A stretch of 64,000 nt of DNA. Source: Oceanimonas pelagia. Its GTDB lineage: Bacteria; Pseudomonadota; Gammaproteobacteria; Enterobacterales; Aeromonadaceae. The position numbers and the translations under genes are program-made. Shown piece after piece: positions 1 through 64,000 of the stretch (positions are counted from its first letter, which is position 1; each line of letters opens with the position of its first letter). The stretch spans positions 2,937,501-3,001,500 of the forward strand of contig NZ_CP118224.1 of assembly GCF_030849025.1 (NCBI RefSeq), given 5' to 3'. The notes beneath the pieces were generated by a model, which was given only the letters and a program-made list of their open reading frames with translations, ran no database searches and was not told the DNA's origin.

Positions 1-26
1 CCGTCCACTTTCAGCAGGGTGCTCAT
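1..26 (-). CDS. Second peptide-ABC ATPase, 5' end only
   Basis: Only the first eight codons (MSTLLKVD) lie inside the window; the gene runs off the left edge. Its ATG overlaps the stop codon of the preceding ATPase gene in an ATGA arrangement, the usual layout for the OppD/OppF pair of peptide importers. By position it should be the OppF/DppF-like partner ATPase. The identification rests on context and start overlap, not on domain content. Confidence 0.6.
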
Positions 27-1003
27 GAAGCCAGCTCCCGCCAGTGGTGACACCACACATGATGCAGCTCCGATGCCTGTTCAGGCAACGGCTGGACAGC
101 GCACACCTCGGTTCGGTGGGGGCAACGGTTGGCAAAGCGGCAGCCGGACGGCAACTGTTCCAGCGACGGCACCTGACCGGCAATGACCGGCAGCTCGGTT
201 TTTCCGGGCCGGTCCAGCCGGGGAATGGACGCCAGCAGCCCTTGAGTGTAAGGGTGACGAGGGCGTTCAAACAGCTCATACACATCGGCCTGCTCGGCAC
301 TGCGCCCGGCGTACATCACCAGTACCTGATCGCAGAGCTGGGCTACCACCCCCAGATCGTGGGTAATGAAAATCACCGCCATGTTGTTTTGCTGCTGCAG
401 CTCGCGGATCAGGTGCAGGATTTGCGCCTGTATGGTCACATCCAGCGCCGTGGTGGGCTCGTCGCAGATCAGCAACTCCGGCTCGCAGGCCAGCGCCATG
501 GCGATCATCACCCGCTGGCGCATGCCGCCGGAAAGCTGATGCGGGTAGGCAGACAGCCGGGCCTCGGCTTCCGGAATGCCCACCCGACGTAACAGGGCCA
601 GCGCCGCCTGCCGGCGCTGTGCCTTGTTCAGCTCGGGACGGTGCAGCTCATAGACCTCCATCAGCTGGCGGCCCACGGTATGCACCGGGTTCAGGGCCGT
701 CATCGGCTCCTGAAAAATCATGGCGATCTTGTTACCCCGCAGCCGATAGCGCTGTTGCGGATCCAGAGTGAGTAAATCTTGCCCCTGAAACAGCGCCCGG
801 CCGCCTTCCACCCTGCCCGCCGGTTGCGGCAGCAGGCCCAGCAGGCTGAGAGCGGTGACGCTCTTGCCACAACCGGACTCCCCCACCAACCCCAGGGTCT
901 GCCCCGGCGCCAGCGAAAAACTGACGTCATCCACCACGCGAAAACAGCCCGCCTCGGTGGTGAAACTGACCGCCAGGTTGTTTACTTGCAGCAAGTCCGT
1001 CAT
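23..1003 (-). CDS. Peptide ABC transporter ATPase, OppD/DppD type
   Basis: Cytoplasmic ATPase that powers uptake of peptide-like substrates. The 326-residue protein has a Walker A (GESGCGKS, about residue 40), an ABC signature (LSGGMRQRV, about residue 158) and a Walker B ending in CDEPTTALD. The C-terminal oligopeptide/dipeptide extension carries the family's cysteine-rich [11 protein letters not shown] stretch. Its ATG overlaps the stop of the binding-protein gene (ATGA), and the next ATPase gene overlaps its own stop, so translation is probably coupled along the operon. In E. coli yejABEF the two ATPases are one fused protein, YejF; here they are separate genes. Substrate is inferred from the Yej-like partners. 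Confidence 0.88.
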
Positions 1004-2805
1004 CGGCTGTCAGGTCTCCGCCAGGTTTCCACCACCTCCAGCACTGGTTCATAGCGCTTGCCGCCGGCCTTGATCTCGGCCTTTTGTTGCTGGTCGATCC
1101 AGAACAGGCCACCGGTGCTGTAAGGGTATCCTTCCATCGGCCAGAACAGGGAAGGCGAATGCCGCGTCCCCCTGGTCTCGGGCAGCTTCACATAGCGCCA
1201 GTAGGCTTCCCGGGTGTAGGGCACCTGATAACCGGGGATGAAGATGGCAAGCTCGTGTACCCGGCGTTGTATTTGCCGGGAAATGGCCGCCTTGGCGTCC
1301 AGATCCATGGTGCGGCGATATTCCTCGATTAGCCGGTCCAGCTCGGCATCACTGATATTGAACAGGTTGTTGGTCTGGGGCTTGTTGGCATTGAGGGAGT
1401 GGAAGAACTCCCAGTACTGCGGGTAAAGACCGCCGCCGCTCCAGCCCAGCCAGGCCGACTCGTGCTTTTTCTCCAGCATGACCTTGAAGCCGGTGGCGCC
1501 GTCCACCAGGTTGAGCTGCAGGTCCAGCCCCGCCTTGCGCGCCTCTTCGCGCAAAATGGCCAGGCGGGCGGTGTGCTCCTGTGTGGTGTAGGTGACCGCC
1601 AGACTAAGCCGGTCGCCCTCAGCGTTCATCAGAATGCCGCCAGGCCCCTGGCGATCGTAACCGGCCTCGGCGAACAGCGCACGGGCCTGGTTGATGTCGT
1701 ATGCCCGGGCACGAATGTCATAGTCGGTAAAATCGCCGTAGCCGCTGCCAAAGCTGTTCATGCGCTCATAATCACCGCGCAGTATGGTATCCAGCATGCG
1801 CTGCATGTTGATGGCATGGGCAATGCCCTTGCGTACCCGCACGTCCGCCAGCCTGGGATGGGCGGTGTTGAGGTGCAGGCCCTGGGCGCCCTGCTGCATG
1901 TCGTTGTAGAACCAGATGCGGTTAATCAGGCCGTTGCGGTATTCGGGGGTACTGGTCTTGTCGTGCCACCACTCCGGCAGGATCAGGCCAAAGGTGTCGA
2001 TGTCGCCGCGCAGAAAATGGCGGTAGGCGATGTTGAGATCCCGCACCACGGTGAGCCGGATTTCATCCACATTGAACCGGTGCCGGTAATAGGTGAGATC
2101 GTTGCCCCACCAGTCGTCCAGCCGTTTAAAGGTAATGGATCGACCCCGTTTGACATCGCTTATCACATAGGCGCCGGTCACCGGCGCCACCTCCCAGTTG
2201 TAGCGGCGCACCCAGTCCTCGCTCAGCTCGTAAAAATGCTCGGGCTGAGGCACCAGCCCCACGGTGTTGAGCAGCTCGCGACGGCTCTTGGGGCTGCCGG
2301 CGGTCACCGAGATGGTGTAGTCGTCATATTTGGTGACGTCGGTGATTTCTTCGGTGAAATAATTGTTGTACCAGGGGGCACGGATCACCTTGGAACGCAT
2401 GAACTCCAGGGCGAACAGGTAATCGTCGGCGGTCACCGGCTCGCCGTCGGACCAGCGCGCCGCCGGATTCAGCCGGAAATACATGGTGCGGTTGTCGTCG
2501 CCAAAGGCCCAGTGGGTGGCCAGGGCGGGAATGGGATTCTCGGTTTGCGGATGCAGGGCATAGAGGCCGAGCTGATTCTCCAGAATGAAGGACCGGAATG
2601 AGGTGTTGGAATCGGGCCCCACGGTACGAAAGGTGAGTGGAAAGCTCATCAGCGTCATGTTGAACACGCCCCCCCGTTTGGCCTCGGGCGAGGCAAAAAC
2701 GGGGTCCGCTTCATTGGTTTCCCATGTCAGGTGGTCGGGCAGCTCCGCCGCCTGCAGGCCCAGCGCCAGCCCCAGGCCGGCCAGTATCAGCAGTAATTTG
2801 TTCAT
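1000..2805 (-). CDS. yejA: Periplasmic peptide-binding protein, YejA-like
   Basis: Extracellular solute-binding protein of the SBP_bac_5 family, expected to capture peptides or microcin C-like compounds in the periplasm. The 601 residues are close to E. coli YejA length. A signal peptide is clear: MNKLLL, a hydrophobic core, then LQAAE as a likely signal peptidase I site near residue 20. The family-typical FRLNPAARWSDGEPVTADD segment follows at about residues 150-170. The start has an AGGGA ribosome-binding site. Here it lies after the two permease genes, unlike E. coli where yejA is first. YejA is the best match, but the substrate is not shown by sequence. Confidence 0.85.
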   Translation of the reverse strand: MNKLLLILAGLGLALGLQAAELPDHLTWETNEADPVFASPEAKRGGVFNMTLMSFPLTFRTVGPDSNTSFRSFILENQLGLYALHPQTENPIPALATHWAFGDDNRTMYFRLNPAARWSDGEPVTADDYLFALEFMRSKVIRAPWYNNYFTEEITDVTKYDDYTISVTAGSPKSRRELLNTVGLVPQPEHFYELSEDWVRRYNWEVAPVTGAYVISDVKRGRSITFKRLDDWWGNDLTYYRHRFNVDEIRLTVVRDLNIAYRHFLRGDIDTFGLILPEWWHDKTSTPEYRNGLINRIWFYNDMQQGAQGLHLNTAHPRLADVRVRKGIAHAINMQRMLDTILRGDYERMNSFGSGYGDFTDYDIRARAYDINQARALFAEAGYDRQGPGGILMNAEGDRLSLAVTYTTQEHTARLAILREEARKAGLDLQLNLVDGATGFKVMLEKKHESAWLGWSGGGLYPQYWEFFHSLNANKPQTNNLFNISDAELDRLIEEYRRTMDLDAKAAISRQIQRRVHELAIFIPGYQVPYTREAYWRYVKLPETRGTRHSPSLFWPMEGYPYSTGGLFWIDQQQKAEIKAGGKRYEPVLEVVETWRRPDSR

Positions 2806-2817
2806 TGCAGTCCCTGC

Positions 2818-3864
2818 CTATTCGTAACGAGAAAAGTGTTTGGGATCAAAGGCCTCGCGAATGGCCTCGCCAATAAAGGACACCGTGATCAGTACCAGCG
2901 ACACCGCCGTGACCACGGAGGCCACTATCCAGGGCGAGTCCAGGTGATTCACCCCCTGGCGCAGCAGCTCGCCCCAGCTCGGGGTGGGCGGCGGCAGACC
3001 GAAGCCCAGGTAATCGAGCGCCGTGAGCAGGGAAATATTGGCCACCACGGTAAAGGGCGCCAGGGTGACGATCATCATCAGGGTGTTGGGCAATATGTGG
3101 TGCACGATAATGCGCCAGGTGCCCGCCCCCTGGGCCCGGGCCGCCATCACATAGTCCCGCGCCTTTTCCTTGTAGGTGAGGGTGCGCATATACCAGGTAA
3201 TGCCCATCCAGCCAAACAGCACGTTGATGGCGACAAACAGGGCAAAGTTGGGCTGGGTGATCGACACCAGTATCATGATCACGTAAAGAAAGGGCACCTG
3301 CGACCAGATTTCGATAAAGCGCTGAAACAACAGATCGAACCGCCCGCCCCGAAAGCCCATCAGGCAGCCCAGCAGCACCCCGATGCCATAACTGGCGGAC
3401 AGGGCGATAAAGGCAAAGCCCACGGCGGTGCGAAAACCGTATACCAGCCGGGCCACTATGTCCCGGCCCGAGCTGTCAGTGCCGAGAAAATGCCGGCTGT
3501 CCAGGCTCGGCGCCGTGGGCGGATAACCGTTGCCGCTGTAGTCCTGCTCATAGGGACTCCAGGGCACCAGGGGCAGCAGCACCCAGTTGCCGGGCTGCTC
3601 ACTCAGCACTTGTTTCAGTTCCCGATAGTCGGTTTCATACTGGTAGCCAAGGCCAAAGGTGTCGCCGGGGATCACGGCGCCGTAGGTGGGAAAGTACAGT
3701 TCGCCGTCATACTTCACCAGCAGCGCCCGGTTGTTCACCCACAGCTCGGCAGACACGGCCAGCAGCACCATCACCATAAACAGCACAAAGGCGTAGTAGC
3801 CGCGTTTGATGCTGCGAAAACGGCGCAGTTTCTTGAGGGTGACATCAGAAAGCAGTCTAGCCAT
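2818..3864 (-). CDS. yejE: Peptide ABC permease, YejE/OppC type
   Basis: Inner-membrane permease of the binding-protein-dependent family, partner of the YejB-like protein encoded just upstream. It has 348 residues with a cytoplasmic basic N-terminus, a first membrane span (about residues 22-44), a periplasmic segment, then the conserved permease core. The EAA-type loop is seen around AARAQGAGTWRIIVHHILPN. It ends in the YejE-like GEAIREAFDP motif. Its start overlaps the end of the upstream permease gene by 8 nt. E. coli YejE is 341 aa. Confidence 0.88.
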   Translation of the reverse strand: MARLLSDVTLKKLRRFRSIKRGYYAFVLFMVMVLLAVSAELWVNNRALLVKYDGELYFPTYGAVIPGDTFGLGYQYETDYRELKQVLSEQPGNWVLLPLVPWSPYEQDYSGNGYPPTAPSLDSRHFLGTDSSGRDIVARLVYGFRTAVGFAFIALSASYGIGVLLGCLMGFRGGRFDLLFQRFIEIWSQVPFLYVIMILVSITQPNFALFVAINVLFGWMGITWYMRTLTYKEKARDYVMAARAQGAGTWRIIVHHILPNTLMMIVTLAPFTVVANISLLTALDYLGFGLPPPTPSWGELLRQGVNHLDSPWIVASVVTAVSLVLITVSFIGEAIREAFDPKHFSRYE

Positions 3865-4876
3865 CGAACCTCACTCGCGGATCCACCAGCGCCACGCAGA
3901 TGTCCGATACGATGTTGCCCAGCAGCATCAGCAGCGAAGTCACCGCCAGTATGCCCATCACCACCGGGTAGTCCCGCTCCACCACCGCCTCGTAGCCGAG
4001 CAGGCCAAGGCCGTCGATATTGAAGATCACCTCGATCAGGAAGGAGCCGGCAAAAAACACCGAAATTACGTTGCCGAAGTGGCTGGCAATGGGGATCAGG
4101 CTGTTGCGCAGGGCATGGCGGGTAACGGCCTTGCCAAAGGGCAACCCCTTGGCCACCGCGGTGCGCACATAATCCGCCGACAGGTTTTCCATCAGGCTGT
4201 TTTTCATGGTCATGGTCAGCACCGCGAAATCACCGATGGCATAGGCGATGAGCGGCAGCAGGGCATGGTGAAACAGGTTCAGGGTTTTGGGCCAGAAGCC
4301 GTCCAGGTAGTAGAAATCGTCGCCCACAAAGCCGCCCATGGGAAACCAGCCCAGCTGAAAGGCGAACACCGTCAGCAGAAAAATCCCCACCACATAGGCC
4401 GGCAGAGCATAGCCGGCGTAGATAAACATGGAACTGATGCTGTCGAACCGGCTGTTGTGCCTGAGCGCCTTGAGCACCCCCAGGGGGATGGATACCAGAT
4501 AGCTGAGAATAAAGGTGCTGATACCGAAAAAGGCCGACACCGGCAGCCGCTCCTGGATCAGCTCCCACACCGGCAGGTAATAGCGGGTGGAGACCCCCAG
4601 GTCGAGCTGGACCAGCTTGCCCAGCCAGTCCAGATAGGCCTCGGCCACCGGCTTGTCGAGGCCGTAAAAGGCCTTGAGTTCGTCAATTTGCTCGGCCGAC
4701 AGCACCTGCCCGCCCCGGCTGCTGTGGCTGAATTCGCTGCCCGCCAGCTGGCTTTCCATCAGCATGCGCTCCACCGGCCCCCCGGGCACAAAGCGGGTAA
4801 TGGCGAACACCACCAGGGTAATGCCGAGAAAGGTGGGGATCAGCAGCAATAATCGACGCAGAAAATACTGGCCCAT
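3857..4876 (-). CDS. yejB: Peptide ABC permease, YejB/OppB type
   Basis: Inner-membrane permease of the Yej importer and the first gene of the operon. The protein is 339 aa and begins MGQYFLRRLLLL; a longer in-frame start at 4939 exists, but 4876 has an AAGGAA ribosome-binding site and aligns with E. coli YejB. The PGGPVERM motif after the first membrane span is characteristic of OppB/YejB. The EAA loop appears as TAVAKGLPFGKAVTRHALRNS, and the C-terminus ends VDPRVRFDG as in YejB. It is divergent from metN, with a structured repeat in the shared upstream region. Confidence 0.88.
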   Translation of the reverse strand: MGQYFLRRLLLLIPTFLGITLVVFAITRFVPGGPVERMLMESQLAGSEFSHSSRGGQVLSAEQIDELKAFYGLDKPVAEAYLDWLGKLVQLDLGVSTRYYLPVWELIQERLPVSAFFGISTFILSYLVSIPLGVLKALRHNSRFDSISSMFIYAGYALPAYVVGIFLLTVFAFQLGWFPMGGFVGDDFYYLDGFWPKTLNLFHHALLPLIAYAIGDFAVLTMTMKNSLMENLSADYVRTAVAKGLPFGKAVTRHALRNSLIPIASHFGNVISVFFAGSFLIEVIFNIDGLGLLGYEAVVERDYPVVMGILAVTSLLMLLGNIVSDICVALVDPRVRFDG

Positions 4877-4968
4877 TGTATTCCTTGTGTTCGTTCCCTG
4901 AAAAAGGATTAGTGGCTGCCGGTTGATCGTACCCGGCAAAACGCATTAGCAAGCAGACTCGGCGTACC

Positions 4969-5086
4969 GTGAATCGACAGCAGGGCTACCTGCGCCGACA
5001 CGCTTCAGGCCCATCCCTGGGGCGCTCGGCAAATGCCATCCCTGGCATTTGACGGTCGGCTCCGGCAATCCCTGCTGCCGCTTCAC
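4969..5086 (+). repeat. Structured intergenic repeat, copy A
   Basis: A 118-nt element. The outer arms 4969-4985 and 5070-5086 are complementary with three mismatches (GTGAATCGACAGCAGGG against its partner). Inside are a GCCGAC/GTCGGC stem (4994-4999 with 5055-5060), a CCCA/TGGG hairpin, and the perfect hairpin AAATGCCATCCCTGGCATTT at 5031-5050. It shares the inner core with copies B, C, D, E1 and F but has its own outer-arm sequence. Confidence 0.85.
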
Positions 5087-5236
5087 CTTGCAGGCCTTCC
5101 ACAGTTCGACCAACAGCCGGGTCTTATCATGCCAGCTTACGGCTTATGCTGTTCTTTTTCATCCTATATCAAGGCATTGCAAAAGGGGCAAGACAGAGAC
5201 CGTTTTTCATTCTCGCGGTATCGCGGGAAATACTCG

Positions 5237-5265
5237 TTGACTCGGACGTCCAGACGGCTTAGCAT
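5237..5265 (+). promoter_or_regulatory. metN promoter with tandem MetJ boxes
   Basis: TTGACT (5237-5242) and TAGCAT (5260-5265) are separated by 17 nt and resemble a sigma-70 promoter. The spacer is almost exactly filled by two adjacent 8-mers, GGACGTCC and AGACGGCT (5244-5259). They match the MetJ consensus AGACGTCT at 6/8 and 7/8 positions. MetJ with S-adenosylmethionine would occlude RNA polymerase here, as is known for methionine genes. Confidence 0.8.
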
Positions 5266-5354
5266 CCTCTGCCATCGGTCATGTAAGCATGACTTGTCCC
5301 TGTTCTTACGCTGTCTACGCAGTGGATAACCATACCGGAAGGGCCCATCCTCCG

Positions 5355-6398
5355 ATGATCAAACTGACCAATATTACCAAACGCTACGGAGCGGGCGAAA
5401 ATGCCGTTCACGCCGTGAAAAACGTCGATCTGGAGGTTGCCGCCGGCCAGATCATGGGCGTTATCGGCGAATCCGGTGCCGGCAAGAGCACCCTGATCCG
5501 TTGCGTCAACCTGCTCGAACGCCCCACCGAGGGCCGGGTATACGTGGACGGCCAGGATTTGACCGCCATGGGCGGCACCGAACTGTCCCGCGCCCGCCGC
5601 AATATCGGCATGATTTTTCAGCACTTCAACCTGCTGTCATCCCGCACCGTGTTCGACAACGTGGCCCTGCCCCTGGAACTGGCGGGCACCCCCAGAGCCG
5701 AGATCAAACAGCGGGTCAACGAGCTGCTGGAGCTGGTGGGCCTGTCCCACCGCGCCCATGCCTACCCCAATGCCCTGTCGGGTGGCCAGAAGCAACGGGT
5801 GGCCATCGCCCGCGCCCTGGCACCGGCGCCCAAGGTGCTGCTGTGTGACGAGGCCACCTCGGCGCTGGATCCGCAGACCACCCAGTCCATTCTGGCGCTG
5901 CTGAAAGAGCTCAACCAGCGTCTGGGCCTGACCATTTTGCTGATCACCCACGAAATGCAGGTGGTCAAATCCATCTGTGACCGGGTGGCCATTATCAACG
6001 ACGGCGAGCTGGTGGAGCAGGGCGAGGTGGCCTGGTTCTTCGCCAATGCCAAAACCGAGCTGGCCCGCCGCTTTATCGCCTCCACCATTCATCTGGAAAT
6101 TCCCGATGAATACCAGGCCCGTCTGTCCGCCAAGCCGGTAGCCGGAGCCCTGCCGCTGGTGCGGCTGGGCTTTACCGGCGAAACCGTGGATACGCCGCTG
6201 ATCTCCATTCTCAGCCGGGAACTGAAGGTGGACGTCACCATTCTCAGCGCCGACATCGAATACGCCGGCGGCGTCAAATTCGGCTTTATGCTGGCGGAGC
6301 TGGATGGCCAACCTGAGCAGACTCAGGCCGCCATCGCTTATTTGGAAGAACACAAAATTCAGGTGGAGTTACTCGGTTATGTCCGACGCCATGATTAA
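5355..6398 (+). CDS. metN: Methionine ABC transporter ATPase
   Basis: ATPase of the MetNIQ D/L-methionine importer. The 347-residue protein has Walker A (GESGAGKS, about residue 38), signature LSGGQKQRV (about residue 140), Walker B ([12 protein letters not shown]) and the ITHEM switch histidine. A C-terminal NIL-type regulatory domain (about residues 265-340) is the site where methionine inhibits transport in E. coli MetN. The start at 5355 (MIKLTN) matches the family; an upstream in-frame ATG would add 22 unrelated residues. It overlaps metI by 20 nt. Methionine repression is supported by the met boxes upstream. Confidence 0.95.
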
Positions 6399-7032
6399 TC
6401 TGCTGCTCTCGGCGCTCTGGGAGACCCTGATCATGACCTTCGGCTCGGGCGCCATCGCCTGTGCCCTGGGTCTGCCGCTGGGCATTGCCCTGCACGTGAG
6501 CAAACCCGGCCAGATCTGGGAAAACAAGGCCTTTAACAAGATGCTGGGCACGGTGGTGAACATCGGCCGTTCCGTGCCCTTTATCATTCTGCTGGTGGCC
6601 ATCATTCCCTTTACCCGGCTGGTGGTGGGCACCAGCATCGGCACCTGGGCCGCCGTGGTGCCACTGACCGTGGCCGCCATTCCCTTTGTGGCCCGGCTGA
6701 TGGAAGGGGCGCTGATGGAAGTGCCGTCGGGCCTGGTGGAAGCAGCCCAGGCCATGGGCGCCCGCCGGCTGCAGATCGTGTACAAGGTGTTGCTGCCCGA
6801 GGCCCTGCCGGGCATGCTCAACGGCATCATCATTACCCTGGTCACCCTGGTCAACTACTCCGCCATGGCCGGTGCCGTGGGTGGCGGTGGCCTGGGTGAT
6901 GTGGGCATTCGCTACGGCTACCAACGCTTTGATCCGCAGATCATGCTGATCACGGTAGTGATCCTGGTGGTACTGGTACAAATCATTCAGAGCGCCGGCG
7001 AACGGCTGGTGGCTCGTGTCGATCGTCGCTGA
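6379..7032 (+). CDS. metI: Methionine ABC transporter permease
   Basis: Inner-membrane permease of MetNIQ. From the ATG at 6379 it encodes 217 residues, the E. coli MetI length, and begins MSDAMINLL, which aligns with the E. coli start. Five or so hydrophobic spans are evident, and the coupling loop reads [20 protein letters not shown] (about residues 115-135), matching the EAA motif that docks on MetN. It overlaps the end of metN, pointing to translational coupling. Confidence 0.95.
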
Positions 7033-7057
7033 GTTTTCTTATATCAAGGAGTGCATC

Positions 7058-7888
7058 ATGAAAGCTGGATTGAAATCATTCGCCACCCTGGGCGTGCTGG
7101 CCTCGGCCCTGACCCTGGCCGGCTGCGGCGAACAGGCCGAACAGACCACTGCCGAGGCGGAAGCGGTCAAGCCGCTGCGCCTGGGTGTGATCGCCGGTGC
7201 CGAAGAACAGGTCGCGGAAGTGGCCGCCAGGGTGGCCAAGGAGCAATACAACCTGGAGGTAGAGCTGGTGTCCTTCAGCGACTACGTCACCCCCAACGTG
7301 GCCCTGAGCGACGGCAGCCTCGACATCAACGCCTTTCAGCACAAGCCCTACCTCGACAAGCAAATTGCCGATCGCGGCTACGAGCTGGTACCGGTAGGCA
7401 ACACCTTCGTGTACCCCATCGCCGCCTACTCCAAGGTGATCAAGTCCCTGGACGAGCTGGCCGAGGGTGCCAAGGTGGCTGTGCCCAACGACCCCACCAA
7501 CCTGGGCCGCAGCCTGCTGCTGCTGGAACAGCAGGGCCTGATCGAGGTGGATGATGCCGCCGGCCTGGAAGCTACGCCGCTGAACATCACCGCCAACCCC
7601 AAAAACCTCGACATCGTCGAGCTGGAGGCGCCTCAGCTGCCCCGCTCCCTGGATGACGTGGCCTTTGCGGTGATCAACACCACCTATGCCTCGCAAATCG
7701 ATCTGCTGCCCGGCCGCGACAGCCTGTTTGTGGAAGACAAGGAATCCCCCTACGTCAACCTGATCGTGTCCCGCACCGACAACCAGAACGACCAGCGGGT
7801 ACAGACCTTCGTCAAGGCCTACCAGAGTGAAGAGGTCTACCAGGCGGCGCTGGATCTGTTCAAGGGCGGCGTGGTCAAGGGCTGGTAA
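7058..7888 (+). CDS. metQ: Methionine-binding lipoprotein
   Basis: Substrate-binding lipoprotein of MetNIQ, NlpA/MetQ family, 276 aa. The start at 7058 has an AAGGA ribosome-binding site; the signal peptide MKAGLKSFATLG... ends in a lipobox LTLAGC, with the lipidated cysteine near residue 23. Family hallmarks include DINAFQHKPYLD (about residue 90) and VFAVINTTYA-like AFAVINTTYA (about residue 205). It is followed by a strong terminator, so metNIQ forms a complete operon. Confidence 0.95.
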   Translation: MKAGLKSFATLGVLASALTLAGCGEQAEQTTAEAEAVKPLRLGVIAGAEEQVAEVAARVAKEQYNLEVELVSFSDYVTPNVALSDGSLDINAFQHKPYLDKQIADRGYELVPVGNTFVYPIAAYSKVIKSLDELAEGAKVAVPNDPTNLGRSLLLLEQQGLIEVDDAAGLEATPLNITANPKNLDIVELEAPQLPRSLDDVAFAVINTTYASQIDLLPGRDSLFVEDKESPYVNLIVSRTDNQNDQRVQTFVKAYQSEEVYQAALDLFKGGVVKGW

Positions 7889-7910
7889 GCCCGCGCTCAC
7901 TTTGCCAGCA

Positions 7911-7938
7911 GGGCCACGGCATGCCGTGGCCCTTTTTT
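7911..7938 (+). terminator. Terminator after metQ
   Basis: GGGCCACGGC and its complement (7911-7920, 7923-7932) form a GC-rich stem-loop, followed directly by six T residues. It ends the metNIQ transcript 20-odd nt past the metQ stop. Confidence 0.9.
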
Positions 7939-7987
7939 ATTGTTGCTGCCATAATGCGCCTTTGACGTGTCTAGCCGGGATGGACTC

Positions 7988-8491
7988 ATGCACAAGTGGT
8001 ATCTGGCCCACTGCCGCCCACGGGAGGAAGAGCGGGCCCTGCTGAATCTCGAAAACCAGAACATAGAAACCTTCTGTCCCTTTATCGAGGTCAAAAAAAT
8101 CGTGCGCGGCAAGCGGGTGGTGCGTAACGAGGCGCTGTTTCCGGGCTATCTGTTCCTGCGCGCCGACCTGGAGCACATCAGCTCCACCACCCTGCGCTCC
8201 ACCCGGGGGGTGCGCAACCTGGTGCGTTTTGGCGATACTCCCTGCGTGGTGCCCAATGAGCTGGTATACGAGCTGATGTGCCGCGCCGGGGACGAGCGCC
8301 TGGGCGAGCAGCTGAGCAGCCTGCCCCGATGCGGCGACCGGGTGCTGATCAAGGAAGGGCCCTTTGCGGGTATGGAAGCCATCTACCAGGAGGCCGACGG
8401 TGACAGCCGCGCCATGCTGCTGCTGACCCTGCTGCAAAGCCAGACCCGGGCCAGCTTTGCCAACACCGATTTCATCCGGCTCGAAAAATAG
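7988..8491 (+). CDS. rfaH: Transcription antiterminator RfaH
   Basis: NusG paralogue that binds paused RNA polymerase at ops sites and promotes elongation through long operons such as those for surface polysaccharides. The 167-residue protein begins MHKWYLAHCRP. The N-terminal NGN domain contains the RfaH-typical IVRGKR and LFPGYLF stretches, with TRGVRNLVRFG further on. The C-terminal KOW-like half holds GDRVLIKEGPFAG and SMLLL-like AMLLLTLLQ. It stands alone between metQ and dgt. Confidence 0.92.
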   Translation: MHKWYLAHCRPREEERALLNLENQNIETFCPFIEVKKIVRGKRVVRNEALFPGYLFLRADLEHISSTTLRSTRGVRNLVRFGDTPCVVPNELVYELMCRAGDERLGEQLSSLPRCGDRVLIKEGPFAGMEAIYQEADGDSRAMLLLTLLQSQTRASFANTDFIRLEK

Positions 8492-8508
8492 CGCCCGCCG
8501 GGCGTTTT
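8492..8508 (+). terminator. Short terminator-like hairpin after rfaH
   Basis: CGCCC (8492-8496) pairs with GGGCG (8500-8504) around a three-base loop and is followed by four Ts, immediately after the rfaH stop codon. The stem is short and the T run modest, so its strength is uncertain. It sits between the convergent rfaH and dgt genes. Confidence 0.45.
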
Positions 8509-8529
8509 CCCCTTGGGGCTTTGGCCGGC

Positions 8530-9881
8530 TCAGCCCTGCAGGCCGCACAGCAAACGATATTCTTCCAGCACATAGGTGTCGGTCATGCCGCTGATGAAGT
8601 CCAGCAGCAGGCGCACGCGAAAATACCATTCCCGTTCGGCCTCGCTTTCAAAAAAAGGCGCGCTTTGGCTGTCGCGGCGATAAGCGGCCAGGTGCCTTGG
8701 CGGCAAGCGGTGAAACAGCCGGCGCAACACCTGACCATTGGCATCACGGCGGTGTTCCAGAGCGGTGAACTCCGCCGCCGGCAGCGCCAGCAGCGGGGCA
8801 AAGGCATCGAGCACGCCCTTGAGGGCGGCAAAGCCGGCCAGCTCCAGCGACTCCACTTCCCGCCGGCGAAACACATGGCCATGGGCGAAGTCCTTGAGCC
8901 ATTGCAACGCCTGAGCCGGCGCCTGCTCCACCGCCAGCAGCGGCCGATCGTGCTCGCCGTCGAGAATGGCCTGCTGGTGCACCAGGTACTGCTCGCATAC
9001 CAGCGGCAACAGATCCTGCCCCAGGCGCTGGCGAAAGCGGCTGAAAAAGCCCGGCTCCTCCACCCTCGCCTGCCGCCACAGCTGCTTGAGGTACTCATTG
9101 CCGTCATTCAGCAGGGCCAGCTCCAGCTCCGCCAGGCTGAGCACCCCCCGGTCCACCGCATCTTCCAGATCCGCCACCCCGTAGGCCATGTCGTCCGCGG
9201 CTTCCATTAAAAAGGCCAGCGGATGGCGACCGTGTGCGGTGGTGGGAAAATGCCGGCGAATCTGCTGGATCAGCGGACGCTCGCTGAAAAAGTGCCCGGG
9301 CTTTTGCTGCCAGCGACCGCCGGTTTTCGGCTGGTAGGCACCGCGCACGTACTTCTGCAGCGCCGCCAGCTGGCTCAGGGTCAGGTTCATGTCCTGCAGA
9401 CTGTGCAGCAGCCGCAGGCTCTGGGCATTGCCCTCAAACTGACGCAGATCCGCCAGCAGCATGGGCCACTGCCGCGACGGCGTCCCCACGGCCCGACGAA
9501 ACAGTACCGGCAGGTGCCGGCCCAGCCAGTCGATGATCACCGCCTCGCCAAAGTGACCGAAGGGCGGATTGCCCACATCGTGCAGCAGGCAGGCCATTTC
9601 CACCAGGCTGACCAGGGCATCCCGCTCCACCTCGGCTTCCAGCCCCGCCACCACCCGCAATGCCAGCTGACGGCCGGTTTCCTTCACCTCCAGCGAATGA
9701 GTCAGCCGGCTGCGCACCGAGGCCTTTACATCCAGTGGAAACACCTGGGTTTTCTGCTGCAACCGGCGCACCGGCGAACACTGCACAATGCGCGCGCGGT
9801 CCGCCTCGATGGCCTGCTCGGCACTTTGCGCCTCAGGCTCGGCCCGCAGCCGGTCGGCGCGAATAAAGTCGGCATAACGGC

Positions 9882-9885
<4 letters not shown>
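8530..9885 (-). CDS. dgt: dGTP triphosphohydrolase
   Basis: HD-domain enzyme hydrolysing dGTP to deoxyguanosine and tripolyphosphate. The metal-binding HD motif is complete: THSLEV (about residue 63), LLHDVGNPPFGHFGE (about residue 107) and a downstream aspartate in MEAADDMAYGVADLED. RRLQQKTQVFPL near residue 42 and the C-terminal YRCRL-like YFRVRLLLDFISGMTD also match E. coli Dgt. At 451 aa it is shorter than E. coli Dgt (505 aa). The start overlaps the arcB stop (ATGA), so it is probably co-translated with arcB. Confidence 0.92.
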
Positions 9886-12233
<2,348 letters not shown>

Positions 12234-12926
12234 CGGCTTTTATCCTGTCGGCAACGGCAAGGGAATGAGGATACCGGCTCCGAAGAGGCCTGTCATGTAG
12301 CCCACCAGTGAACTATGCGCCGGTTTGGCGCATTGCCGGCATGGCTCACCGGCCGGCATTGGCTTCAGACTGCACCAAAACGGCACACCAGCGTGGCCCA
12401 TGGCGAGGCAGCCCCGCACAAATAACGGGCGATTTGACGTAACTCAGTGCCATCCTGCCCCATTTAGCGTCAATTGTAGCCCCCCTGAAACGCTTAAATG
12501 CACCAAAATTGACTTCATAACAGGCTGATTAACTTCGCTTTTTCACCCATTGCACTCTATTGGGGCAGATGTTGCGCCAATAAAAGGCATGAGTAAAATC
12601 CATAGTTATGTGATTTATTGTCGTAAAAAAACAACACACAAAAATAACGTAGCGCAAATCCTCCCTCAGAACAAAGTTCAAGACAAGCGGGCACAAAACC
12701 CCGCACAGCGCGGAATTTAAGCCTGAATAAAACACTTTTTCATTAAAAAAATACTGAAAAGCCCAATTGAAAAGATATTCACGCCAAGTGTTTATTTAAT
12801 TGACCTCACAAAAAAATACCGATATTTTTGTAATTTAGCCACTAATGGCAACGGACGCTTCAAAGCAGAATGCGCTGATAAAAAAGCAGTCGCTCGGCCA
12901 CCGAGCTCGAGCAATGGAGGAATGCA
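12234..12926. other. Long AT-rich region between arcB and gltB
   Basis: This 693-nt divergent intergenic region has no supported gene. The arcB-proximal part has GC-rich inverted repeats around 12315-12357. From about 12430 on the base composition becomes markedly AT-richer than the surrounding genes, with A and T tracts that could bend DNA. It contains the likely gltB promoter (12800-12828). Short open frames here lack convincing ribosome-binding sites. Confidence 0.7.
12800..12828 (+). promoter_or_regulatory. Candidate gltB promoter
   Basis: TTGACC (12800-12805) and TATTTT (12823-12828) are spaced 17 nt apart, about 100 nt before the gltB start. An inverted repeat AAAAATA-CCGA-TATTTTT (12812-12829) covers the -10 region and could be an operator or just a cruciform-prone AT tract. 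Lrp control of gltBD is known in E. coli, but no site is claimed. Confidence 0.5.
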
Positions 12927-15900
12927 ATGTCTCTTTATGACCCGACGCTTGAGAAGGACAACTGTGGTTTTGGCCTGATCGCCCACACCGAAGGCGAAAC
13001 CAGTCACAAGCTTGTTCGTCTCGCTATTTCGGCACTGGATCGCATGCAGCACAGGGGCGGTATCGCCGCCGATGGCAAGACCGGTGACGGTTGTGGCCTG
13101 CTGATGCAGAAACCAGACAGTTTCTTTCGCGCCGTGGCGGAAGACAAGGGCTGGAACCTGGGCCGCAAATACGCGGTCGGCATGCTGTTCCTCAACCCCG
13201 ATGCCGCCGTGGCCGAACAACACCGCCAAATCATCAATGAAGAGCTGGAGCGGGAAACCCTGAGCCTGGTGGGCTGGCGCGAAGTGCCGGTGAACACCGG
13301 GGTGCTGGGCGAGATCGCCAAAGCCTCGCTGCCGCGCATCGAGCAGGTGTTTGTCAACGCGCCCACCGGCTGGGCCGAGAAGGACATTGAGCGTCGCCTC
13401 TATATTGTGCGCCGGCGCATTGAAAAGCGCATCAGCGACGACTTTTTCTATGTGGTCAGCCTGTCCAACCTGGTGATGACCTACAAGGGTCTGTGCATGC
13501 CCGCGGATCTGCCCCGGTTCTACCTGGACCTGGCCGACATTCGCATGCAGTCCGCCATCTGCGTGTTCCACCAGCGCTTTTCCACCAATACCCAGCCGCG
13601 CTGGCCATTGGCCCAACCGTTCCGCTTCCTGGCGCACAACGGTGAAATCAACACCATAGGTGGTAACCGCCAGTGGGCCCAGGCCCGCGCCTACAAGTTT
13701 GCCTCGCCGCTGCTGCCGGATCTGAAGGAAGCCGCCCCCTATGTGAATACCTCGGGCTCCGACTCCTCCAGCCTCGACAACATGCTGGAGCTGTTCCTGG
13801 CCGGCGGCATGGACCTGTTCCGTGCCATGCGCATGCTGATCCCGCCTGCCTGGCAGAAAAACCCGGCCATGGACGAAGATCTGCGCGCCTTTTACGACTT
13901 CAATTCCATGCACATGGAGCCCTGGGACGGCCCCGCCGGCATCGTCATGTCCGACGGCCGCTTCGCCGCCTGCGCCCTGGACCGCAATGGGCTGCGCCCG
14001 GCCCGCTATGTGCGCACCAAGGACGGCTTTATCACCCTGGCGTCGGAAATCGGCATCTGGGACTACACCCCCGACGAAGTGCTGGAAAAAGGCCGGGTCG
14101 GTCCCGGTGAGCTGTTCGTGGTGGACACCGCCAGCGGCAAGATCTGGAACAGCTTTGAAATCGACGACGATCTCAAGGGCCGCCACCCCTACAGGGAGTG
14201 GATGAACCAGCACAGACGCAAGCTGGAACGCTTTGAGGATCTGCCCGACGAGCTGGCTGGCCAAAGCGAGCTGGACGAGCAACAACTGCGCACCTACCAG
14301 AAGCTGTTCGGCTATTCCATGGAAGAGCTGGACCAGGTCATTCGCGTAATGGGCGAAAACGGCCAGGAAGCGGTCGGCTCCATGGGTGACGACGCCCCCA
14401 TGGCGGTGCTGTCGAGCCGGGCCCGCTCCGTGTATGACTATTTCCGCCAGATGTTTGCCCAGGTGACCAACCCGCCCATCGATCCGCTGCGGGAAAACCA
14501 CGTCATGTCTCTGGCCACCCTGATCGGCCGGGAGCAGAACGTGTTCAACGAAACCCACGGTCATGCCCACCGGGTTCAGTTTGAGTCACCCATCCTGCTC
14601 TATTCCGACTTTCACCAGCTGATGGGGCTGGATCAGACCCACCACAAGCACTGCGTGCTGGATCTGAACTTTGACCCGGCCGAAGGCCTGAAGGCCGCCC
14701 TGGTGCGCCTGTGCGAAGAAGCCACCGCCGCCGTGCGCGACGGCGCCGTGCTGCTGGTGCTGAGCGACCGCGCTATTCGCCAGGACCGGCTGCCTATTCC
14801 CGCCGCCATGGCGGTGGGCGCGGTACAGCGCACCCTGGTGGAAAACAACCTGCGCTGCGACTCCAACATTATTGTGGAAACCGCCAGCACCCGCGATCCG
14901 CATCAGTTCGCGGTGCTGCTGGGCTTTGGCGCCACCGCCATCTACCCCTACCTGGCCTACGAGACCCTGGCCCGCCAGGTGGCCGACGGCGTGCTGAAAA
15001 TGCCCCTGCGCGAGGCGCTGCTGAACTTCCGCAACAGCATCAACAAGGGCCTGTACAAGGTGATGTCCAAGATGGGCATCAGCACCATTGCCTCCTACCG
15101 TTGCTCCCAGCTGTTTGAAGCCATCGGTCTGCACGACGAAGTGGTGGAGCTGTGCTTCAAGGGCGTGTCCAGCCGCATTCAGGGCGCCGGCTTTGACGAC
15201 TTCCAGCAGGACCTGTTCAACCTCGCCAAGGTCGCCTGGATTGCCCGCAAGCCCCTCAATCAGGGCGGTCTGCTCAAGTACGTGCACGGCGGCGAATACC
15301 ACAGCTACAACCCGGATGTGGTCAGCAGCCTGCAAAAGGCAGTGCGCTCCGGCAACTACGAGGACTACAAGGCCTACGCCAGGCTGGTGAACGAGCGTCC
15401 GGTGGCCACCCTGCGCGATCTGCTGGGCCTGAAGCCCGCCGGCAACCGCATCGAGCTGAGCCAGGTCGAGCCCGCCACCGAGCTGTTCCCGCGCTTTGAC
15501 AGCGCCGCCATGTCCATCGGCGCCCTCGGCCCGGAAGCTCACGAGTCCCTGGCCATTGCCATGAACCGCCTCGGTGGCCAGAGCAACTCCGGTGAGGGCG
15601 GCGAGGATCCGAGCCGTTTCAACAGCCTGCGCAACTCCAAGATCAAGCAGGTGGCATCCGGCCGCTTTGGCGTGACCCCCCACTACCTGATGAACGCCGA
15701 GGTCATTCAGATCAAGGTGGCCCAGGGTGCCAAACCCGGCGAGGGCGGCCAGCTGCCCGGCCACAAGGTGACCGCCGAAATCGCCAAGCTGCGTTACGCG
15801 GTGCCGGGCGTGACCCTGATCTCACCGCCGCCACACCACGATATCTACTCCATCGAGGATCTGGCCCAGCTGATCTTTGACATCAAGCAGATCAACCCGG

Positions 15901-17384
15901 ACTGCATGGTGTCGGTGAAACTGGTGTCCGAGCCCGGCGTGGGCACCATCGCCACCGGCGTGGCCAAGGCCTATGCGGATCTGATCACCGTGTCCGGCTA
16001 CGACGGCGGCACCGGCGCCAGCCCGCTGACCTCGGTCAAGTATGCCGGCTCTCCCTGGGAGCTGGGCCTGGCCGAAACCCAGCAGGCGCTGGTGGCCAAC
16101 GGCCTGCGCCACAAGGTGCGGCTGCAGGTGGACGGCGGCCTCAAGACCGGCCTCGACATCGTCAAGGCGGCCATTCTCGGCGCCGAGAGCTTTGGCTTTG
16201 GCACCGGCCCCATGGTGGCCCTGGGCTGCAAGTACCTGCGCATCTGCCACCTGAACAACTGCGCCACCGGCGTGGCCACCCAGGACGAGAAGCTGCGCAA
16301 GGATCACTTCCTCGGCCTGCCGGAAATGGTGGAGAACTATTTCAGGTTCATCGCCGAGGAAACCCGCGAGCTGATGGCGCAACTGGGGGTGACCAAGCTC
16401 ACCGATCTTATCGGTCGCACCGATCTGCTCGAAGCCCTGCCCGGCCTCACCGCCAAGCAGCAGAAGCTGGACCTGTCCGGCATTCTGGCCAGGCCCGAGC
16501 CCAAACCGGGCCTGGGCGTGTTCTGCCAGAGCAGCAACCCCAACTTCGACAAGGGTGTGCTCAACCTGAAAATGACCGAAGAGGCCCTGCCCGCGGTGGA
16601 AAGCAAGAGTGGCGGCGACTTCTATTACGCCATTCGCAACACCGACCGCTCCGTGGGCGCCCGTCTGTCCGGTGAAATCGCCAAACGCCACGGCAACCAG
16701 GGCATGGCCGCAGACCCGATCCGCATTCACCTGGACGGCACCGCCGGCCAGAGCTTCGGAGTGTGGAACGCCGGCGGCCTGGAAATGATCCTCACCGGCG
16801 ATGCCAACGACTATGTGGGCAAGGGCATGACCGGCGGCAAGCTGGTGATCAAGTCCCACGTGGGCGTGGCCTTTGCCTCCAAGGACGCCACCCTGGCGGG
16901 CAACACCTGCCTGTACGGCGCCACCGGTGGCTACCTGTATGTGGCCGGTCGCGCCGGCGAGCGTTTCGCGGTGCGCAACTCCGGCGCCATTGCGGTGGTG
17001 GAAGGCCTGGGCGACAACGGCTGTGAATACATGACCAGCGGCATTGTCACCGTGCTGGGCCGCACCGGGGTGAACTTCGCCGCGGGCATGACCGGTGGTT
17101 TCGCCTATGTACTGGACGAAGACGATGATTTCGAGCTCAAGACCAACCCCGAGCTGGTTGAGCTGCTGGGGCTGGACGAGCTGGTGATCCATCAGGAGCA
17201 CCTGCGCGGCATCATCACCCAACATCTGCAGGAAACCGGCAGCGACCGGGCGCAGGAAATACTGGCTAACTTCGACCGTTACCTGCCCAAGTTCAAGCTG
17301 GTCAAACCCAAGTCCAGCGATGTGAAATCCCTGCTGGGCCACCAGAGCCGCTCCACCGCCGAGCTTCGGGTCCACGCGCAGTAA
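12927..17384 (+). CDS. gltB: Glutamate synthase (NADPH) large subunit
   Basis: GOGAT alpha subunit: releases ammonia from glutamine and forms glutamate from 2-oxoglutarate with electrons from GltD. The 1485-residue protein starts [20 protein letters not shown]; the Cys of DNCGFG becomes the N-terminal nucleophile after removal of a short propeptide. The glutaminase domain holds [16 protein letters not shown] (about residue 215). The synthase domain holds the FMN region [11 protein letters not shown] (about residue 1025) and the 3Fe-4S cysteines in [13 protein letters not shown]. The C-terminal GXGXG beta-helix follows. A GGAGG site precedes the ATG. gltD follows 12 nt downstream. Confidence 0.97.
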
Positions 17385-18812
<1,428 letters not shown>

Positions 18813-18832
18813 GCCCGACGGGGTTCATGTGC

Positions 18833-18859
18833 AAAGGCCGCTCGATGAGCGGCCTTTTT
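18833..18859 (+). terminator. Terminator after gltD
   Basis: An 11-bp perfect stem, AAAGGCCGCTC with its complement (18833-18843, 18847-18857), has a GAT loop and leads into a T run that begins within the stem. It terminates gltBD. Confidence 0.92.
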
Positions 18860-19117
18860 GTTGTGTAATCATCTCCGTTTAACAACAAACGCCTCCCCTT
18901 GAATAACCGTCACCTCTGCCAAGGTACGCCACCCTCGCGAAGGCGGGGATCTATGGCATATCGCACTGGACTCCCGGCTTCACCGGGCGACCACATAAAA
19001 ATGCCCCTGCTGGTGCTTCGCAATCCGATCCCAACAGGCGACTTTCCGCCCTGTGCAATCGGCCTTTGCCCTTGATGGTGTTACACTTGCGTCCATCATT
19101 TTTACGGAATCAGTACT
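18860..19117. other. gltD-mtn intergenic region
   Basis: About 258 nt without a gene. It holds a partly degenerate extragenic palindrome (18932-18988) and, to the right, the upstream region of mtn. No clear promoter consensus was found. Confidence 0.6.
18932..18988. repeat. Degenerate extragenic palindrome
   Basis: Left arm CTCGCGAAGGCGGGGATC and right arm GGACTCCCGGCTTCACCGGG are roughly complementary around a loop containing GGCATATCGCACT. The pattern resembles the GAAGGCGGGAATC-type extragenic palindromes seen in many proteobacteria. It differs from the structured repeat family found elsewhere in the window. Confidence 0.5.
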
Positions 19118-19816
19118 ATGACTATCGGAATTATCGGGGCCATGGAGCAGGAAGTGGCTGAACTGCGCGCCCTGCTGGAGAACGCCACCACCACTACCGG
19201 GGGTGGCTGCGAGTTTTATAAAGGCACCCTAGCCGGCAAGGAGGTGGTGATCACCCGCTCCGGCATTGGCAAGGTCGCCGCCAGCGTGGCCACCACCCTG
19301 CTGCTGGAGCGCTTTGCGCCCAACTGCGTGATCAATACCGGCTCCGCCGGCGGCTTTGATCCGGCCCTGCACGTGGGCGATGTGGTGGTGTCCAGCGAGG
19401 TGCGCTTTCACGACGTGGACGTGACCGCCTTTGGTTACGAAATGGGCCAGATGGCCCAGCAGCCGCCGGCCTTTACCGCCGATCCGGCACTGGTCGAGCT
19501 GGCCCGGGAATGCCTCACCGGCCAAGACGACATTCACTCCGCCGTGGGCCTGATCTGCACCGGCGATCAGTTCATGCACCGGGAAGACCAGCTGAAAAAA
19601 GCCGTGACCGATTTTCCGGCCATGAAAGCCTGCGAAATGGAAGCCGGCGCCATCGCCCAGGTATGCCACCAGTTCAAGGTGCCCTTCGTGGTGGTGCGCG
19701 CGCTGTCGGACATCGCCGGCAAGGAGCAGGCCGAATCCTTTGAGGCCTTTCTGGAGGTTGCCGCCCGCCATTCCTCGGCCATGGTCAGGGCCATGGTGCA
19801 GCGCCTGCCCGGCTAA
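19118..19816 (+). CDS. mtn: MTA/SAH nucleosidase
   Basis: 5'-methylthioadenosine/S-adenosylhomocysteine nucleosidase: cleaves adenine from the by-products of S-adenosylmethionine use, feeding methionine recycling and the AI-2 precursor route. 232 aa, the E. coli length. IGAMEQEV at the N-terminus, NTGSAGGF (about residue 74) and the acid pair of [12 protein letters not shown] (about residue 172) with RALSDIAG including the catalytic aspartate are intact. It is the first of four closely spaced genes with cbiB-like, btuF and the TRIC gene. Confidence 0.96.
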
Positions 19817-19819
19817 GCC

Positions 19820-20743
19820 ATGACCCAGTTGCTCGAGCATTCCCTCAGCCTGCTGACCCTGGCGCTGCTGCTCAGCCTGCTGCAACCGGCCGACCGGTTG
19901 CCGCCGCTGCTCACCGCCGGCTTCACCCGGCTGGGCCGGCGGCTGAACAAGCCCGGCTATAGGCCGGGTTACCTGAAGGCGGCCGGGGCCGGCCTGTTGT
20001 TGGTGATCCTGTGGCCCCTGCTGGCGGCATGGTGGGCGCTGGCGGAGCTGGCCCCCTGGCCCGCGCTGCTGGAGGTGCTGTTGCTGTGGGCCTGTTTTGA
20101 TGCAGGCCGGCTCAGCCGGCGGCTGCCACAGACCCTCCGGCAAATTCCCGAGCAACGCAACCTGGCCCGGCTGACTCTGGCGCCGCTGTGCCTGCGCCAG
20201 ACGGATCCGCTCTCCGAGCTGGGGCTGCGCAAGGCGGTAGCGGAAGTGGCGGTGCTGCGGCTGTCCGGCGATTTCGCCCTGGCCTGCTGGTATCTGGCCG
20301 GGGGCATCTACGCCGCCCTTGGCTTTGCCCTGCTGCGGCTGGCGGTGCAGGGCTGGCCGGTCAAACTGGCCGACTGGCGCGCCTTTGGCTCCCTGCCATC
20401 ACGCCTGTACCGGGCCATGGCATGGCTGCCGTTTCATGCTCTGGCGCTGACCCTGCTGATCTACCCGGGCTCGCGCCGGGCCCTGCGCGCCTGGCCCAAG
20501 GGCGGTCTGTGGGCCTTTCCCGCCGCCGGCCGTGTGCTGGCGGTGGCCGCCGCCGGCGTGAATGCCGGTCTGGGCGGCCCTCGCCGTTATACTCAGGCCA
20601 CCGATTACTACCCCAAGCTGGGCGATGGCCATGCCATCGGCTTCGCTCAGACACGCGCCCTGTTGCTGCGACTGGTGCTGGCCGTGCTGTTCTGGCTGTC
20701 ACTGGCCTGGGCCCTGACTCTGGTGCCGCTGCTCTATGCCTAA
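19820..20743 (+). CDS. CbiB/CobD-like membrane protein
   Basis: Polytopic membrane protein of 307 residues related to CbiB (CobD), which attaches the aminopropanol arm to adenosylcobyric acid. Visible features are at least four hydrophobic spans and the late motif LGGPRRYTQATDYYPKLGDG, corresponding to the GGP...Y...P..GDG region of CbiB. It lies 3 nt after mtn and overlaps btuF by 8 nt, a linkage also known in Vibrio. No other cobalamin synthesis genes are in the window, so a role in salvage is an inference. AmpE-type paralogues are an alternative. Confidence 0.75.
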   Translation: MTQLLEHSLSLLTLALLLSLLQPADRLPPLLTAGFTRLGRRLNKPGYRPGYLKAAGAGLLLVILWPLLAAWWALAELAPWPALLEVLLLWACFDAGRLSRRLPQTLRQIPEQRNLARLTLAPLCLRQTDPLSELGLRKAVAEVAVLRLSGDFALACWYLAGGIYAALGFALLRLAVQGWPVKLADWRAFGSLPSRLYRAMAWLPFHALALTLLIYPGSRRALRAWPKGGLWAFPAAGRVLAVAAAGVNAGLGGPRRYTQATDYYPKLGDGHAIGFAQTRALLLRLVLAVLFWLSLAWALTLVPLLYA

Positions 20744-21551
20744 GTTGCTGCTCTGCCTGCTATTACTGCCGGCCCTGGCCCGTGCCGAGGCCAGCCGCAT
20801 CGTCAGCCTGGCCCCCCACATTACCGAGATCCTGTTTGCCATCGGCGCCGGGGAACAGGTGGTGGGCGTGGATGAAGCCAGCGACTATCCCGACGCCGTG
20901 GCCGAACTGCCCAAAATTGCCAATTACCGCTCCCTTAACCTGGAGCGCATTCTGGCCCTTGAGCCCGATCTGGTGGTGGCATGGCAGAGCGCCCAGTCGC
21001 TGCAGGTGGCGCCGCTGGAACGGCTGGGCATTCGAGTTGAGTATTCCGAGCCCGGACGGCTGGAGGATCTGGGCGACGAGCTGGAGCGTTTTGGCCGGCT
21101 CACCGGCCACCAGCAACAGGCTCGGCAAGTGGCCGAGCACTATTCCCGCACCCTCACCGCGCTGCGCAATGATTACCGCAACGCGGCGCCGGTGCGCGTG
21201 TTTTACCAGCTCAACGAGGTGCCGCTGATGTCTGCCAGCCGGCACACCTGGATGGGCCAGGCGGTCACCCTGTGCGGCGGCGTCAGCATTACCGCCGACA
21301 GCCCTACCCCCTATCCGCAGATCGATGCGGAATTCGTACTGGCCCAAAACCCTGAGGTGATACTGGCAGAAAACCCGCAAGCCATGGCGCGCTGGCGGGC
21401 CTGGCCCGCCCTCACCGCGGTCAGCCGCAATCAGCTGTTCACCATAGACGTGGACACCTTGCACCGCTTTACGCCGCGCACGCCGGGCGGCATTGCCGCC
21501 CTGTGCCGGCAGCTGGATCTGGCCCGTGAACATAGACTCAAGGTCAATTGA
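20736..21551 (+). CDS. btuF: Periplasmic vitamin B12-binding protein
   Basis: Cobalamin-binding protein of the BtuCDF importer. 271 aa with a cleavable signal peptide (MPKLLLCLLLLPALARAEA). It begins after cleavage with RIVSLAPHITEILFAIGAG and contains VVGVDEASDYPDAV, both standard in the BtuF/FecB-like fold. The start overlaps the end of the cbiB-like gene by 8 nt. The BtuC and BtuD genes are not in this window, as in E. coli where btuF is also separate. Confidence 0.92.
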   Translation: MPKLLLCLLLLPALARAEASRIVSLAPHITEILFAIGAGEQVVGVDEASDYPDAVAELPKIANYRSLNLERILALEPDLVVAWQSAQSLQVAPLERLGIRVEYSEPGRLEDLGDELERFGRLTGHQQQARQVAEHYSRTLTALRNDYRNAAPVRVFYQLNEVPLMSASRHTWMGQAVTLCGGVSITADSPTPYPQIDAEFVLAQNPEVILAENPQAMARWRAWPALTAVSRNQLFTIDVDTLHRFTPRTPGGIAALCRQLDLAREHRLKVN

Positions 21552-21605
21552 GTTCCGTGGGCCGCCTCTATACAATGACGGCCCTTTTTCTTGAGGTAAA
21601 AACAA

Positions 21606-22235
21606 GTGCTGCCGCTGGTTGATTCGGTGTTTTACTGGAGCGATTTGTTCGGCACCGCCGTGTTCGCCTTTTCGGGCGTGCTGGTGGCGGGCCGTTTGCG
21701 CATGGATGGCTTTGGGGTAATCGTGCTGGCGGCGGTCACCGCCATTGGCGGCGGTACCATACGGGATCTGATCATCGGTGCCGAACGGGTGTTCTGGGTG
21801 ACGAATAGCGTTTACCTCTGGGTGATCCTGGGCACCGCCCTGCTGGGCCTGTATGTGGTGCGCCTGCCGCGCCGCCTGCCCTGGTACATACTGCCCCTGG
21901 CCGATGCCTTCGGGCTGGCGCTGTTTACCGTGATCGGCGCCGACAAGGCCCTGAGCCACGGCACCTCGGGCATGGTGGCGGTGGTCATGGGCGTGATCAC
22001 CGGGGTGGCCGGCGGCATGATTCGGGACGTGCTGGCGCGGGAGGTGCCCATGGTGCTGCAGCGGGAAATCTATGCCACCGCCTGCATTCTGGGCGGTATT
22101 CTCTATACCGGCTCCCTGGCTCTGGGGCTGCCGGCCCTGCTGGCCACCGGCCTCGGCATGCTGGGCACTTTTGTGCTGCGGGTCGCCGCCATTCGCTGGC
22201 ACCTGTCGTTGCCCGCCTTCTCGCTGACGCGGTAA
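21606..22235 (+). CDS. yadS: TRIC-type cation channel family protein
   Basis: Seven-span inner-membrane protein of the UPF0126/YadS family, related to prokaryotic TRIC channels. 209 aa with two repeats: each carries a GG-x-IRD motif, [11 protein letters not shown] (about residue 50) and [11 protein letters not shown] (about residue 137), which is diagnostic. The start codon is GTG at 21606 after a GAGGT site. Its position after btuF and before erpA/hemL parallels E. coli btuF-yadS-erpA. Transported ion is unknown from sequence. Confidence 0.85.
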
Positions 22236-22255
22236 GGCGCTGGCAGCATAGGTGT

Positions 22256-22367
22256 GGCGGAAGCGGGGAATTGCCGGAGCCGACCGTCACATGCCATGGA
22301 CGGCATGTGCCGAGCATCCCATGGATGGGTTCGAAGCGTGTCGGCGCAGGTAATCTCCGCTGATGCC
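22256..22367 (-). repeat. Structured intergenic repeat, copy B
   Basis: 112 nt, reversed relative to copy A. Outer arms 22256-22275 and 22349-22367 pair imperfectly, with G-U pairs. The inner GCCGAC/GTCGGC stem is present. The hairpins are CCCATCCATGGG and a variant with arms ACATGCC/GGCATGT. It lies between the convergent TRIC and tyrS genes. Confidence 0.8.
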
Positions 22368-22388
22368 TCTGACTCCGGCACAGCAAAC

Positions 22389-22421
22389 AAAAAGGGCAGC
22401 TCTTGCGAGCTGCCCTTTTTT
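22389..22421. terminator. Bidirectional terminator between TRIC gene and tyrS
   Basis: AAAAAGGGCAGCTC and its complement flank a short TTGC loop, with A and T runs on the two sides, so it can terminate transcripts from both convergent genes. Confidence 0.9.
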
Positions 22422-22438
22422 CACGTTACGCGTCAGGC

Positions 22439-23635
22439 TCAGGCCACGGTAACCTTGGCGAACTTGCGCTTGCCTACCTGATATACCGCCTGACCAGGCT
22501 GCACCTGCAGCTTGCCGTCTTCCAGCTTGTCGCCATTCACCTTGACCGCACCCTGCTTGATCATGCGCAGGGCTTCCGAAGTGGAGGCCACCAAACCGGC
22601 GTCTTTCAGCAGGTTGGCAATGCCAATGCCCTCGGCACCGGCAGTCAGGGTCACTTCCGGCAGGTCGTCGGGAATGGCGTTTTTCTGAAACCGCTGCACA
22701 AAGTCCTGATGGGCCTGCTCGGCGGCCGCTTCGCTGTGATAGCGGGTGATAATTTCCTTCGCCAGCAGGATCTTGGTGTCGCGCGGGTTGGCGCCATCGG
22801 CCACCTGCTGCTTCAGTGCCGCCAGTTCATCCAGACTGCGGCGCGACAGCAGCTCGAAGTAGCGCCACATCAGCTCGTCGGACAGCGACATGATCTTGCC
22901 AAACATCTCGTTCGGCGCTTCATCCACACCGATGTAGTTGCCGGCAGACTTGGACATTTTCTTGATACCGTCCAGGCCTTCCAGCAGCGGCATGGTCAGC
23001 ACCACCTGGGGCGACATGCCGGCGTCCTTCTGCAGCTCACGGCCCATCAGCAGGTTGAACTTCTGATCGGTGCCACCCAGCTCCACGTCGGCCTTCAGCG
23101 CCACCGAATCGTAACCCTGCAACAGCGGATACATGAACTCGTGAATGGCGATGGACTGGCCGGCGGCGTAACGCTTTTTAAAGTCGTCCCGCTCCAGCAT
23201 GCGCGCCACGGTCAGCTTGGACGCCAGCCGGATCATGCCGGTGGCACCCAGCTCGCCCAGCCAGCTGGAGTTATACACGATCTGGGTTTTGGCCGGGTCC
23301 AGCACCTTGAATGCCTGCTCGGCGTAGGTTTTGGCATTCTCGGCTACCTGTTCGGGAGTGAGCGGCGGACGGGTGCTGTTCTTGCCGGACGGATCGCCCA
23401 CCTGGGCGGTAAAGTCACCGATGAGCAGCAACACTTCATGGCCCAGATCCTGGAACTGGCGCAGCTTGTTGAGGATCACGGTATGACCCAGATGAATATC
23501 GGGGGCGGTGGGATCCATGCCCAGTTTCACCCGCAGCGGGCGACCTTCCTTCAGCTTGGCAATCAGCTCTTCTTCAACCAGTATCTCTTCGGCACCGCGC
23601 TTGATTTCCGCCAGCGCCGCTTCCAGCTGGGACAT
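22439..23635 (-). CDS. tyrS: Tyrosyl-tRNA synthetase, TyrZ-like
   Basis: Class I aminoacyl-tRNA synthetase that charges tRNA-Tyr. 398 residues. The HIGH-type signature is HLGH in [11 protein letters not shown] (about residue 48) and the KMSKS motif is intact (about residue 230). A C-terminal S4-like RNA-binding domain (about residues 335-395) contains [17 protein letters not shown] and the approx. 400-aa length place it with the TyrZ branch rather than the 424-aa E. coli TyrS. It is divergent from the endopeptidase gene. Confidence 0.95.
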
Positions 23636-23802
23636 GACAACTTCACTCCTGTTCGGCAGGCCTGAATGGATTCTCCCTTGATTCGGGCCGGGGCACCCAA
23701 GGAAGGTCAGGCAAGGTAATTAAGAAACACATCATACTACTGGAATGGCGAATAAATTGGAAAGGCTGTAAAATTTTGCCAGTTTTCAGGGAAGAGCCAA
23801 AC

Positions 23803-25098
23803 ATGCCCGTAATCCGACTGTTCAGACGACTGCCCCGCGGCCACCGTATTGCCATCTCCGCCCTGAGTGCGGGCATGGTGTTGCTGGCGCTGCTGCCCAG
23901 CGAAACGGCCCTGGCCAGCCGCAGCCTCGCTCCCGAGCAGGAACAGCAGGCCAGCCCCGCACGCAAACGTGCGCTTGAGCTGGAACTGGAAAACATTCCC
24001 TTTCGCGACCAGCGCCGCCATGCCCGGGAGCAGGTGGTGCAGGTCCGCTCCGGTGATACCCTGTCACTGATTTTTGCCCGCCTGAAACTGCCTCCGGCGC
24101 TGTTGCACGACATCAGCCTGCTTAAACAGGCCGCTCCCCTGCAGACCCTGCACCCGGGCGACAAGCTCACCTTTCGTTTCGACAAGGACGATGGCTTTGC
24201 CGGCCTGCTGTATCCGCTGGACGCCGCCCGCACCCTGGAAATCAGTCAGGATCCCCAGGGCCTGAACAGCCGCGTTCACAGCGCCAGCCTGGAAAACCGC
24301 AACAAATTTGCCCAGGGCAAGGTCGATTCCAGCTTCTGGAATGCCGGCGTGACCGCCGGGCTCAGCGCCGGTCAGATCATGAGCCTGGCGGCCATGTTCG
24401 CCTGGGATCTGGACTTTGCCCTCGATATTCGCGCCGGCGACTACTTTACCGTGCTGTTTGAAGAGCAGTACAAGGACGGCCTGCGGGTGGGCACCGGCGA
24501 TATTCTGGCCGCCGAGTTCGTCAACCAGGGCAAGGTGTATCAGGCGGTGCGTCACGAGGATGGCAACTACTATTCACCGGACGGCCGGGCCATGCGCAAG
24601 AGCTTTTTGCGCGCACCGGTAAACTTCAGCCATATCAGTTCCAACTTCAACCCACGCCGGCTGCACCCGGTCACCGGCCAGGTGCGGCCACACCGGGGCA
24701 TCGACTATGCCGCCCGCACCGGCACCCCCGTGGTGGCGTCCGGCAGCGGCGTGGTCACCGAGTCGGGCTACAACCGCTTTAACGGCAACTATGTGTTTAT
24801 CCGCCACGACAGCACCTATGTCACCAAGTATCTGCACCTGGACAAGCGCATGGTGAAAAAGGGACAAAGGGTAAAACAGGAGCAGCAAATCGGCACCCTG
24901 GGCGCCACCGGCCGCGTGACCGGACCGCACCTGCATTACGAATTTCTGGTGAATGGCGTGCACCAGGATCCCAAGACCGTCAAGCTGCCCCAGGCCGCCA
25001 GGCTGCCCGCCGCCGAGCTGGCCCGCTTTCAGCCCAGGGCCAGGCAACTGCTGGCTCAGCTGACCCGGGTTGGTGAAGTGATGCTGGCAAAAAACTAG
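23803..25098 (+). CDS. mepM: M23 murein DD-endopeptidase, MepM-like
   Basis: Peptidoglycan crosslink endopeptidase, anchored or secreted. 431 aa from ATG 23803; an in-frame ATG at 23776 would add nine residues before the basic PVIRLFRRLPRGH start. A single hydrophobic N-terminal segment (about residues 20-40) is followed by an OapA/LysM-like region with VRSGDTLSLIFARL (about residue 85). The C-terminal peptidase domain has Zn ligands in RPHRGIDYAA and GPHLHYEF, both intact. Divergent from tyrS, convergent with the HIT gene. Confidence 0.9.
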   Translation: MPVIRLFRRLPRGHRIAISALSAGMVLLALLPSETALASRSLAPEQEQQASPARKRALELELENIPFRDQRRHAREQVVQVRSGDTLSLIFARLKLPPALLHDISLLKQAAPLQTLHPGDKLTFRFDKDDGFAGLLYPLDAARTLEISQDPQGLNSRVHSASLENRNKFAQGKVDSSFWNAGVTAGLSAGQIMSLAAMFAWDLDFALDIRAGDYFTVLFEEQYKDGLRVGTGDILAAEFVNQGKVYQAVRHEDGNYYSPDGRAMRKSFLRAPVNFSHISSNFNPRRLHPVTGQVRPHRGIDYAARTGTPVVASGSGVVTESGYNRFNGNYVFIRHDSTYVTKYLHLDKRMVKKGQRVKQEQQIGTLGATGRVTGPHLHYEFLVNGVHQDPKTVKLPQAARLPAAELARFQPRARQLLAQLTRVGEVMLAKN

Positions 25099-25105
25099 AA
25101 AATAA

Positions 25106-25134
25106 CAGGGCCCGCAGCATGCGGGCCCTGTTTT
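25106..25134. terminator. Terminator between mepM-like and HIT genes
   Basis: CAGGGCCCGCA and its complement (25106-25116, 25120-25130) form a strong hairpin followed by TTTT on the plus strand, with an A-rich 5' side. It overlaps the last two bases of the HIT gene on the minus strand. Confidence 0.85.
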
Positions 25135-25561
25135 ATGCTGCGGACACAAAATCCGGCAGGCTGGCCAATCGTTCGCGCCAGCGGACGGCTTCGGCCTCGG
25201 CGTGTTCATAGGGCTTGGCATCAAACCGCCCCCAGACCGGGCCGGGCCAGGCATCGTCCGTGGTAAAACGGGCGATATGATGCAGGTGCAACTGAGGCAC
25301 CAGGTTGCCGAGTGCCGCCACGTTGAGCTTGTCCGGCGACAGCGTGTCTTCCATCAGCCGGCCCAGGGCGCAAGACTCGCGCATCAGCTGTTGCTGGTCG
25401 GTCTCACTCAAATGGTGAATTTCACGAATATCGGCACGCCGGGGCACCAGGATCAGCCAGGGGTAGCGGCCGTCTTTGGCCAGCAGCACCCGGCTAAGCG
25501 GCAGTTCGCCCAGCACCACGCAGTCGGCGGTCAGCCGCGGGTGCAGCGTAAAGACGCTCAT
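25133..25561 (-). CDS. HIT-domain protein
   Basis: Small histidine-triad family hydrolase/transferase of 142 aa. The triad reads QLHLHHIAR (about residue 92), close to the H-x-H-x-H-x-x signature with the third histidine in place. LILVPRRADIREIHHL near residue 37 is also typical. Its start overlaps the end of the glutaredoxin gene by 4 nt, so the two are likely co-translated with erpA upstream. Nucleotide substrate unknown. Confidence 0.82.
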   Translation of the reverse strand: MSVFTLHPRLTADCVVLGELPLSRVLLAKDGRYPWLILVPRRADIREIHHLSETDQQQLMRESCALGRLMEDTLSPDKLNVAALGNLVPQLHLHHIARFTTDDAWPGPVWGRFDAKPYEHAEAEAVRWRERLASLPDFVSAA

Positions 25562-25884
25562 GACTCCTTGCCGAAATGCCGACGCAGGTAGGCGGCAATA
25601 TCCGCCGACTCGTACAGCCAGAAATAGTCGCCGTTGTCCTGCTCAATGCGCAGGCAGGGCACCATGCGCTGGCCGCCCCCGGCCATCAGCGCCTGCAGGT
25701 GTTCGGGATCATTGGTGTCATACTCGGCCAGCTCCAGGCCCAGCTCGCGCACCACCGCCTTGACCCGCTGGCAATAGGGGCACCACTCTTTCTGATACAG
25801 CGCCAGCCGCTCGGGGCTGTTCACCGCCGGTGCCGCCTCGGCGGCCGGGCTGGCACCGCCGCCAAACCAGTCAAACAGGGACAT
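25558..25884 (-). CDS. Glutaredoxin-like thiol protein
   Basis: Thioredoxin-fold redox protein with a CPYC active site (YQKEWCPYCQRVK) about 45 residues in. 108 aa from ATG 25884; a longer frame exists but the shorter start has a GAGG site. MVPCLRI supplies the cis-proline-type turn (VPCL), and LYESADIAAYL fits the glutathione-binding end of the glutaredoxin fold. An N-terminal FDWFGGGA segment precedes the domain. It sits 7 nt after erpA, suggesting a link to redox or iron-sulfur metabolism. Confidence 0.85.
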   Translation of the reverse strand: MSLFDWFGGGASPAAEAAPAVNSPERLALYQKEWCPYCQRVKAVVRELGLELAEYDTNDPEHLQALMAGGGQRMVPCLRIEQDNGDYFWLYESADIAAYLRRHFGKES

Positions 25885-25891
25885 ATGTGCC

Positions 25892-26236
25892 TCAGATGCT
25901 GAAGGAAGAGCCACAGCCGCAGGTGCTGGTGGCGTTGGGGTTGGTCACCAGAAAGCGCGAGCCCTCCAGGCCTTCCACATAGTCGACGGTGCCGCCCACC
26001 AGATATTGCAGGCTCATGGCATCCACCACCATGACGATGCCGTTCTTTTCGATCACGGTGTCGCCGTCGTTGCTGCTTTCATCAAAGGTAAAGCCGTACT
26101 GAAAACCGGAGCAGCCGCCGCCGGTGATGTATACCCGCAGCTTGAGATTGGGGTTTTCCTCTTCGGCGATCAGGGCCTTGACCTTGTTGGCTGCCGCATC
26201 GCTCATCTGTATCGGCAGGGGGACTGCTTCGCTCAT
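25892..26236 (-). CDS. erpA: Iron-sulfur cluster insertion protein ErpA
   Basis: A-type carrier that delivers Fe-S clusters to target enzymes, including those of isoprenoid synthesis. 114 codons from ATG 26236; a longer in-frame start at 26275 would sit within the promoter. The three ligand cysteines are present in [11 protein letters not shown] (about residue 41) and the C-terminal [11 protein letters not shown]. Upstream is a good sigma-70 promoter overlapped by an IscR-like box. Divergent from hemL, as in E. coli neighbourhoods where erpA and hemL are close. Confidence 0.95.
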
Positions 26237-26266
26237 CACTACCTCTTTAATATCGGTGTCGGCGAA

Positions 26267-26295
26267 ATTATCCAATACCCGACCAATCAGTTCAA
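26267..26295 (-). promoter_or_regulatory. erpA promoter
   Basis: On the minus strand TTGAAC (26290-26295) and GATAAT (26267-26272) are separated by exactly 17 nt, about 30 nt before the erpA ATG. This is a strong sigma-70 candidate. Confidence 0.7.
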
Positions 26296-26299
26296 GTAT
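26275..26299 (-). promoter_or_regulatory. IscR type 1-like operator over erpA promoter
   Basis: A 25-mer starting ATACCCGAC and ending TTCAAGTAT matches 20 of 25 positions of the IscR type 1 consensus as I recall it. Mismatches cluster in the centre. It covers the promoter spacer and -35 element, where binding of IscR would repress, consistent with IscR control of erpA in E. coli. Confidence 0.55.
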
Positions 26300-26407
26300 T
26301 GTGCGACTCAGGCCCGATTCTCGGCCTGTGGAGATTTTGTTATAGTCGGCTCACACCGGCCGCCCAGCCTGCGGCCATCTCGACCCTGAACACCAAGGAT
26401 TATGTGC

Positions 26408-27694
26408 ATGTCCAAGTCTGACGAACTCTTTAACCAGGCCCGCCGCTTTATTCCCGGCGGCGTCAACTCGCCGGTTCGCGCCTTCAGCGGCGTGGGCGGC
26501 ACCCCCCGCTTTATCGAGCGCGCCGACGGCGCCCGCATGTATGACGTGGACGGCAACAGCTACATCGATTACGTCGGCTCCTGGGGCCCGATGATCCTGG
26601 GCCACAACGCCGCCGTGGTGAAGGATGCCGTGATTGAGGCCGTGTCCCGCGGTCTGAGCTTTGGCGCCCCCACCGGCGTGGAAGTGACCATGGCCGAGAA
26701 AGTGTCCGAGCTGGTGCCCTCCATGGAGCAGGTGCGCATGGTCAACTCCGGCACCGAGGCCACCATGAGCGCCATTCGCCTGGCCCGGGGCTTTACCGGC
26801 CGCGACAAGATCCTGAAGTTCGAGGGCTGCTACCACGGCCACGCCGACTGCCTGCTGGTCAAGGCCGGCTCCGGCGCCCTGACCCTGGGTCAGCCCAACT
26901 CACCGGGCGTACCCGCCGACTTCGCCAAGCACACCCTGACCTGCACCTTTAACGACCTGGACTCGGTAAGGGCCGCCTTTGAGGCCGCCCCGGCAGATAT
27001 CGCCTGTATCATCGTGGAGCCGGTGGCCGGCAACATGAACTGCATTCCTCCCGCCCCCGGTTTCCTCGAAGGCCTGCGCAGCATTTGTGACGAGTTCGGT
27101 GCCCTGCTGATTTTCGACGAAGTGATGTGCGGTTTCCGCGCCTCTCTGGGCGGCGCGCAGCAGCGCTTTGGCGTGAAGCCCGATCTGACCACTCTGGGCA
27201 AGATCATCGGTGGCGGCATGCCGGTGGGCGCCTTTGGCGGCCGTCGTGAGGTGATGGAGCATCTGGCCCCCACCGGTCCCGTGTATCAGGCCGGCACCCT
27301 GTCCGGCAACCCGGTGGCCATGGCCGCGGGTCTGGCCACCCTCAACGCCATCAGCCAGCCCGGCGTGTATGAGGCTCTGGAGCAGAAAACCCAGGCGCTG
27401 GTCGACGGCCTGCAGGCCGCCGCCGACAGGCACGGCATTGCCTTTACCACCAACCGGGTGGGCGCCATGTTTGGTTTCTTCTTTACCGAGGAGAACAACA
27501 TCAGCTGCTACGAGCAGGTCACCCGCTGCGATCTGGACGCCTTCAGGCGCTTCTTCCACCTGATGCTGGACCAGGGCGTGTACCTGGCGCCCAGCGCCTT
27601 TGAAGCCGGCTTTATGTCCCTGGCCCACGGTGAGCAGGAAATTGCAGATACCCTGGCCGCCGCCGACAAGGCTTTTGCTGCGCTCAAGGGCTAA
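26408..27694 (+). CDS. hemL: Glutamate-1-semialdehyde aminotransferase
   Basis: PLP enzyme converting glutamate-1-semialdehyde to 5-aminolevulinate in C5 heme synthesis. 428 aa. ATG 26408 is preferred over ATG 26402 because AAGGA lies 8 nt before it. The PLP lysine is K265 in [12 protein letters not shown], the same number as in E. coli. [16 protein letters not shown] and [10 protein letters not shown] are the cofactor and catalytic segments. Divergent from erpA; its 3' side carries a structured repeat. Confidence 0.97.
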
Positions 27695-27721
27695 AGATTA
27701 GCCCCAGAGCCACCTGCACAA

Positions 27722-27836
27722 CGAAGCAGTGGCAGGGTTACCTCCACCGACACGCTGCAAGTACATCCTTGTAGCGCTCGGCAAATGCCATCCCTGGCAT
27801 TTGACGGTCGGTTACGGTAATCCCTGCCACTGCTTC
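27722..27836 (+). repeat. Structured intergenic repeat, copy C
   Basis: 115 nt and the cleanest copy. Outer arms CGAAGCAGTGGCAGGG (27722-27737) and its complement near 27821-27836 pair almost perfectly. The inner stem is ACCGAC/GTCGGT, hairpin 1 is TACA/TGTA, and hairpin 2 is AAATGCCATCCCTGGCATTT. It lies between convergent hemL and the glyoxalase-like gene, where no ordinary terminator was seen. Confidence 0.88.
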
Positions 27837-27890
27837 GCTCAATCTGGTTCTAGTGCCTGTAGGCTCTGAAACTTCAGATATTCTCCATGC

Positions 27891-28316
27891 CTACGCCGGC
27901 CGCTGTATCTCCACCAGCGGCGCTTCCAGCAACTCCACGCTGTTTCCGTCCGGATCCATGATAAATACGTAACGTTCACAGGTCTGTCCGGGCACCGGTG
28001 ACGGCTTGTCCGCCAGCAGTCCAGCCCCGTGCAGACTGCTCAGGGCATCGTCCAGATCCTCCACCTGCAACGCGAAATGCCGCAGCCCCAGCCGGTGTCC
28101 CTGGGCCCAGGGCGGCAGCGCCGCCAGCTCGGGCTCGTCCACCGGACGAAAACAATACAATTCCAGTCGCGCCTGCCCGAGGCGCAGATGACAGATCTGG
28201 AGCTCCCCCTGCTCATCCTGCCAGCGATAATCGGGCTCAAAACCGAGCCCCTTGTAAAACCCTTCGGCCGCATCCAGGTTTCGCACGTTCAGGGTTACAT
28301 GATGAAAAGCAAACAT
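27891..28316 (-). CDS. VOC/glyoxalase-fold protein
   Basis: Vicinal-oxygen-chelate family protein of 141 aa from ATG 28316, with a GGAGG site 8 nt upstream; GTG 28325 is an alternative. Pattern: FHHVTLNVRNLDAAEGFYKGLGF at the N-terminus (first metal-ligand histidine), a glutamate near LELYCF, LRHFALQVEDLDDAL in the second half, and DPDGNSVELLE at the end (final glutamate). These are the hallmarks of glyoxalase I/fosfomycin-resistance-like proteins. The substrate cannot be assigned. Confidence 0.8.
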   Translation of the reverse strand: MFAFHHVTLNVRNLDAAEGFYKGLGFEPDYRWQDEQGELQICHLRLGQARLELYCFRPVDEPELAALPPWAQGHRLGLRHFALQVEDLDDALSSLHGAGLLADKPSPVPGQTCERYVFIMDPDGNSVELLEAPLVEIQRPA

Positions 28317-28449
28317 GGTGCTCACCTCCGTCTGTTCTATTCAGCATATACGGAGACGGCGGCTTTCACCTGCCGGGGTGAAACGTGAGGAACTCGAGAA
28401 GGGAACCAGAAGCGTGCGGGGTGAGGACCATGCCCCACCCCACCATGAC

Positions 28450-30780
28450 TCAGCGGGCGAAGTCGAAGATATCCCGCAACCAGCCGCCCACCTGCTCGCC
28501 GGAAGGCAGCTCGGGCAACGACGGCCGGCAGCCGCGGATCGGCGGCAGGCCACCGGTGCGGGCCGGCAGCAGCCGGGTCGGCTCACAGCGGGGATCGGCG
28601 GGCTGACCGTCGCTGAGGGCAAAGTTCACCTGATCGATGCCCGGCGGCGGAGTCAGCTCCAGGGAGTCCACACCCCGGCCGTCCAGATAGCGGCTGTATA
28701 CCCGCAACGCGCCGCTGGCCCCGGTCAGGCCGGTGACGCCGTTGTCGTCCCGGCCCACCCAGGTAGTCACCAGCTCCTCGTTGTCGAGGCCGGCAAACCA
28801 GGCATCGCGCAGATCGTTGGTGGTGCCGGTCTTGCCCGCCATCACCCGGTTGGGAAAGCGCGCCGCCAGATGGGCGGCGGTGCCCCCGGCCACGGTGCGG
28901 GTCATGGCATAGAGCCCCAGATAACCGGCCTCCGGCTCCAGCACCTGCCTGGCCCGGGCACTGTGCTGATAAATCAGCTCGCCGTCTTCGTCCTGCACCG
29001 CGCGAATCGCGGTCAGCGGTTGATACAGGCCCTGATTGGCCAGGGTCAGGAACAACTGATTCACCTCAAAGGGGGTCAGCTCCAGGGTGCCCAGCAACAT
29101 GGACGGATAGGGCGGAATCGGCTGCTCCACACCCAGGCGCCGCAGCCCGTCCACCACCTTGTCCAGCCCGATCGCCATGCCCAGATTGACCGTGGGCACG
29201 TTGAGGGACTTGGCTAGGGCATCCACCAACAGCACATTGCCGCGATACTGGCGATCGTAGTTCTTGGGCCGCCATACCTGACCGCCTTCGCTGCGCAGGG
29301 TCACCGGCTCGTCCTTCAGGGTGCTAGCCAGGGTAAAGCCGCTTTCCAGCCCCAGGGCATAAACCGGCGGCTTGATCAACGAACCGATGGGGCGGCGCGC
29401 CGACAGCGCCCGGTTAAAGCCGGCAAAGGCCGGATCGGCCCCGCCCACCACGGCGCTGACCTCGCCCTTGCGCCAGTTGGACACCACCATGGCGGCCTCC
29501 AGATCATTGCGCTTGGTGTTGGCGCGCAGCTGCTTGATCTGCTCGGCCACCGCCTGCTCGGCGGTGTGCTGGGCGATGGGATCCAGGCTGGTGAAAATGC
29601 GCAGCCCGTTCTGATTGAGAAACTCGGGACCAAAGCGGCCCTGCAGCTCATTTCTGAGCAGGCCCATAAAGGCCGGGGTGCGGCCATAGCCCATCCGGCC
29701 CCGCTCAATCAGTCCCAGATCCCGACTGCTGGCCCGCTCATAGGTCTGCCGGTCAATGTGGCCCTCGTTGGCCAGCAAACGCAGCACCAGATCCCGCCGC
29801 TCCCGGGCCCGTTCGGCATTGCGCCAGGGGTCATAGAAGGACGGGCCCTTGACCAGCGCCACCAGCAGCGCCATTTGATCCGGGTTCAGTTCATTGATGG
29901 GCAGGCCGAAATAGAAATAACTGGCCAGGCCAAAACCGTGGACACCCTTGGCGCCGTTCTGGCCCAGATAGACCTCGTTGAGGTAGGCCTCGAGGATCTC
30001 GTCCTTGTCGTAACGAAAGTCGATGATCAGCGCCATGTAGGCTTCCTGCACCTTGCGCCACAGGCTGCGATCCTGAGTGAGGAAAAAGTTCTTGGCCAGC
30101 TGCTGGGTCAGGGTACTGCCGCCCTGCACCGTGCGCCCGGCCTTGATGTTCACCACCAGGGCGCGCAGTATCGCCAGCGGCGACACGCCGTCGTGCTGAT
30201 AGAAGTCTCTGTCTTCCACCGTGATCAGCGCCTGCACCAGCAGCTCGGGCACCTGATCCAGGCGCACCAGCAGCCGGTCTTCCCGCTCGTCGACGTTAAG
30301 CCGGTCCAGCAGCACCGGATCCATGCGCGCATAACCCAGCTCCCGGCCGTTGTCCGGGTTCTGCATGCGGCTCAGGCGCTGGCCGTCAAAGCTCAGCAAC
30401 AGGGTACGCGCCTGCTCGGCACCGTCGGCAAAGTTGAACGGCCGGCGATGGATCTCGATGCGGTTATTGCTGACCGCGTACTCGCCGGGGCGCGAGGGGC
30501 TGGCCACCTTGCGGTAGTTGAGCAATTGCAGCTCCCGCAGCATCTGCGCATGAGACAGCTTCTGCCCCGGAAACAGCTCCAGCGGCCGGCTGTAGACCAG
30601 CGCAGGCAACGCCCATTTCTGCCCTTCAAAGCGGGCGCGCACCTGGCTGTCGAGGTAGATGCCGAAAATGCCCATCAGCACGGCGCCCACCAGGGCCAGC
30701 TTGAGCATCAGCCCCCAGCCGAACCGGCGCTGTCTCTTGACCGGCTTTTTACGGGTCTTGCGGGTTGTCTTTTTTGCCAT
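28450..30780 (-). CDS. mrcB: Penicillin-binding protein 1B
   Basis: Bifunctional peptidoglycan glycosyltransferase/transpeptidase. 776 aa: basic cytoplasmic N-terminus (MAKKTTRKTRKK), one membrane span (about residues 25-43), a UB2H-like region, the GT51 domain with catalytic E189 in TVEDRDFYQHDG and GGSTLTQQLAKN, and the transpeptidase with S467 in the SxxK motif RPIGSLIKPP. The KTG triad is present in AGKTGTTND. Only 2 nt from hrpB upstream; hrpB and mrcB are also neighbours in E. coli. Confidence 0.95.
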   Translation of the reverse strand: MAKKTTRKTRKKPVKRQRRFGWGLMLKLALVGAVLMGIFGIYLDSQVRARFEGQKWALPALVYSRPLELFPGQKLSHAQMLRELQLLNYRKVASPSRPGEYAVSNNRIEIHRRPFNFADGAEQARTLLLSFDGQRLSRMQNPDNGRELGYARMDPVLLDRLNVDEREDRLLVRLDQVPELLVQALITVEDRDFYQHDGVSPLAILRALVVNIKAGRTVQGGSTLTQQLAKNFFLTQDRSLWRKVQEAYMALIIDFRYDKDEILEAYLNEVYLGQNGAKGVHGFGLASYFYFGLPINELNPDQMALLVALVKGPSFYDPWRNAERARERRDLVLRLLANEGHIDRQTYERASSRDLGLIERGRMGYGRTPAFMGLLRNELQGRFGPEFLNQNGLRIFTSLDPIAQHTAEQAVAEQIKQLRANTKRNDLEAAMVVSNWRKGEVSAVVGGADPAFAGFNRALSARRPIGSLIKPPVYALGLESGFTLASTLKDEPVTLRSEGGQVWRPKNYDRQYRGNVLLVDALAKSLNVPTVNLGMAIGLDKVVDGLRRLGVEQPIPPYPSMLLGTLELTPFEVNQLFLTLANQGLYQPLTAIRAVQDEDGELIYQHSARARQVLEPEAGYLGLYAMTRTVAGGTAAHLAARFPNRVMAGKTGTTNDLRDAWFAGLDNEELVTTWVGRDDNGVTGLTGASGALRVYSRYLDGRGVDSLELTPPPGIDQVNFALSDGQPADPRCEPTRLLPARTGGLPPIRGCRPSLPELPSGEQVGGWLRDIFDFAR

Positions 30781-30782
30781 AA

Positions 30783-33215
30783 TCAGTGCTTCATGTGTTT
30801 CTTGGTGTGCCGGGTCGGCGCCGTGTTGGCGGGATCATCGGGCCACGGGTGTTTGGGGTAGCGTCCGCGCATTTCCTTTTTAACCTCCTGATAGGCTCCA
30901 GCCCAGAAGGCGGCCAGGTCCCGGGTCAGCTGCAGCGGCCGGCGCGCCGGCGACAGCAGCTCAAGCACCAGCGGCACCCGGCCCTCGGCCAGCAGCGGCG
31001 AACCGGCCTGGCCAAACATTTCCTGCAGTTTCACCGGCAATACCGGGTCTTCTTGTTCCCGGTAACGAATGGCCGCCCGGGTGCCGGTGGCCAGTTCGAG
31101 GTGACCGGGTAGCAGGGTATCCAGCAATTGCCGCTGTGACCAGTCCAGCCGGCTCAGTAAAATCGCGCTCCAGTCGAGTTTGGCCAGCTCGTCCCAGCGT
31201 CCGAGCCCGTGCAGATGGGGCGCCAGCCAGTGTTCCGCCTCCGCCAGCCAGGCGGCTTCGTCACATTCCGCAAAGCCTTTGTCGGCCAGTTTTTGTCCGG
31301 CCAGCTTCAGTCGCAGCCATATTTGCCGGGCCGCTTCGTTCAGCGGCAGCGCGGCCCAGCCCCGCTTTTGCAGCTCCTGCAACAGACATTGGGCACGCTG
31401 CTCCGGGCTGACCGAGTCCAGCGGCGTGCGTCGCAGCACCAGCTGGCCAAAGCACCAGTGGCGTTCGGCCCGCACCCGGTTGGCATTGTCGTCCCATTCC
31501 AGCTGCTCGCGCTCGCTGAAACGCGCCGGCACAAAGCGCTGCAACTGCGCCAGCGTCACCGGCTCGGCGGCCTGCACAAACACGCCCCGCTCGCCCCGCC
31601 CCAGGGCCGCCACCGCCAGCCAGTCCTTGCCGGTGAGCGGGCTGCCCTCGGGCAGATCGGCACTGAGCCCGCCGGCCAGGCCATAACGGCGCCCGGTGCG
31701 CAACTGCCCCACCCATTCGGGTCTGGCATTGGCCAGCAGCGGCCCCACGTAGGTGCCCACCGGCTCGGCCAGGGGCTGATTGACCCGCTCAAACCAACGC
31801 CGGGCCCCCGCCCTGAGCCGGCCTCTTGCCGCCAGCAACTGGCCCGACAGCGGACCATCGCCGGGGCGGCTTTCTTCCAGCAGCGCCAGCAGCCAGGCGG
31901 CATCGGCCAGGGCGCCGTCATGGCCCTGCCGCTGCCAGTCGAGGGCGGTGAGCAGCAGTTGCCCCAGCCAGGGCTCGGTGCCCAGCTGCCAGACCCGGCG
32001 GCCCAGGGCCGTGAGCTGGTGTCCGGCCAGCAGGCCCAGGGCCGCCAGTTGCGCCCGGGCCGCCGCCAGCAACGGCGCCGGTGGCGGCGTGAGCAGCGGC
32101 AACTGCTCGGGCTCGGCGCCCCAGGCGGCACACTCCAGCACAAAGCCGGCGAGATCGCTTTGTTCGATTTCCGCCGGCCGGCGCGGCGCCAGCCGCTCCT
32201 GTTGCTCCCTGCTCCACAGCCGAATGCACAGGCCCGGCTGCAGTCGCCCGGCCCGGCCGGCGCGCTGGGTGGCCGAGGCCTGACCAATGAGCCGGCTTTG
32301 CAACTGGGTGAGGCCGGCCTCGGGGTCGAAACGGGCCTGACGCTCCAGCCCCGCGTCCACCACCATGCGAATGCCTTCAATGGTGAGCGAAGTTTCCGCC
32401 ACATTGGTGGCCAGTACCACCTTGCGCCGTCCGTCCGCCGCCGGAGCAATGGCCGCCTGCTGCTCCGCCAGGGAAAGACGACCATAAAGCGGCCTGAGTT
32501 CAACCTCGGCGGGCAGGCGCTCGCGCAACCAGTCCTCGGTCCGGCGAATTTCCCGCTCCCCGGGCAGAAAGGCCAGCAAGCTGCCCGGCTCACGGTTAAG
32601 GGCGTCGAGCACCGCCCGGCCCAGGCTTTCCTCAAGGGGGCTGTGCTGATTGCGCGGCCGGTATTCCAGTTCAACAGGAAAACTGCGGCCCCGGCTGACC
32701 ACCAGCTCGGCCTCGGGCAACAGGCAGTCCAGCGCCAGACCCTCCAGGGTGGCGGACATCACCATGATCTTGAGGTCGTCGCGCAGCGCCTGACACTCCA
32801 GGGCAAAGGCCAGGGCCAGATCCGCCTGCAGGCTGCGCTCGTGAAACTCGTCAAAAATCAGCAACGATATCCCGCTCAGCTCGGGATCCGCCTGCAACAT
32901 ACGGGTCAATACCCCTTCGGTGACCACCTCCAGCCGGGTGTGTTTGCCGCTGCGGCTTTCGCCGCGCATGCGGTAACCCACCGTCTGGCCGGGCTGTTCC
33001 CCCAGCTGCGCCGCCAGATACTGGGCAATGGAGCGGGCCGCCAGCCGGCGTGGTTCCAGCATAATGATGCGGCCATCAATGACCGGCTGTTGCAGCAGCC
33101 AAAGCGGCAGCCAGGTGGACTTGCCGGCGCCGGGGGGCGCCTCGACGATAATCTGGCTGGCTGCCAGCGCCTGTTGCAGGTGAGGCAGGGCCTCCGTAAT
33201 GGGTAGCTGATTCAC
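30783..33215 (-). CDS. hrpB: ATP-dependent helicase HrpB
   Basis: DEAH-type helicase of unclear cellular role. 810 aa from a GTG start at 33215 (MNQLPITEALPHL), which aligns with the E. coli GTG start and gives nearly its 809-aa length; an ATG at 33323 would add 36 unrelated residues. Motifs: PPGAGKSTWLPL (about residue 27), DEFHER (DEAH box, about residue 122), SATL, and QRAGRAGR (motif VI). The C-terminal GRYPKHPWPDDPANTAPT tail is the HrpB signature. Reads into mrcB. Confidence 0.94.
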   Translation of the reverse strand: MNQLPITEALPHLQQALAASQIIVEAPPGAGKSTWLPLWLLQQPVIDGRIIMLEPRRLAARSIAQYLAAQLGEQPGQTVGYRMRGESRSGKHTRLEVVTEGVLTRMLQADPELSGISLLIFDEFHERSLQADLALAFALECQALRDDLKIMVMSATLEGLALDCLLPEAELVVSRGRSFPVELEYRPRNQHSPLEESLGRAVLDALNREPGSLLAFLPGEREIRRTEDWLRERLPAEVELRPLYGRLSLAEQQAAIAPAADGRRKVVLATNVAETSLTIEGIRMVVDAGLERQARFDPEAGLTQLQSRLIGQASATQRAGRAGRLQPGLCIRLWSREQQERLAPRRPAEIEQSDLAGFVLECAAWGAEPEQLPLLTPPPAPLLAAARAQLAALGLLAGHQLTALGRRVWQLGTEPWLGQLLLTALDWQRQGHDGALADAAWLLALLEESRPGDGPLSGQLLAARGRLRAGARRWFERVNQPLAEPVGTYVGPLLANARPEWVGQLRTGRRYGLAGGLSADLPEGSPLTGKDWLAVAALGRGERGVFVQAAEPVTLAQLQRFVPARFSEREQLEWDDNANRVRAERHWCFGQLVLRRTPLDSVSPEQRAQCLLQELQKRGWAALPLNEAARQIWLRLKLAGQKLADKGFAECDEAAWLAEAEHWLAPHLHGLGRWDELAKLDWSAILLSRLDWSQRQLLDTLLPGHLELATGTRAAIRYREQEDPVLPVKLQEMFGQAGSPLLAEGRVPLVLELLSPARRPLQLTRDLAAFWAGAYQEVKKEMRGRYPKHPWPDDPANTAPTRHTKKHMKH

Positions 33216-33471
33216 GGAATTACTCGGCTGGCCGGGGGTGGCGCGACTATTGTGCCAAAAGCCCGCGCAAAGCACTACGAGTGCGGATGCTAGCGAAGCC
33301 GCCCTTGTGCACATCACCGCCACTGGGAACCCCCTTCAAAGATTGTGTATAGTGGATGACAGTGAAGCCGCCGCGGCTGAATACGCTGATTTGGGCATTG
33401 TTGAGTGGTCGTGCCTGAGCCCGGAAACCACCATACGCACCTGCTCCTGGCAAGCCAGGTAAGAGAACTCA
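33216..33471. other. Divergent hrpB/GGDEF-EAL gap
   Basis: 256 nt separating two divergent genes. I see no repeat copy and no convincing promoter. A short open frame across it (33238-33462) has no ribosome-binding site or recognisable product. Confidence 0.6.
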
Positions 33472-35697
33472 ATGCTTAAAGTCCGAACCAGCAGCCTGTA
33501 TACCCTGTTGGCATTTGTGTGCATTTTTGCCGCAGGGGCCTATTACACACACCTGAGCCTGCTGGCGGACCGCAAGGAGCAACTGCTGCTGATGGAAGAA
33601 GTGGTGGGCGTGCAGGCCGGCGCCATTGAGCGGCGCCTGACCCGCTCGCTGTCATCCACCTATATTCTCGCCCAGGAAGTACGGCGCAGTAACGGCCAGT
33701 TTCGGGATTTCGACAAATTCGCCGAAGAGGTCATGCAAACCCTGGGCGGCGTGTCCAACCTGCAACTGGCGCCGAACGGCATCACCGAAAAAACCTATCC
33801 GCTCGAAGGCAATGAAAAGGGCATAGGCCACAACCTGCTGCAGAGTGACCAACGCAAAAAGGAAGCCTGGCAGGCGATTCGCAGCAAAACCCTGACCCTG
33901 GCCGGCCCCTTTATGCTGGTGCAGGGACGTGTGGGCATGGTCGGGCGCAACCCGGTGTTTCTGGAGCAAAACGGTGAATCGCGCTTCTGGGGGTTTGCCA
34001 CAGCCCTGATTTACCTGGACGATTTGCTGGCCTTTACCGAGCTGGATCAGCTGCAGCAAAAAGGCTATGCCTTTACCCTCTCGCGCCTGCATCCCGACAC
34101 CGGCGAGGTGGATGTGTTTGCCCGCTCTCCCGGCAAGCTGGATGAACAGCGCGTCAGCAAAACCATTCGCGTGCCCAACGGCGAGTGGACCCTGACCATG
34201 AGCCGGCCCACCAATTTCACCCTGCCGGTGGTGCTGGGCATGACCCTCAGCCTGGTCACCGCCCTGGTGTTCGCGCTGCTGATACGCCGCATTCTGCGAG
34301 AGCCGGAGCGGTTGCGGGAGCTGGTCAAGCAGCAAACCGCCCAACTGGAGCAACTGGCCTTCAATGATGATCTTACCGGCCTGGCCAATCGCCGCTTTCT
34401 GACCGAGCAGCTGGAGCAGGCCATTCTGCACAGCCGGCGGGCGGGAGAACGTCTGGCGCTGATGTATCTGGATCTGGATGATTTCAAGCGCATCAATGAT
34501 TCCTCCGGCCATACCGACGGCGACCGGCTGCTGATTGAGGTGGGCCGGCGCCTGCGCGCCGCAGTAAGAAAAACCGACATCGTCGGACGGCTGGGCGGCG
34601 ACGAGTTCGCCGTGGTGCTGCTCAATATCAAAAGCGCCGACAATGCCCGGCGGATAGCCGAAAGCATCATCGCCAGCATCAGCAGACCGGTGTCCCTGGC
34701 CCAGCATGAAGCGGTGGTGGGCACCAGCATTGGCATTACCCTGGCGCCGGAAGACGGTACCAGCAGCGATGAACTGCTGCGTAACGCCGATCTGGCCATG
34801 TACGACTCGAAACGGGCCGGCAAGCTCCAGCTGTCTTTTTACAACCCGGTCATGCAGGAGCAGGCCCTGCACTCGGTCAGGCTCGAAAAGGAACTGCGTC
34901 TGGCCCTGGAGCAGCAGCAGTTTTTTCTGGTGTACCAGCCCGTGGTTTCCCTGACGAATGGCCGGGTAGAAAAATTTGAAGCCCTGCTGCGCTGGCATCA
35001 GCCGGGGCAGGGCGTGCAGAGTCCGGGCCATTTTATTGCCGTGGCCGAACTGACCGGCCTGATTGTGCCCATCGGCTACTGGGTTATAGAGGCGGCCTGC
35101 GGTTTTGTGCAGCGGCAGATGCAGACGGGGCGAACCGTCAAACCGGTGGCGGTCAACCTGAGTGTGTGTCAGTTGCGTGAAGCCAGCTTCGCGGAAAAGG
35201 TGCAGGCCCTGCTGGCACGCCTGAAGGTGCCGCCCGAGCTGCTGGAGCTGGAAATTACCGAGTCCATGCTGATGGAAAACGTCGATCTGGCCATGGTGTT
35301 GATTGAAAACCTGAAACGCCTGGGTATTCGCATTTCCATTGATGACTTCGGCACCGGCTACTCGTCGTTGTCGCAACTGCGCCAGCTGCCGGTGAACGCC
35401 CTGAAGATCGACCGCTCCTTTATCAGAGAGCTGGAAACCAGCCCGGTTGACCAGCAGATGGTGGAAGCCATTACCGCCATGGTGCACAAGCTGGGCCTCA
35501 GGGTGGTGGCCGAGGGTATAGAGACCGAACAGCAAATGTGGCTGCTCAGGGACATCGGCTGCGACCACGGCCAGGGTTTTCTGTTTGCCCGGCCACTCGC
35601 CCTGGAACAGGCCCTGCAATACCGCGGTCATGACGCCCTGAGGGCGATCACGGGTGCCCGGCCGGGCCATCCATGCGGCGCGGCCGCCGCCGGTTAG
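33472..35697 (+). CDS. Membrane GGDEF-EAL cyclic-di-GMP protein
   Basis: Dual-domain enzyme predicted to make and/or degrade cyclic di-GMP. 741 aa: membrane span (about residues 8-28), a periplasmic sensor region (about 29-240, CHASE-like), second span (about 247-268), GGDEF domain (about 285-450) with intact RLGGDEFAV, and EAL domain (about 460-720). EAL hallmarks are intact: EALLRW, the NLS segment, LEITES, DDFGTGYSSL, KIDRSF and VVAEGIET. Both activities could therefore be functional. It sits between hrpB and thpR, adjacent in E. coli, so it looks like an insertion into a conserved neighbourhood. Confidence 0.9.
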   Translation: MLKVRTSSLYTLLAFVCIFAAGAYYTHLSLLADRKEQLLLMEEVVGVQAGAIERRLTRSLSSTYILAQEVRRSNGQFRDFDKFAEEVMQTLGGVSNLQLAPNGITEKTYPLEGNEKGIGHNLLQSDQRKKEAWQAIRSKTLTLAGPFMLVQGRVGMVGRNPVFLEQNGESRFWGFATALIYLDDLLAFTELDQLQQKGYAFTLSRLHPDTGEVDVFARSPGKLDEQRVSKTIRVPNGEWTLTMSRPTNFTLPVVLGMTLSLVTALVFALLIRRILREPERLRELVKQQTAQLEQLAFNDDLTGLANRRFLTEQLEQAILHSRRAGERLALMYLDLDDFKRINDSSGHTDGDRLLIEVGRRLRAAVRKTDIVGRLGGDEFAVVLLNIKSADNARRIAESIIASISRPVSLAQHEAVVGTSIGITLAPEDGTSSDELLRNADLAMYDSKRAGKLQLSFYNPVMQEQALHSVRLEKELRLALEQQQFFLVYQPVVSLTNGRVEKFEALLRWHQPGQGVQSPGHFIAVAELTGLIVPIGYWVIEAACGFVQRQMQTGRTVKPVAVNLSVCQLREASFAEKVQALLARLKVPPELLELEITESMLMENVDLAMVLIENLKRLGIRISIDDFGTGYSSLSQLRQLPVNALKIDRSFIRELETSPVDQQMVEAITAMVHKLGLRVVAEGIETEQQMWLLRDIGCDHGQGFLFARPLALEQALQYRGHDALRAITGARPGHPCGAAAAG

Positions 35698-35717
35698 CCA
35701 CAACCTTGAGGAAGCAC

Positions 35718-36239
35718 ATGGCCAAACACGACAACCGGCTGTTTCTGGCCTTTCCCGCCGAGACGCTGGCCTCACCACTGAAAAAACTGCAGCAGCGGCT
35801 GGACTTGCCCGGCCGGCGCATTCCGCCGCACCAGCTGCACCTGACCCTGCACTTTCTTGGCCAGTGCACTCCGGAGCAACAGACGTCCCTGCTTCAGCAA
35901 CTGGACAGACTGCCCCTGCCCGCCCTTGAGCTGGTGCTGGACCGGCTGGGCTGCTTTCCCCGGGCCGGCGTGGTCTGGCTGGGGCCGAGCCGTCCGCCAG
36001 CGGCGTTAATGGCGCTGGCCGACACCGTGGAGCTAAAATGCCGCGCTCCGGGGGTGGGCAAACCCCACAAGGCCTACCGCCCGCACATCACCCTGTTTCG
36101 CCACTGCACCACCGCTGCGCTGCCCGCCATTCCCTCCATGCATTACCGGCCCGAGGCGCTGTGCCTGTACCGCTCCACCCTGACCGACCAGGGACCGGAG
36201 TACCACTGCCTCAAGCGCTGGGAGCTGAAGAGGGAATAG
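35718..36239 (+). CDS. thpR: RNA 2',3'-cyclic phosphodiesterase
   Basis: 2H-family enzyme (formerly LigT) that opens 2',3'-cyclic phosphates or joins tRNA halves in vitro. 173 aa from ATG 35718; an upstream in-frame codon at 35673 falls inside the previous gene. The two H-x-T/S-x motifs are LHLTLHFLG (about residue 40) and PHITLFR (about residue 127). It begins 20 nt after the GGDEF-EAL gene and is convergent with sfsA. Confidence 0.92.
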   Translation: MAKHDNRLFLAFPAETLASPLKKLQQRLDLPGRRIPPHQLHLTLHFLGQCTPEQQTSLLQQLDRLPLPALELVLDRLGCFPRAGVVWLGPSRPPAALMALADTVELKCRAPGVGKPHKAYRPHITLFRHCTTAALPAIPSMHYRPEALCLYRSTLTDQGPEYHCLKRWELKRE

Positions 36240-36290
36240 GGACTGGGGATTAGGGAATGGGTAACTACACAAACAGCGCCGGGTTGACTT

Positions 36291-36484
36291 GCGGTGATAA
36301 CCGGGATTGCCGTATTCGACCGTCACATGCCAGGGATGGCATGTGCCGAGCGTCCATGGGGCGAGTTTGCTCGCCGCGACGAAGTAAAAAAGCCTGACCG
36401 AACATTGAGTATGTTCGCAGCAGGCTTTTTTGTTGAGTGGCATTTAATGAAGCGTGTCGAAGGAGGCAACCCGGTTATCGCTGC
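36291..36484 (-). repeat. Structured intergenic repeat, copy D (long form)
   Basis: 194 nt, reversed. Outer arms GCGGTGATAACCGGG (36291-36305) and CCCGGTTATCGCTGC (36470-36484) pair at 13 of 15 positions. The inner stem is TTCGAC/GTCGAA; the constant hairpin is a variant with ACATGCC/GGCATGT arms. Hairpin 1 is replaced by an inserted module of about 85 nt: a GGCGAG/CTCGCC hairpin and the hairpin at 36386-36431. Confidence 0.85.
36386..36431. terminator. Nested hairpin, probable bidirectional terminator in copy D
   Basis: An 11-bp stem AAAAAAGCCTG/CAGGCTTTTTT encloses a 24-nt loop that itself forms a CGAACAT/ATGTTCG hairpin. The A6 and T6 flanks make it terminator-like in both directions between convergent thpR and sfsA. 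The loop is 23/24 identical to the long-form copy at 45770-45815, where the stem sequence is different but still paired. Confidence 0.75.
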
Positions 36485-36527
36485 ACGGCGCCGATCCCAC
36501 AGGCGGCCTTCAACGGCACCTCGGTGT

Positions 36528-37232
36528 TTAAACCTTCACCGATACCGGCTGGGTCAGGGTCATGCCCTCCGGGGAAATCTCGGCTTTCCAGGCCAGGCAT
36601 TCCACACCCGCGGCCACGGCCTCGCGCACCAGAGCGGCATATTTTGAATCCAGATGTTCGGCGGGGCTGACCCGCTCAATGCCGGTGTGCAACACGCAAA
36701 ACAGCATCACGGCTCTGTGCCCGGCCTGAGCGCATTCCATCAGCTCGCGCACATGCTTCTGTGCCCGCACGCTCTGGGTATCGGGAAAAAAGCCCTGTCC
36801 TTCCCCTTCGTGCAGGGTCACGCTTTTCACCTCCACATAACAGTCGGGCCGGCCGGGGCCGCTCAGCAGAAAATCGATACGGCTGTTCTCGGCGCCGTAA
36901 CGCACTTCGGCACGCACTTGTTCATAGCCGGCCAGCGCCGGTATGCGCTGCTCGGCCAGGGCCTCGGCCACCAGCTGGTTGGCCCGGGCGGTGTTGACGC
37001 AGATAAAGTCTCCGGCGTCGTCCCGGCAGAGCTCCCAGGTATGGGCATACTTGCGCCTGGGGTTGTCGGCGGTGGAGTAATACACGGTCCAGCCCGGCTC
37101 GGCACAACCGGTCATGCGGCCGGTATTGGGGCAATGCAGCGTCAGTATTTGATCGTCGACGATAATGTCGGCCAGAAAGCGTTTATAACGCTGGATCAGT
37201 CGTCCGCGGCCCAGCATGGAGGAAAAACGCAA
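36528..37232 (-). CDS. sfsA: Sugar fermentation stimulation protein A
   Basis: Conserved DNA-binding-like nuclease-fold protein of uncertain role. I place the start at TTG 37232: it gives 234 aa, exactly the E. coli length, and aligns without gaps ([15 protein letters not shown] against the E. coli N-terminus). AGGT lies 6 nt upstream. The first in-frame ATG (37217) would remove five residues; an upstream frame to 37340 is unrelated. Core motifs: [41 protein letters not shown]. Next to dksA, as in E. coli. Confidence 0.88.
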
Positions 37233-37432
37233 AATAATACCTATAGTTGTTGGAATAACAGGATAATGGTAACCGTAGCAGGGCCGGGGGCTCCAGCCTT
37301 GAAAAGCGCAGGGCCCGCCCCCATCTGGTGAGCTCACCAAAGAGGATGCCGCCGCTTTGGGTTGTCAGGGTGGTTTGCCAACACCGGCGGCTGTTGCCGG
37401 TGGACCACTTTCGCAGAAACAGCACGGTAAAA

Positions 37433-37462
37433 TTGCGTTGCCAATATGCTTTCTGCTATAGA
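37433..37462 (+). promoter_or_regulatory. Candidate dksA promoter
   Basis: TTGCGT (37433-37438) and TATAGA (37457-37462) are 18 nt apart, about 50 nt before the dksA start. Both hexamers are only fair matches to sigma-70 consensus. Confidence 0.4.
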
Positions 37463-37515
37463 TAGCCGCTTCTCAAGTTAGGTTGGCGCAATATTTGCTT
37501 TTTAGGAGATACGGA

Positions 37516-37968
37516 ATGCCAGCAGTCGAAACCAAAAAATCTCTCGGTATTCTGGCTATTGCCGGTGTTGAGCCCTACCAGGCCAAGCCCGACGAAGAAT
37601 ACATGAACGAAGCGCAGAAAACGCACTTCCGCAAGATTCTGGGCGCCTGGCGCAATCAATTGCGCGAAGAAGTGGATCGTACCGTGGGCCACATGAAGGA
37701 CGAGGCGGCCAACTTCCCCGATCCGGTAGACAGAGCCGCCCAGGAAGAAGAATTCGCTCTTGAGCTGCGCGCCCGGGATCGGGAACGCAAGCTGATCAAG
37801 AAGATCGAAAAGACCCTGCAGAAAATCGAGGACGACGACTTCGGTTTTTGCGAGCACTGTGGCGTGGAAATCGGTATTCGCCGTCTGGAAGCCCGCCCCA
37901 CCGCCGACCTGTGCATCGACTGCAAGACTCTGGCCGAGATCAAGGAAAAGCAGATGGCCGGTTACTGA
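37516..37968 (+). CDS. dksA: RNA polymerase-binding factor DksA
   Basis: Secondary-channel factor that works with ppGpp to control rRNA and amino acid promoters. 150 aa from ATG 37516, after a GGAG site. Acidic tip residues lie in the coiled-coil stretch [20 protein letters not shown] (tip DPVDRA). The zinc finger CEHC...CIDC is intact. Followed by gluQ, pcnB and folK, the E. coli order. Confidence 0.97.
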
Positions 37969-37984
37969 TCGGCCTGATTACGCC

Positions 37985-38908
37985 ATGAACACCACAGCGC
38001 CCGACCGCTACACTGGGCGCTTTGCCCCCTCTCCCAGCGGTCCTCTTCATTTTGGCTCCCTTGTCGCCGCCCTCGGCAGTTACCTGCAGGCCCGCAGCCT
38101 GGCGGGACGATGGCTGGTGCGCATGGAAGACCTGGACCCACCCCGGGAAGTCCCCGGCGCCGCCGACGACATATTGCGCACCCTGGAGGCCCTGGGCCTG
38201 CACTGGGACGGCGAACTGGTGTATCAGAGCCGGCGCCACGGCCGTTATCGGGAAATACTGAACGACTGGGCCGGCCGCGGCCTGACCTACCACTGCCACT
38301 GCACCCGCAAGCAGATCGCCGCCGCCGGTGGCCTGTATACCGGCCACTGCCGCGAACTGGGCTTGCCGGAACAAAACGCGGCCGTACGGCTGAACATGAC
38401 CACGCCCGTCTATGGCTTTCACGATCGGCTGCAGGGCGAAGTGAACGTGGCCGACGCGCTGGCCGAAGAAGACTTTATCGTGCGCCGGCGCGACGGCCTT
38501 TATGCCTACAACCTGGCGGTGGTGATCGACGACATGGACGCCGGCGTCACCGAAGTGGTGCGCGGCGCCGACCTGCTGGAGCCCACGGTGCGCCAGATCG
38601 CCCTCTACCGGCTGCTGCACGCCCCCGAGCCCGGCTGGCTGCACCTGCCACTGGCGGTGCACGGCGGCCACAAGCTGTCGAAACAGAACCATGCGCCGGC
38701 CCTTGATACCCGCGCCCCGGGCCCGGCCCTGTGGCAGGCGCTGGCCTTTCTCGGCCAGCGGCCCCCGGCGGAACTGTTCGGTGCCGGCACGGCCGAGCTG
38801 CTGGCCTGGGCGGTGCCCAACTGGCGGCTGGAGCGGGTGCCCAGGGGGCCGCACATCGAGCTGAATTGCGCCGACAGTTCGCATTTTCAGCGCCCTGCGC
38901 TATCATAG
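37985..38908 (+). CDS. gluQ: Glutamyl-Q tRNA(Asp) synthetase
   Basis: Truncated GluRS paralogue that glutamylates the queuosine base of tRNA-Asp. 307 aa from ATG 37985, without the anticodon-binding domain of true GluRS. The HIGH-like segment is [12 protein letters not shown] (about residue 16) and the KMSKS-like element is GHKLSKQN (about residue 230). Zinc-binding cysteines/histidines occur in [10 protein letters not shown] and YTGHCREL. It starts 16 nt after dksA, and a longer frame into dksA is only read-through. Confidence 0.93.
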
Positions 38909-38947
38909 TGCGCCGATTTTTCAACCCCGAGCCCCGCGAGGTGTCCC

Positions 38948-40330
38948 ATTTTTTCCCAGATTGCCGGCTTTTGTAAAAAGCTGCTGACCCGACAACAGGA
39001 GGCGTTGCCCTTGCAACCCGTGGTACTGACGCGCGACCAGCACGGTATTTCGCGCCGACAAATCAGTGAGAACGCCCTCAAGGTACTCTATCGCCTGAAC
39101 AAGGCAGGCTTTGACGCCTACCTGGTGGGCGGTGGCGTGCGCGACCTGCTGCTGGGGCGCCAGCCCAAGGACTTCGACGTGGCCACCAACGCCACGCCCG
39201 AGCAGGTCAAGGGGCTGTTCAGCAACTGCCGGCTGGTGGGACGCCGCTTTCGCCTGGCCCACGTGCTGTTTGGCCGCGACGTGATCGAGGTGGCCACCTT
39301 TCGCGGCCATCACCACAGCGTCAACACCAGCAAGCACATCTCCGCCCGCTCCAAGGAAGGCATGCTGCTGCGCGACAATGTCTACGGCACCATCGAGGAA
39401 GACGCCGAGCGCCGCGACTTCACCGTCAACGCCCTTTACTACAACATTGCCGACTTCACCGTGCACGGCTTTGCCGGCGGCCTGGCGGATCTGGAGGCCC
39501 GCCGTCTGGAGCTGATTGGCGACCCGGAAACCCGCTACCGGGAAGATCCGGTGCGCATGCTGCGGGCGGTGCGCTTCTCCGCCAAACTGGGGCTGTCCAT
39601 CAGCCCGCGCACCGAGGCCCCGATCAAGGAGCTGGCGCCGCTGCTGGCCGATATTCCCCCGGCCCGGCTGTTTGAGGAAACCCTCAAGCTGCTGCTGGCC
39701 GGCCAGGGCGTGGAAACCTACCGCCAGTTACAGCACTACGGCCTGTTCGCGCCCCTGTTTCCGGAAGCCGCCGAGGTCATGGGACGGGGCAACAACCGCT
39801 ACGGTCGCTTTATCGAGCTGGCTCTGGCCAACACCGACGAACGTATTGCCCAGGATCTGCGGGTGACCCCCGCCTTCCTCTACGCCGCGCTGCTGTGGGG
39901 CCCGGTGGAAACCCGCACTCAGGAGTTCGTCAACGAGGGTGGCCTGGGCTATCACGACGCCTTTATGCTGGCCGCCGACGACGTTATTGGCCGCCAGGTG
40001 AAAAGCGTGGCCATACCGCGCCGCTTCAGTACCGTGGTACGAGACATCTGGATGCTGCAGGACCGGCTCACCAAACGCGCCGGCAAACGCCCGTTCCGCT
40101 TGCTGGAACACCCCAAGTTCCGCGCCGGTTACGATTTTCTGCTGCTGCGGGCCGAGCTGGATCCACGGCTGCGCGAGCTGGCCGACTGGTGGACCGAGTT
40201 CCAGCAGGCCAACCCGGTGGATCGTCAGCAACTGAGCCGCAACAGTCAGCGGGACAACGGCCATAACGACGGTGGCGAGCGCAAACGCAAGCGTCCCCGC
40301 CGCCGGCCGCGCCGGAGAAAAGAGTCGTGA
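38948..40330 (+). CDS. pcnB: Poly(A) polymerase I, probable ATT start
   Basis: Adds poly(A) tails that target RNAs for decay. I place the start at ATT 38948, giving 460 aa. The N-terminus (M)[14 protein letters not shown] aligns residue by residue with E. coli PcnB, which is known to initiate at AUU, and a GAGG site lies 6 nt upstream. The first conventional alternative is TTG 39005, which would drop 19 homologous residues. Core motifs: [11 protein letters not shown] (about residue 60), the catalytic DFD in KDFDVATNA, and [13 protein letters not shown]. The C-terminus is very basic ([11 protein letters not shown]). GTG of folK overlaps the stop. Confidence 0.9.
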
Positions 40331-40815
40331 CCACCGTTTACGTCGCCCTGGGTGCCAATCTGAATGCCCCCCTGGCGCGCATTCGCGCCGCCCAGCAGGC
40401 CCTGCAGACGCTGGCCGAGCCCGGCAGCCTGCGCCACTCGCCGCTGTATTGCAGCAAACCCATGGGCCCGGCCGATCAGCCGGACTACATCAACGGTGTC
40501 TCGGTGTTTGACACCGAGCTGGCCCCTCACGCCCTGCTCGATGCCCTGCAAGGCATCGAGCAGCGTGAAGGCCGGGTGCGCAAGGACGAACGCTGGGGCC
40601 CCCGGGCGCTCGATCTCGACCTGCTGCTCTATGGTGAGCAGCGTATCGACGACGAGCGCCTGACCGTGCCCCACTACGGCATGAAGCAACGGGAATTCGT
40701 ACTCTATCCGCTGGCAGATCTGGCCCCCGGCCTGATTTTACCCTGCGGCACCCCCCTCTCCTCCCTGCTGCAACAGTGCTCCCTTAACGGCATGACTCCA
40801 CTGCCCGAGCAGTAA
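40327..40815 (+). CDS. folK: HPPK, folate biosynthesis pyrophosphokinase
   Basis: Transfers pyrophosphate from ATP to 6-hydroxymethyl-7,8-dihydropterin. 162 aa, starting at GTG 40327 that overlaps the pcnB TGA (GTGA). YVALGANL begins the fold, and the family signature [15 protein letters not shown] (about residue 90) is complete, including the two magnesium-binding aspartates. panB follows 11 nt later. Confidence 0.95.
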
Positions 40816-40826
40816 CAGGAAACCAT

Positions 40827-41621
40827 ATGAGCAAAATCACCACCGCCCGGCTGCAGGCCATGAAGCAGGCCGGGGACAAGATCGCCATGATCACCGCCTA
40901 TGACGCCACCTTTGCCACCCTGTTTGAACAGGCGGGCGTGCACGCCATTCTGATTGGCGACTCCCTTGGCATGGTGCTGCAGGGCGAAAGCAGCACCCTT
41001 GGGGTAACCGTGGACGACATGGCCTACCACACCCGCTGTGTGGCCAACGGCTGCGAAAAGGCATTTATCGTCGCCGATATGCCGTTCATGAGCTACAACA
41101 CGCCCGAGCAGGCCTGCACCAATGCCGCCCAACTGATGCGCGCCGGGGCCCATATGGTGAAGCTGGAAGGCGGCGACTGGCTGGCCGACACCGTGCAGCA
41201 GCTCACCCGCCAGGGCGTGCCGGTGTGCGGCCACCTGGGACTGACGCCCCAGTCGGTGCACGTGTTCGGCGGTTTCAAGCTGCAGGGCCGCGAAACCGAG
41301 CAGGCCGAACAGATCAAGCATCACGCCCGGACGCTGGAAGCCGCCGGCATTCAGCTGCTGGTGCTGGAGTGCGTACCCAGCCCCCTGGCCGCCGACATCA
41401 GCCGCATGCTGTCGATTCCGGTCATCGGCATCGGTGCCGGTGCCGGCACCGACGGCCAGGTGCTGGTGATGCAGGACGCCCTGGGCCTGACCTCCGGCTA
41501 TGTGCCCAAATTCACCAAGAACTTTCTCGCCGACGGCGGCAATGTAAAGGCCGCCATCGAGACCTATGTGGCCGAGGTGGCCGCAGGCCGCTTTCCCGGT
41601 CCCGAGCACAGCTTTAACTGA
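40827..41621 (+). CDS. panB: Ketopantoate hydroxymethyltransferase
   Basis: First committed step to pantothenate: transfers a hydroxymethyl group from methylene-THF to ketoisovalerate. 264 aa, the E. coli length. Mg-binding aspartates are in IGDSLGMVLQG (about residue 45) and ADMPFMSY (about residue 84); VKLEGG follows. First of panBCD, which here is contiguous with folK. Confidence 0.97.
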   Translation: MSKITTARLQAMKQAGDKIAMITAYDATFATLFEQAGVHAILIGDSLGMVLQGESSTLGVTVDDMAYHTRCVANGCEKAFIVADMPFMSYNTPEQACTNAAQLMRAGAHMVKLEGGDWLADTVQQLTRQGVPVCGHLGLTPQSVHVFGGFKLQGRETEQAEQIKHHARTLEAAGIQLLVLECVPSPLAADISRMLSIPVIGIGAGAGTDGQVLVMQDALGLTSGYVPKFTKNFLADGGNVKAAIETYVAEVAAGRFPGPEHSFN

Positions 41622-41630
41622 GGAATTGCC

Positions 41631-42476
41631 ATGCAACTGGTCAGTACCATTGAGCCGCTGCGCGCCACCATCAGCGAGTGGCGCCGCGCCGGACTGCGCA
41701 TCGGCTTTGTGCCCACCATGGGCAACCTGCACGACGGCCACCTGGAGCTGGTGCGCCGGGCCCGTGAAACAGCCGACAAGGTGGTGGTGAGCATTTTCGT
41801 CAACCCCCTGCAGTTTGACCGGGCCGCCGATCTGGCCGCCTACCCGCGCACCCTGGAGCAGGACTGCGAACGCCTGGGCGAGCTGGCGGAGCTGGTGTTT
41901 ACCCCCACCCCCGAGCTGATGTACCCCAACGGTCAGCATCAGCAGACCAAGGTCAGCGTGCCCGGAGTATCCGAGGTGCTGGAAGGCGCCCTGCGCCCGG
42001 GCCATTTCGACGGCGTGAGCACCGTGGTGTGCAAGCTGTTCAACCTGGTGCAGCCGGACGTCGCCTGCTTTGGCGAAAAGGACTACCAGCAGCTGGCACT
42101 GATCCGTAAAATGACCGCCGATCTCAACCTGCCGGTGGAGATTATCGGCGTGCCCACGGTGCGCGCCGACGACGGCCTGGCGCTGAGCTCCCGTAACGGT
42201 TATCTGACCGAGGCCGAGCGGGCGCTGGCGCCGGAACTGGCCGCCACCATGAACTGGCTGGCCGAGCGGCTGGCTGCCGGCGAACGCGACCTCGAACGGC
42301 TGGCCGCCGATGGCCGCGCCCGGCTCGACAGCGCCGGTTTTCGTACCGACGGCATCGACATGGTGGATGCCGATACCCTGACCCCGCTGACCGGAGAAAG
42401 CCGGGCGGTGGTGATCCTGATGGCCGCCTTTCTGGGCAAGGCCAGACTGATCGACAACCAGGTGGTGGCACTGTAG
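41631..42476 (+). CDS. panC: Pantothenate synthetase
   Basis: Condenses pantoate with beta-alanine using ATP. 281 aa, beginning [11 protein letters not shown]. The nucleotidyltransferase motif is [14 protein letters not shown] (about residue 27), with FVNPLQF and GEKDYQQL further on; all match the family. It lies 9 nt after panB. Confidence 0.97.
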
Positions 42477-42597
42477 AACCATCATCGTTTTTTGGCAGGA
42501 TAGCCGGACGGGGCGCAGGCAGTGCAGCCCCGATCGCATTGGCACGGTGATCCCGCCCTTTACGCCTCCAAGGCGGTAACAACGGAGACAAGTGAAC

Positions 42598-42984
42598 ATG
42601 GACATGCAACGCATCATGCTCAGGGGCAAACTGCACCAGGCCCGGGTAACCCACGCCGAGCTCAACTACGAAGGCTCCTGCGCCATCGATCAGGATTTGC
42701 TGGACGCGGTCAATATTCGTGAATACGAGCAAATCGACATTTATAACATCGAGAACGGCGAACGTTTTCACACCTACGCCATTGCCGGCGAACGGGGCTC
42801 AAAGATGATCTCCCTGAACGGCGCCGCCGCCCGCAAGGCCGCCGTAGGCGACCGCATCATCATCTGCGCCTACGCCCCCATGAGCGAGCAGCAGATAGAA
42901 ACCTACTCGCCCAACCTGGTCTACCTGGACGCCGGCAACAACATAGTCCGCACCAGCAAGAACATTCCGCTGCAACTGGCCTGA
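42598..42984 (+). CDS. panD: Aspartate 1-decarboxylase
   Basis: Pyruvoyl enzyme that makes beta-alanine from aspartate. Self-processing site GS in YEGSCAID. Three in-frame starts are possible: GTG 42592, ATG 42598 and ATG 42604. The last gives 126 aa and places the cleavage serine at residue 25 as in E. coli, but its distance from the GGAG site is long; 42598 is a compromise. Separated from panC by about 120 nt, so it may also have its own promoter. A terminator follows. Confidence 0.93.
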
Positions 42985-43011
42985 ACGCCGGTTTTCACCG
43001 CGGTAAACAAC

Positions 43012-43037
43012 AAAGGCAGCCAACTGGCTGCCTTTTT
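43012..43037 (+). terminator. Terminator after panD
   Basis: AAAGGCAGCC/GGCTGCCTTT with an AACT loop, running into five Ts. It closes the folK-panBCD run; yadH is convergent. Confidence 0.88.
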
Positions 43038-43069
43038 GCTTGATGGTTGCTCTCCGGTCTCGCGGCCGT

Positions 43070-43843
43070 TTAGTGCCGCAATCCCCGGCCGGTGTGGATC
43101 AGATACCAGGCGGCGGTGTAGAAGGCGGCGATAAAGCCAAGAATAATGCCGTAAGCCACGGTTAGCGGCACGTCGGTGATGCCGAGAAAACCGTAGCGAA
43201 AGGCGTTCACCATATAGAGCACCGGATTGGCATGGGACACCCCCTGCCAGAAGCCGGGCAGCAGCTCGATGGAGTAGAACACACCGCCCAGGTAGGTCAG
43301 CGGCGTCAGCACAAAGGTGGGAATAATGCTGATGTCGTCAAAGGTGCGGGCAAAGATGGCATTGAGCAGCCCGGCCAGGGAAAACAGCACGGCGGTGAGG
43401 AACACGGTGACCACCACGCTGAACAGGTGACTCACCTGCAGATCCACGAAGAACAGCGACACCAGGCTGACGATCAGCCCCACCAGCAGGCCCCGAACCA
43501 CGCCACCACCGACGTAACCGGCGATGATCACATAGGTGGGCACCGGCGCCACCAGCAGCTCTTCCACGTTGCGCTGAAACTTGCTGCTGAAAAACGACGA
43601 GGCCACGTTGGAATAGGAATTGGTGATCACCGACATCATGATAAGGCCGGGCACGATAAAGGCCATGTAGGAATAGCCACCCATCTCGCCGATACGGCTG
43701 CCGATCAGGTTGCCGAAAATCACGAAATACAGGGTCATGGTAATGGCCGGCGGCACCAGGGTCTGCACCCAGATACGGGTAAAACGTACGATTTCCCGGT
43801 GCAGTATGCTTTTAAAAGCGATGTAATACTGTCTGGCGCTCAT
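43070..43843 (-). CDS. yadH: ABC-2 type permease YadH
   Basis: Inner-membrane permease of a DrrB/NodJ-like exporter. 257 aa with six predicted spans; ABC-2 hallmark segments LVPPAITMTLYFVIFG and LTPLTYLGGVFYSIELLP. Overlaps yadG by 4 nt. In E. coli yadGH lies between the pan genes and hpt, as here. The exported substrate is unknown. Confidence 0.9.
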   Translation of the reverse strand: MSARQYYIAFKSILHREIVRFTRIWVQTLVPPAITMTLYFVIFGNLIGSRIGEMGGYSYMAFIVPGLIMMSVITNSYSNVASSFFSSKFQRNVEELLVAPVPTYVIIAGYVGGGVVRGLLVGLIVSLVSLFFVDLQVSHLFSVVVTVFLTAVLFSLAGLLNAIFARTFDDISIIPTFVLTPLTYLGGVFYSIELLPGFWQGVSHANPVLYMVNAFRYGFLGITDVPLTVAYGIILGFIAAFYTAAWYLIHTGRGLRH

Positions 43844-44760
43844 GCTTTTCTCCCCTGCTCCACCAGTGTCACGAACAATTCTTCCAGCCGGTTGGCCTTG
43901 TTGCGCATGCTCAGCACGCGAATGCCCTGCTCGTTGAGCTGGTCAAACACGCCGTTCAGGCCCTGCTCCTTTTTCACTTCCACTTCCAGGGTGTGGTCGT
44001 CCACCATCTGCCAGTTAAAGCCCGACAAAAAGGGTTCCCGGCAGTCGGCGGCCAGATCGAGAATAAAGGTTTCCACGTTGAGCTTGCCCAGCAGGCCCTT
44101 CATGGTGGTGTTTTCCACCAGCCGGCCCTTGTCGATGATACCGATGTGCCGGCACAGCATCTCGGCCTCTTCCAGATAGTGGGTGGTAAGGATAATGGTG
44201 ATGCCCTGAGCGTTGATTTCCTTAAGAAAGTCCCACATGGCCCGGCGTATTTCGATGTCCACCCCGGCGGTGGGCTCATCGAGGATCAGCAGTTTGGGCT
44301 GGTGCATCAAGGCCCGGGCGATCATCAGCCGGCGCTTCATGCCGCCGGACAGGGTGCGCGCCGGCAAATCCCGCTTTTCCCACAGATCCAGCTGCTTGAG
44401 GTAACGTTCGGCCCGGATCAGAGCTTCCTTGCGTTCCACCCCGTACAGCCCGGCCTGGTTAACCACAATCTGGCGCACCTTTTCAAACTGGTTGAAATTG
44501 AACTCCTGGGGCACCAGGCCGATGCAGGACTTGGCCTGCTCCAGCTCGGTGTCGATGTCGTGACCGAACACCCGCACGGTGCCGCCGCTCTTGTTGACCA
44601 GGGAAGAAATAATACCGATGGTGGTGGACTTACCGGCGCCGTTGGGGCCGAGCAGGGCGTAGAAGTCCCCCGCCTCCACGCCGAGATCGATGCCCTTGAG
44701 CGCCTCCACGCCACCGGCGTAGGTCTTGCGCAGGCCGGTGATCTCCAGTGCTTTGGTCAT
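43840..44760 (-). CDS. yadG: ABC exporter ATPase YadG
   Basis: ATPase partner of YadH. 306 aa from ATG 44760; a longer frame to 44805 crosses the hpt terminator hairpin. Walker A GPNGAGKST (about residue 38), signature LSGGMKRRL (about residue 135) and Walker B LLILDEPTAGVD are intact. The C-terminal region is as in DrrA-like ATPases. Confidence 0.92.
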   Translation of the reverse strand: MTKALEITGLRKTYAGGVEALKGIDLGVEAGDFYALLGPNGAGKSTTIGIISSLVNKSGGTVRVFGHDIDTELEQAKSCIGLVPQEFNFNQFEKVRQIVVNQAGLYGVERKEALIRAERYLKQLDLWEKRDLPARTLSGGMKRRLMIARALMHQPKLLILDEPTAGVDIEIRRAMWDFLKEINAQGITIILTTHYLEEAEMLCRHIGIIDKGRLVENTTMKGLLGKLNVETFILDLAADCREPFLSGFNWQMVDDHTLEVEVKKEQGLNGVFDQLNEQGIRVLSMRNKANRLEELFVTLVEQGRKA

Positions 44761-44774
44761 GTTTGCTCCCAATG

Positions 44775-44807
44775 AAAAACATATGCCTGGACAAGGACCA
44801 GGCATAT
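44775..44807 (-). terminator. Terminator after hpt
   Basis: A perfect 10-bp stem ATATGCCTGG/CCAGGCATAT with a 7-nt loop is followed on the minus strand by GTTTTT. It ends the hpt transcript just before yadG. Confidence 0.8.
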
Positions 44808-44838
44808 AGAAGGAATGGACGATATAAAAAGCGAGGCG

Positions 44839-45369
44839 TTACTCCAGCGGCACTACCTTGCCGATATAGGGCAGGTTGCGGTACAGCTGGGCATAGTCGA
44901 TGCCGTAACCTACCACGAATTCGTCGGGAATGGTAAAGCCGACCCAGTCGACCGGCACCTGCACCTCACGCCGCTCGGGCTTGTCGAGCAGGGTGCAGAT
45001 AGTGAGCGACGCCGGGTTGCGCAGAGACAGTATTTCCCGCACCTTGCTCAGGGTGTAGCCGGTATCGATGATGTCTTCCACGATCAGCACATGCTTGCCG
45101 TGGATCTCGTCGTCCAGATCCTTGAGGATGCGCACGTCCCGGTTGCTGTCCATGCTGTTGCCGTAGCTGGAAGCGGTCATGAAGTCGAGCCGCACCGGCA
45201 CGGTGAGCTGGCGGCACAGATCGGCCATAAAGACGCAGGAGCCCCGCAGCAGGCCCACCATGACCACTTCGTCGACGCCCTGATAGTGGGTGTTAATCTG
45301 TTCGCCCAGGGTCCTGGTTCTGGCATTGACCTCTTCGGTGCCGATCAGCACATCCACGCGGTGTTTCAT
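44839..45369 (-). CDS. hpt: Hypoxanthine phosphoribosyltransferase
   Basis: Purine salvage enzyme converting hypoxanthine (and guanine) with PRPP to the nucleotide. 176 aa. The PRPP loop [14 protein letters not shown] (about residue 98) and [12 protein letters not shown] are intact. A GGAG site precedes the ATG. In E. coli the can gene lies between yadG and hpt; here they are only 78 nt apart and can is absent. Confidence 0.95.
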
Positions 45370-45465
45370 TGTTACTGCTCCGTTCGGGTAAATAACACCC
45401 GGCTGTGATTAAAGCCGTATTTTAGCGGAATTCCCAAACCTGTGCACAAACGCGGATACGCAGCG

Positions 45466-45581
45466 CGAAACATCAGTGCGGTTGCACTCCGCCGACACGC
45501 TTCAAGTACTTCCTTGTAACGCTCGAAAATGCCATCCATGGCATTTTATGGTCGGCTTCGGCAATCCCCACTGCTGCTTCG
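45466..45581 (+). repeat. Structured intergenic repeat, copy E1
   Basis: 116 nt. Outer arms CGAAACATCAGTGCGGTTGC (45466-45485) and the region 45561-45581 pair with a few mismatches. Inner stem GCCGAC/GTCGGC; hairpin 1 TAC/GTA-based; hairpin 2 AAAATGCC/GGCATTTT around ATCCAT. Same orientation as copy A. Confidence 0.82.
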
Positions 45582-45630
45582 AGTAACCTCGGCATCGCCT
45601 GCATGCAGTCAGCTCAGTACATTCTGAGGA

Positions 45631-45865
45631 GGACAAAGGGTGTCTGCTTCGCCGCGCCCTCTGCGCCATGGCCGAAAATTGCTCCTGCATGTTCGGCATT
45701 CCCGCCATCCCTGGCGGTCAGATGCGCAGTGGAGCCCCCATGGGGCGAGCCTGCTCGCCGTAACGAAATGTTTCAGCCCGACCGAACATTCAGTATGTTC
45801 GCAGCGGGTTGAAACATTGAGTGGCATGTCATCACGGCGTGCCGGAGAAGCAGTGCGCTTTGTCC
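45631..45865 (-). repeat. Structured intergenic repeat, copy E2 (long form)
   Basis: 235 nt, reversed, only 49 nt after E1. Outer arms begin GGACAAAGGGTGTCTGCTTC (45631 onward) and end with its near-complement at 45865. The constant hairpin is diverged (CCGCCA/TGGCGG). The inserted module shared with copy D is present: GGGGCGAG...CTCGCC hairpin, then a 13-bp stem ATGTTTCAGCCCG/CGGGTTGAAACAT (one G-U pair) around the near-invariant 24-nt loop at 45781-45804. Confidence 0.78.
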
Positions 45866-45903
45866 CACGAAGTGCACTGTACCTACAGACAACTGGTTTT
45901 GCT

Positions 45904-46551
45904 TCAAGCTTCCGGCTTCAAGCCTCGCTCTGCGCCATAACCCCAGCGGGCCACCAGATCCTGATCCACGCCCAGGTGATCCAGGATCCGCGCCACCATA
46001 AAGTTCACCAGATCGTCAATCGTTTTCGGCTGATGATAAAACCCCGGGGCTGCGGGCATGATGGTCACCCCCATGCGCGCCAGTTTGAGCAGGTTTTCCA
46101 GGTGGATCTCCGATAACGGCGACTCGCGAGGCACCAGGATCAACTGACCCTTTTCCTTGATCACCACGTCGGCAGCCCGCTCGATCAGATTGTCGGAGGC
46201 ACCGCTGGCAATGGAGGCCACCGTGCCCATGGAGCAGGGGCAGATCACCATGCGCCGGGGCGCCCCCGAGCCCGAGGCCACCGGCGAAAACCATTCTTCC
46301 TTGCCGTAGGCACGGATCTGGCCAGGCGCGGCGCCGTAGCGTTCACACAGATAGGCGGCCAGTTGTTCCGGCTTGCCCGGCCACTGTTCGCCCTGCTCGG
46401 TGGCCAGCACCACCCGGGCGGCACCGGACACCAGCAGGTGCACCTGCATGCCGGCCTTTACCAGACACTGCAGCAGCGCCAGCGCATAAGGCGCGCCGGA
46501 CGCGCCGCTCAGGGCCAGGGTGATCTGCTGATCACGGGCATACTCAGCCAT
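45904..46551 (-). CDS. ubiX: Flavin prenyltransferase UbiX
   Basis: Makes prenylated FMN, the cofactor of the UbiD decarboxylase in ubiquinone synthesis. 215 aa from ATG 46551. [13 protein letters not shown] (about residue 13) forms the FMN-binding start, and [14 protein letters not shown] with [16 protein letters not shown] are the family motifs. The start overlaps the end of mpl by 8 nt. Confidence 0.94.
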
Positions 46552-47902
46552 GGGCCACCTCCAGCGCCGCCAGCAGCTTGCCGTGAATGCCGCCAAAGCC
46601 GCCGTTGCTCATGATGAGAATTTCATCACCGGCCTCAGTCTCGCTCACCAGCGCGGTAATCAGCGCATTGAGGTCGTCAAACACCCGGCCTTGCGGGCAA
46701 CTCCCGGCCACGGCCTGCAGATCCCACTCCAGGCCCGGCGGCTGAAACAGGTAAGTGGCATCGGCCTGTTGCAGCGACCCGGCCAGCTCTTGCTGGTGTA
46801 TGCCCATTTTCATGGTATTGGAGCGCGGCTCCAGCACCGCCAGCACACGGCGGCCTTCGCTGCGGGCCCTGAGGCCGGCCAGGGTGGTGGCGATGGCGGT
46901 GGGGTGATGGGCAAAGTCGTCCCACACGCGAATGCCGGCCACCTCGCCCTTGTGCTCCATACGCCGTTTGGGCGGTACAAAGCCGCACAGGGCACGAATG
47001 GCTTCGGCCACCGGCACCCCGGCATGACGGGCGGCAGCCAGCGCCATCAGGCCGTTGTTGACGTTATGCAGCCCCATACAGGACCAGTTCACCTCGCCCA
47101 CCCGCTCGCCGTCGAGCCAGACCGAAAAGCGGCTGCCGTCGGCGGCCAGCAGCTCGGCGCGCCAGAGACCGTCGTCGCCCACGTATTCCAGCTCGCTCCA
47201 GCAGCCCATGTCCTTCACGGTTTCCAGCGCCGGCGTATGAGTGGGCATCAGGATCCGGCCATGGCCGGGCACCATGCGCAGCAGATGATGGAACTGCCGC
47301 TGGATCGCCGCCAGATCCGGAAAAATATCCGCATGATCAAACTCGAGATTGTTGAGGATCAGGGTGCTGGGACGGTAGTGCACAAACTTGGATCGCTTGT
47401 CGAAAAAAGCGCTGTCGTACTCGTCCGCCTCGATCACGAAAAAGGGCGCTTCGCCCAGCCGGGCAGACACCGCGAAGTTGCCGGGCACACCGCCTATCAG
47501 AAAACCGGGCTTCAGGCCGCAATCATCCAGAATATGGGCCAGCATGGCGGAGGTGGTGGTCTTGCCGTGGGTGCCGGCCACCGCCAGTACCCAGCGCTCC
47601 TGCAATACATGCTCCAGCAGCCACTGAGGCCCGGAGGTATAGGGAATGCGCCGGTTGAGCACCGCCTCCACACAGGGGTTACCCCGGCTCATGGCGTTGC
47701 CGATCACCACCAGATCCGGACAGGGATCCAGCTGGGAAGGATCATAGCCTTCGATCAGTTCGATCCCCTGCTGTTCCAGCTGGGTGCTCATGGGCGGATA
47801 GACATTGGCATCGCTGCCGGTGACCTGGTAGCCGAGCTGGCGGGCCAGCACCGCCAGCCCGCCCATAAAGGTGCCACAAATACCGAGAATATGAATGTGC
47901 AT
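46544..47902 (-). CDS. mpl: Murein tripeptide ligase Mpl
   Basis: Recycles peptidoglycan by joining UDP-MurNAc to L-Ala-gamma-D-Glu-meso-Dap. 452 aa from ATG 47902 ([15 protein letters not shown]). The Mur-ligase ATP motif is [13 protein letters not shown] (about residue 112). [13 protein letters not shown] and DFAHHPTAI are Mpl/MurC landmarks. Overlaps ubiX. Confidence 0.95.
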
Positions 47903-47992
47903 AGGCTGCCTTCGGCGTAATGAAATTGACGGCATTCTAGCAACCCGGCGGCACTTTGGGCACTGCTCTGGCGATTGATGCGACAGCCCGGT

Positions 47993-47998
47993 TATAAT
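47993..47998 (+). promoter_or_regulatory. Candidate ppa -10 element
   Basis: A perfect TATAAT lies about 105 nt before the ppa ATG. No good -35 hexamer is visible 17 nt upstream, so the assignment is tentative. Confidence 0.4.
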
Positions 47999-48102
47999 GC
48001 CGGCCTGACATCGCCGTTACCCATTTGTATAACAGATGCAAAGCGGCCGCGGTGGTACACTCGATTCACAATTCCGCAACTGACCATACACAAGGAAACG
48101 TC

Positions 48103-48633
48103 ATGAGCCTGAACCTGGTACCGGCCGGTAAGAGCCTGCCCGAAGATATCTATGTTGTTATCGAAATTCCCCAGAACGCCGATCCCATCAAGTACGAAGT
48201 CGACAAGGACACCGGCGCCGTGTTCGTGGATCGTTTCATGGCCACTCCCATGTTCTACCCCTGCAACTACGGCTACGTGAACCAGACCCTGTCTCTGGAC
48301 GGCGACCCGGTAGACGTGCTGGTGCCCACCCCGCACCCGCTGGTGCCCGGCTCCGTGATCCGCTGCCGTCCGGTGGGCGTGCTGAAAATGACCGACGAGT
48401 CCGGTGAAGACGCCAAGGTAATCGCCGTTCCCCACAGCAAGCTGACCAAGGAATACGACCACATTCAGAACATCAACGACGTGCCCGAACTGCTCAAGGC
48501 CCAGATCAAGCACTTCTTCGAGCGCTACAAGGAGCTGGAAGCGGGCAAGTGGGTGAAAGTAGACGGCTGGGAAGACAAGGCCGCCGCCGAAGCCGAAATT
48601 CTGGCTTCCGCCGAGCGTTACAACAAGGCCTGA
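48103..48633 (+). CDS. ppa: Inorganic pyrophosphatase
   Basis: Soluble family I pyrophosphatase that drives biosynthetic reactions by removing PPi. 176 aa, the E. coli length, from ATG 48103 after [22 protein letters not shown] (about residue 22), YPCNYGYV, and the triple-aspartate segment [14 protein letters not shown] with KVIAVP are intact. A tetraloop terminator follows. Confidence 0.97.
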
Positions 48634-48654
48634 TAATCCCCGGCTTTGGCATAC

Positions 48655-48684
48655 AAAAAAAGAGCACTTCGGTGCTCTTTTTTT
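48655..48684 (+). terminator. Terminator after ppa with UUCG tetraloop
   Basis: A13-bp stem AAAAAAAGAGCAC and its complement closes on a C(TTCG)G tetraloop, with the T run forming part of the 3' arm. Very stable. Confidence 0.93.
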
Positions 48685-48773
48685 GTTGGTGTGGCGGTCA
48701 GCCGGTCTTTGAATCATCACTGATGACAAGGCCCTGAACGGGCCGTATGCTGTATGCAGATTGACCGGTTGCC

Positions 48774-48860
48774 CTATATCATGACGGCGAGGATCCCGAG
48801 GCTTGAGACATAGCCGATGAACAGAAGCAACCAAGTCATCCTGGACTTGTCTTTTTGCAT
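48774..48860 (-). CDS. Small single-span membrane peptide, 28 aa
   Basis: A 29-codon frame below usual gene-calling cutoffs. The product starts with a charged head (MQKDKSR), then a hydrophobic stretch (TWLLLFIGYVSSLGILAVMI) that would span the membrane once and ends at the C-terminus. A textbook ribosome-binding site, AAAGGAG, lies 6 nt before the ATG, and a good promoter lies 29-58 nt upstream. No homologue is recognised. It is divergent from the uncharacterised gene at 48933. Support is from gene signals only; conservation was not tested. Confidence 0.6.
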   Translation of the reverse strand: MQKDKSRMTWLLLFIGYVSSLGILAVMI

Positions 48861-48888
48861 TCGGTGCTCCTTTCGAAATTGCAGCCGA

Positions 48889-48918
48889 ATTTTAACATGA
48901 TGAAAACATAATTAACAA
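48889..48918 (-). promoter_or_regulatory. Promoter for the small membrane peptide
   Basis: TTGTTA (48913-48918) and TAAAAT (48889-48894) on the minus strand are 18 nt apart, predicting a start near 48882 and a leader of about 20 nt. Confidence 0.55.
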
Positions 48919-48932
48919 GCCGAATCGATACC

Positions 48933-49751
48933 ATGATCGCCAAACCCGCCACCCAGGATCCCCGGATCAAGAACAGCAAACACCTGCTGCGTGAACTCGC
49001 CGAGCAACGCGGTCTGGCCGGCCTGCTGCACGGTGACTCGCCCCACAGCTTTGGCGAACGCTATCGCATGCGTCTGCAGCTGGACGAGGCCGCCCGCCAG
49101 AAAAGCCTGGAGACCATCATTCGCCAGGCCCATGAGCAATGCAGCAGCGAGGTGGGCGGCGAGCCGGATCCGGACTGGCTGAGCCACTTTCTGAGTCTTG
49201 CCGAAAACATTCGCCACCCCGCCATGCAGCAGTTCTGGGCCAGCATACTGGCCCGGGAAATCGCCCAGCCCGGGCGCTGCTCGGTGCAGGCGCTCACCTG
49301 CCTGCGGCGCATGACCCAGAAGGACGCCCTGCTGCTGCAAAAGGCCGGCGCCCTGGCCTGTCACTTCGGCGACGATAATCTGCGGCTGCTCCTCGGTTAC
49401 CGGCAAAAAGGACTGTGGCAGGGGCTGCGGCAGCAAAAGCTCAGTCCGGGCAAATACCGGCTGCCTTACGCCGGACTGATGCAGCTGTTTGAGCTGGGCC
49501 TGTTGCACCAGACCGAGCTGGAATCGGGGGAGCTGACCACCCCCAGTCCGCTGACACTGGTGCTGGGGAGCCGCCGGCTGCAGCTCACCCCCCGCCGCCG
49601 GGGTGTGCGGCTGCTGTATTACCGCTTTACCGCCATCGGCAACGAGCTCGCTGCCCTGATGGCGGAGTCGGCGCCAAAGGAATATGTGATGGATTTGATG
49701 GATCTGCTGGCCCCGCTGGGCCAGCTGGAACAACAGGAAAGTGGTGCTTAA
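48933..49751 (+). CDS. Uncharacterised protein, possibly TIGR03899 family
   Basis: 272-aa cytoplasmic protein without a signal peptide or membrane span. I do not recognise a catalytic motif. The middle section (LSHFLSLAENIRHPAMQQFW, about residues 85-105, then ILAREIAQPGRCSVQAL) resembles proteins annotated as TIGR03899 in Vibrio, Shewanella and Aeromonas; this is recall, not a search. The upstream ribosome-binding site is weak. Its TAA overlaps the cysG stop by two bases on the other strand. Confidence 0.7.
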   Translation: MIAKPATQDPRIKNSKHLLRELAEQRGLAGLLHGDSPHSFGERYRMRLQLDEAARQKSLETIIRQAHEQCSSEVGGEPDPDWLSHFLSLAENIRHPAMQQFWASILAREIAQPGRCSVQALTCLRRMTQKDALLLQKAGALACHFGDDNLRLLLGYRQKGLWQGLRQQKLSPGKYRLPYAGLMQLFELGLLHQTELESGELTTPSPLTLVLGSRRLQLTPRRRGVRLLYYRFTAIGNELAALMAESAPKEYVMDLMDLLAPLGQLEQQESGA

Positions 49752-51148
49752 CCGGCGCGCTCAAGGGGAGCCTGTGGAATGTCGGCGTTGGTGTTGAACC
49801 AGGCCAGGCTGTCGGCCAGTGAAGCCACCGAGCCGATCACCATCAACGCCGGGCTCTCCACCCGTGAAGCCAGCTCACTCAGCTCGCTCAGCTCACCCCG
49901 CACCACCTTCTGCTGCCGGGTCGTGCCCCGCTCGATCAGCGCCACCGGCGTGGCGGCGCTCAGACCGTGCTCCAGCAGCCGTTGCTGAATATGACCGGAG
50001 CGCATCAGCCCCATGTAGATCACCAGGGTCTGACGACCACTGGCCAGACTGGCCCAGTCCGGCTCCTCACCGTCTTTTTTGCAGTGCCCGGTAATGAACA
50101 CCGCGCTCTGGGCATGATCCCTGTGAGTCAGCGGAATGCCGGCATAGGCGGTGGCACCGGCGGCGGCGGTAATGCCCGGCACCACCTGATAGCGAATGCC
50201 TGCGGCCACCAGGGTCTCCAGCTCTTCCGCCCCCCGGCCAAACATAAAGGGATCACCGCCCTTGAGCCGCACCACCCGCTTGCCCTGCCGCGCCTGATCC
50301 ACCAGCAGCTGATTGATTTGCTCCTGAGGCACGCTGTGGTTGCCCGCCTTCTTGCCCACCGGGATCCGCTCCGCCTCCGGGCGGATCAGCGCCATAATCT
50401 CGTCGGACACCAGTTGATCGTACAGCACCACATCGGCCTTTTGCAGCTCGTTCAGGGCCTTCACCGTCAGCAGTCCTGAATCGCCGGGACCGGCCCCCAC
50501 CAGGATCACTTCACCGCTGGAAGGCTGCTGCACTTCCTGCTGCAACCACTTTTCGGCGGCGGCCAGGTTACCGTGTTTAAGGTAGGCATTGAGGGTGCTG
50601 TCGTCCTGGGTACGGGCCCAGAACCGGCGACGCTCGTCACTGCTGCCCAGGGTATTTTTCACCCGCTGACGCAGACGACCGGCCACTTCCGCCAGCGCGC
50701 CCCAGTGAGACGGCAGCAGGGCATCGATCCGGGCCCGCAGCAGGCGGGCCAGCCAGGGCGCCTTGCCCCCGGTGCTGAGCGCCACCTGCAGCGGAAAGCG
50801 TTCCACCACGGACGGGAAGATCACCGCCGAGCGCTTGCTGTCGTCGGCCTTGTTGACCAGCAGGCCGCGCTGGTTGGCGAGCTGATAGACCCGGGCGTTG
50901 ACTTCCGTGCTGTCGGTAGCGGTCACCACCAGAAAACGACCGTCGAGATGGGATTCGTCAAAGGAATCCTGCAGCCACTCAAAGGCGGGCAACTGCTCCT
51001 TCAGCTCGGCACAAAGCTCGGGCGCCACCACGGTCAGCCTGGCCCCCCGGGACAGCAGCAAGCGGGCCTTGCGGGCCGCCACGGCACCGCCGCCCACCAC
51101 CAGGCAGGAGCGTTGTTCAATGCTGATAAAAAGAGGCAGGTGTTCCAT
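49748..51148 (-). CDS. cysG: Siroheme synthase CysG
   Basis: Fused enzyme making siroheme from uroporphyrinogen III. 466 aa: N-terminal dehydrogenase/ferrochelatase with NAD motif VVGGGAVAARKARLLL (about residue 18) and the serine of QVALSTGGKAPWLARLLR (about residue 128); C-terminal SAM-dependent methyltransferase (about residues 215-460) with VGAGPGDSGLLTVKA and MFGRGAEE. Siroheme is the cofactor of CysI encoded nearby. The upstream region carries a 38-bp module shared with cysJ. Confidence 0.96.
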   Translation of the reverse strand: MEHLPLFISIEQRSCLVVGGGAVAARKARLLLSRGARLTVVAPELCAELKEQLPAFEWLQDSFDESHLDGRFLVVTATDSTEVNARVYQLANQRGLLVNKADDSKRSAVIFPSVVERFPLQVALSTGGKAPWLARLLRARIDALLPSHWGALAEVAGRLRQRVKNTLGSSDERRRFWARTQDDSTLNAYLKHGNLAAAEKWLQQEVQQPSSGEVILVGAGPGDSGLLTVKALNELQKADVVLYDQLVSDEIMALIRPEAERIPVGKKAGNHSVPQEQINQLLVDQARQGKRVVRLKGGDPFMFGRGAEELETLVAAGIRYQVVPGITAAAGATAYAGIPLTHRDHAQSAVFITGHCKKDGEEPDWASLASGRQTLVIYMGLMRSGHIQQRLLEHGLSAATPVALIERGTTRQQKVVRGELSELSELASRVESPALMVIGSVASLADSLAWFNTNADIPQAPLERAG

Positions 51149-51207
51149 GGCCGGCTCCGCGAATAACGATAGACAGGCTAACTATAAACCGCGGGGCATA
51201 TAGCCAC

Positions 51208-51245
51208 ATAATAATAAAAAATGATTTTTTATGCCTTTAACGAAT
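51208..51245 (-). promoter_or_regulatory. cysG upstream module, candidate CysB site
   Basis: A 38-bp AT-rich segment that aligns without gaps with 55840-55877 upstream of cysJ at 28 of 38 positions, including ATAAAAAATCA and TTTATT. Its proximal edge is 60 nt before the cysG ATG, the same as for cysJ. TATAGT at 51181-51186 is a possible -10. CysB is the obvious candidate activator, by pathway. Confidence 0.6.
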
Positions 51246-51288
51246 TAGGGGGCTGCAGAGCTGTACTGAGGTCGAACAAAGGCATGCA

Positions 51289-51375
51289 TTCCCACGCAGA
51301 TCGTGGGAACGAGTAATTCCATTTCGAGGCCGGAGTTTTGGCCTGTTTCACAGGCCCCGCCAACTAAAGTGGCGG
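51289..51375. repeat. Three tandem extragenic hairpins
   Basis: Perfect stems TTCCCACG/CGTGGGAA (51289-51309), GGCCTG/CAGGCC (51340-51356) and CCGCCA/TGGCGG (51357-51375). The first resembles a TTCCCACG-type extragenic palindrome that is widespread in proteobacteria. The run lies next to structured repeat F. Confidence 0.7.
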
Positions 51376-51399
51376 CTACAAAAGCGCTTAAAAGGGAGG

Positions 51400-51498
51400 A
51401 CAAGGAGAGCGGCTTCACGACCGATCAAATGCCAGGGATGGCATTTGCCGAGCGACCCACGGATGGGCTTGAAGCGTGTCGTGAAGTCGGCTCCTTGT
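51400..51498 (-). repeat. Structured intergenic repeat, copy F
   Basis: 99 nt, reversed, the shortest copy. Outer arms ACAAGGAGAGCGGCTTCACG (51400 onward) and 51478-51498 pair with few mismatches and run directly into CACGAC/GTCGTG. Hairpin 1 CCCA/TGGG; hairpin 2 AAATGCC/GGCATTT around AGGGAT. It lies 32 nt beyond the 3' end of cysH. Confidence 0.85.
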
Positions 51499-51530
51499 TC
51501 GACCTGCATTGGATTCTGCAGGTTCGCGGG

Positions 51531-52298
51531 TTAAATACCGCTGCCGTCGGACTCGGGCACTTCGTGCAGGCCGCACTCGCGCTTGAGGCCGTTGAAGCGG
51601 GTATCGGCTTCGCTCATGCCCGGCTCCCACTTGGCGGTGGTATGCACATCGCCCACCGACACATAACCCTGCTCCCACAACGGGTGGTACGGCAGGTCGT
51701 GATCCTTCAGGTAGTAGTGCACATCCTTGTTGCTCCAGTCGATGATCGGCAGGAACTTGAACAGCCCATTCTGCACCCCCAGCACTTCAAGCCCTTCCCG
51801 GGTATCGGACTGGCTGCGGCGCAGACCGGCAAACCAGACGCCGGCGTTCAGCTCCCGCAGGGCTCGCTGCATCGGTTCCACCTTGTTGAGGTGGTTGTAG
51901 CGGCTGATGCCTTCCACCCCCTGCTCCCACAGCTTGCCGTAGCGGGCTTCCTGCCAGGCGGCAGACTCCGCCGCCCGGTACACCTTCAGGTTTAGCCTGA
52001 GCCGTTCGGTCAGCTCGTCGATAAAGCGGTAGGTCTCGGGAAACAGGTAGCCGGTATCGGTGAGGATCACCGGAATATCGACCCTGGCCTGGGTCACCAG
52101 GTGCAGCATCACCGCCGCCTGAATGCCGAAACTGGAGGAGAGCACCGGCTCTCCCGGCAGGTTGTCCAGCGCCCAGCGCACCCGCTCGGGAGCGCTCAGG
52201 GCCACCAGCTCACGATTAATCGGCGCCAGGGCTTCGGCCTGCTCCTGCCGGGTCAGGCCGGTCAGCTCCTCCAGCGCGGGTAACACACTAGACTGCAT
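51531..52298 (-). CDS. cysH: PAPS reductase CysH
   Basis: Reduces 3'-phosphoadenylyl sulfate to sulfite with thioredoxin. 255 aa. The nucleotide-binding start is [10 protein letters not shown] (about residue 53), [10 protein letters not shown] follows, and the redox cysteine is in the C-terminal ECGLHE. The protein lacks the extra cysteine pairs of plant-type APS reductases. Overlaps cysI by 11 nt. Confidence 0.96.
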
Positions 52299-53979
52299 AA
52301 AAATCCCTCGCGGAGTCGACCACCGGCGCGATAATGCCGGCGCGGATCACGAAGTCGCCAAAGCCTTCACCGCTTTCACGCTCGGCGGCCCAACGGCCCA
52401 CCAGGGCGTCGATCTCTTCCAGGATCTGCCGGTCGGTAATGTTTTCCCTGTACATGCGCGGAATGCGGGTGCCTTCCCGGTTGCCGCCCAGGTGCAGGTT
52501 GTAGCGCCCCGGCGCCTTGCCCACCAGGCCGATCTCCGCCAGCATGGCGCGGCCACAGCCGTTGGGGCAGCCGGTGACCCGGAAGATAATGCTGTCGTCG
52601 TTCACGCCGTGCTTGGCCAGCACGCCTTCGATTTCGGTGACGAATTCCGGCAGGAAGCGCTCGGCTTCGGCCATCGCCAGCGGACAGGTCGGCAGCGCCA
52701 CACAGGCCATGGAGTTCTGCCGCTGCGCGGACACGCTGTCGTCCAGCAGACCGTATTGCCGGGCCAGGGCTTCAATCTGCGCCTTCTGCTCCGCCGGCAC
52801 ACCGGCGATGATCAGATTCTGGTTGGCGGTCAGGCGGAAGTCGCCCTGATGCACCTTGGCAATCTCGGCCATGCCGGTTTTCAGCGGCTTGCCCGGATAA
52901 TCCAGAATACGGCCATTCTCGATAAACAGGGTCAGGTGGTGCTTGCCGTCGATGCCTTCCACCCAGCCAAAACGATCGCCGCGACCGGTGAACTCGTAAG
53001 GACGGCTTTCTTCAAACTGAATGCCCGCCCGTTTTTCTACCTCGGCCTTGAACGCCTCCACACCGAAGCGCTCCAGAGTGTATTTGGTCTTGGCGTTCTT
53101 GCGCTCGGAGCGGTTACCCCAGTCGCGCTGGGTGGTGACCACGGCTTCCGCTACCGCCAGGGTGTGGGACAGCGGAATAAAGCCGAAGTCGCTGGCCTTG
53201 CGCGGATAGGTGTTGGTGTCGCCGTGGGTCATGGCCAGACCTCCGCCCACCAGCACGTTGAAGCCCACCAGCTTGCCGTTGTCGGCGATGGCCACAAAGT
53301 TCAGATCGTTGGCGTGCACGTCCACGTCGTTCTGCGGCGGGATCACCACCGTGGTCTTGAACTTGCGCGGCAGGTAGGTGGAGCCCAGAATCGGCTCTTC
53401 GTCGGTGGTTTCCAGCCGCTCACCGTCCAGCCAGATCTCCGCATAGGCCCGGGTCCTGGGCAACAGGTGCTCGGAGATCTTCTTGGCCCACTCGTAGGCT
53501 TGCTGATGCAGCTCGGACTCCACCGGGTTGCTGGTGCACAGCACGTTCCGGTTTACATCGCCGGCGGTGGCGATGGAGTCGATGCCGGTCTTGTTCAGGG
53601 TCTGGTGCATCAGCTTGATGTCGCGCTTGAGCACACCGTGAAACTGAAAGGTCTGACGGGTGGTCAGGCGAATACTGCCGTACATGGTGTGATCGGCGGC
53701 AAACTTGTCGATCACCAGCCACTGCTCGGGAGTGATGATACCGCCGGGCAGACGGGCGCGCAGCATCACATTGTGCAGGGGCTCCAGCTTCTGGGCGGTA
53801 CGCTCGTTGCGAATGTCGCGGTCGTCCTGCTGATACATGCCGTGAAAACGGATCAGCTGGAAGTTGTCGCCGTTAAAGCCACCGGTCAGCGGATCCTGCA
53901 GATCCTGCTCTATGGTGCCGCGCAGGAAATTGCTCTCGCGCTTGAGGCGTTCGTTGTCGGACAGTTTTTGCTCGCTCAT
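52288..53979 (-). CDS. cysI: Sulfite reductase hemoprotein subunit
   Basis: Siroheme/4Fe-4S subunit that reduces sulfite to sulfide with electrons from CysJ. 563 aa from ATG 53979; the longer frame to 54030 overlaps cysJ. Cluster and siroheme cysteines are in ALPTCPLAM (about residue 425) and [11 protein letters not shown] (about residue 470). The siroheme is made by CysG nearby. Starts 2 nt from the cysJ stop. Confidence 0.96.
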
Positions 53980-53980
53980 C

Positions 53981-55780
53981 TTAATAAACATCCCTTTGGT
54001 AACGCTTGGCGCTGCGCAGCGCATCCACATAGTCTTCGGCCTGCTCGCGGGTCTTGCCGCCGTGCTCGGCCACCAGCTCGATCAGGGCCTCGTGTACGTC
54101 CTTGGCCATGCGGGTGGCGTCACCGCACACATAGAAGTGGGCGCCCTGCTCCAGCCAGGCATACACCTCGGCACCCTCTTCCTTCAGCTTGTGCTGCACA
54201 TACACTTTCTCGGCCTGATCCCGGCTGAACGCCAGGGAGATTTTGCTCAGCAGGCCGGACTTGACGTAACGCTGCCACTCCAGCTGATACAGGAAGTCCT
54301 GGGTGAAGTGAGGGTTGCCGAAGAACAGCCAGTTCTTGCCCTCGGCACCGCGGGCGTCCCGCTCCTGCATAAAGGCGCGGAAGGGTGCGATACCGGTGCC
54401 CGGGCCCACCATGATCACCGGGGTATTGTCGTCGGCGGGCAGGCGGAAGTTATCATTGTGCTCCACGAATACCCGTACCTTGCCGCCTTCTTCCAGCCGG
54501 TCGGCCAGGTAGGAAGAGGCGCCGCCGGCACGGGCTTCACCGTCGTGATCGAAACGCACCACGCCCACGGTCAGATGCACTTCCTCGTCCACTTCCGCCT
54601 GGGAAGAGGCGATGGAATACAGCCGCGGGGTCAGCCGGCGCAGGGCTCCCTGCAGTTGCTCGGCGGTCAGTGCCACCGGCTGCTCGGCGACGATGTCCCG
54701 GATCTGATGCTTGGCACAGTACTCGCGCAGGGCGGCCTTGTCTTCGATCAGCGCCTTGAGCTTGTCAGAGCCGGACAGTTCGGCATAGGCCTGCACAAAA
54801 CTGGCATAGCCCTGGGTCAGCTCATAGTGGTTGATCAGCGCCTCGCGCAGCGGCAGGGTCTTGTCGTCCACCTTGACGCCGGTGTCGCCGGACAGTTCCA
54901 CCAGTTGCAGCAGACCGTCCACCAGCGCTTCGTCGTTGGTAAACCAGATCCCCAGGGCGTCGCCGGGCTGATAGGTCAGGCCGGAGTCTTCCAGGGAAAT
55001 CTCGATATGGCGCACATCCCGGTCGGAATCCCGGCCGGTGATCTTCTGGTTGGTGGACAACTCGGCGGCAAAGGGGTTCTTCTTGCTGTACAGGCTGGCC
55101 ACGCCCTGAGTGGCGGGCACCCCCGGCACCACCTGGTTGGCGGCGTCGGCGGACAGGGCGTCTTTCAGCAGCTCAAAGGCGGCATTGCCCCACTCGGTGG
55201 CCGGGCCTTCGTAGTCCACGTCGCAGTCGAGGCGGGCCAGCAGCGGCCTGGCACCGGCCTTGCTCAGGTATTCGTCAAAGTCCTTGCCGGTCTGGCAAAA
55301 GAATTCGTAGGAGGAATCCCCCAGGCCGATCACGCCATAGCTCAGGCCATCCAGCTTGCCGGCCTTGCCGGCCTTGAGCTGCTTGTGGAATTCAATGGCG
55401 TCATCGGGGGCCTCGCCCTCGCCATTGGTGCTGGCCACGATCAGCACATGGGTTTCCTTCTTGAGCTGCTTGATCTTGTAGTCGGCCACGTTGAACAGCT
55501 CGGCGGCCACGCCGCTGGCATCAGCCTGGGCCTTGAGGGCCTCGGCCACGCCCTTGGCGTTGCCGGTTTGCGAAGCGTAGAGAATGGTCAGCTTGCCTGC
55601 GGGCTGCGCGGCGGCGGCGGGCTGGGCCGCAATGGCCTGGCCATGCTGGCTGATGCCATAGAGGTAGCCGCTGACCCAGGCCAGCTGGGTGGCGTTGAGC
55701 TCGGCCGCCACCTGAGTGAGCTTGTGTACCTGTTGTTCATTGAGCGGGCTGGCGGCCGCCGCGAGTTCTTTTAAAAGCAT
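53981..55780 (-). CDS. cysJ: Sulfite reductase flavoprotein subunit
   Basis: NADPH-dependent diflavin reductase that feeds CysI. 599 aa from ATG 55780, exactly the E. coli length; GTG 55795 would add five residues. Flavodoxin domain [17 protein letters not shown] (about residue 66); FAD domain RLYSIASS (about residue 385); NADPH domain [12 protein letters not shown]. The chosen start puts it 60 nt from the shared regulatory module. Confidence 0.96.
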
Positions 55781-55839
55781 GACATTGGCTTCCACTTTTC
55801 CAGAGTGGACATAGCTTAAGCCAGGGCAGGCAAAAACAA

Positions 55840-55877
55840 TAAAGAATAAAGGGTGATTTTTTATTCGTTAAAAGAAT
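55840..55877 (-). promoter_or_regulatory. cysJ upstream module, candidate CysB site
   Basis: The partner of the cysG module: 28 of 38 positions identical, with the same 60-nt distance to the start codon. TAAGCT at the position matching the cysG -10 is a weak hexamer, fitting activator dependence. Confidence 0.6.
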
Positions 55878-55958
55878 ATGACTTTAAGGTGAAACGTAAA
55901 AAGTAAGACGTAAGACGAGATATCTAATGGAGTGCCCCCGATAAAGTAGACACTTAAG

Positions 55959-56768
55959 TTAAGCGGCAGCTGCGTAGGCATCGGGAGTCATCCCTCCCAG
56001 CGCCATGTGGCGCCGCACTTTCGGGTAATACTCGTCTGTATAATACCGGACTTCATCTGCCATTTCGTCTCTTCCGAGCACGCCCAGAGGGCGAGTCCAC
56101 TCCTTCTTGAGTAGCGCGAAGAAGCTTTCCGAACAGGCGTTATCCCAGCAGTTACCTCGGCGTGACATGCTGATGGTGATTCCCCGTGTATTCAGCCATC
56201 TCATCACCTCTCCGTTGCGATACTGACTCCCTTGGTCCGAGTGGAACAACAGCTGTTTCCCATCTGGCCGCTGATGTTGCCATGCCTGCTCAAGGGCCTC
56301 CAGCACCAGTTGGGCGCTATTGATGGCACCCATGGCTCGGCCCACCACGCGGCGTGTGCCCAGGTCTAGGACTGCTGCGATGTAGAGCCAGCCTTCACTG
56401 CACCGGATTTGGGTGATATCTGATACCCAAACTCGGTTCGCTGAACCCACCGAGAACTGGCGATTCAACAGATTCGGTAACACAGGCAAGGACGATGTTG
56501 GCTTTTGATATCCTGCTTTAGGAGCCGTGCATGAACGATAACCAGCGTCTCTCAGCAAGCGCTGAACCTGGTTCTTGCCGCAGCAGAACCCGGCATCCCG
56601 TGCTTCCAGCCACAGCTTGCGATAACCCGGCACATTCTTCAGTTGCCTGGCTCGCTCGAGCAGGAAGGTGTTCAGCGTCCGTCGCTCGATGGCACGCGCC
56701 CCCGGAGAGTGTTGACGTGTTCGCCAGCGATAATATCCCGCTCGTGACACGTCGAGTACTTCACACAT
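55959..56768 (-). CDS. IS3-family transposase OrfB
   Basis: Catalytic part of the transposase. 269 aa from ATG 56768, but the frame is open back to the slippery site at 56852-56858, consistent with production as an OrfAB fusion through -1 frameshifting. The DDE residues are in WVSDITQIR, HSDQGSQY and ESFFALLKKE, all intact. It probably makes the active transposase. Confidence 0.92.
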   Translation of the reverse strand: MCEVLDVSRAGYYRWRTRQHSPGARAIERRTLNTFLLERARQLKNVPGYRKLWLEARDAGFCCGKNQVQRLLRDAGYRSCTAPKAGYQKPTSSLPVLPNLLNRQFSVGSANRVWVSDITQIRCSEGWLYIAAVLDLGTRRVVGRAMGAINSAQLVLEALEQAWQHQRPDGKQLLFHSDQGSQYRNGEVMRWLNTRGITISMSRRGNCWDNACSESFFALLKKEWTRPLGVLGRDEMADEVRYYTDEYYPKVRRHMALGGMTPDAYAAAA

Positions 56769-56818
56769 TATCGAGACCCGCCAGCGTTGACTTCGGTGGG
56801 CCTCGATAAAGGCAAACC

Positions 56819-57136
56819 TTACTTGCCGTGCTTGGCGAAGTACTCTTGCGCCTTTTTTAGGATTTCGTTCTCCAGCTCTTTCCGCTCAAGCTGCTTCTTC
56901 AGCCGAGCTACCTCGCGCTCCAGCTCCTGCAGGCTTTTTTCTGGTCCGGTGTTTTCAACGGCTTTGTCGGATGATTTCTTGGTCATGCTCCACTCTCTAC
57001 GCCAGCGACTCAATTGGTTAGGATGGATCCCAAGTCTGCCAGCAAGCTGAGCTTGTGTCTCTGTGGTGGAGAGCGAGGCCTCGACGGCCTCACGTTTGAA
57101 TGCATCGCTAAAGCGACGGTGGGGTTTGTATTTCAT
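56819..57136 (-). CDS. IS3-family OrfA
   Basis: 105-aa DNA-binding partner. N-terminal helix-turn-helix FSDAFKREAVEASL...LGIHPNQLSRWRRE (about residues 9-50), then a leucine-zipper coiled coil LQELEREVARLKKQLERKEL (about residues 70-95). Stops after the frameshift site. Confidence 0.92.
   Translation of the reverse strand: MKYKPHRRFSDAFKREAVEASLSTTETQAQLAGRLGIHPNQLSRWRREWSMTKKSSDKAVENTGPEKSLQELEREVARLKKQLERKELENEILKKAQEYFAKHGK
56852..56858 (-). promoter_or_regulatory. A6G slippery heptamer for -1 frameshift
   Basis: AAAAAAG read in the A-AAA-AAG register on the minus strand. A -1 shift here joins OrfA to the OrfB frame, which has no stop before the OrfB ATG. Confidence 0.85.
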
Positions 57137-57210
57137 AACACCTTCTCATCTAATGAAGGTGTCTACTTTTCTCGGGCCAGTCCATAACCTCTTACGTCTT
57201 CCGTCTCTCG

Positions 57211-57244
57211 TAAAATAAAAAAGGGCTGCCTTGCGGAAGCCCTT
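57211..57244 (-). terminator. Terminator after rpoC
   Basis: On the minus strand AAGGGCT pairs with AGCCCTT around a 10-nt loop, followed by T6-A-T4. It closes the rpoBC transcript before the IS. Confidence 0.88.
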
Positions 57245-57269
57245 GTCTTATCAGCGAGTCGGTTACTGC

Positions 57270-60200
57270 TTATTCGTCGGCGCTGCCGGCGGCATTGAGC
57301 AGATCGGCCAGGCTTTGCTCTGCTTCATCGGCAGAGATCTGCACCGGCTGCTCCGGCTGGCGGCGGGCCTGACGGCCCTGATGGTAGGCAAAACCGGTAC
57401 CGGCCGGTACCAGGCGACCCACGATCACGTTCTCCTTCAGACCACGCAGATCGTCGACCTTGCCGGCCACGGCCGCTTCGGTCAGCACGCGGGTGGTTTC
57501 CTGGAAGGAGGCCGCCGAGATGAAGGATTCGGTGCTCAGCGACGCCTTGGTGATGCCCATCAGCACGTGGCGGTAGCTGATGGTGCGCTTGCCTTCGGCT
57601 GCCAGGGCACGGTTGGCCTGACGAATACGCACCACTTCGGCCTGCTCGCCTTCGATAAAGTCGGAGTCACCGGCATCCAGGATCTCGGCACGACGCAGCA
57701 TCTGACGCACCACGGTTTCGATGTGCTTGTCGTTGATCTTAACGCCCTGCAGTCGGTAAACCTCCTGCACCTCGTTGACGATGTAGTTCGCCACCGGGCT
57801 GATGCCACGCAGACGCAGAATGTCGTGGGGCGATTCGGGGCCGTCGGCCAGCACTTCGCCCTTCTCGACCTTCTCACCTTCAAACACGTTGAGGTGACGC
57901 CACTTCGGAATCATTTCCTCATAGGCCTCGCCCCCTTCCAGCGGGGTGATCACCAGGCGGCGCTTGCCCTTGGTTTCCTTGCCGAAGGAAATGGTGCCGG
58001 AAATCTCGGCCAGAATGGCCGGCTCTTTCGGCTGACGGGCTTCGAACAGGTCGGCAACCCGCGGCAGACCACCGGTGATGTCCTTGGTACCGCCGGACTC
58101 CTGGGGAATACGGGCCACGGCATCACCCACGTTTACCTGAGCACCGTCTTCCAGGCTCACGATGGCGCGGCCGGGCAGGAAGTACAGGGCAGACAGGTCG
58201 GTGTCGGGAATGAACACGTCCTTGCCGGCGTCGTCCACCAGTTTCACGGTGGGGCGCAGTTCCTTACCGGAGCTGGGACGCTCGTTCACGTCCATCACCA
58301 CGATGCTGGACAGACCGGTCAGCTCGTCGGTCTGACGGCTGATGGTGACGCCATCGATCATGTCGATGAACTTCACCCGGCCTGCCACTTCGGTGATGAT
58401 GGGGTGCGTGTGCGGATCCCAGTTGGCCACCACCTGACCGGCCTGCACCATGCCACCGTCCGGCTGCTCCAGCAGGGCACCGTAAGGCAGCTTGTGGTTT
58501 TCCCGGGTCTGCCCCATCTCGTCGATGATGGTCAGCTCGGAAGAACGGGACACGATAACGGTCTTGCCGTCGGTGTTGGTAACGGTCTGGGCATTCTGCA
58601 GCTTGACGGTACCGCTGTGCTTGACCTGAATGCTGCTTTCCGCCGCCGCCCGCGATGCCGCACCACCGATGTGGAAGGTACGCATGGTCAGCTGGGTACC
58701 CGGCTCACCGATGGACTGGGCGGCGATAACACCGACCGCCTCGCCCTGGTTGACCAGGTGGCCACGGGCCAGATCGCGGCCGTAACAGTGGGCACAGACG
58801 CCGTGGTCATTGTCACAGGTGATTACGGAACGCACTTTCACCCGGTCTACCGAGCTGGATTCCAGCAGGTCACACAGCTTCTCGTCGAGCAGGGTGTTGC
58901 GGGCCACCAGCACTTCGTCTTCGGTACCCGGCTTGATCACGTCTTCGGCCACCACCCGTCCCAGCACCCGCTCGCGCAGGGGTTCCACCACGTCACCGCC
59001 CTCGATCAGCGGCATCATCCACAGACCTTCGTGGGTACCACAGTCGTCGGAAGTGATCACCAGATCCTGGGCCACGTCCACCAGACGGCGGGTCAGGTAA
59101 CCGGAGTTCGCGGTCTTCAGTGCGGTATCGGCCAGACCCTTACGGGCACCGTGGGTAGAGATAAAGTACTGCAGTACGTTCAGACCTTCACGGAAGTTCG
59201 CGATGATCGGCGTTTCGATGATGGAGCCGTCCGGCTTGGCCATCAGGCCCCGCATACCCGCCAGCTGACGGATCTGGGCGGCACTACCCCGGGCGCCGGA
59301 GTCGGCCATCATGTAGATGCTGTTAAAGGAATCCTGCAGCTCTTCTTCGCCGTCGCGGTTGATGACCACATCTTTCGACAGGTTTTCCATCATCGCCTTG
59401 GACACCCGCTCGTTGGCGCTGGCCCAGATATCGATAACCTTGTTGTAACGCTCCCCGGCGGTAACCAGACCGGACTGGAACTGATCCTGAATCTCGGTAA
59501 CTTCGGCTTCGGCCTCGTCGATGATGTCCTTCTTGGCATCCGGAATCACCATGTCGTTGATGCCCACGGACACACCGGACAGGGTGGCGTAGTGGAAACC
59601 GGTATACATCAGCTGGTCGGCGAAGATAACAGAGTCCTTCAGGCCCAGACGACGGTAACAACCGTTGAGCAGACGGGAGATCTGCTTCTTGCCCATGGGC
59701 TGGTCGATCATTTCAAAGGGCAGGCCCTTGGGCACGATCAGACTCAGGATGGCGCGGCCGATGGTGGTGTCACGAATGGCGGTTCTTTCCACCATGGTGC
59801 CGTCTTCCAGTTTCTCGAAGTCGGTAATGCGCACCTTGACCCGGGCGTGCAGCTCGGCATGACCGGCACGGTACACCTTTTCGGCTTCCTTGGCGCTGGT
59901 CAGCAGCATGCCCTCACCCTTGGCGTTAATGCGATCACGGGTCATGTAGTACAGACCCAGTACCACGTCCTGAGACGGGACGATGATCGGCTCGCCGTTG
60001 GCGGGAGACAGAATGTTGTTGGTGGACATCATCAGCGCGCGGGCTTCGAGCTGGGCTTCCAGGGTCAGGGGTACGTGGACCGCCATCTGGTCACCGTCGA
60101 AGTCGGCGTTATAGGCCGCACACACCAGCGGGTGCAGCTGAATGGCCTTGCCTTCGATCAGTACCGGCTCAAATGCCTGAATACCCAGACGGTGCAGGGT

Positions 60201-61481
60201 AGGCGCCCGGTTCAGCAGCACCGGGTGTTCGCGGATCACGTCGTCCAGAATATCCCAGACGATGGCTTCCTCGCGCTCCACCATCTTCTTGGCCGCCTTG
60301 ATGGTGGTGGCCAGGCCGCGGGATTCCAGCTTGCCGTAGATGAAGGGCTTGAACAGCTCCAGCGCCATCTTCTTGGGCAGACCGCACTGATGCAGACGCA
60401 GGGTCGGACCTACGGTGATAACGGAACGACCGGAGTAGTCGACCCGCTTGCCCAGCAGGTTCTGACGGAAACGACCCTGTTTACCCTTGATCATGTCGGC
60501 CAGAGATTTCAGCGGGCGCTTGTTGGAGCCGGTGATGGCGCGGCCACGACGGCCGTTGTCGAGCAGGGCGTCCACGGATTCCTGCAGCATGCGCTTTTCG
60601 TTGCGCACGATGATGTCGGGCGCAGCCAGATCCAGCAGGCGCTTGAGACGGTTGTTCCGGTTGATCACCCGGCGGTACAGATCGTTCAGATCGGAGGTCG
60701 CGAAGCGGCCACCGTCCAGCGGTACCAGCGGACGCAGATCCGGCGGCAGCACCGGCAGTACCGTCATCACCATCCACTCGGGCTTGTTGCCGGAGAAGTG
60801 GAAGGCTTCCATCAGCTTGAGGCGCTTGGTGATCTTCTTGCGCTTGGTTTCGGAGTTGGTCTGATCCAGCTCCTCGCGCATGGTGTTGATCTCGCCTTCC
60901 AGATCGATGTCGCGCAGCAGGGCCAGCACGGCCTCGGCGCCCATCTTGGCGTCGAATTCGTCACCCCACTCTTCCAGCGAGTCCAGGTACTGCTCTTCAG
61001 ACAGCATCTGGCCGCGCTCCAGGCTGGTCATGCCCGGCTCGATCACCACGTAGGATTCAAAATACAGCACCCGCTCGATGTCGCGCAGGGTCATGTCCAG
61101 CAGCAGGCCAATGCGGCTCGGCAGTGACTTCAGGAACCAGATATGGGCCACCGGGCTGGCCAGCTCGATGTGCCCCATGCGCTCACGGCGCACCTTGGTC
61201 TGGGTAACTTCAACGCCGCACTTTTCACAGATCACGCCGCGGTGCTTGAGGCGCTTGTACTTGCCGCACAAACACTCATAGTCCTTGACCGGACCAAAGA
61301 TCCGGGCGCAGAAAAGGCCGTCACGCTCCGGCTTGAAGGTACGGTAGTTGATGGTCTCGGGCTTTTTGACTTCGCCAAAGGACCAAGAGCGGATCATGTC
61401 GGGCGAGGCCAGACCGATTTTGATACCGTCAAACTCTTCAGTCTTACTCTGCGCTTTCAAAAACTTAAGCAAGTCTTTCAC
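57270..61481 (-). CDS. rpoC: RNA polymerase beta' subunit
   Basis: Largest subunit of RNA polymerase. 1403 aa, starting at GTG 61481 like E. coli, with an AGGAG site. First zinc ribbon in [19 protein letters not shown] (about residues 70-88), catalytic NADFDGDQM (about residue 460), and the second cysteine cluster [11 protein letters not shown] (about residue 890). Only 87 nt after rpoB. Confidence 0.98.
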
Positions 61482-61509
61482 GTTAGTCTCCTGTGAGGAG
61501 TTCTACCTG

Positions 61510-61543
61510 GGCGCCCCGCCCTTCCGAAGAATGAAGGGGCGCC
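61510..61543 (-). ncRNA. rpoB-rpoC intergenic stem-loop
   Basis: An imperfect hairpin with GGCGCC/GGCGCC (61510-61515, 61538-61543), a 4-nt bulge and CCTTC/GAAGG, followed by no T run. It may be a processing or stabilising element within the rpoBC message rather than a terminator. Confidence 0.5.
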
Positions 61544-61568
61544 GTTATTTCCGAGGCAGCCTGGTGCC

Positions 61569-64000
61569 TTAACTTTCTTCCAGCTCGATGTTGATACCCA
61601 GGGAGCGGATTTCCTTCAGCAGTACGTTGAAGGACTCGGGCATGCCCGGCTCCATGCGGTGATCGCCGTCCACGATGTTCTTGTACATCTTGGTCCGGCC
61701 GTTTACATCGTCCGACTTGACGGTCAGCATTTCCTGCAGGGTATAGGCGGCACCGTAGGCTTCCAGCGCCCACACTTCCATCTCCCCGAAACGCTGACCA
61801 CCGAACTGGGCCTTACCGCCCAGGGGCTGCTGGGTTACCAGGCTGTAGGAGCCGGTAGAACGGGCGTGCATCTTGTCGTCCACCAGGTGGTTCAGCTTCA
61901 GCATGTACATGTAGCCCACGGTAACCGGACGTTCAAAGGGGTTACCGGTACGGCCGTCGTACAGGGTGATCTGGCCGGATTCGGGCAGATCGGCCAGCTT
62001 CAGCAGGCGCTTGATTTCATGCTCGCGGGCACCGTCGAACGCCGGCGTGGCAATGGGCACACCCTTGCGCAGGTTCTCGGCCAGCACCCGGACTTCGTCG
62101 TCGGAGAAGGTGGACAGATCCACTTTCTGCTTGACGCCTTCACCCTGATTGTAGACTTCCTGAATGAACTCACGCAGACGGGCCAGCTCCTGCTGTTCCT
62201 TGATCATCTGGTCGATCTTTTCACCCAGTCCCTTGGCCGCCAGGCCCAGGTGGGTTTCCAGGATCTGACCGATGTTCATCCGCGAGGGTACACCCAGCGG
62301 GTTGAGCACGATGTCGACCGGACGGCCATGTTCGTCGTGGGGCATGTCTTCCACCGGCACAATGGTGGATACCACACCCTTGTTACCGTGACGACCCGCC
62401 ATCTTGTCACCGGGCTGAATGCGACGCTTCACCGCCAGGTACACCTTGACGATCTTGAGCACGCCGGGAGCCAGGTCATCGCCCTGAGTGATCTTGCGGC
62501 GTTTGTTCTCGAACTTCTTGTCGAAGTCGGCCTTCAGCTCGGCATACTGCTCGGCGATCTGCTCCAGTTCCACCTGCTTGGCTTCGTCGTCCAGGGCCTG
62601 CTCCAGCAGTTTTTCCCGGGCGATCTTGGCCACCTTGTCGGCGCTCATGCCGGCGGCGATCAGCACGGAGCGGGCACGGGCGAAGATGCCGTCTTCGAGA
62701 ATGCTGAACTCTTCAGTCAGGTCCTTCTTGGCCTGCTTGAGCTGCATGTGCTCGATGTCCTGGGCACGCTTGTCCTTCTCGACGCCGTCACGGGTAAACA
62801 CCTGAACGTCGATCACGGTACCGTACACGGAGTTGGGCACGCGCAGGGAAGAATCCTTCACGTCGGACGCCTTCTCGCCAAAGATGGCACGCAGCAGCTT
62901 CTCTTCCGGAGTCAGCTGGGTTTCGCCCTTGGGTGTCACCTTGCCCACCAGAATGTCGCCGGGCTTCACTTCGGCTCCCACGTAGACGATACCGGACTCG
63001 TCCAGCTTGGACAGCGCGGCTTCACCCACGTTGGGAATGTCGGCGGTGATCTCTTCCGGACCCAGCTTGGTGTCACGGGAGATACAGGACAGTTCCTGAA
63101 TGTGAATGGTGGTCAGGCGATCTTCCATCACCACCCGCTCGCTGAGCAGGATGGAGTCTTCGAAGTTGTAGCCGTTCCAGGGCATAAAGGCCACACGCAG
63201 GTTCTGACCCAGGGCCAGTTCGCCCAGATCGGTGGACGGGCCGTCGGCCAGTACGTCACCGCTGATCACGCGCTCACCCGGCATCACGCAGGGACGCTGG
63301 TTGATGCAGGTGTTCTGGTTGGAACGGGTGTACTTGGTCAGGTTGTAGATGTCGATACCGGCTTCGCCCGGCAGCATCTCTTCCTCGTTGACCTTGACCA
63401 CGATGCGGGAGGCGTCGACGTAGTCGACCACACCGCCCCGCTTGGCCACGGCGGTTACGCCGGAGTCCACGGCCACGGCGCGCTCGATGCCGGTACCTAC
63501 CAGCGGCTTGTCCGCCTTCAGGGTCGGCACCGCCTGACGCTGCATGTTCGAGCCCATCAGTGCCCGGTTGGCGTCATCGTGTTCCAGGAACGGGATCAGT
63601 GAGGCCGCCACAGAGACGATCTGCTGCGGGCTCACGTCCATGTACTGCACCTGGTCGGCGTTCATGTAGGTGGCTTCGCCCTTGTGACGGGACGGTACCA
63701 GCTCGTCGAGCAGGCGGCCTTCTTCGTCGATGGCGGCGTTGGCCTGGGCGATCACGAAGTGGCCTTCCTCGATGGCAGACAGGTAATCCACCTCGTCGGT
63801 GATGCGACCGTCCACCACACGGCGGTACGGGGTCTCGAGGAAACCGTATTCGTTGGTGCGGGAGTAACACGCCAGCGAGTTGATCAGACCGATGTTCGGA
63901 CCTTCAGGGGTCTCGATGGGGCACAGACGACCGTAGTGGGTCGGGTGTACGTCGCGCACCTCAAAGCCGGCACGCTCACGGGTCAGACCACCCGGGCCCA
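61569..64000 (-). CDS. rpoB: RNA polymerase beta subunit, C-terminal part
   Basis: The last 809 or so residues of RpoB; the N-terminal part is beyond the right edge. The frame is open to the edge; GTG 63959 inside it is an internal valine, not a start. Visible segments include [20 protein letters not shown] (with rifampicin cluster II region), [15 protein letters not shown] and the C-terminal [20 protein letters not shown]-like stretch [18 protein letters not shown]. It leads into rpoC. Confidence 0.97.

Follow-up and report, generated by a model that had tools for sequence, protein, structure and literature searches.

A widespread family of folded intergenic elements in Oceanimonas and related genera, with a conserved two-hairpin core and covarying outer arms

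What kind of element occupies seven intergenic sites within 64 kb of the Oceanimonas pelagia genome, each able to fold into an elaborate hairpin structure? The window, that is, the whole stretch of 64 kb analysed here, belongs to a chromosome of 3.59 Mb assembled as a single contig. A sequence-only reading had taken the seven copies for one architecture, either a REP/MITE-type element or a structured RNA. On re-inspection, all seven were located where that reading had placed them (Table 1). Copies A–D, E1 and F, termed type I, match a covariance model over their full length with 83–136 bits and do share one architecture. E2 turned out to be a related type II, which is inverted, has expanded hairpins and is linked to type I by weak matches to the model. 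Neither do all copies have the same size and shape, since D and E2 carry an extra hairpin of about 80 nt in tip 1, and tip 2 of E2 is longer as well.

Table 1. Coordinates of the seven elements and of the parts of copy C (window numbering)
Feature	Coordinates	Strand	Remarks
Copy A	4969..5086	+	Type I, compact; divergent gene pair
Copy B	22256..22367	-	Type I, compact; convergent pair
Copy C, whole element	27722..27837	+	Type I; model extent; convergent pair
Copy C, left outer arm	27722..27747	+	
Copy C, core	27748..27810	+	CGAC...GTCG with both hairpins
Copy C, hairpin (tip) 1	27753..27776	+	From the fold
Copy C, hairpin (tip) 2	27783..27802	+	Preceded by CGTC on the other strand
Copy C, right outer arm	27811..27837	+	
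Copy D	36291..36484	-	Type I, long tip 1; convergent pair
Copy E1	45466..45581	+	Type I, compact; E lies in a tandem pair
Linker	45582..45630	.	Joins type I to inverted type II
Copy E2	45631..45865	-	Type II, tips 1 and 2 long
Copy F	51400..51498	-	Type I core, different arms; tandem pair

Type I elements consist, in order, of an outer arm, CGAC, hairpin 1, GCTCGG, hairpin 2, GACGGTCG and the second outer arm; hairpin 2 of copy C has a 9-bp stem and a 4-nt loop in the RNA fold. At E, type II lies inverted about 50 nt beyond type I, and the same arrangement recurs at several other loci. Long tips, present in D, E2 and other copies, extend hairpin 1 by about 80 nt and hairpin 2 by about 50 nt, and long tip 1 includes a stem followed by a T-run. 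Two further copies in the same genome (L241, about 1440-1570, and L245, about 1410-1560) resemble fusions in which the left half of type II joins the right half of type I via a long tip, as if they had arisen by recombination within palindromes.

Copy C used as a blastn query yielded 30 matches in its own genome, and 20 compact copies out of these served to build both the covariance model R1 and A1; A2 comprises only matches at E <=1e-12. The training copies include A, B, C and E1, so that D and F are the only independent window copies. R1, whose E-values are rough, returned 54 matches in the own genome at E <=0.1, some of them representing both strands of one copy. Such a model search of this genome and its relatives, which the sequence-only reading had proposed, yields about 45 family loci in the chromosome when R1 and long-tip matches are taken together, and further matches in related genera. 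The window holds 6 of the 45 loci in 1.8% of the chromosome, and a 1.19-Mb interval around contig coordinate 0, picked after looking, contains 26 of the 45 (binomial p 0.0007). In the relative G032, three model matches fall inside 1.8 kb (L081), forming a local cluster.

The compact copies A, B, C, E1 and F fold better than dinucleotide shuffles, with z ranging from -3.1 for B, the weakest, which 1 of 200 shuffles equals, to -11.3 for C, the strongest. The flanking base pairs that had been described as changing in step (GC/GC, AC/GT, TT/AA, CA/TG) do so in the window copies. Among 99 distinct model matches, 98.1% of 3354 cells are paired and 26 of 34 pairs show changes on both sides, in a set that was selected and aligned by the structure model and is thereby biased towards pairing. 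Both-sided changes occupy 299 cells, a count that none of 500 shuffles reaches (mean 64) and that drops to 14-31 with the pairing slid; these cells count sequences rather than events, and the copies are related. The 20 copies that were found by blastn and aligned by MAFFT agree, with 650 of 676 cells Watson-Crick and 61 changed on both sides, next to 7 G.U and 12 A.C. The earlier claim that compensated changes preserve the fold is thus borne out.

How freely the arms vary is best seen in five distant genomes (8 copies in G246, 5 in G095, 7 in G143, 6 in G299 and 5 in G310). Identity between copies is 0.86-0.93 for the core of about 50 bp, 0.57-0.80 for the arms and 0.53-0.57 for shuffled arms. 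Inside one copy, the arms are 0.91-0.98 complementary, a figure that is partly built in, because distant arms were located by complementarity, with G:T and A:C penalised alike. Pairing was therefore re-tested with cores chosen by sequence alone: own arms are at least 0.8 complementary in 51 of 54 cases (mean 0.93), whereas arms combined from two genomes reach 0.8 in 0 of 227 (mean 0.42). The pattern used for this is strict and finds no core in 21 of 72 distant loci. Across nine copies in G246, the 32-nt arms show 71% identity from copy to copy and 93% complementarity inside a copy; both sides have changed in 43 of 288 cells, and the exceptions to pairing are 16 A.C, 1 G.T and 2 other. One G246 element used as a query together with its flanks matches 11 other places in that genome, over about 57-60 bp of core only. 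Arms of the Oceanimonas group are more similar and fall into subfamilies. Alongside its main core subtype, G246 has another (GCGCTATTCGCCATCC...), which comes with arms of its own (L282, about 432; L291, about 484 and 1126).

An exact 29-mer covering hairpin 2 and its flank occurs in 17 stretches from Oceanimonas, Oceanisphaera and Zobellella. In a sample of the family, examined with stricter filters and at most 60 scored candidates per genome, R1 matches at E <=0.001 were found in 36 of 61 genomes: all 23 of the own genus, 11 of 11 in g3, the one of g2 and 1 of 3 in g5. None of the 23 genomes of the sister genus g4 had a match at this threshold. Within the class, at least 23 of 274 genomes, including the own one, match at E <=1e-6 and span 20 families; the matches in the at least 22 other genomes are more diverged, and with about 13 candidates scored per genome these counts are lower bounds. 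In 14 distant genomes that were inspected (12 families besides the own), the primary sequence of the core is shared, including the ATCC loops and GCTCG, and these elements are therefore not mere look-alikes of the fold. Copy C has no match in a plasmid collection, and the distant core has a single 25-nt match among plasmids, in a 1.8-Mb Halomonas record; the distant core was not found in phages, nor an exact 28-mer of it in viral contigs. With plasmid, phage and viral-contig searches nearly empty, horizontal carriers are not evident, and a plasmid- or phage-borne element is unsupported by them.

Placement between genes, likewise part of the original description, holds for all loci: none of 45 lies inside a gene according to a rough gene caller. 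Twenty-six sit in tandem, 18 in convergent and 1 in divergent pairs, as against 172 tandem, 32 convergent and 31 divergent among all adjacent gene pairs of the same stretches, element-bearing ones included; divergent pairs are avoided. In the window, the neighbours are a glycine-transporter family gene and a tRNA-synthetase (W/Y type) gene for copy B, a class-III aminotransferase gene (hemL in our reading) and a glyoxalase-family gene for C, a LigT-family gene and sfsA for D, and a cysG-like gene and a PAPS-reductase gene for F. Orientation within tandem pairs is unbiased (10 co-oriented, 9 opposed). Relative to the nearest reading gene, 25 elements point the same way and 10 the opposite way (p 0.017), a skew that is probably a geometric artefact because the linker and type II sit on the 3' side; conclusions on orientation are drawn from the tandem pairs alone.

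Orthologous sites differ between species in the tips, the presence and the orientation of the element. In 5 of 7 comparisons (A, D, E2, F and one of the two orientations of C) the arms are the same but the tip switches between short and long; no such switch is seen for E1 or for C in its other orientation. Thus, the orthologue of A in G010 combines unchanged arms with a long tip 1, those of D in G010 and G017 combine them with a short tip, those of E2 in G006 and G001 have short tips, and that of F in G010 has long tips 1 and 2. Simple internal deletion is not supported, by eye, as the source of short tips at D and F, where the short tip is not the long tip minus a piece; the short tip of copy A aligns with the 3' part of the long tip. 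No tip donor could be named, the best matches of long tips being scattered over several genomes.

At the hemL site, where the own genome (G000) and G010 are 93% identical over the hemL query, 6 of the 17 readable genomes among the 23 of the genus carry an element and 11 have none. It lies in one orientation in G000 and G006 and in the other in G010, G017, G001 and, as a rearranged copy, G048. The element at site B is present in G000 only among the six genomes compared, without a counterpart in G010, G048, G006, G017 or G001. Similarly, G246 has core and arms at a site where G105, of the same genus, has the flanking genes and lacks both. No base-exact empty site or target duplication was seen at the orthologous sites compared; intergenic divergence is too great for a base-exact empty site, and insertion, loss and recombination are therefore indistinguishable at any one site. 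Element ends differ between copies. At window positions 18862-19005, elements are found at the corresponding site in G006, G010, G048 and G026, and G000 has in their place a different 142-nt stretch with small hairpins.

Mismatches in the arms are strand-asymmetric. In the orientation of the model, the arms of the genus set contain 42 A.C and 6 G.T, with 12 arm columns carrying A.C and 5 carrying G.T; two distant sets show 30 A.C against 5 G.T (32 elements) and 21 against 7 (26 elements). Since A.C on the model strand corresponds to a G.T or G.U wobble on the opposite one, the arms act like one strand folded back on itself. Deamination of C alone is insufficient to explain the excess, because it persists at 8 to 2 and 7 to 0 in arm columns with A-T as the commonest pair. 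It follows from this asymmetry that the folding of one strand on its own is of importance. The core of the genus set has 16 G.T and 2 A.C, with 8 of the 16 G.T from one column, and this excess is not accounted for by one folded strand. Pooled over arms and core, 22 G.U and 44 A.C are found in 3354 cells.

The same wobble bias, also in the A-T columns, would be expected if the strand opposite to the model encoded a structured RNA, for example a 3'-UTR stabiliser or a processing site, in which the arms need only pair; the copies lie between genes and mostly downstream of one, as such an RNA might. RNase P of the same genus, however, evolves differently. In 23 genomes it shows 306 G.U and 1 A.C among 2734 cells, given a structure derived by RNAalifold from those 23 sequences, which disfavours A.C, and wobbles make up 11% of its pairs as against about 3% in the element arms. 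Its Watson-Crick switches comprise 76 transitions and 1 transversion (1 of 77), those of the element 188 transitions and 111 transversions (111 of 299). Orientation in tandem pairs shows no bias either (10 to 9). Rfam 15 gives no match in the window at gathering score, by which a known Rfam RNA is rejected, and E-value searches at the elements return sub-threshold matches only. A structured RNA is thus an unlikely explanation. The differences between sites, both tandem orientations, the 188:111 switches and the scarcity of intermediates favour a DNA element; from the original alternative, a repeated, fold-conserved, REP/MITE-like intergenic element stands, and the strand-specific arm wobble leaves room for a role as RNA.

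Scarce intermediates (299 both-changed cells versus 86 wobble or mismatched ones) and common transversions would equally be produced if the family were palindromic debris without function, held complementary in its arms by template switching, or quasi-palindrome correction, and spread by rare recombination. Template switching makes and keeps hairpins and is a source of paired changes, according to the sections of PMC8794818 that concern it. Symmetric correction, however, predicts no strand-asymmetric arm mismatches, and neither a core sequence conserved across families nor both orientations at one intergenic site would follow from it; we judge debris improbable. Bidirectional terminators or insulators between genes would fit the preference for convergent (18 of 45) over divergent (1 of 45) pairs, as well as the stem and T-run of long tip 1. 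Yet the compact window copies have no T-run, a terminator scan of the D and E regions found none at D and one near E outside the elements, and at site B a terminator-like hairpin distinct from the element stands next to it. A terminator role is thus unsupported by the scan of these two regions, and we consider this explanation very unlikely.

For the favoured reading, a mobile DNA element, the nature of a mobilising enzyme was addressed by a survey of Y1_Tnp only, in which none was found. At the 21 Y1 loci examined, out of 69 matches listed, no R1 match lies within at most 1.5 kb on either side. The own genome has a single Y1_Tnp match, which is partial, contains an in-frame TGA (L041 1501-1710; G000:C1:966965-967174) and has no element within 1.5 kb. 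Five of the 23 genomes of the genus lack a Y1_Tnp match and have 3-52 R1 matches. A RAYT-driven REP is not supported on these grounds, namely the absence of copies at the 21 Y1 loci and the presence of R1 matches in genomes without Y1_Tnp. With GTAG REPs and REPINs, whose copies flank a RAYT (Y1) gene (PMC3733652; see also PMC3116915 and PMC2817692), the family does share the form of miniature chromosomal intergenic palindromes, often in inverted pairs.

The closest known kind are the CGTC-tagged REPs. In the sections of PMC3733652 that describe them, these have no dedicated transposase and occur mostly as inverted dimers; the CGTC-1 dimers of H. neapolitanus lie inside a 41-bp palindrome. They are defined there by an unpaired CGTC (or TGTC/CCTC) tag, a stem of 8-9 bp with a loop of 4-5 nt, a free-standing unit of 20-40 bp and a 3-nt tail, mostly CCA. 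Our family resembles them, within the same sections, in having CGTC ahead of a hairpin with a 4-5 nt loop and an A-T first pair (Oceanimonas group), in its inverted paired units, in its intergenic location outside divergent pairs and in the lack of a dedicated transposase. GACGG, that is, CGTC on the other strand, is present in 89 of 101 model matches, and 22 of 26 distant elements carry GACG at the end of their core; the stem and loop of hairpin 2 in copy C lie within the published range. Several features differ from the published description. The last C of the tag is paired here (columns 155-228: C-G in 88 of 99), and no exact hairpin stands by itself in the own genome, where its 33 matches at 23 positions are all (23 of 23) in compound elements detected by the model. 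The hairpin belongs to a three-way junction with a second hairpin, arms of about 15-45 bp that covary per copy, and exchangeable tips, and the tail in the window copies is GCC or CCG, depending on how the closing pair is counted, instead of CCA. The family therefore works like CGTC REPs and is probably related to them, and we do not call it a member. To this extent the sequence-only reading, which recognised no named family, needs amending: there is no Rfam match, but a close kind exists that it did not name.

A looser parallel is offered by the hairpin elements of sponge mitochondria, which, in the parts of PMC2800124 devoted to them, are intergenic, hairpin-built, sometimes with multiple hairpins, and thought to be mobile. 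As presented there, these double-hairpin elements are organellar and lack a common core with covarying free arms. An insertion-sequence MITE would have fixed terminal inverted repeats and a target-site duplication; in the family, the ends vary from copy to copy, and no base-exact empty site was found. Integron attC sites are recognised as one folded strand, with structure conserved more than sequence; their outer boxes are conserved and the inside is variable. Recognition as a folded strand would be the likeness to our family, in which the layout is reversed, the inside being conserved and the arms variable. Core strings were absent from the text of open-licence PMC papers, and no description of the element family was found in this literature; the family is real and widespread, and we did not find it described there.

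We consider it about an even chance that the family consists of REP-like, non-autonomous, chromosomal mobile DNA elements that are recognised as a folded single strand. The folding strand would be the complement of the model strand, on which the order is CGTC, hairpin 2, hairpin 1. It would form a three-way junction, in which the two-hairpin core is closed by CGAC/GTCG and held by a stem of about 15-45 bp. The sequence-constrained core may be the part that a putative enzyme recognises, and the arms, constrained mainly to pair, would drift rapidly in step. Movement would occur as a folded single DNA strand via an enzyme acting in trans, and the pairing of the arms would be renewed by selection at mobilisation together with hairpin-templated repair. 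Mobility of a folded single strand is the best-supported mechanism, although neither an enzyme nor an insertion event was seen; the failure to find an enzyme or to see a base-exact empty site or target duplication, the carriers that are not evident and the G.T excess in the core all count against the mobile-element reading.

More tentatively, the matches in 20 families may represent an unnamed superfamily of folded single-stranded DNA sites, whose two-hairpin core is read by a putative recombinase acting on single-stranded DNA. If so, the arms would be free as long as they pair, arms and tips would change while the core persists, and the sites would mirror integron attC sites in their layout. 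That CGTC-type REPs have no known dedicated transposase (PMC3733652) makes them puzzling; here, the combination of a fixed core, covarying arms and strand asymmetry allows a prediction of the folding strand and of the part to which an enzyme would bind. Strong covariation alone is no proof of an RNA, and the family serves as a warning example. It can also serve as a natural experiment for telling apart covariation that is due to RNA selection, to DNA folding or to template-switch repair.
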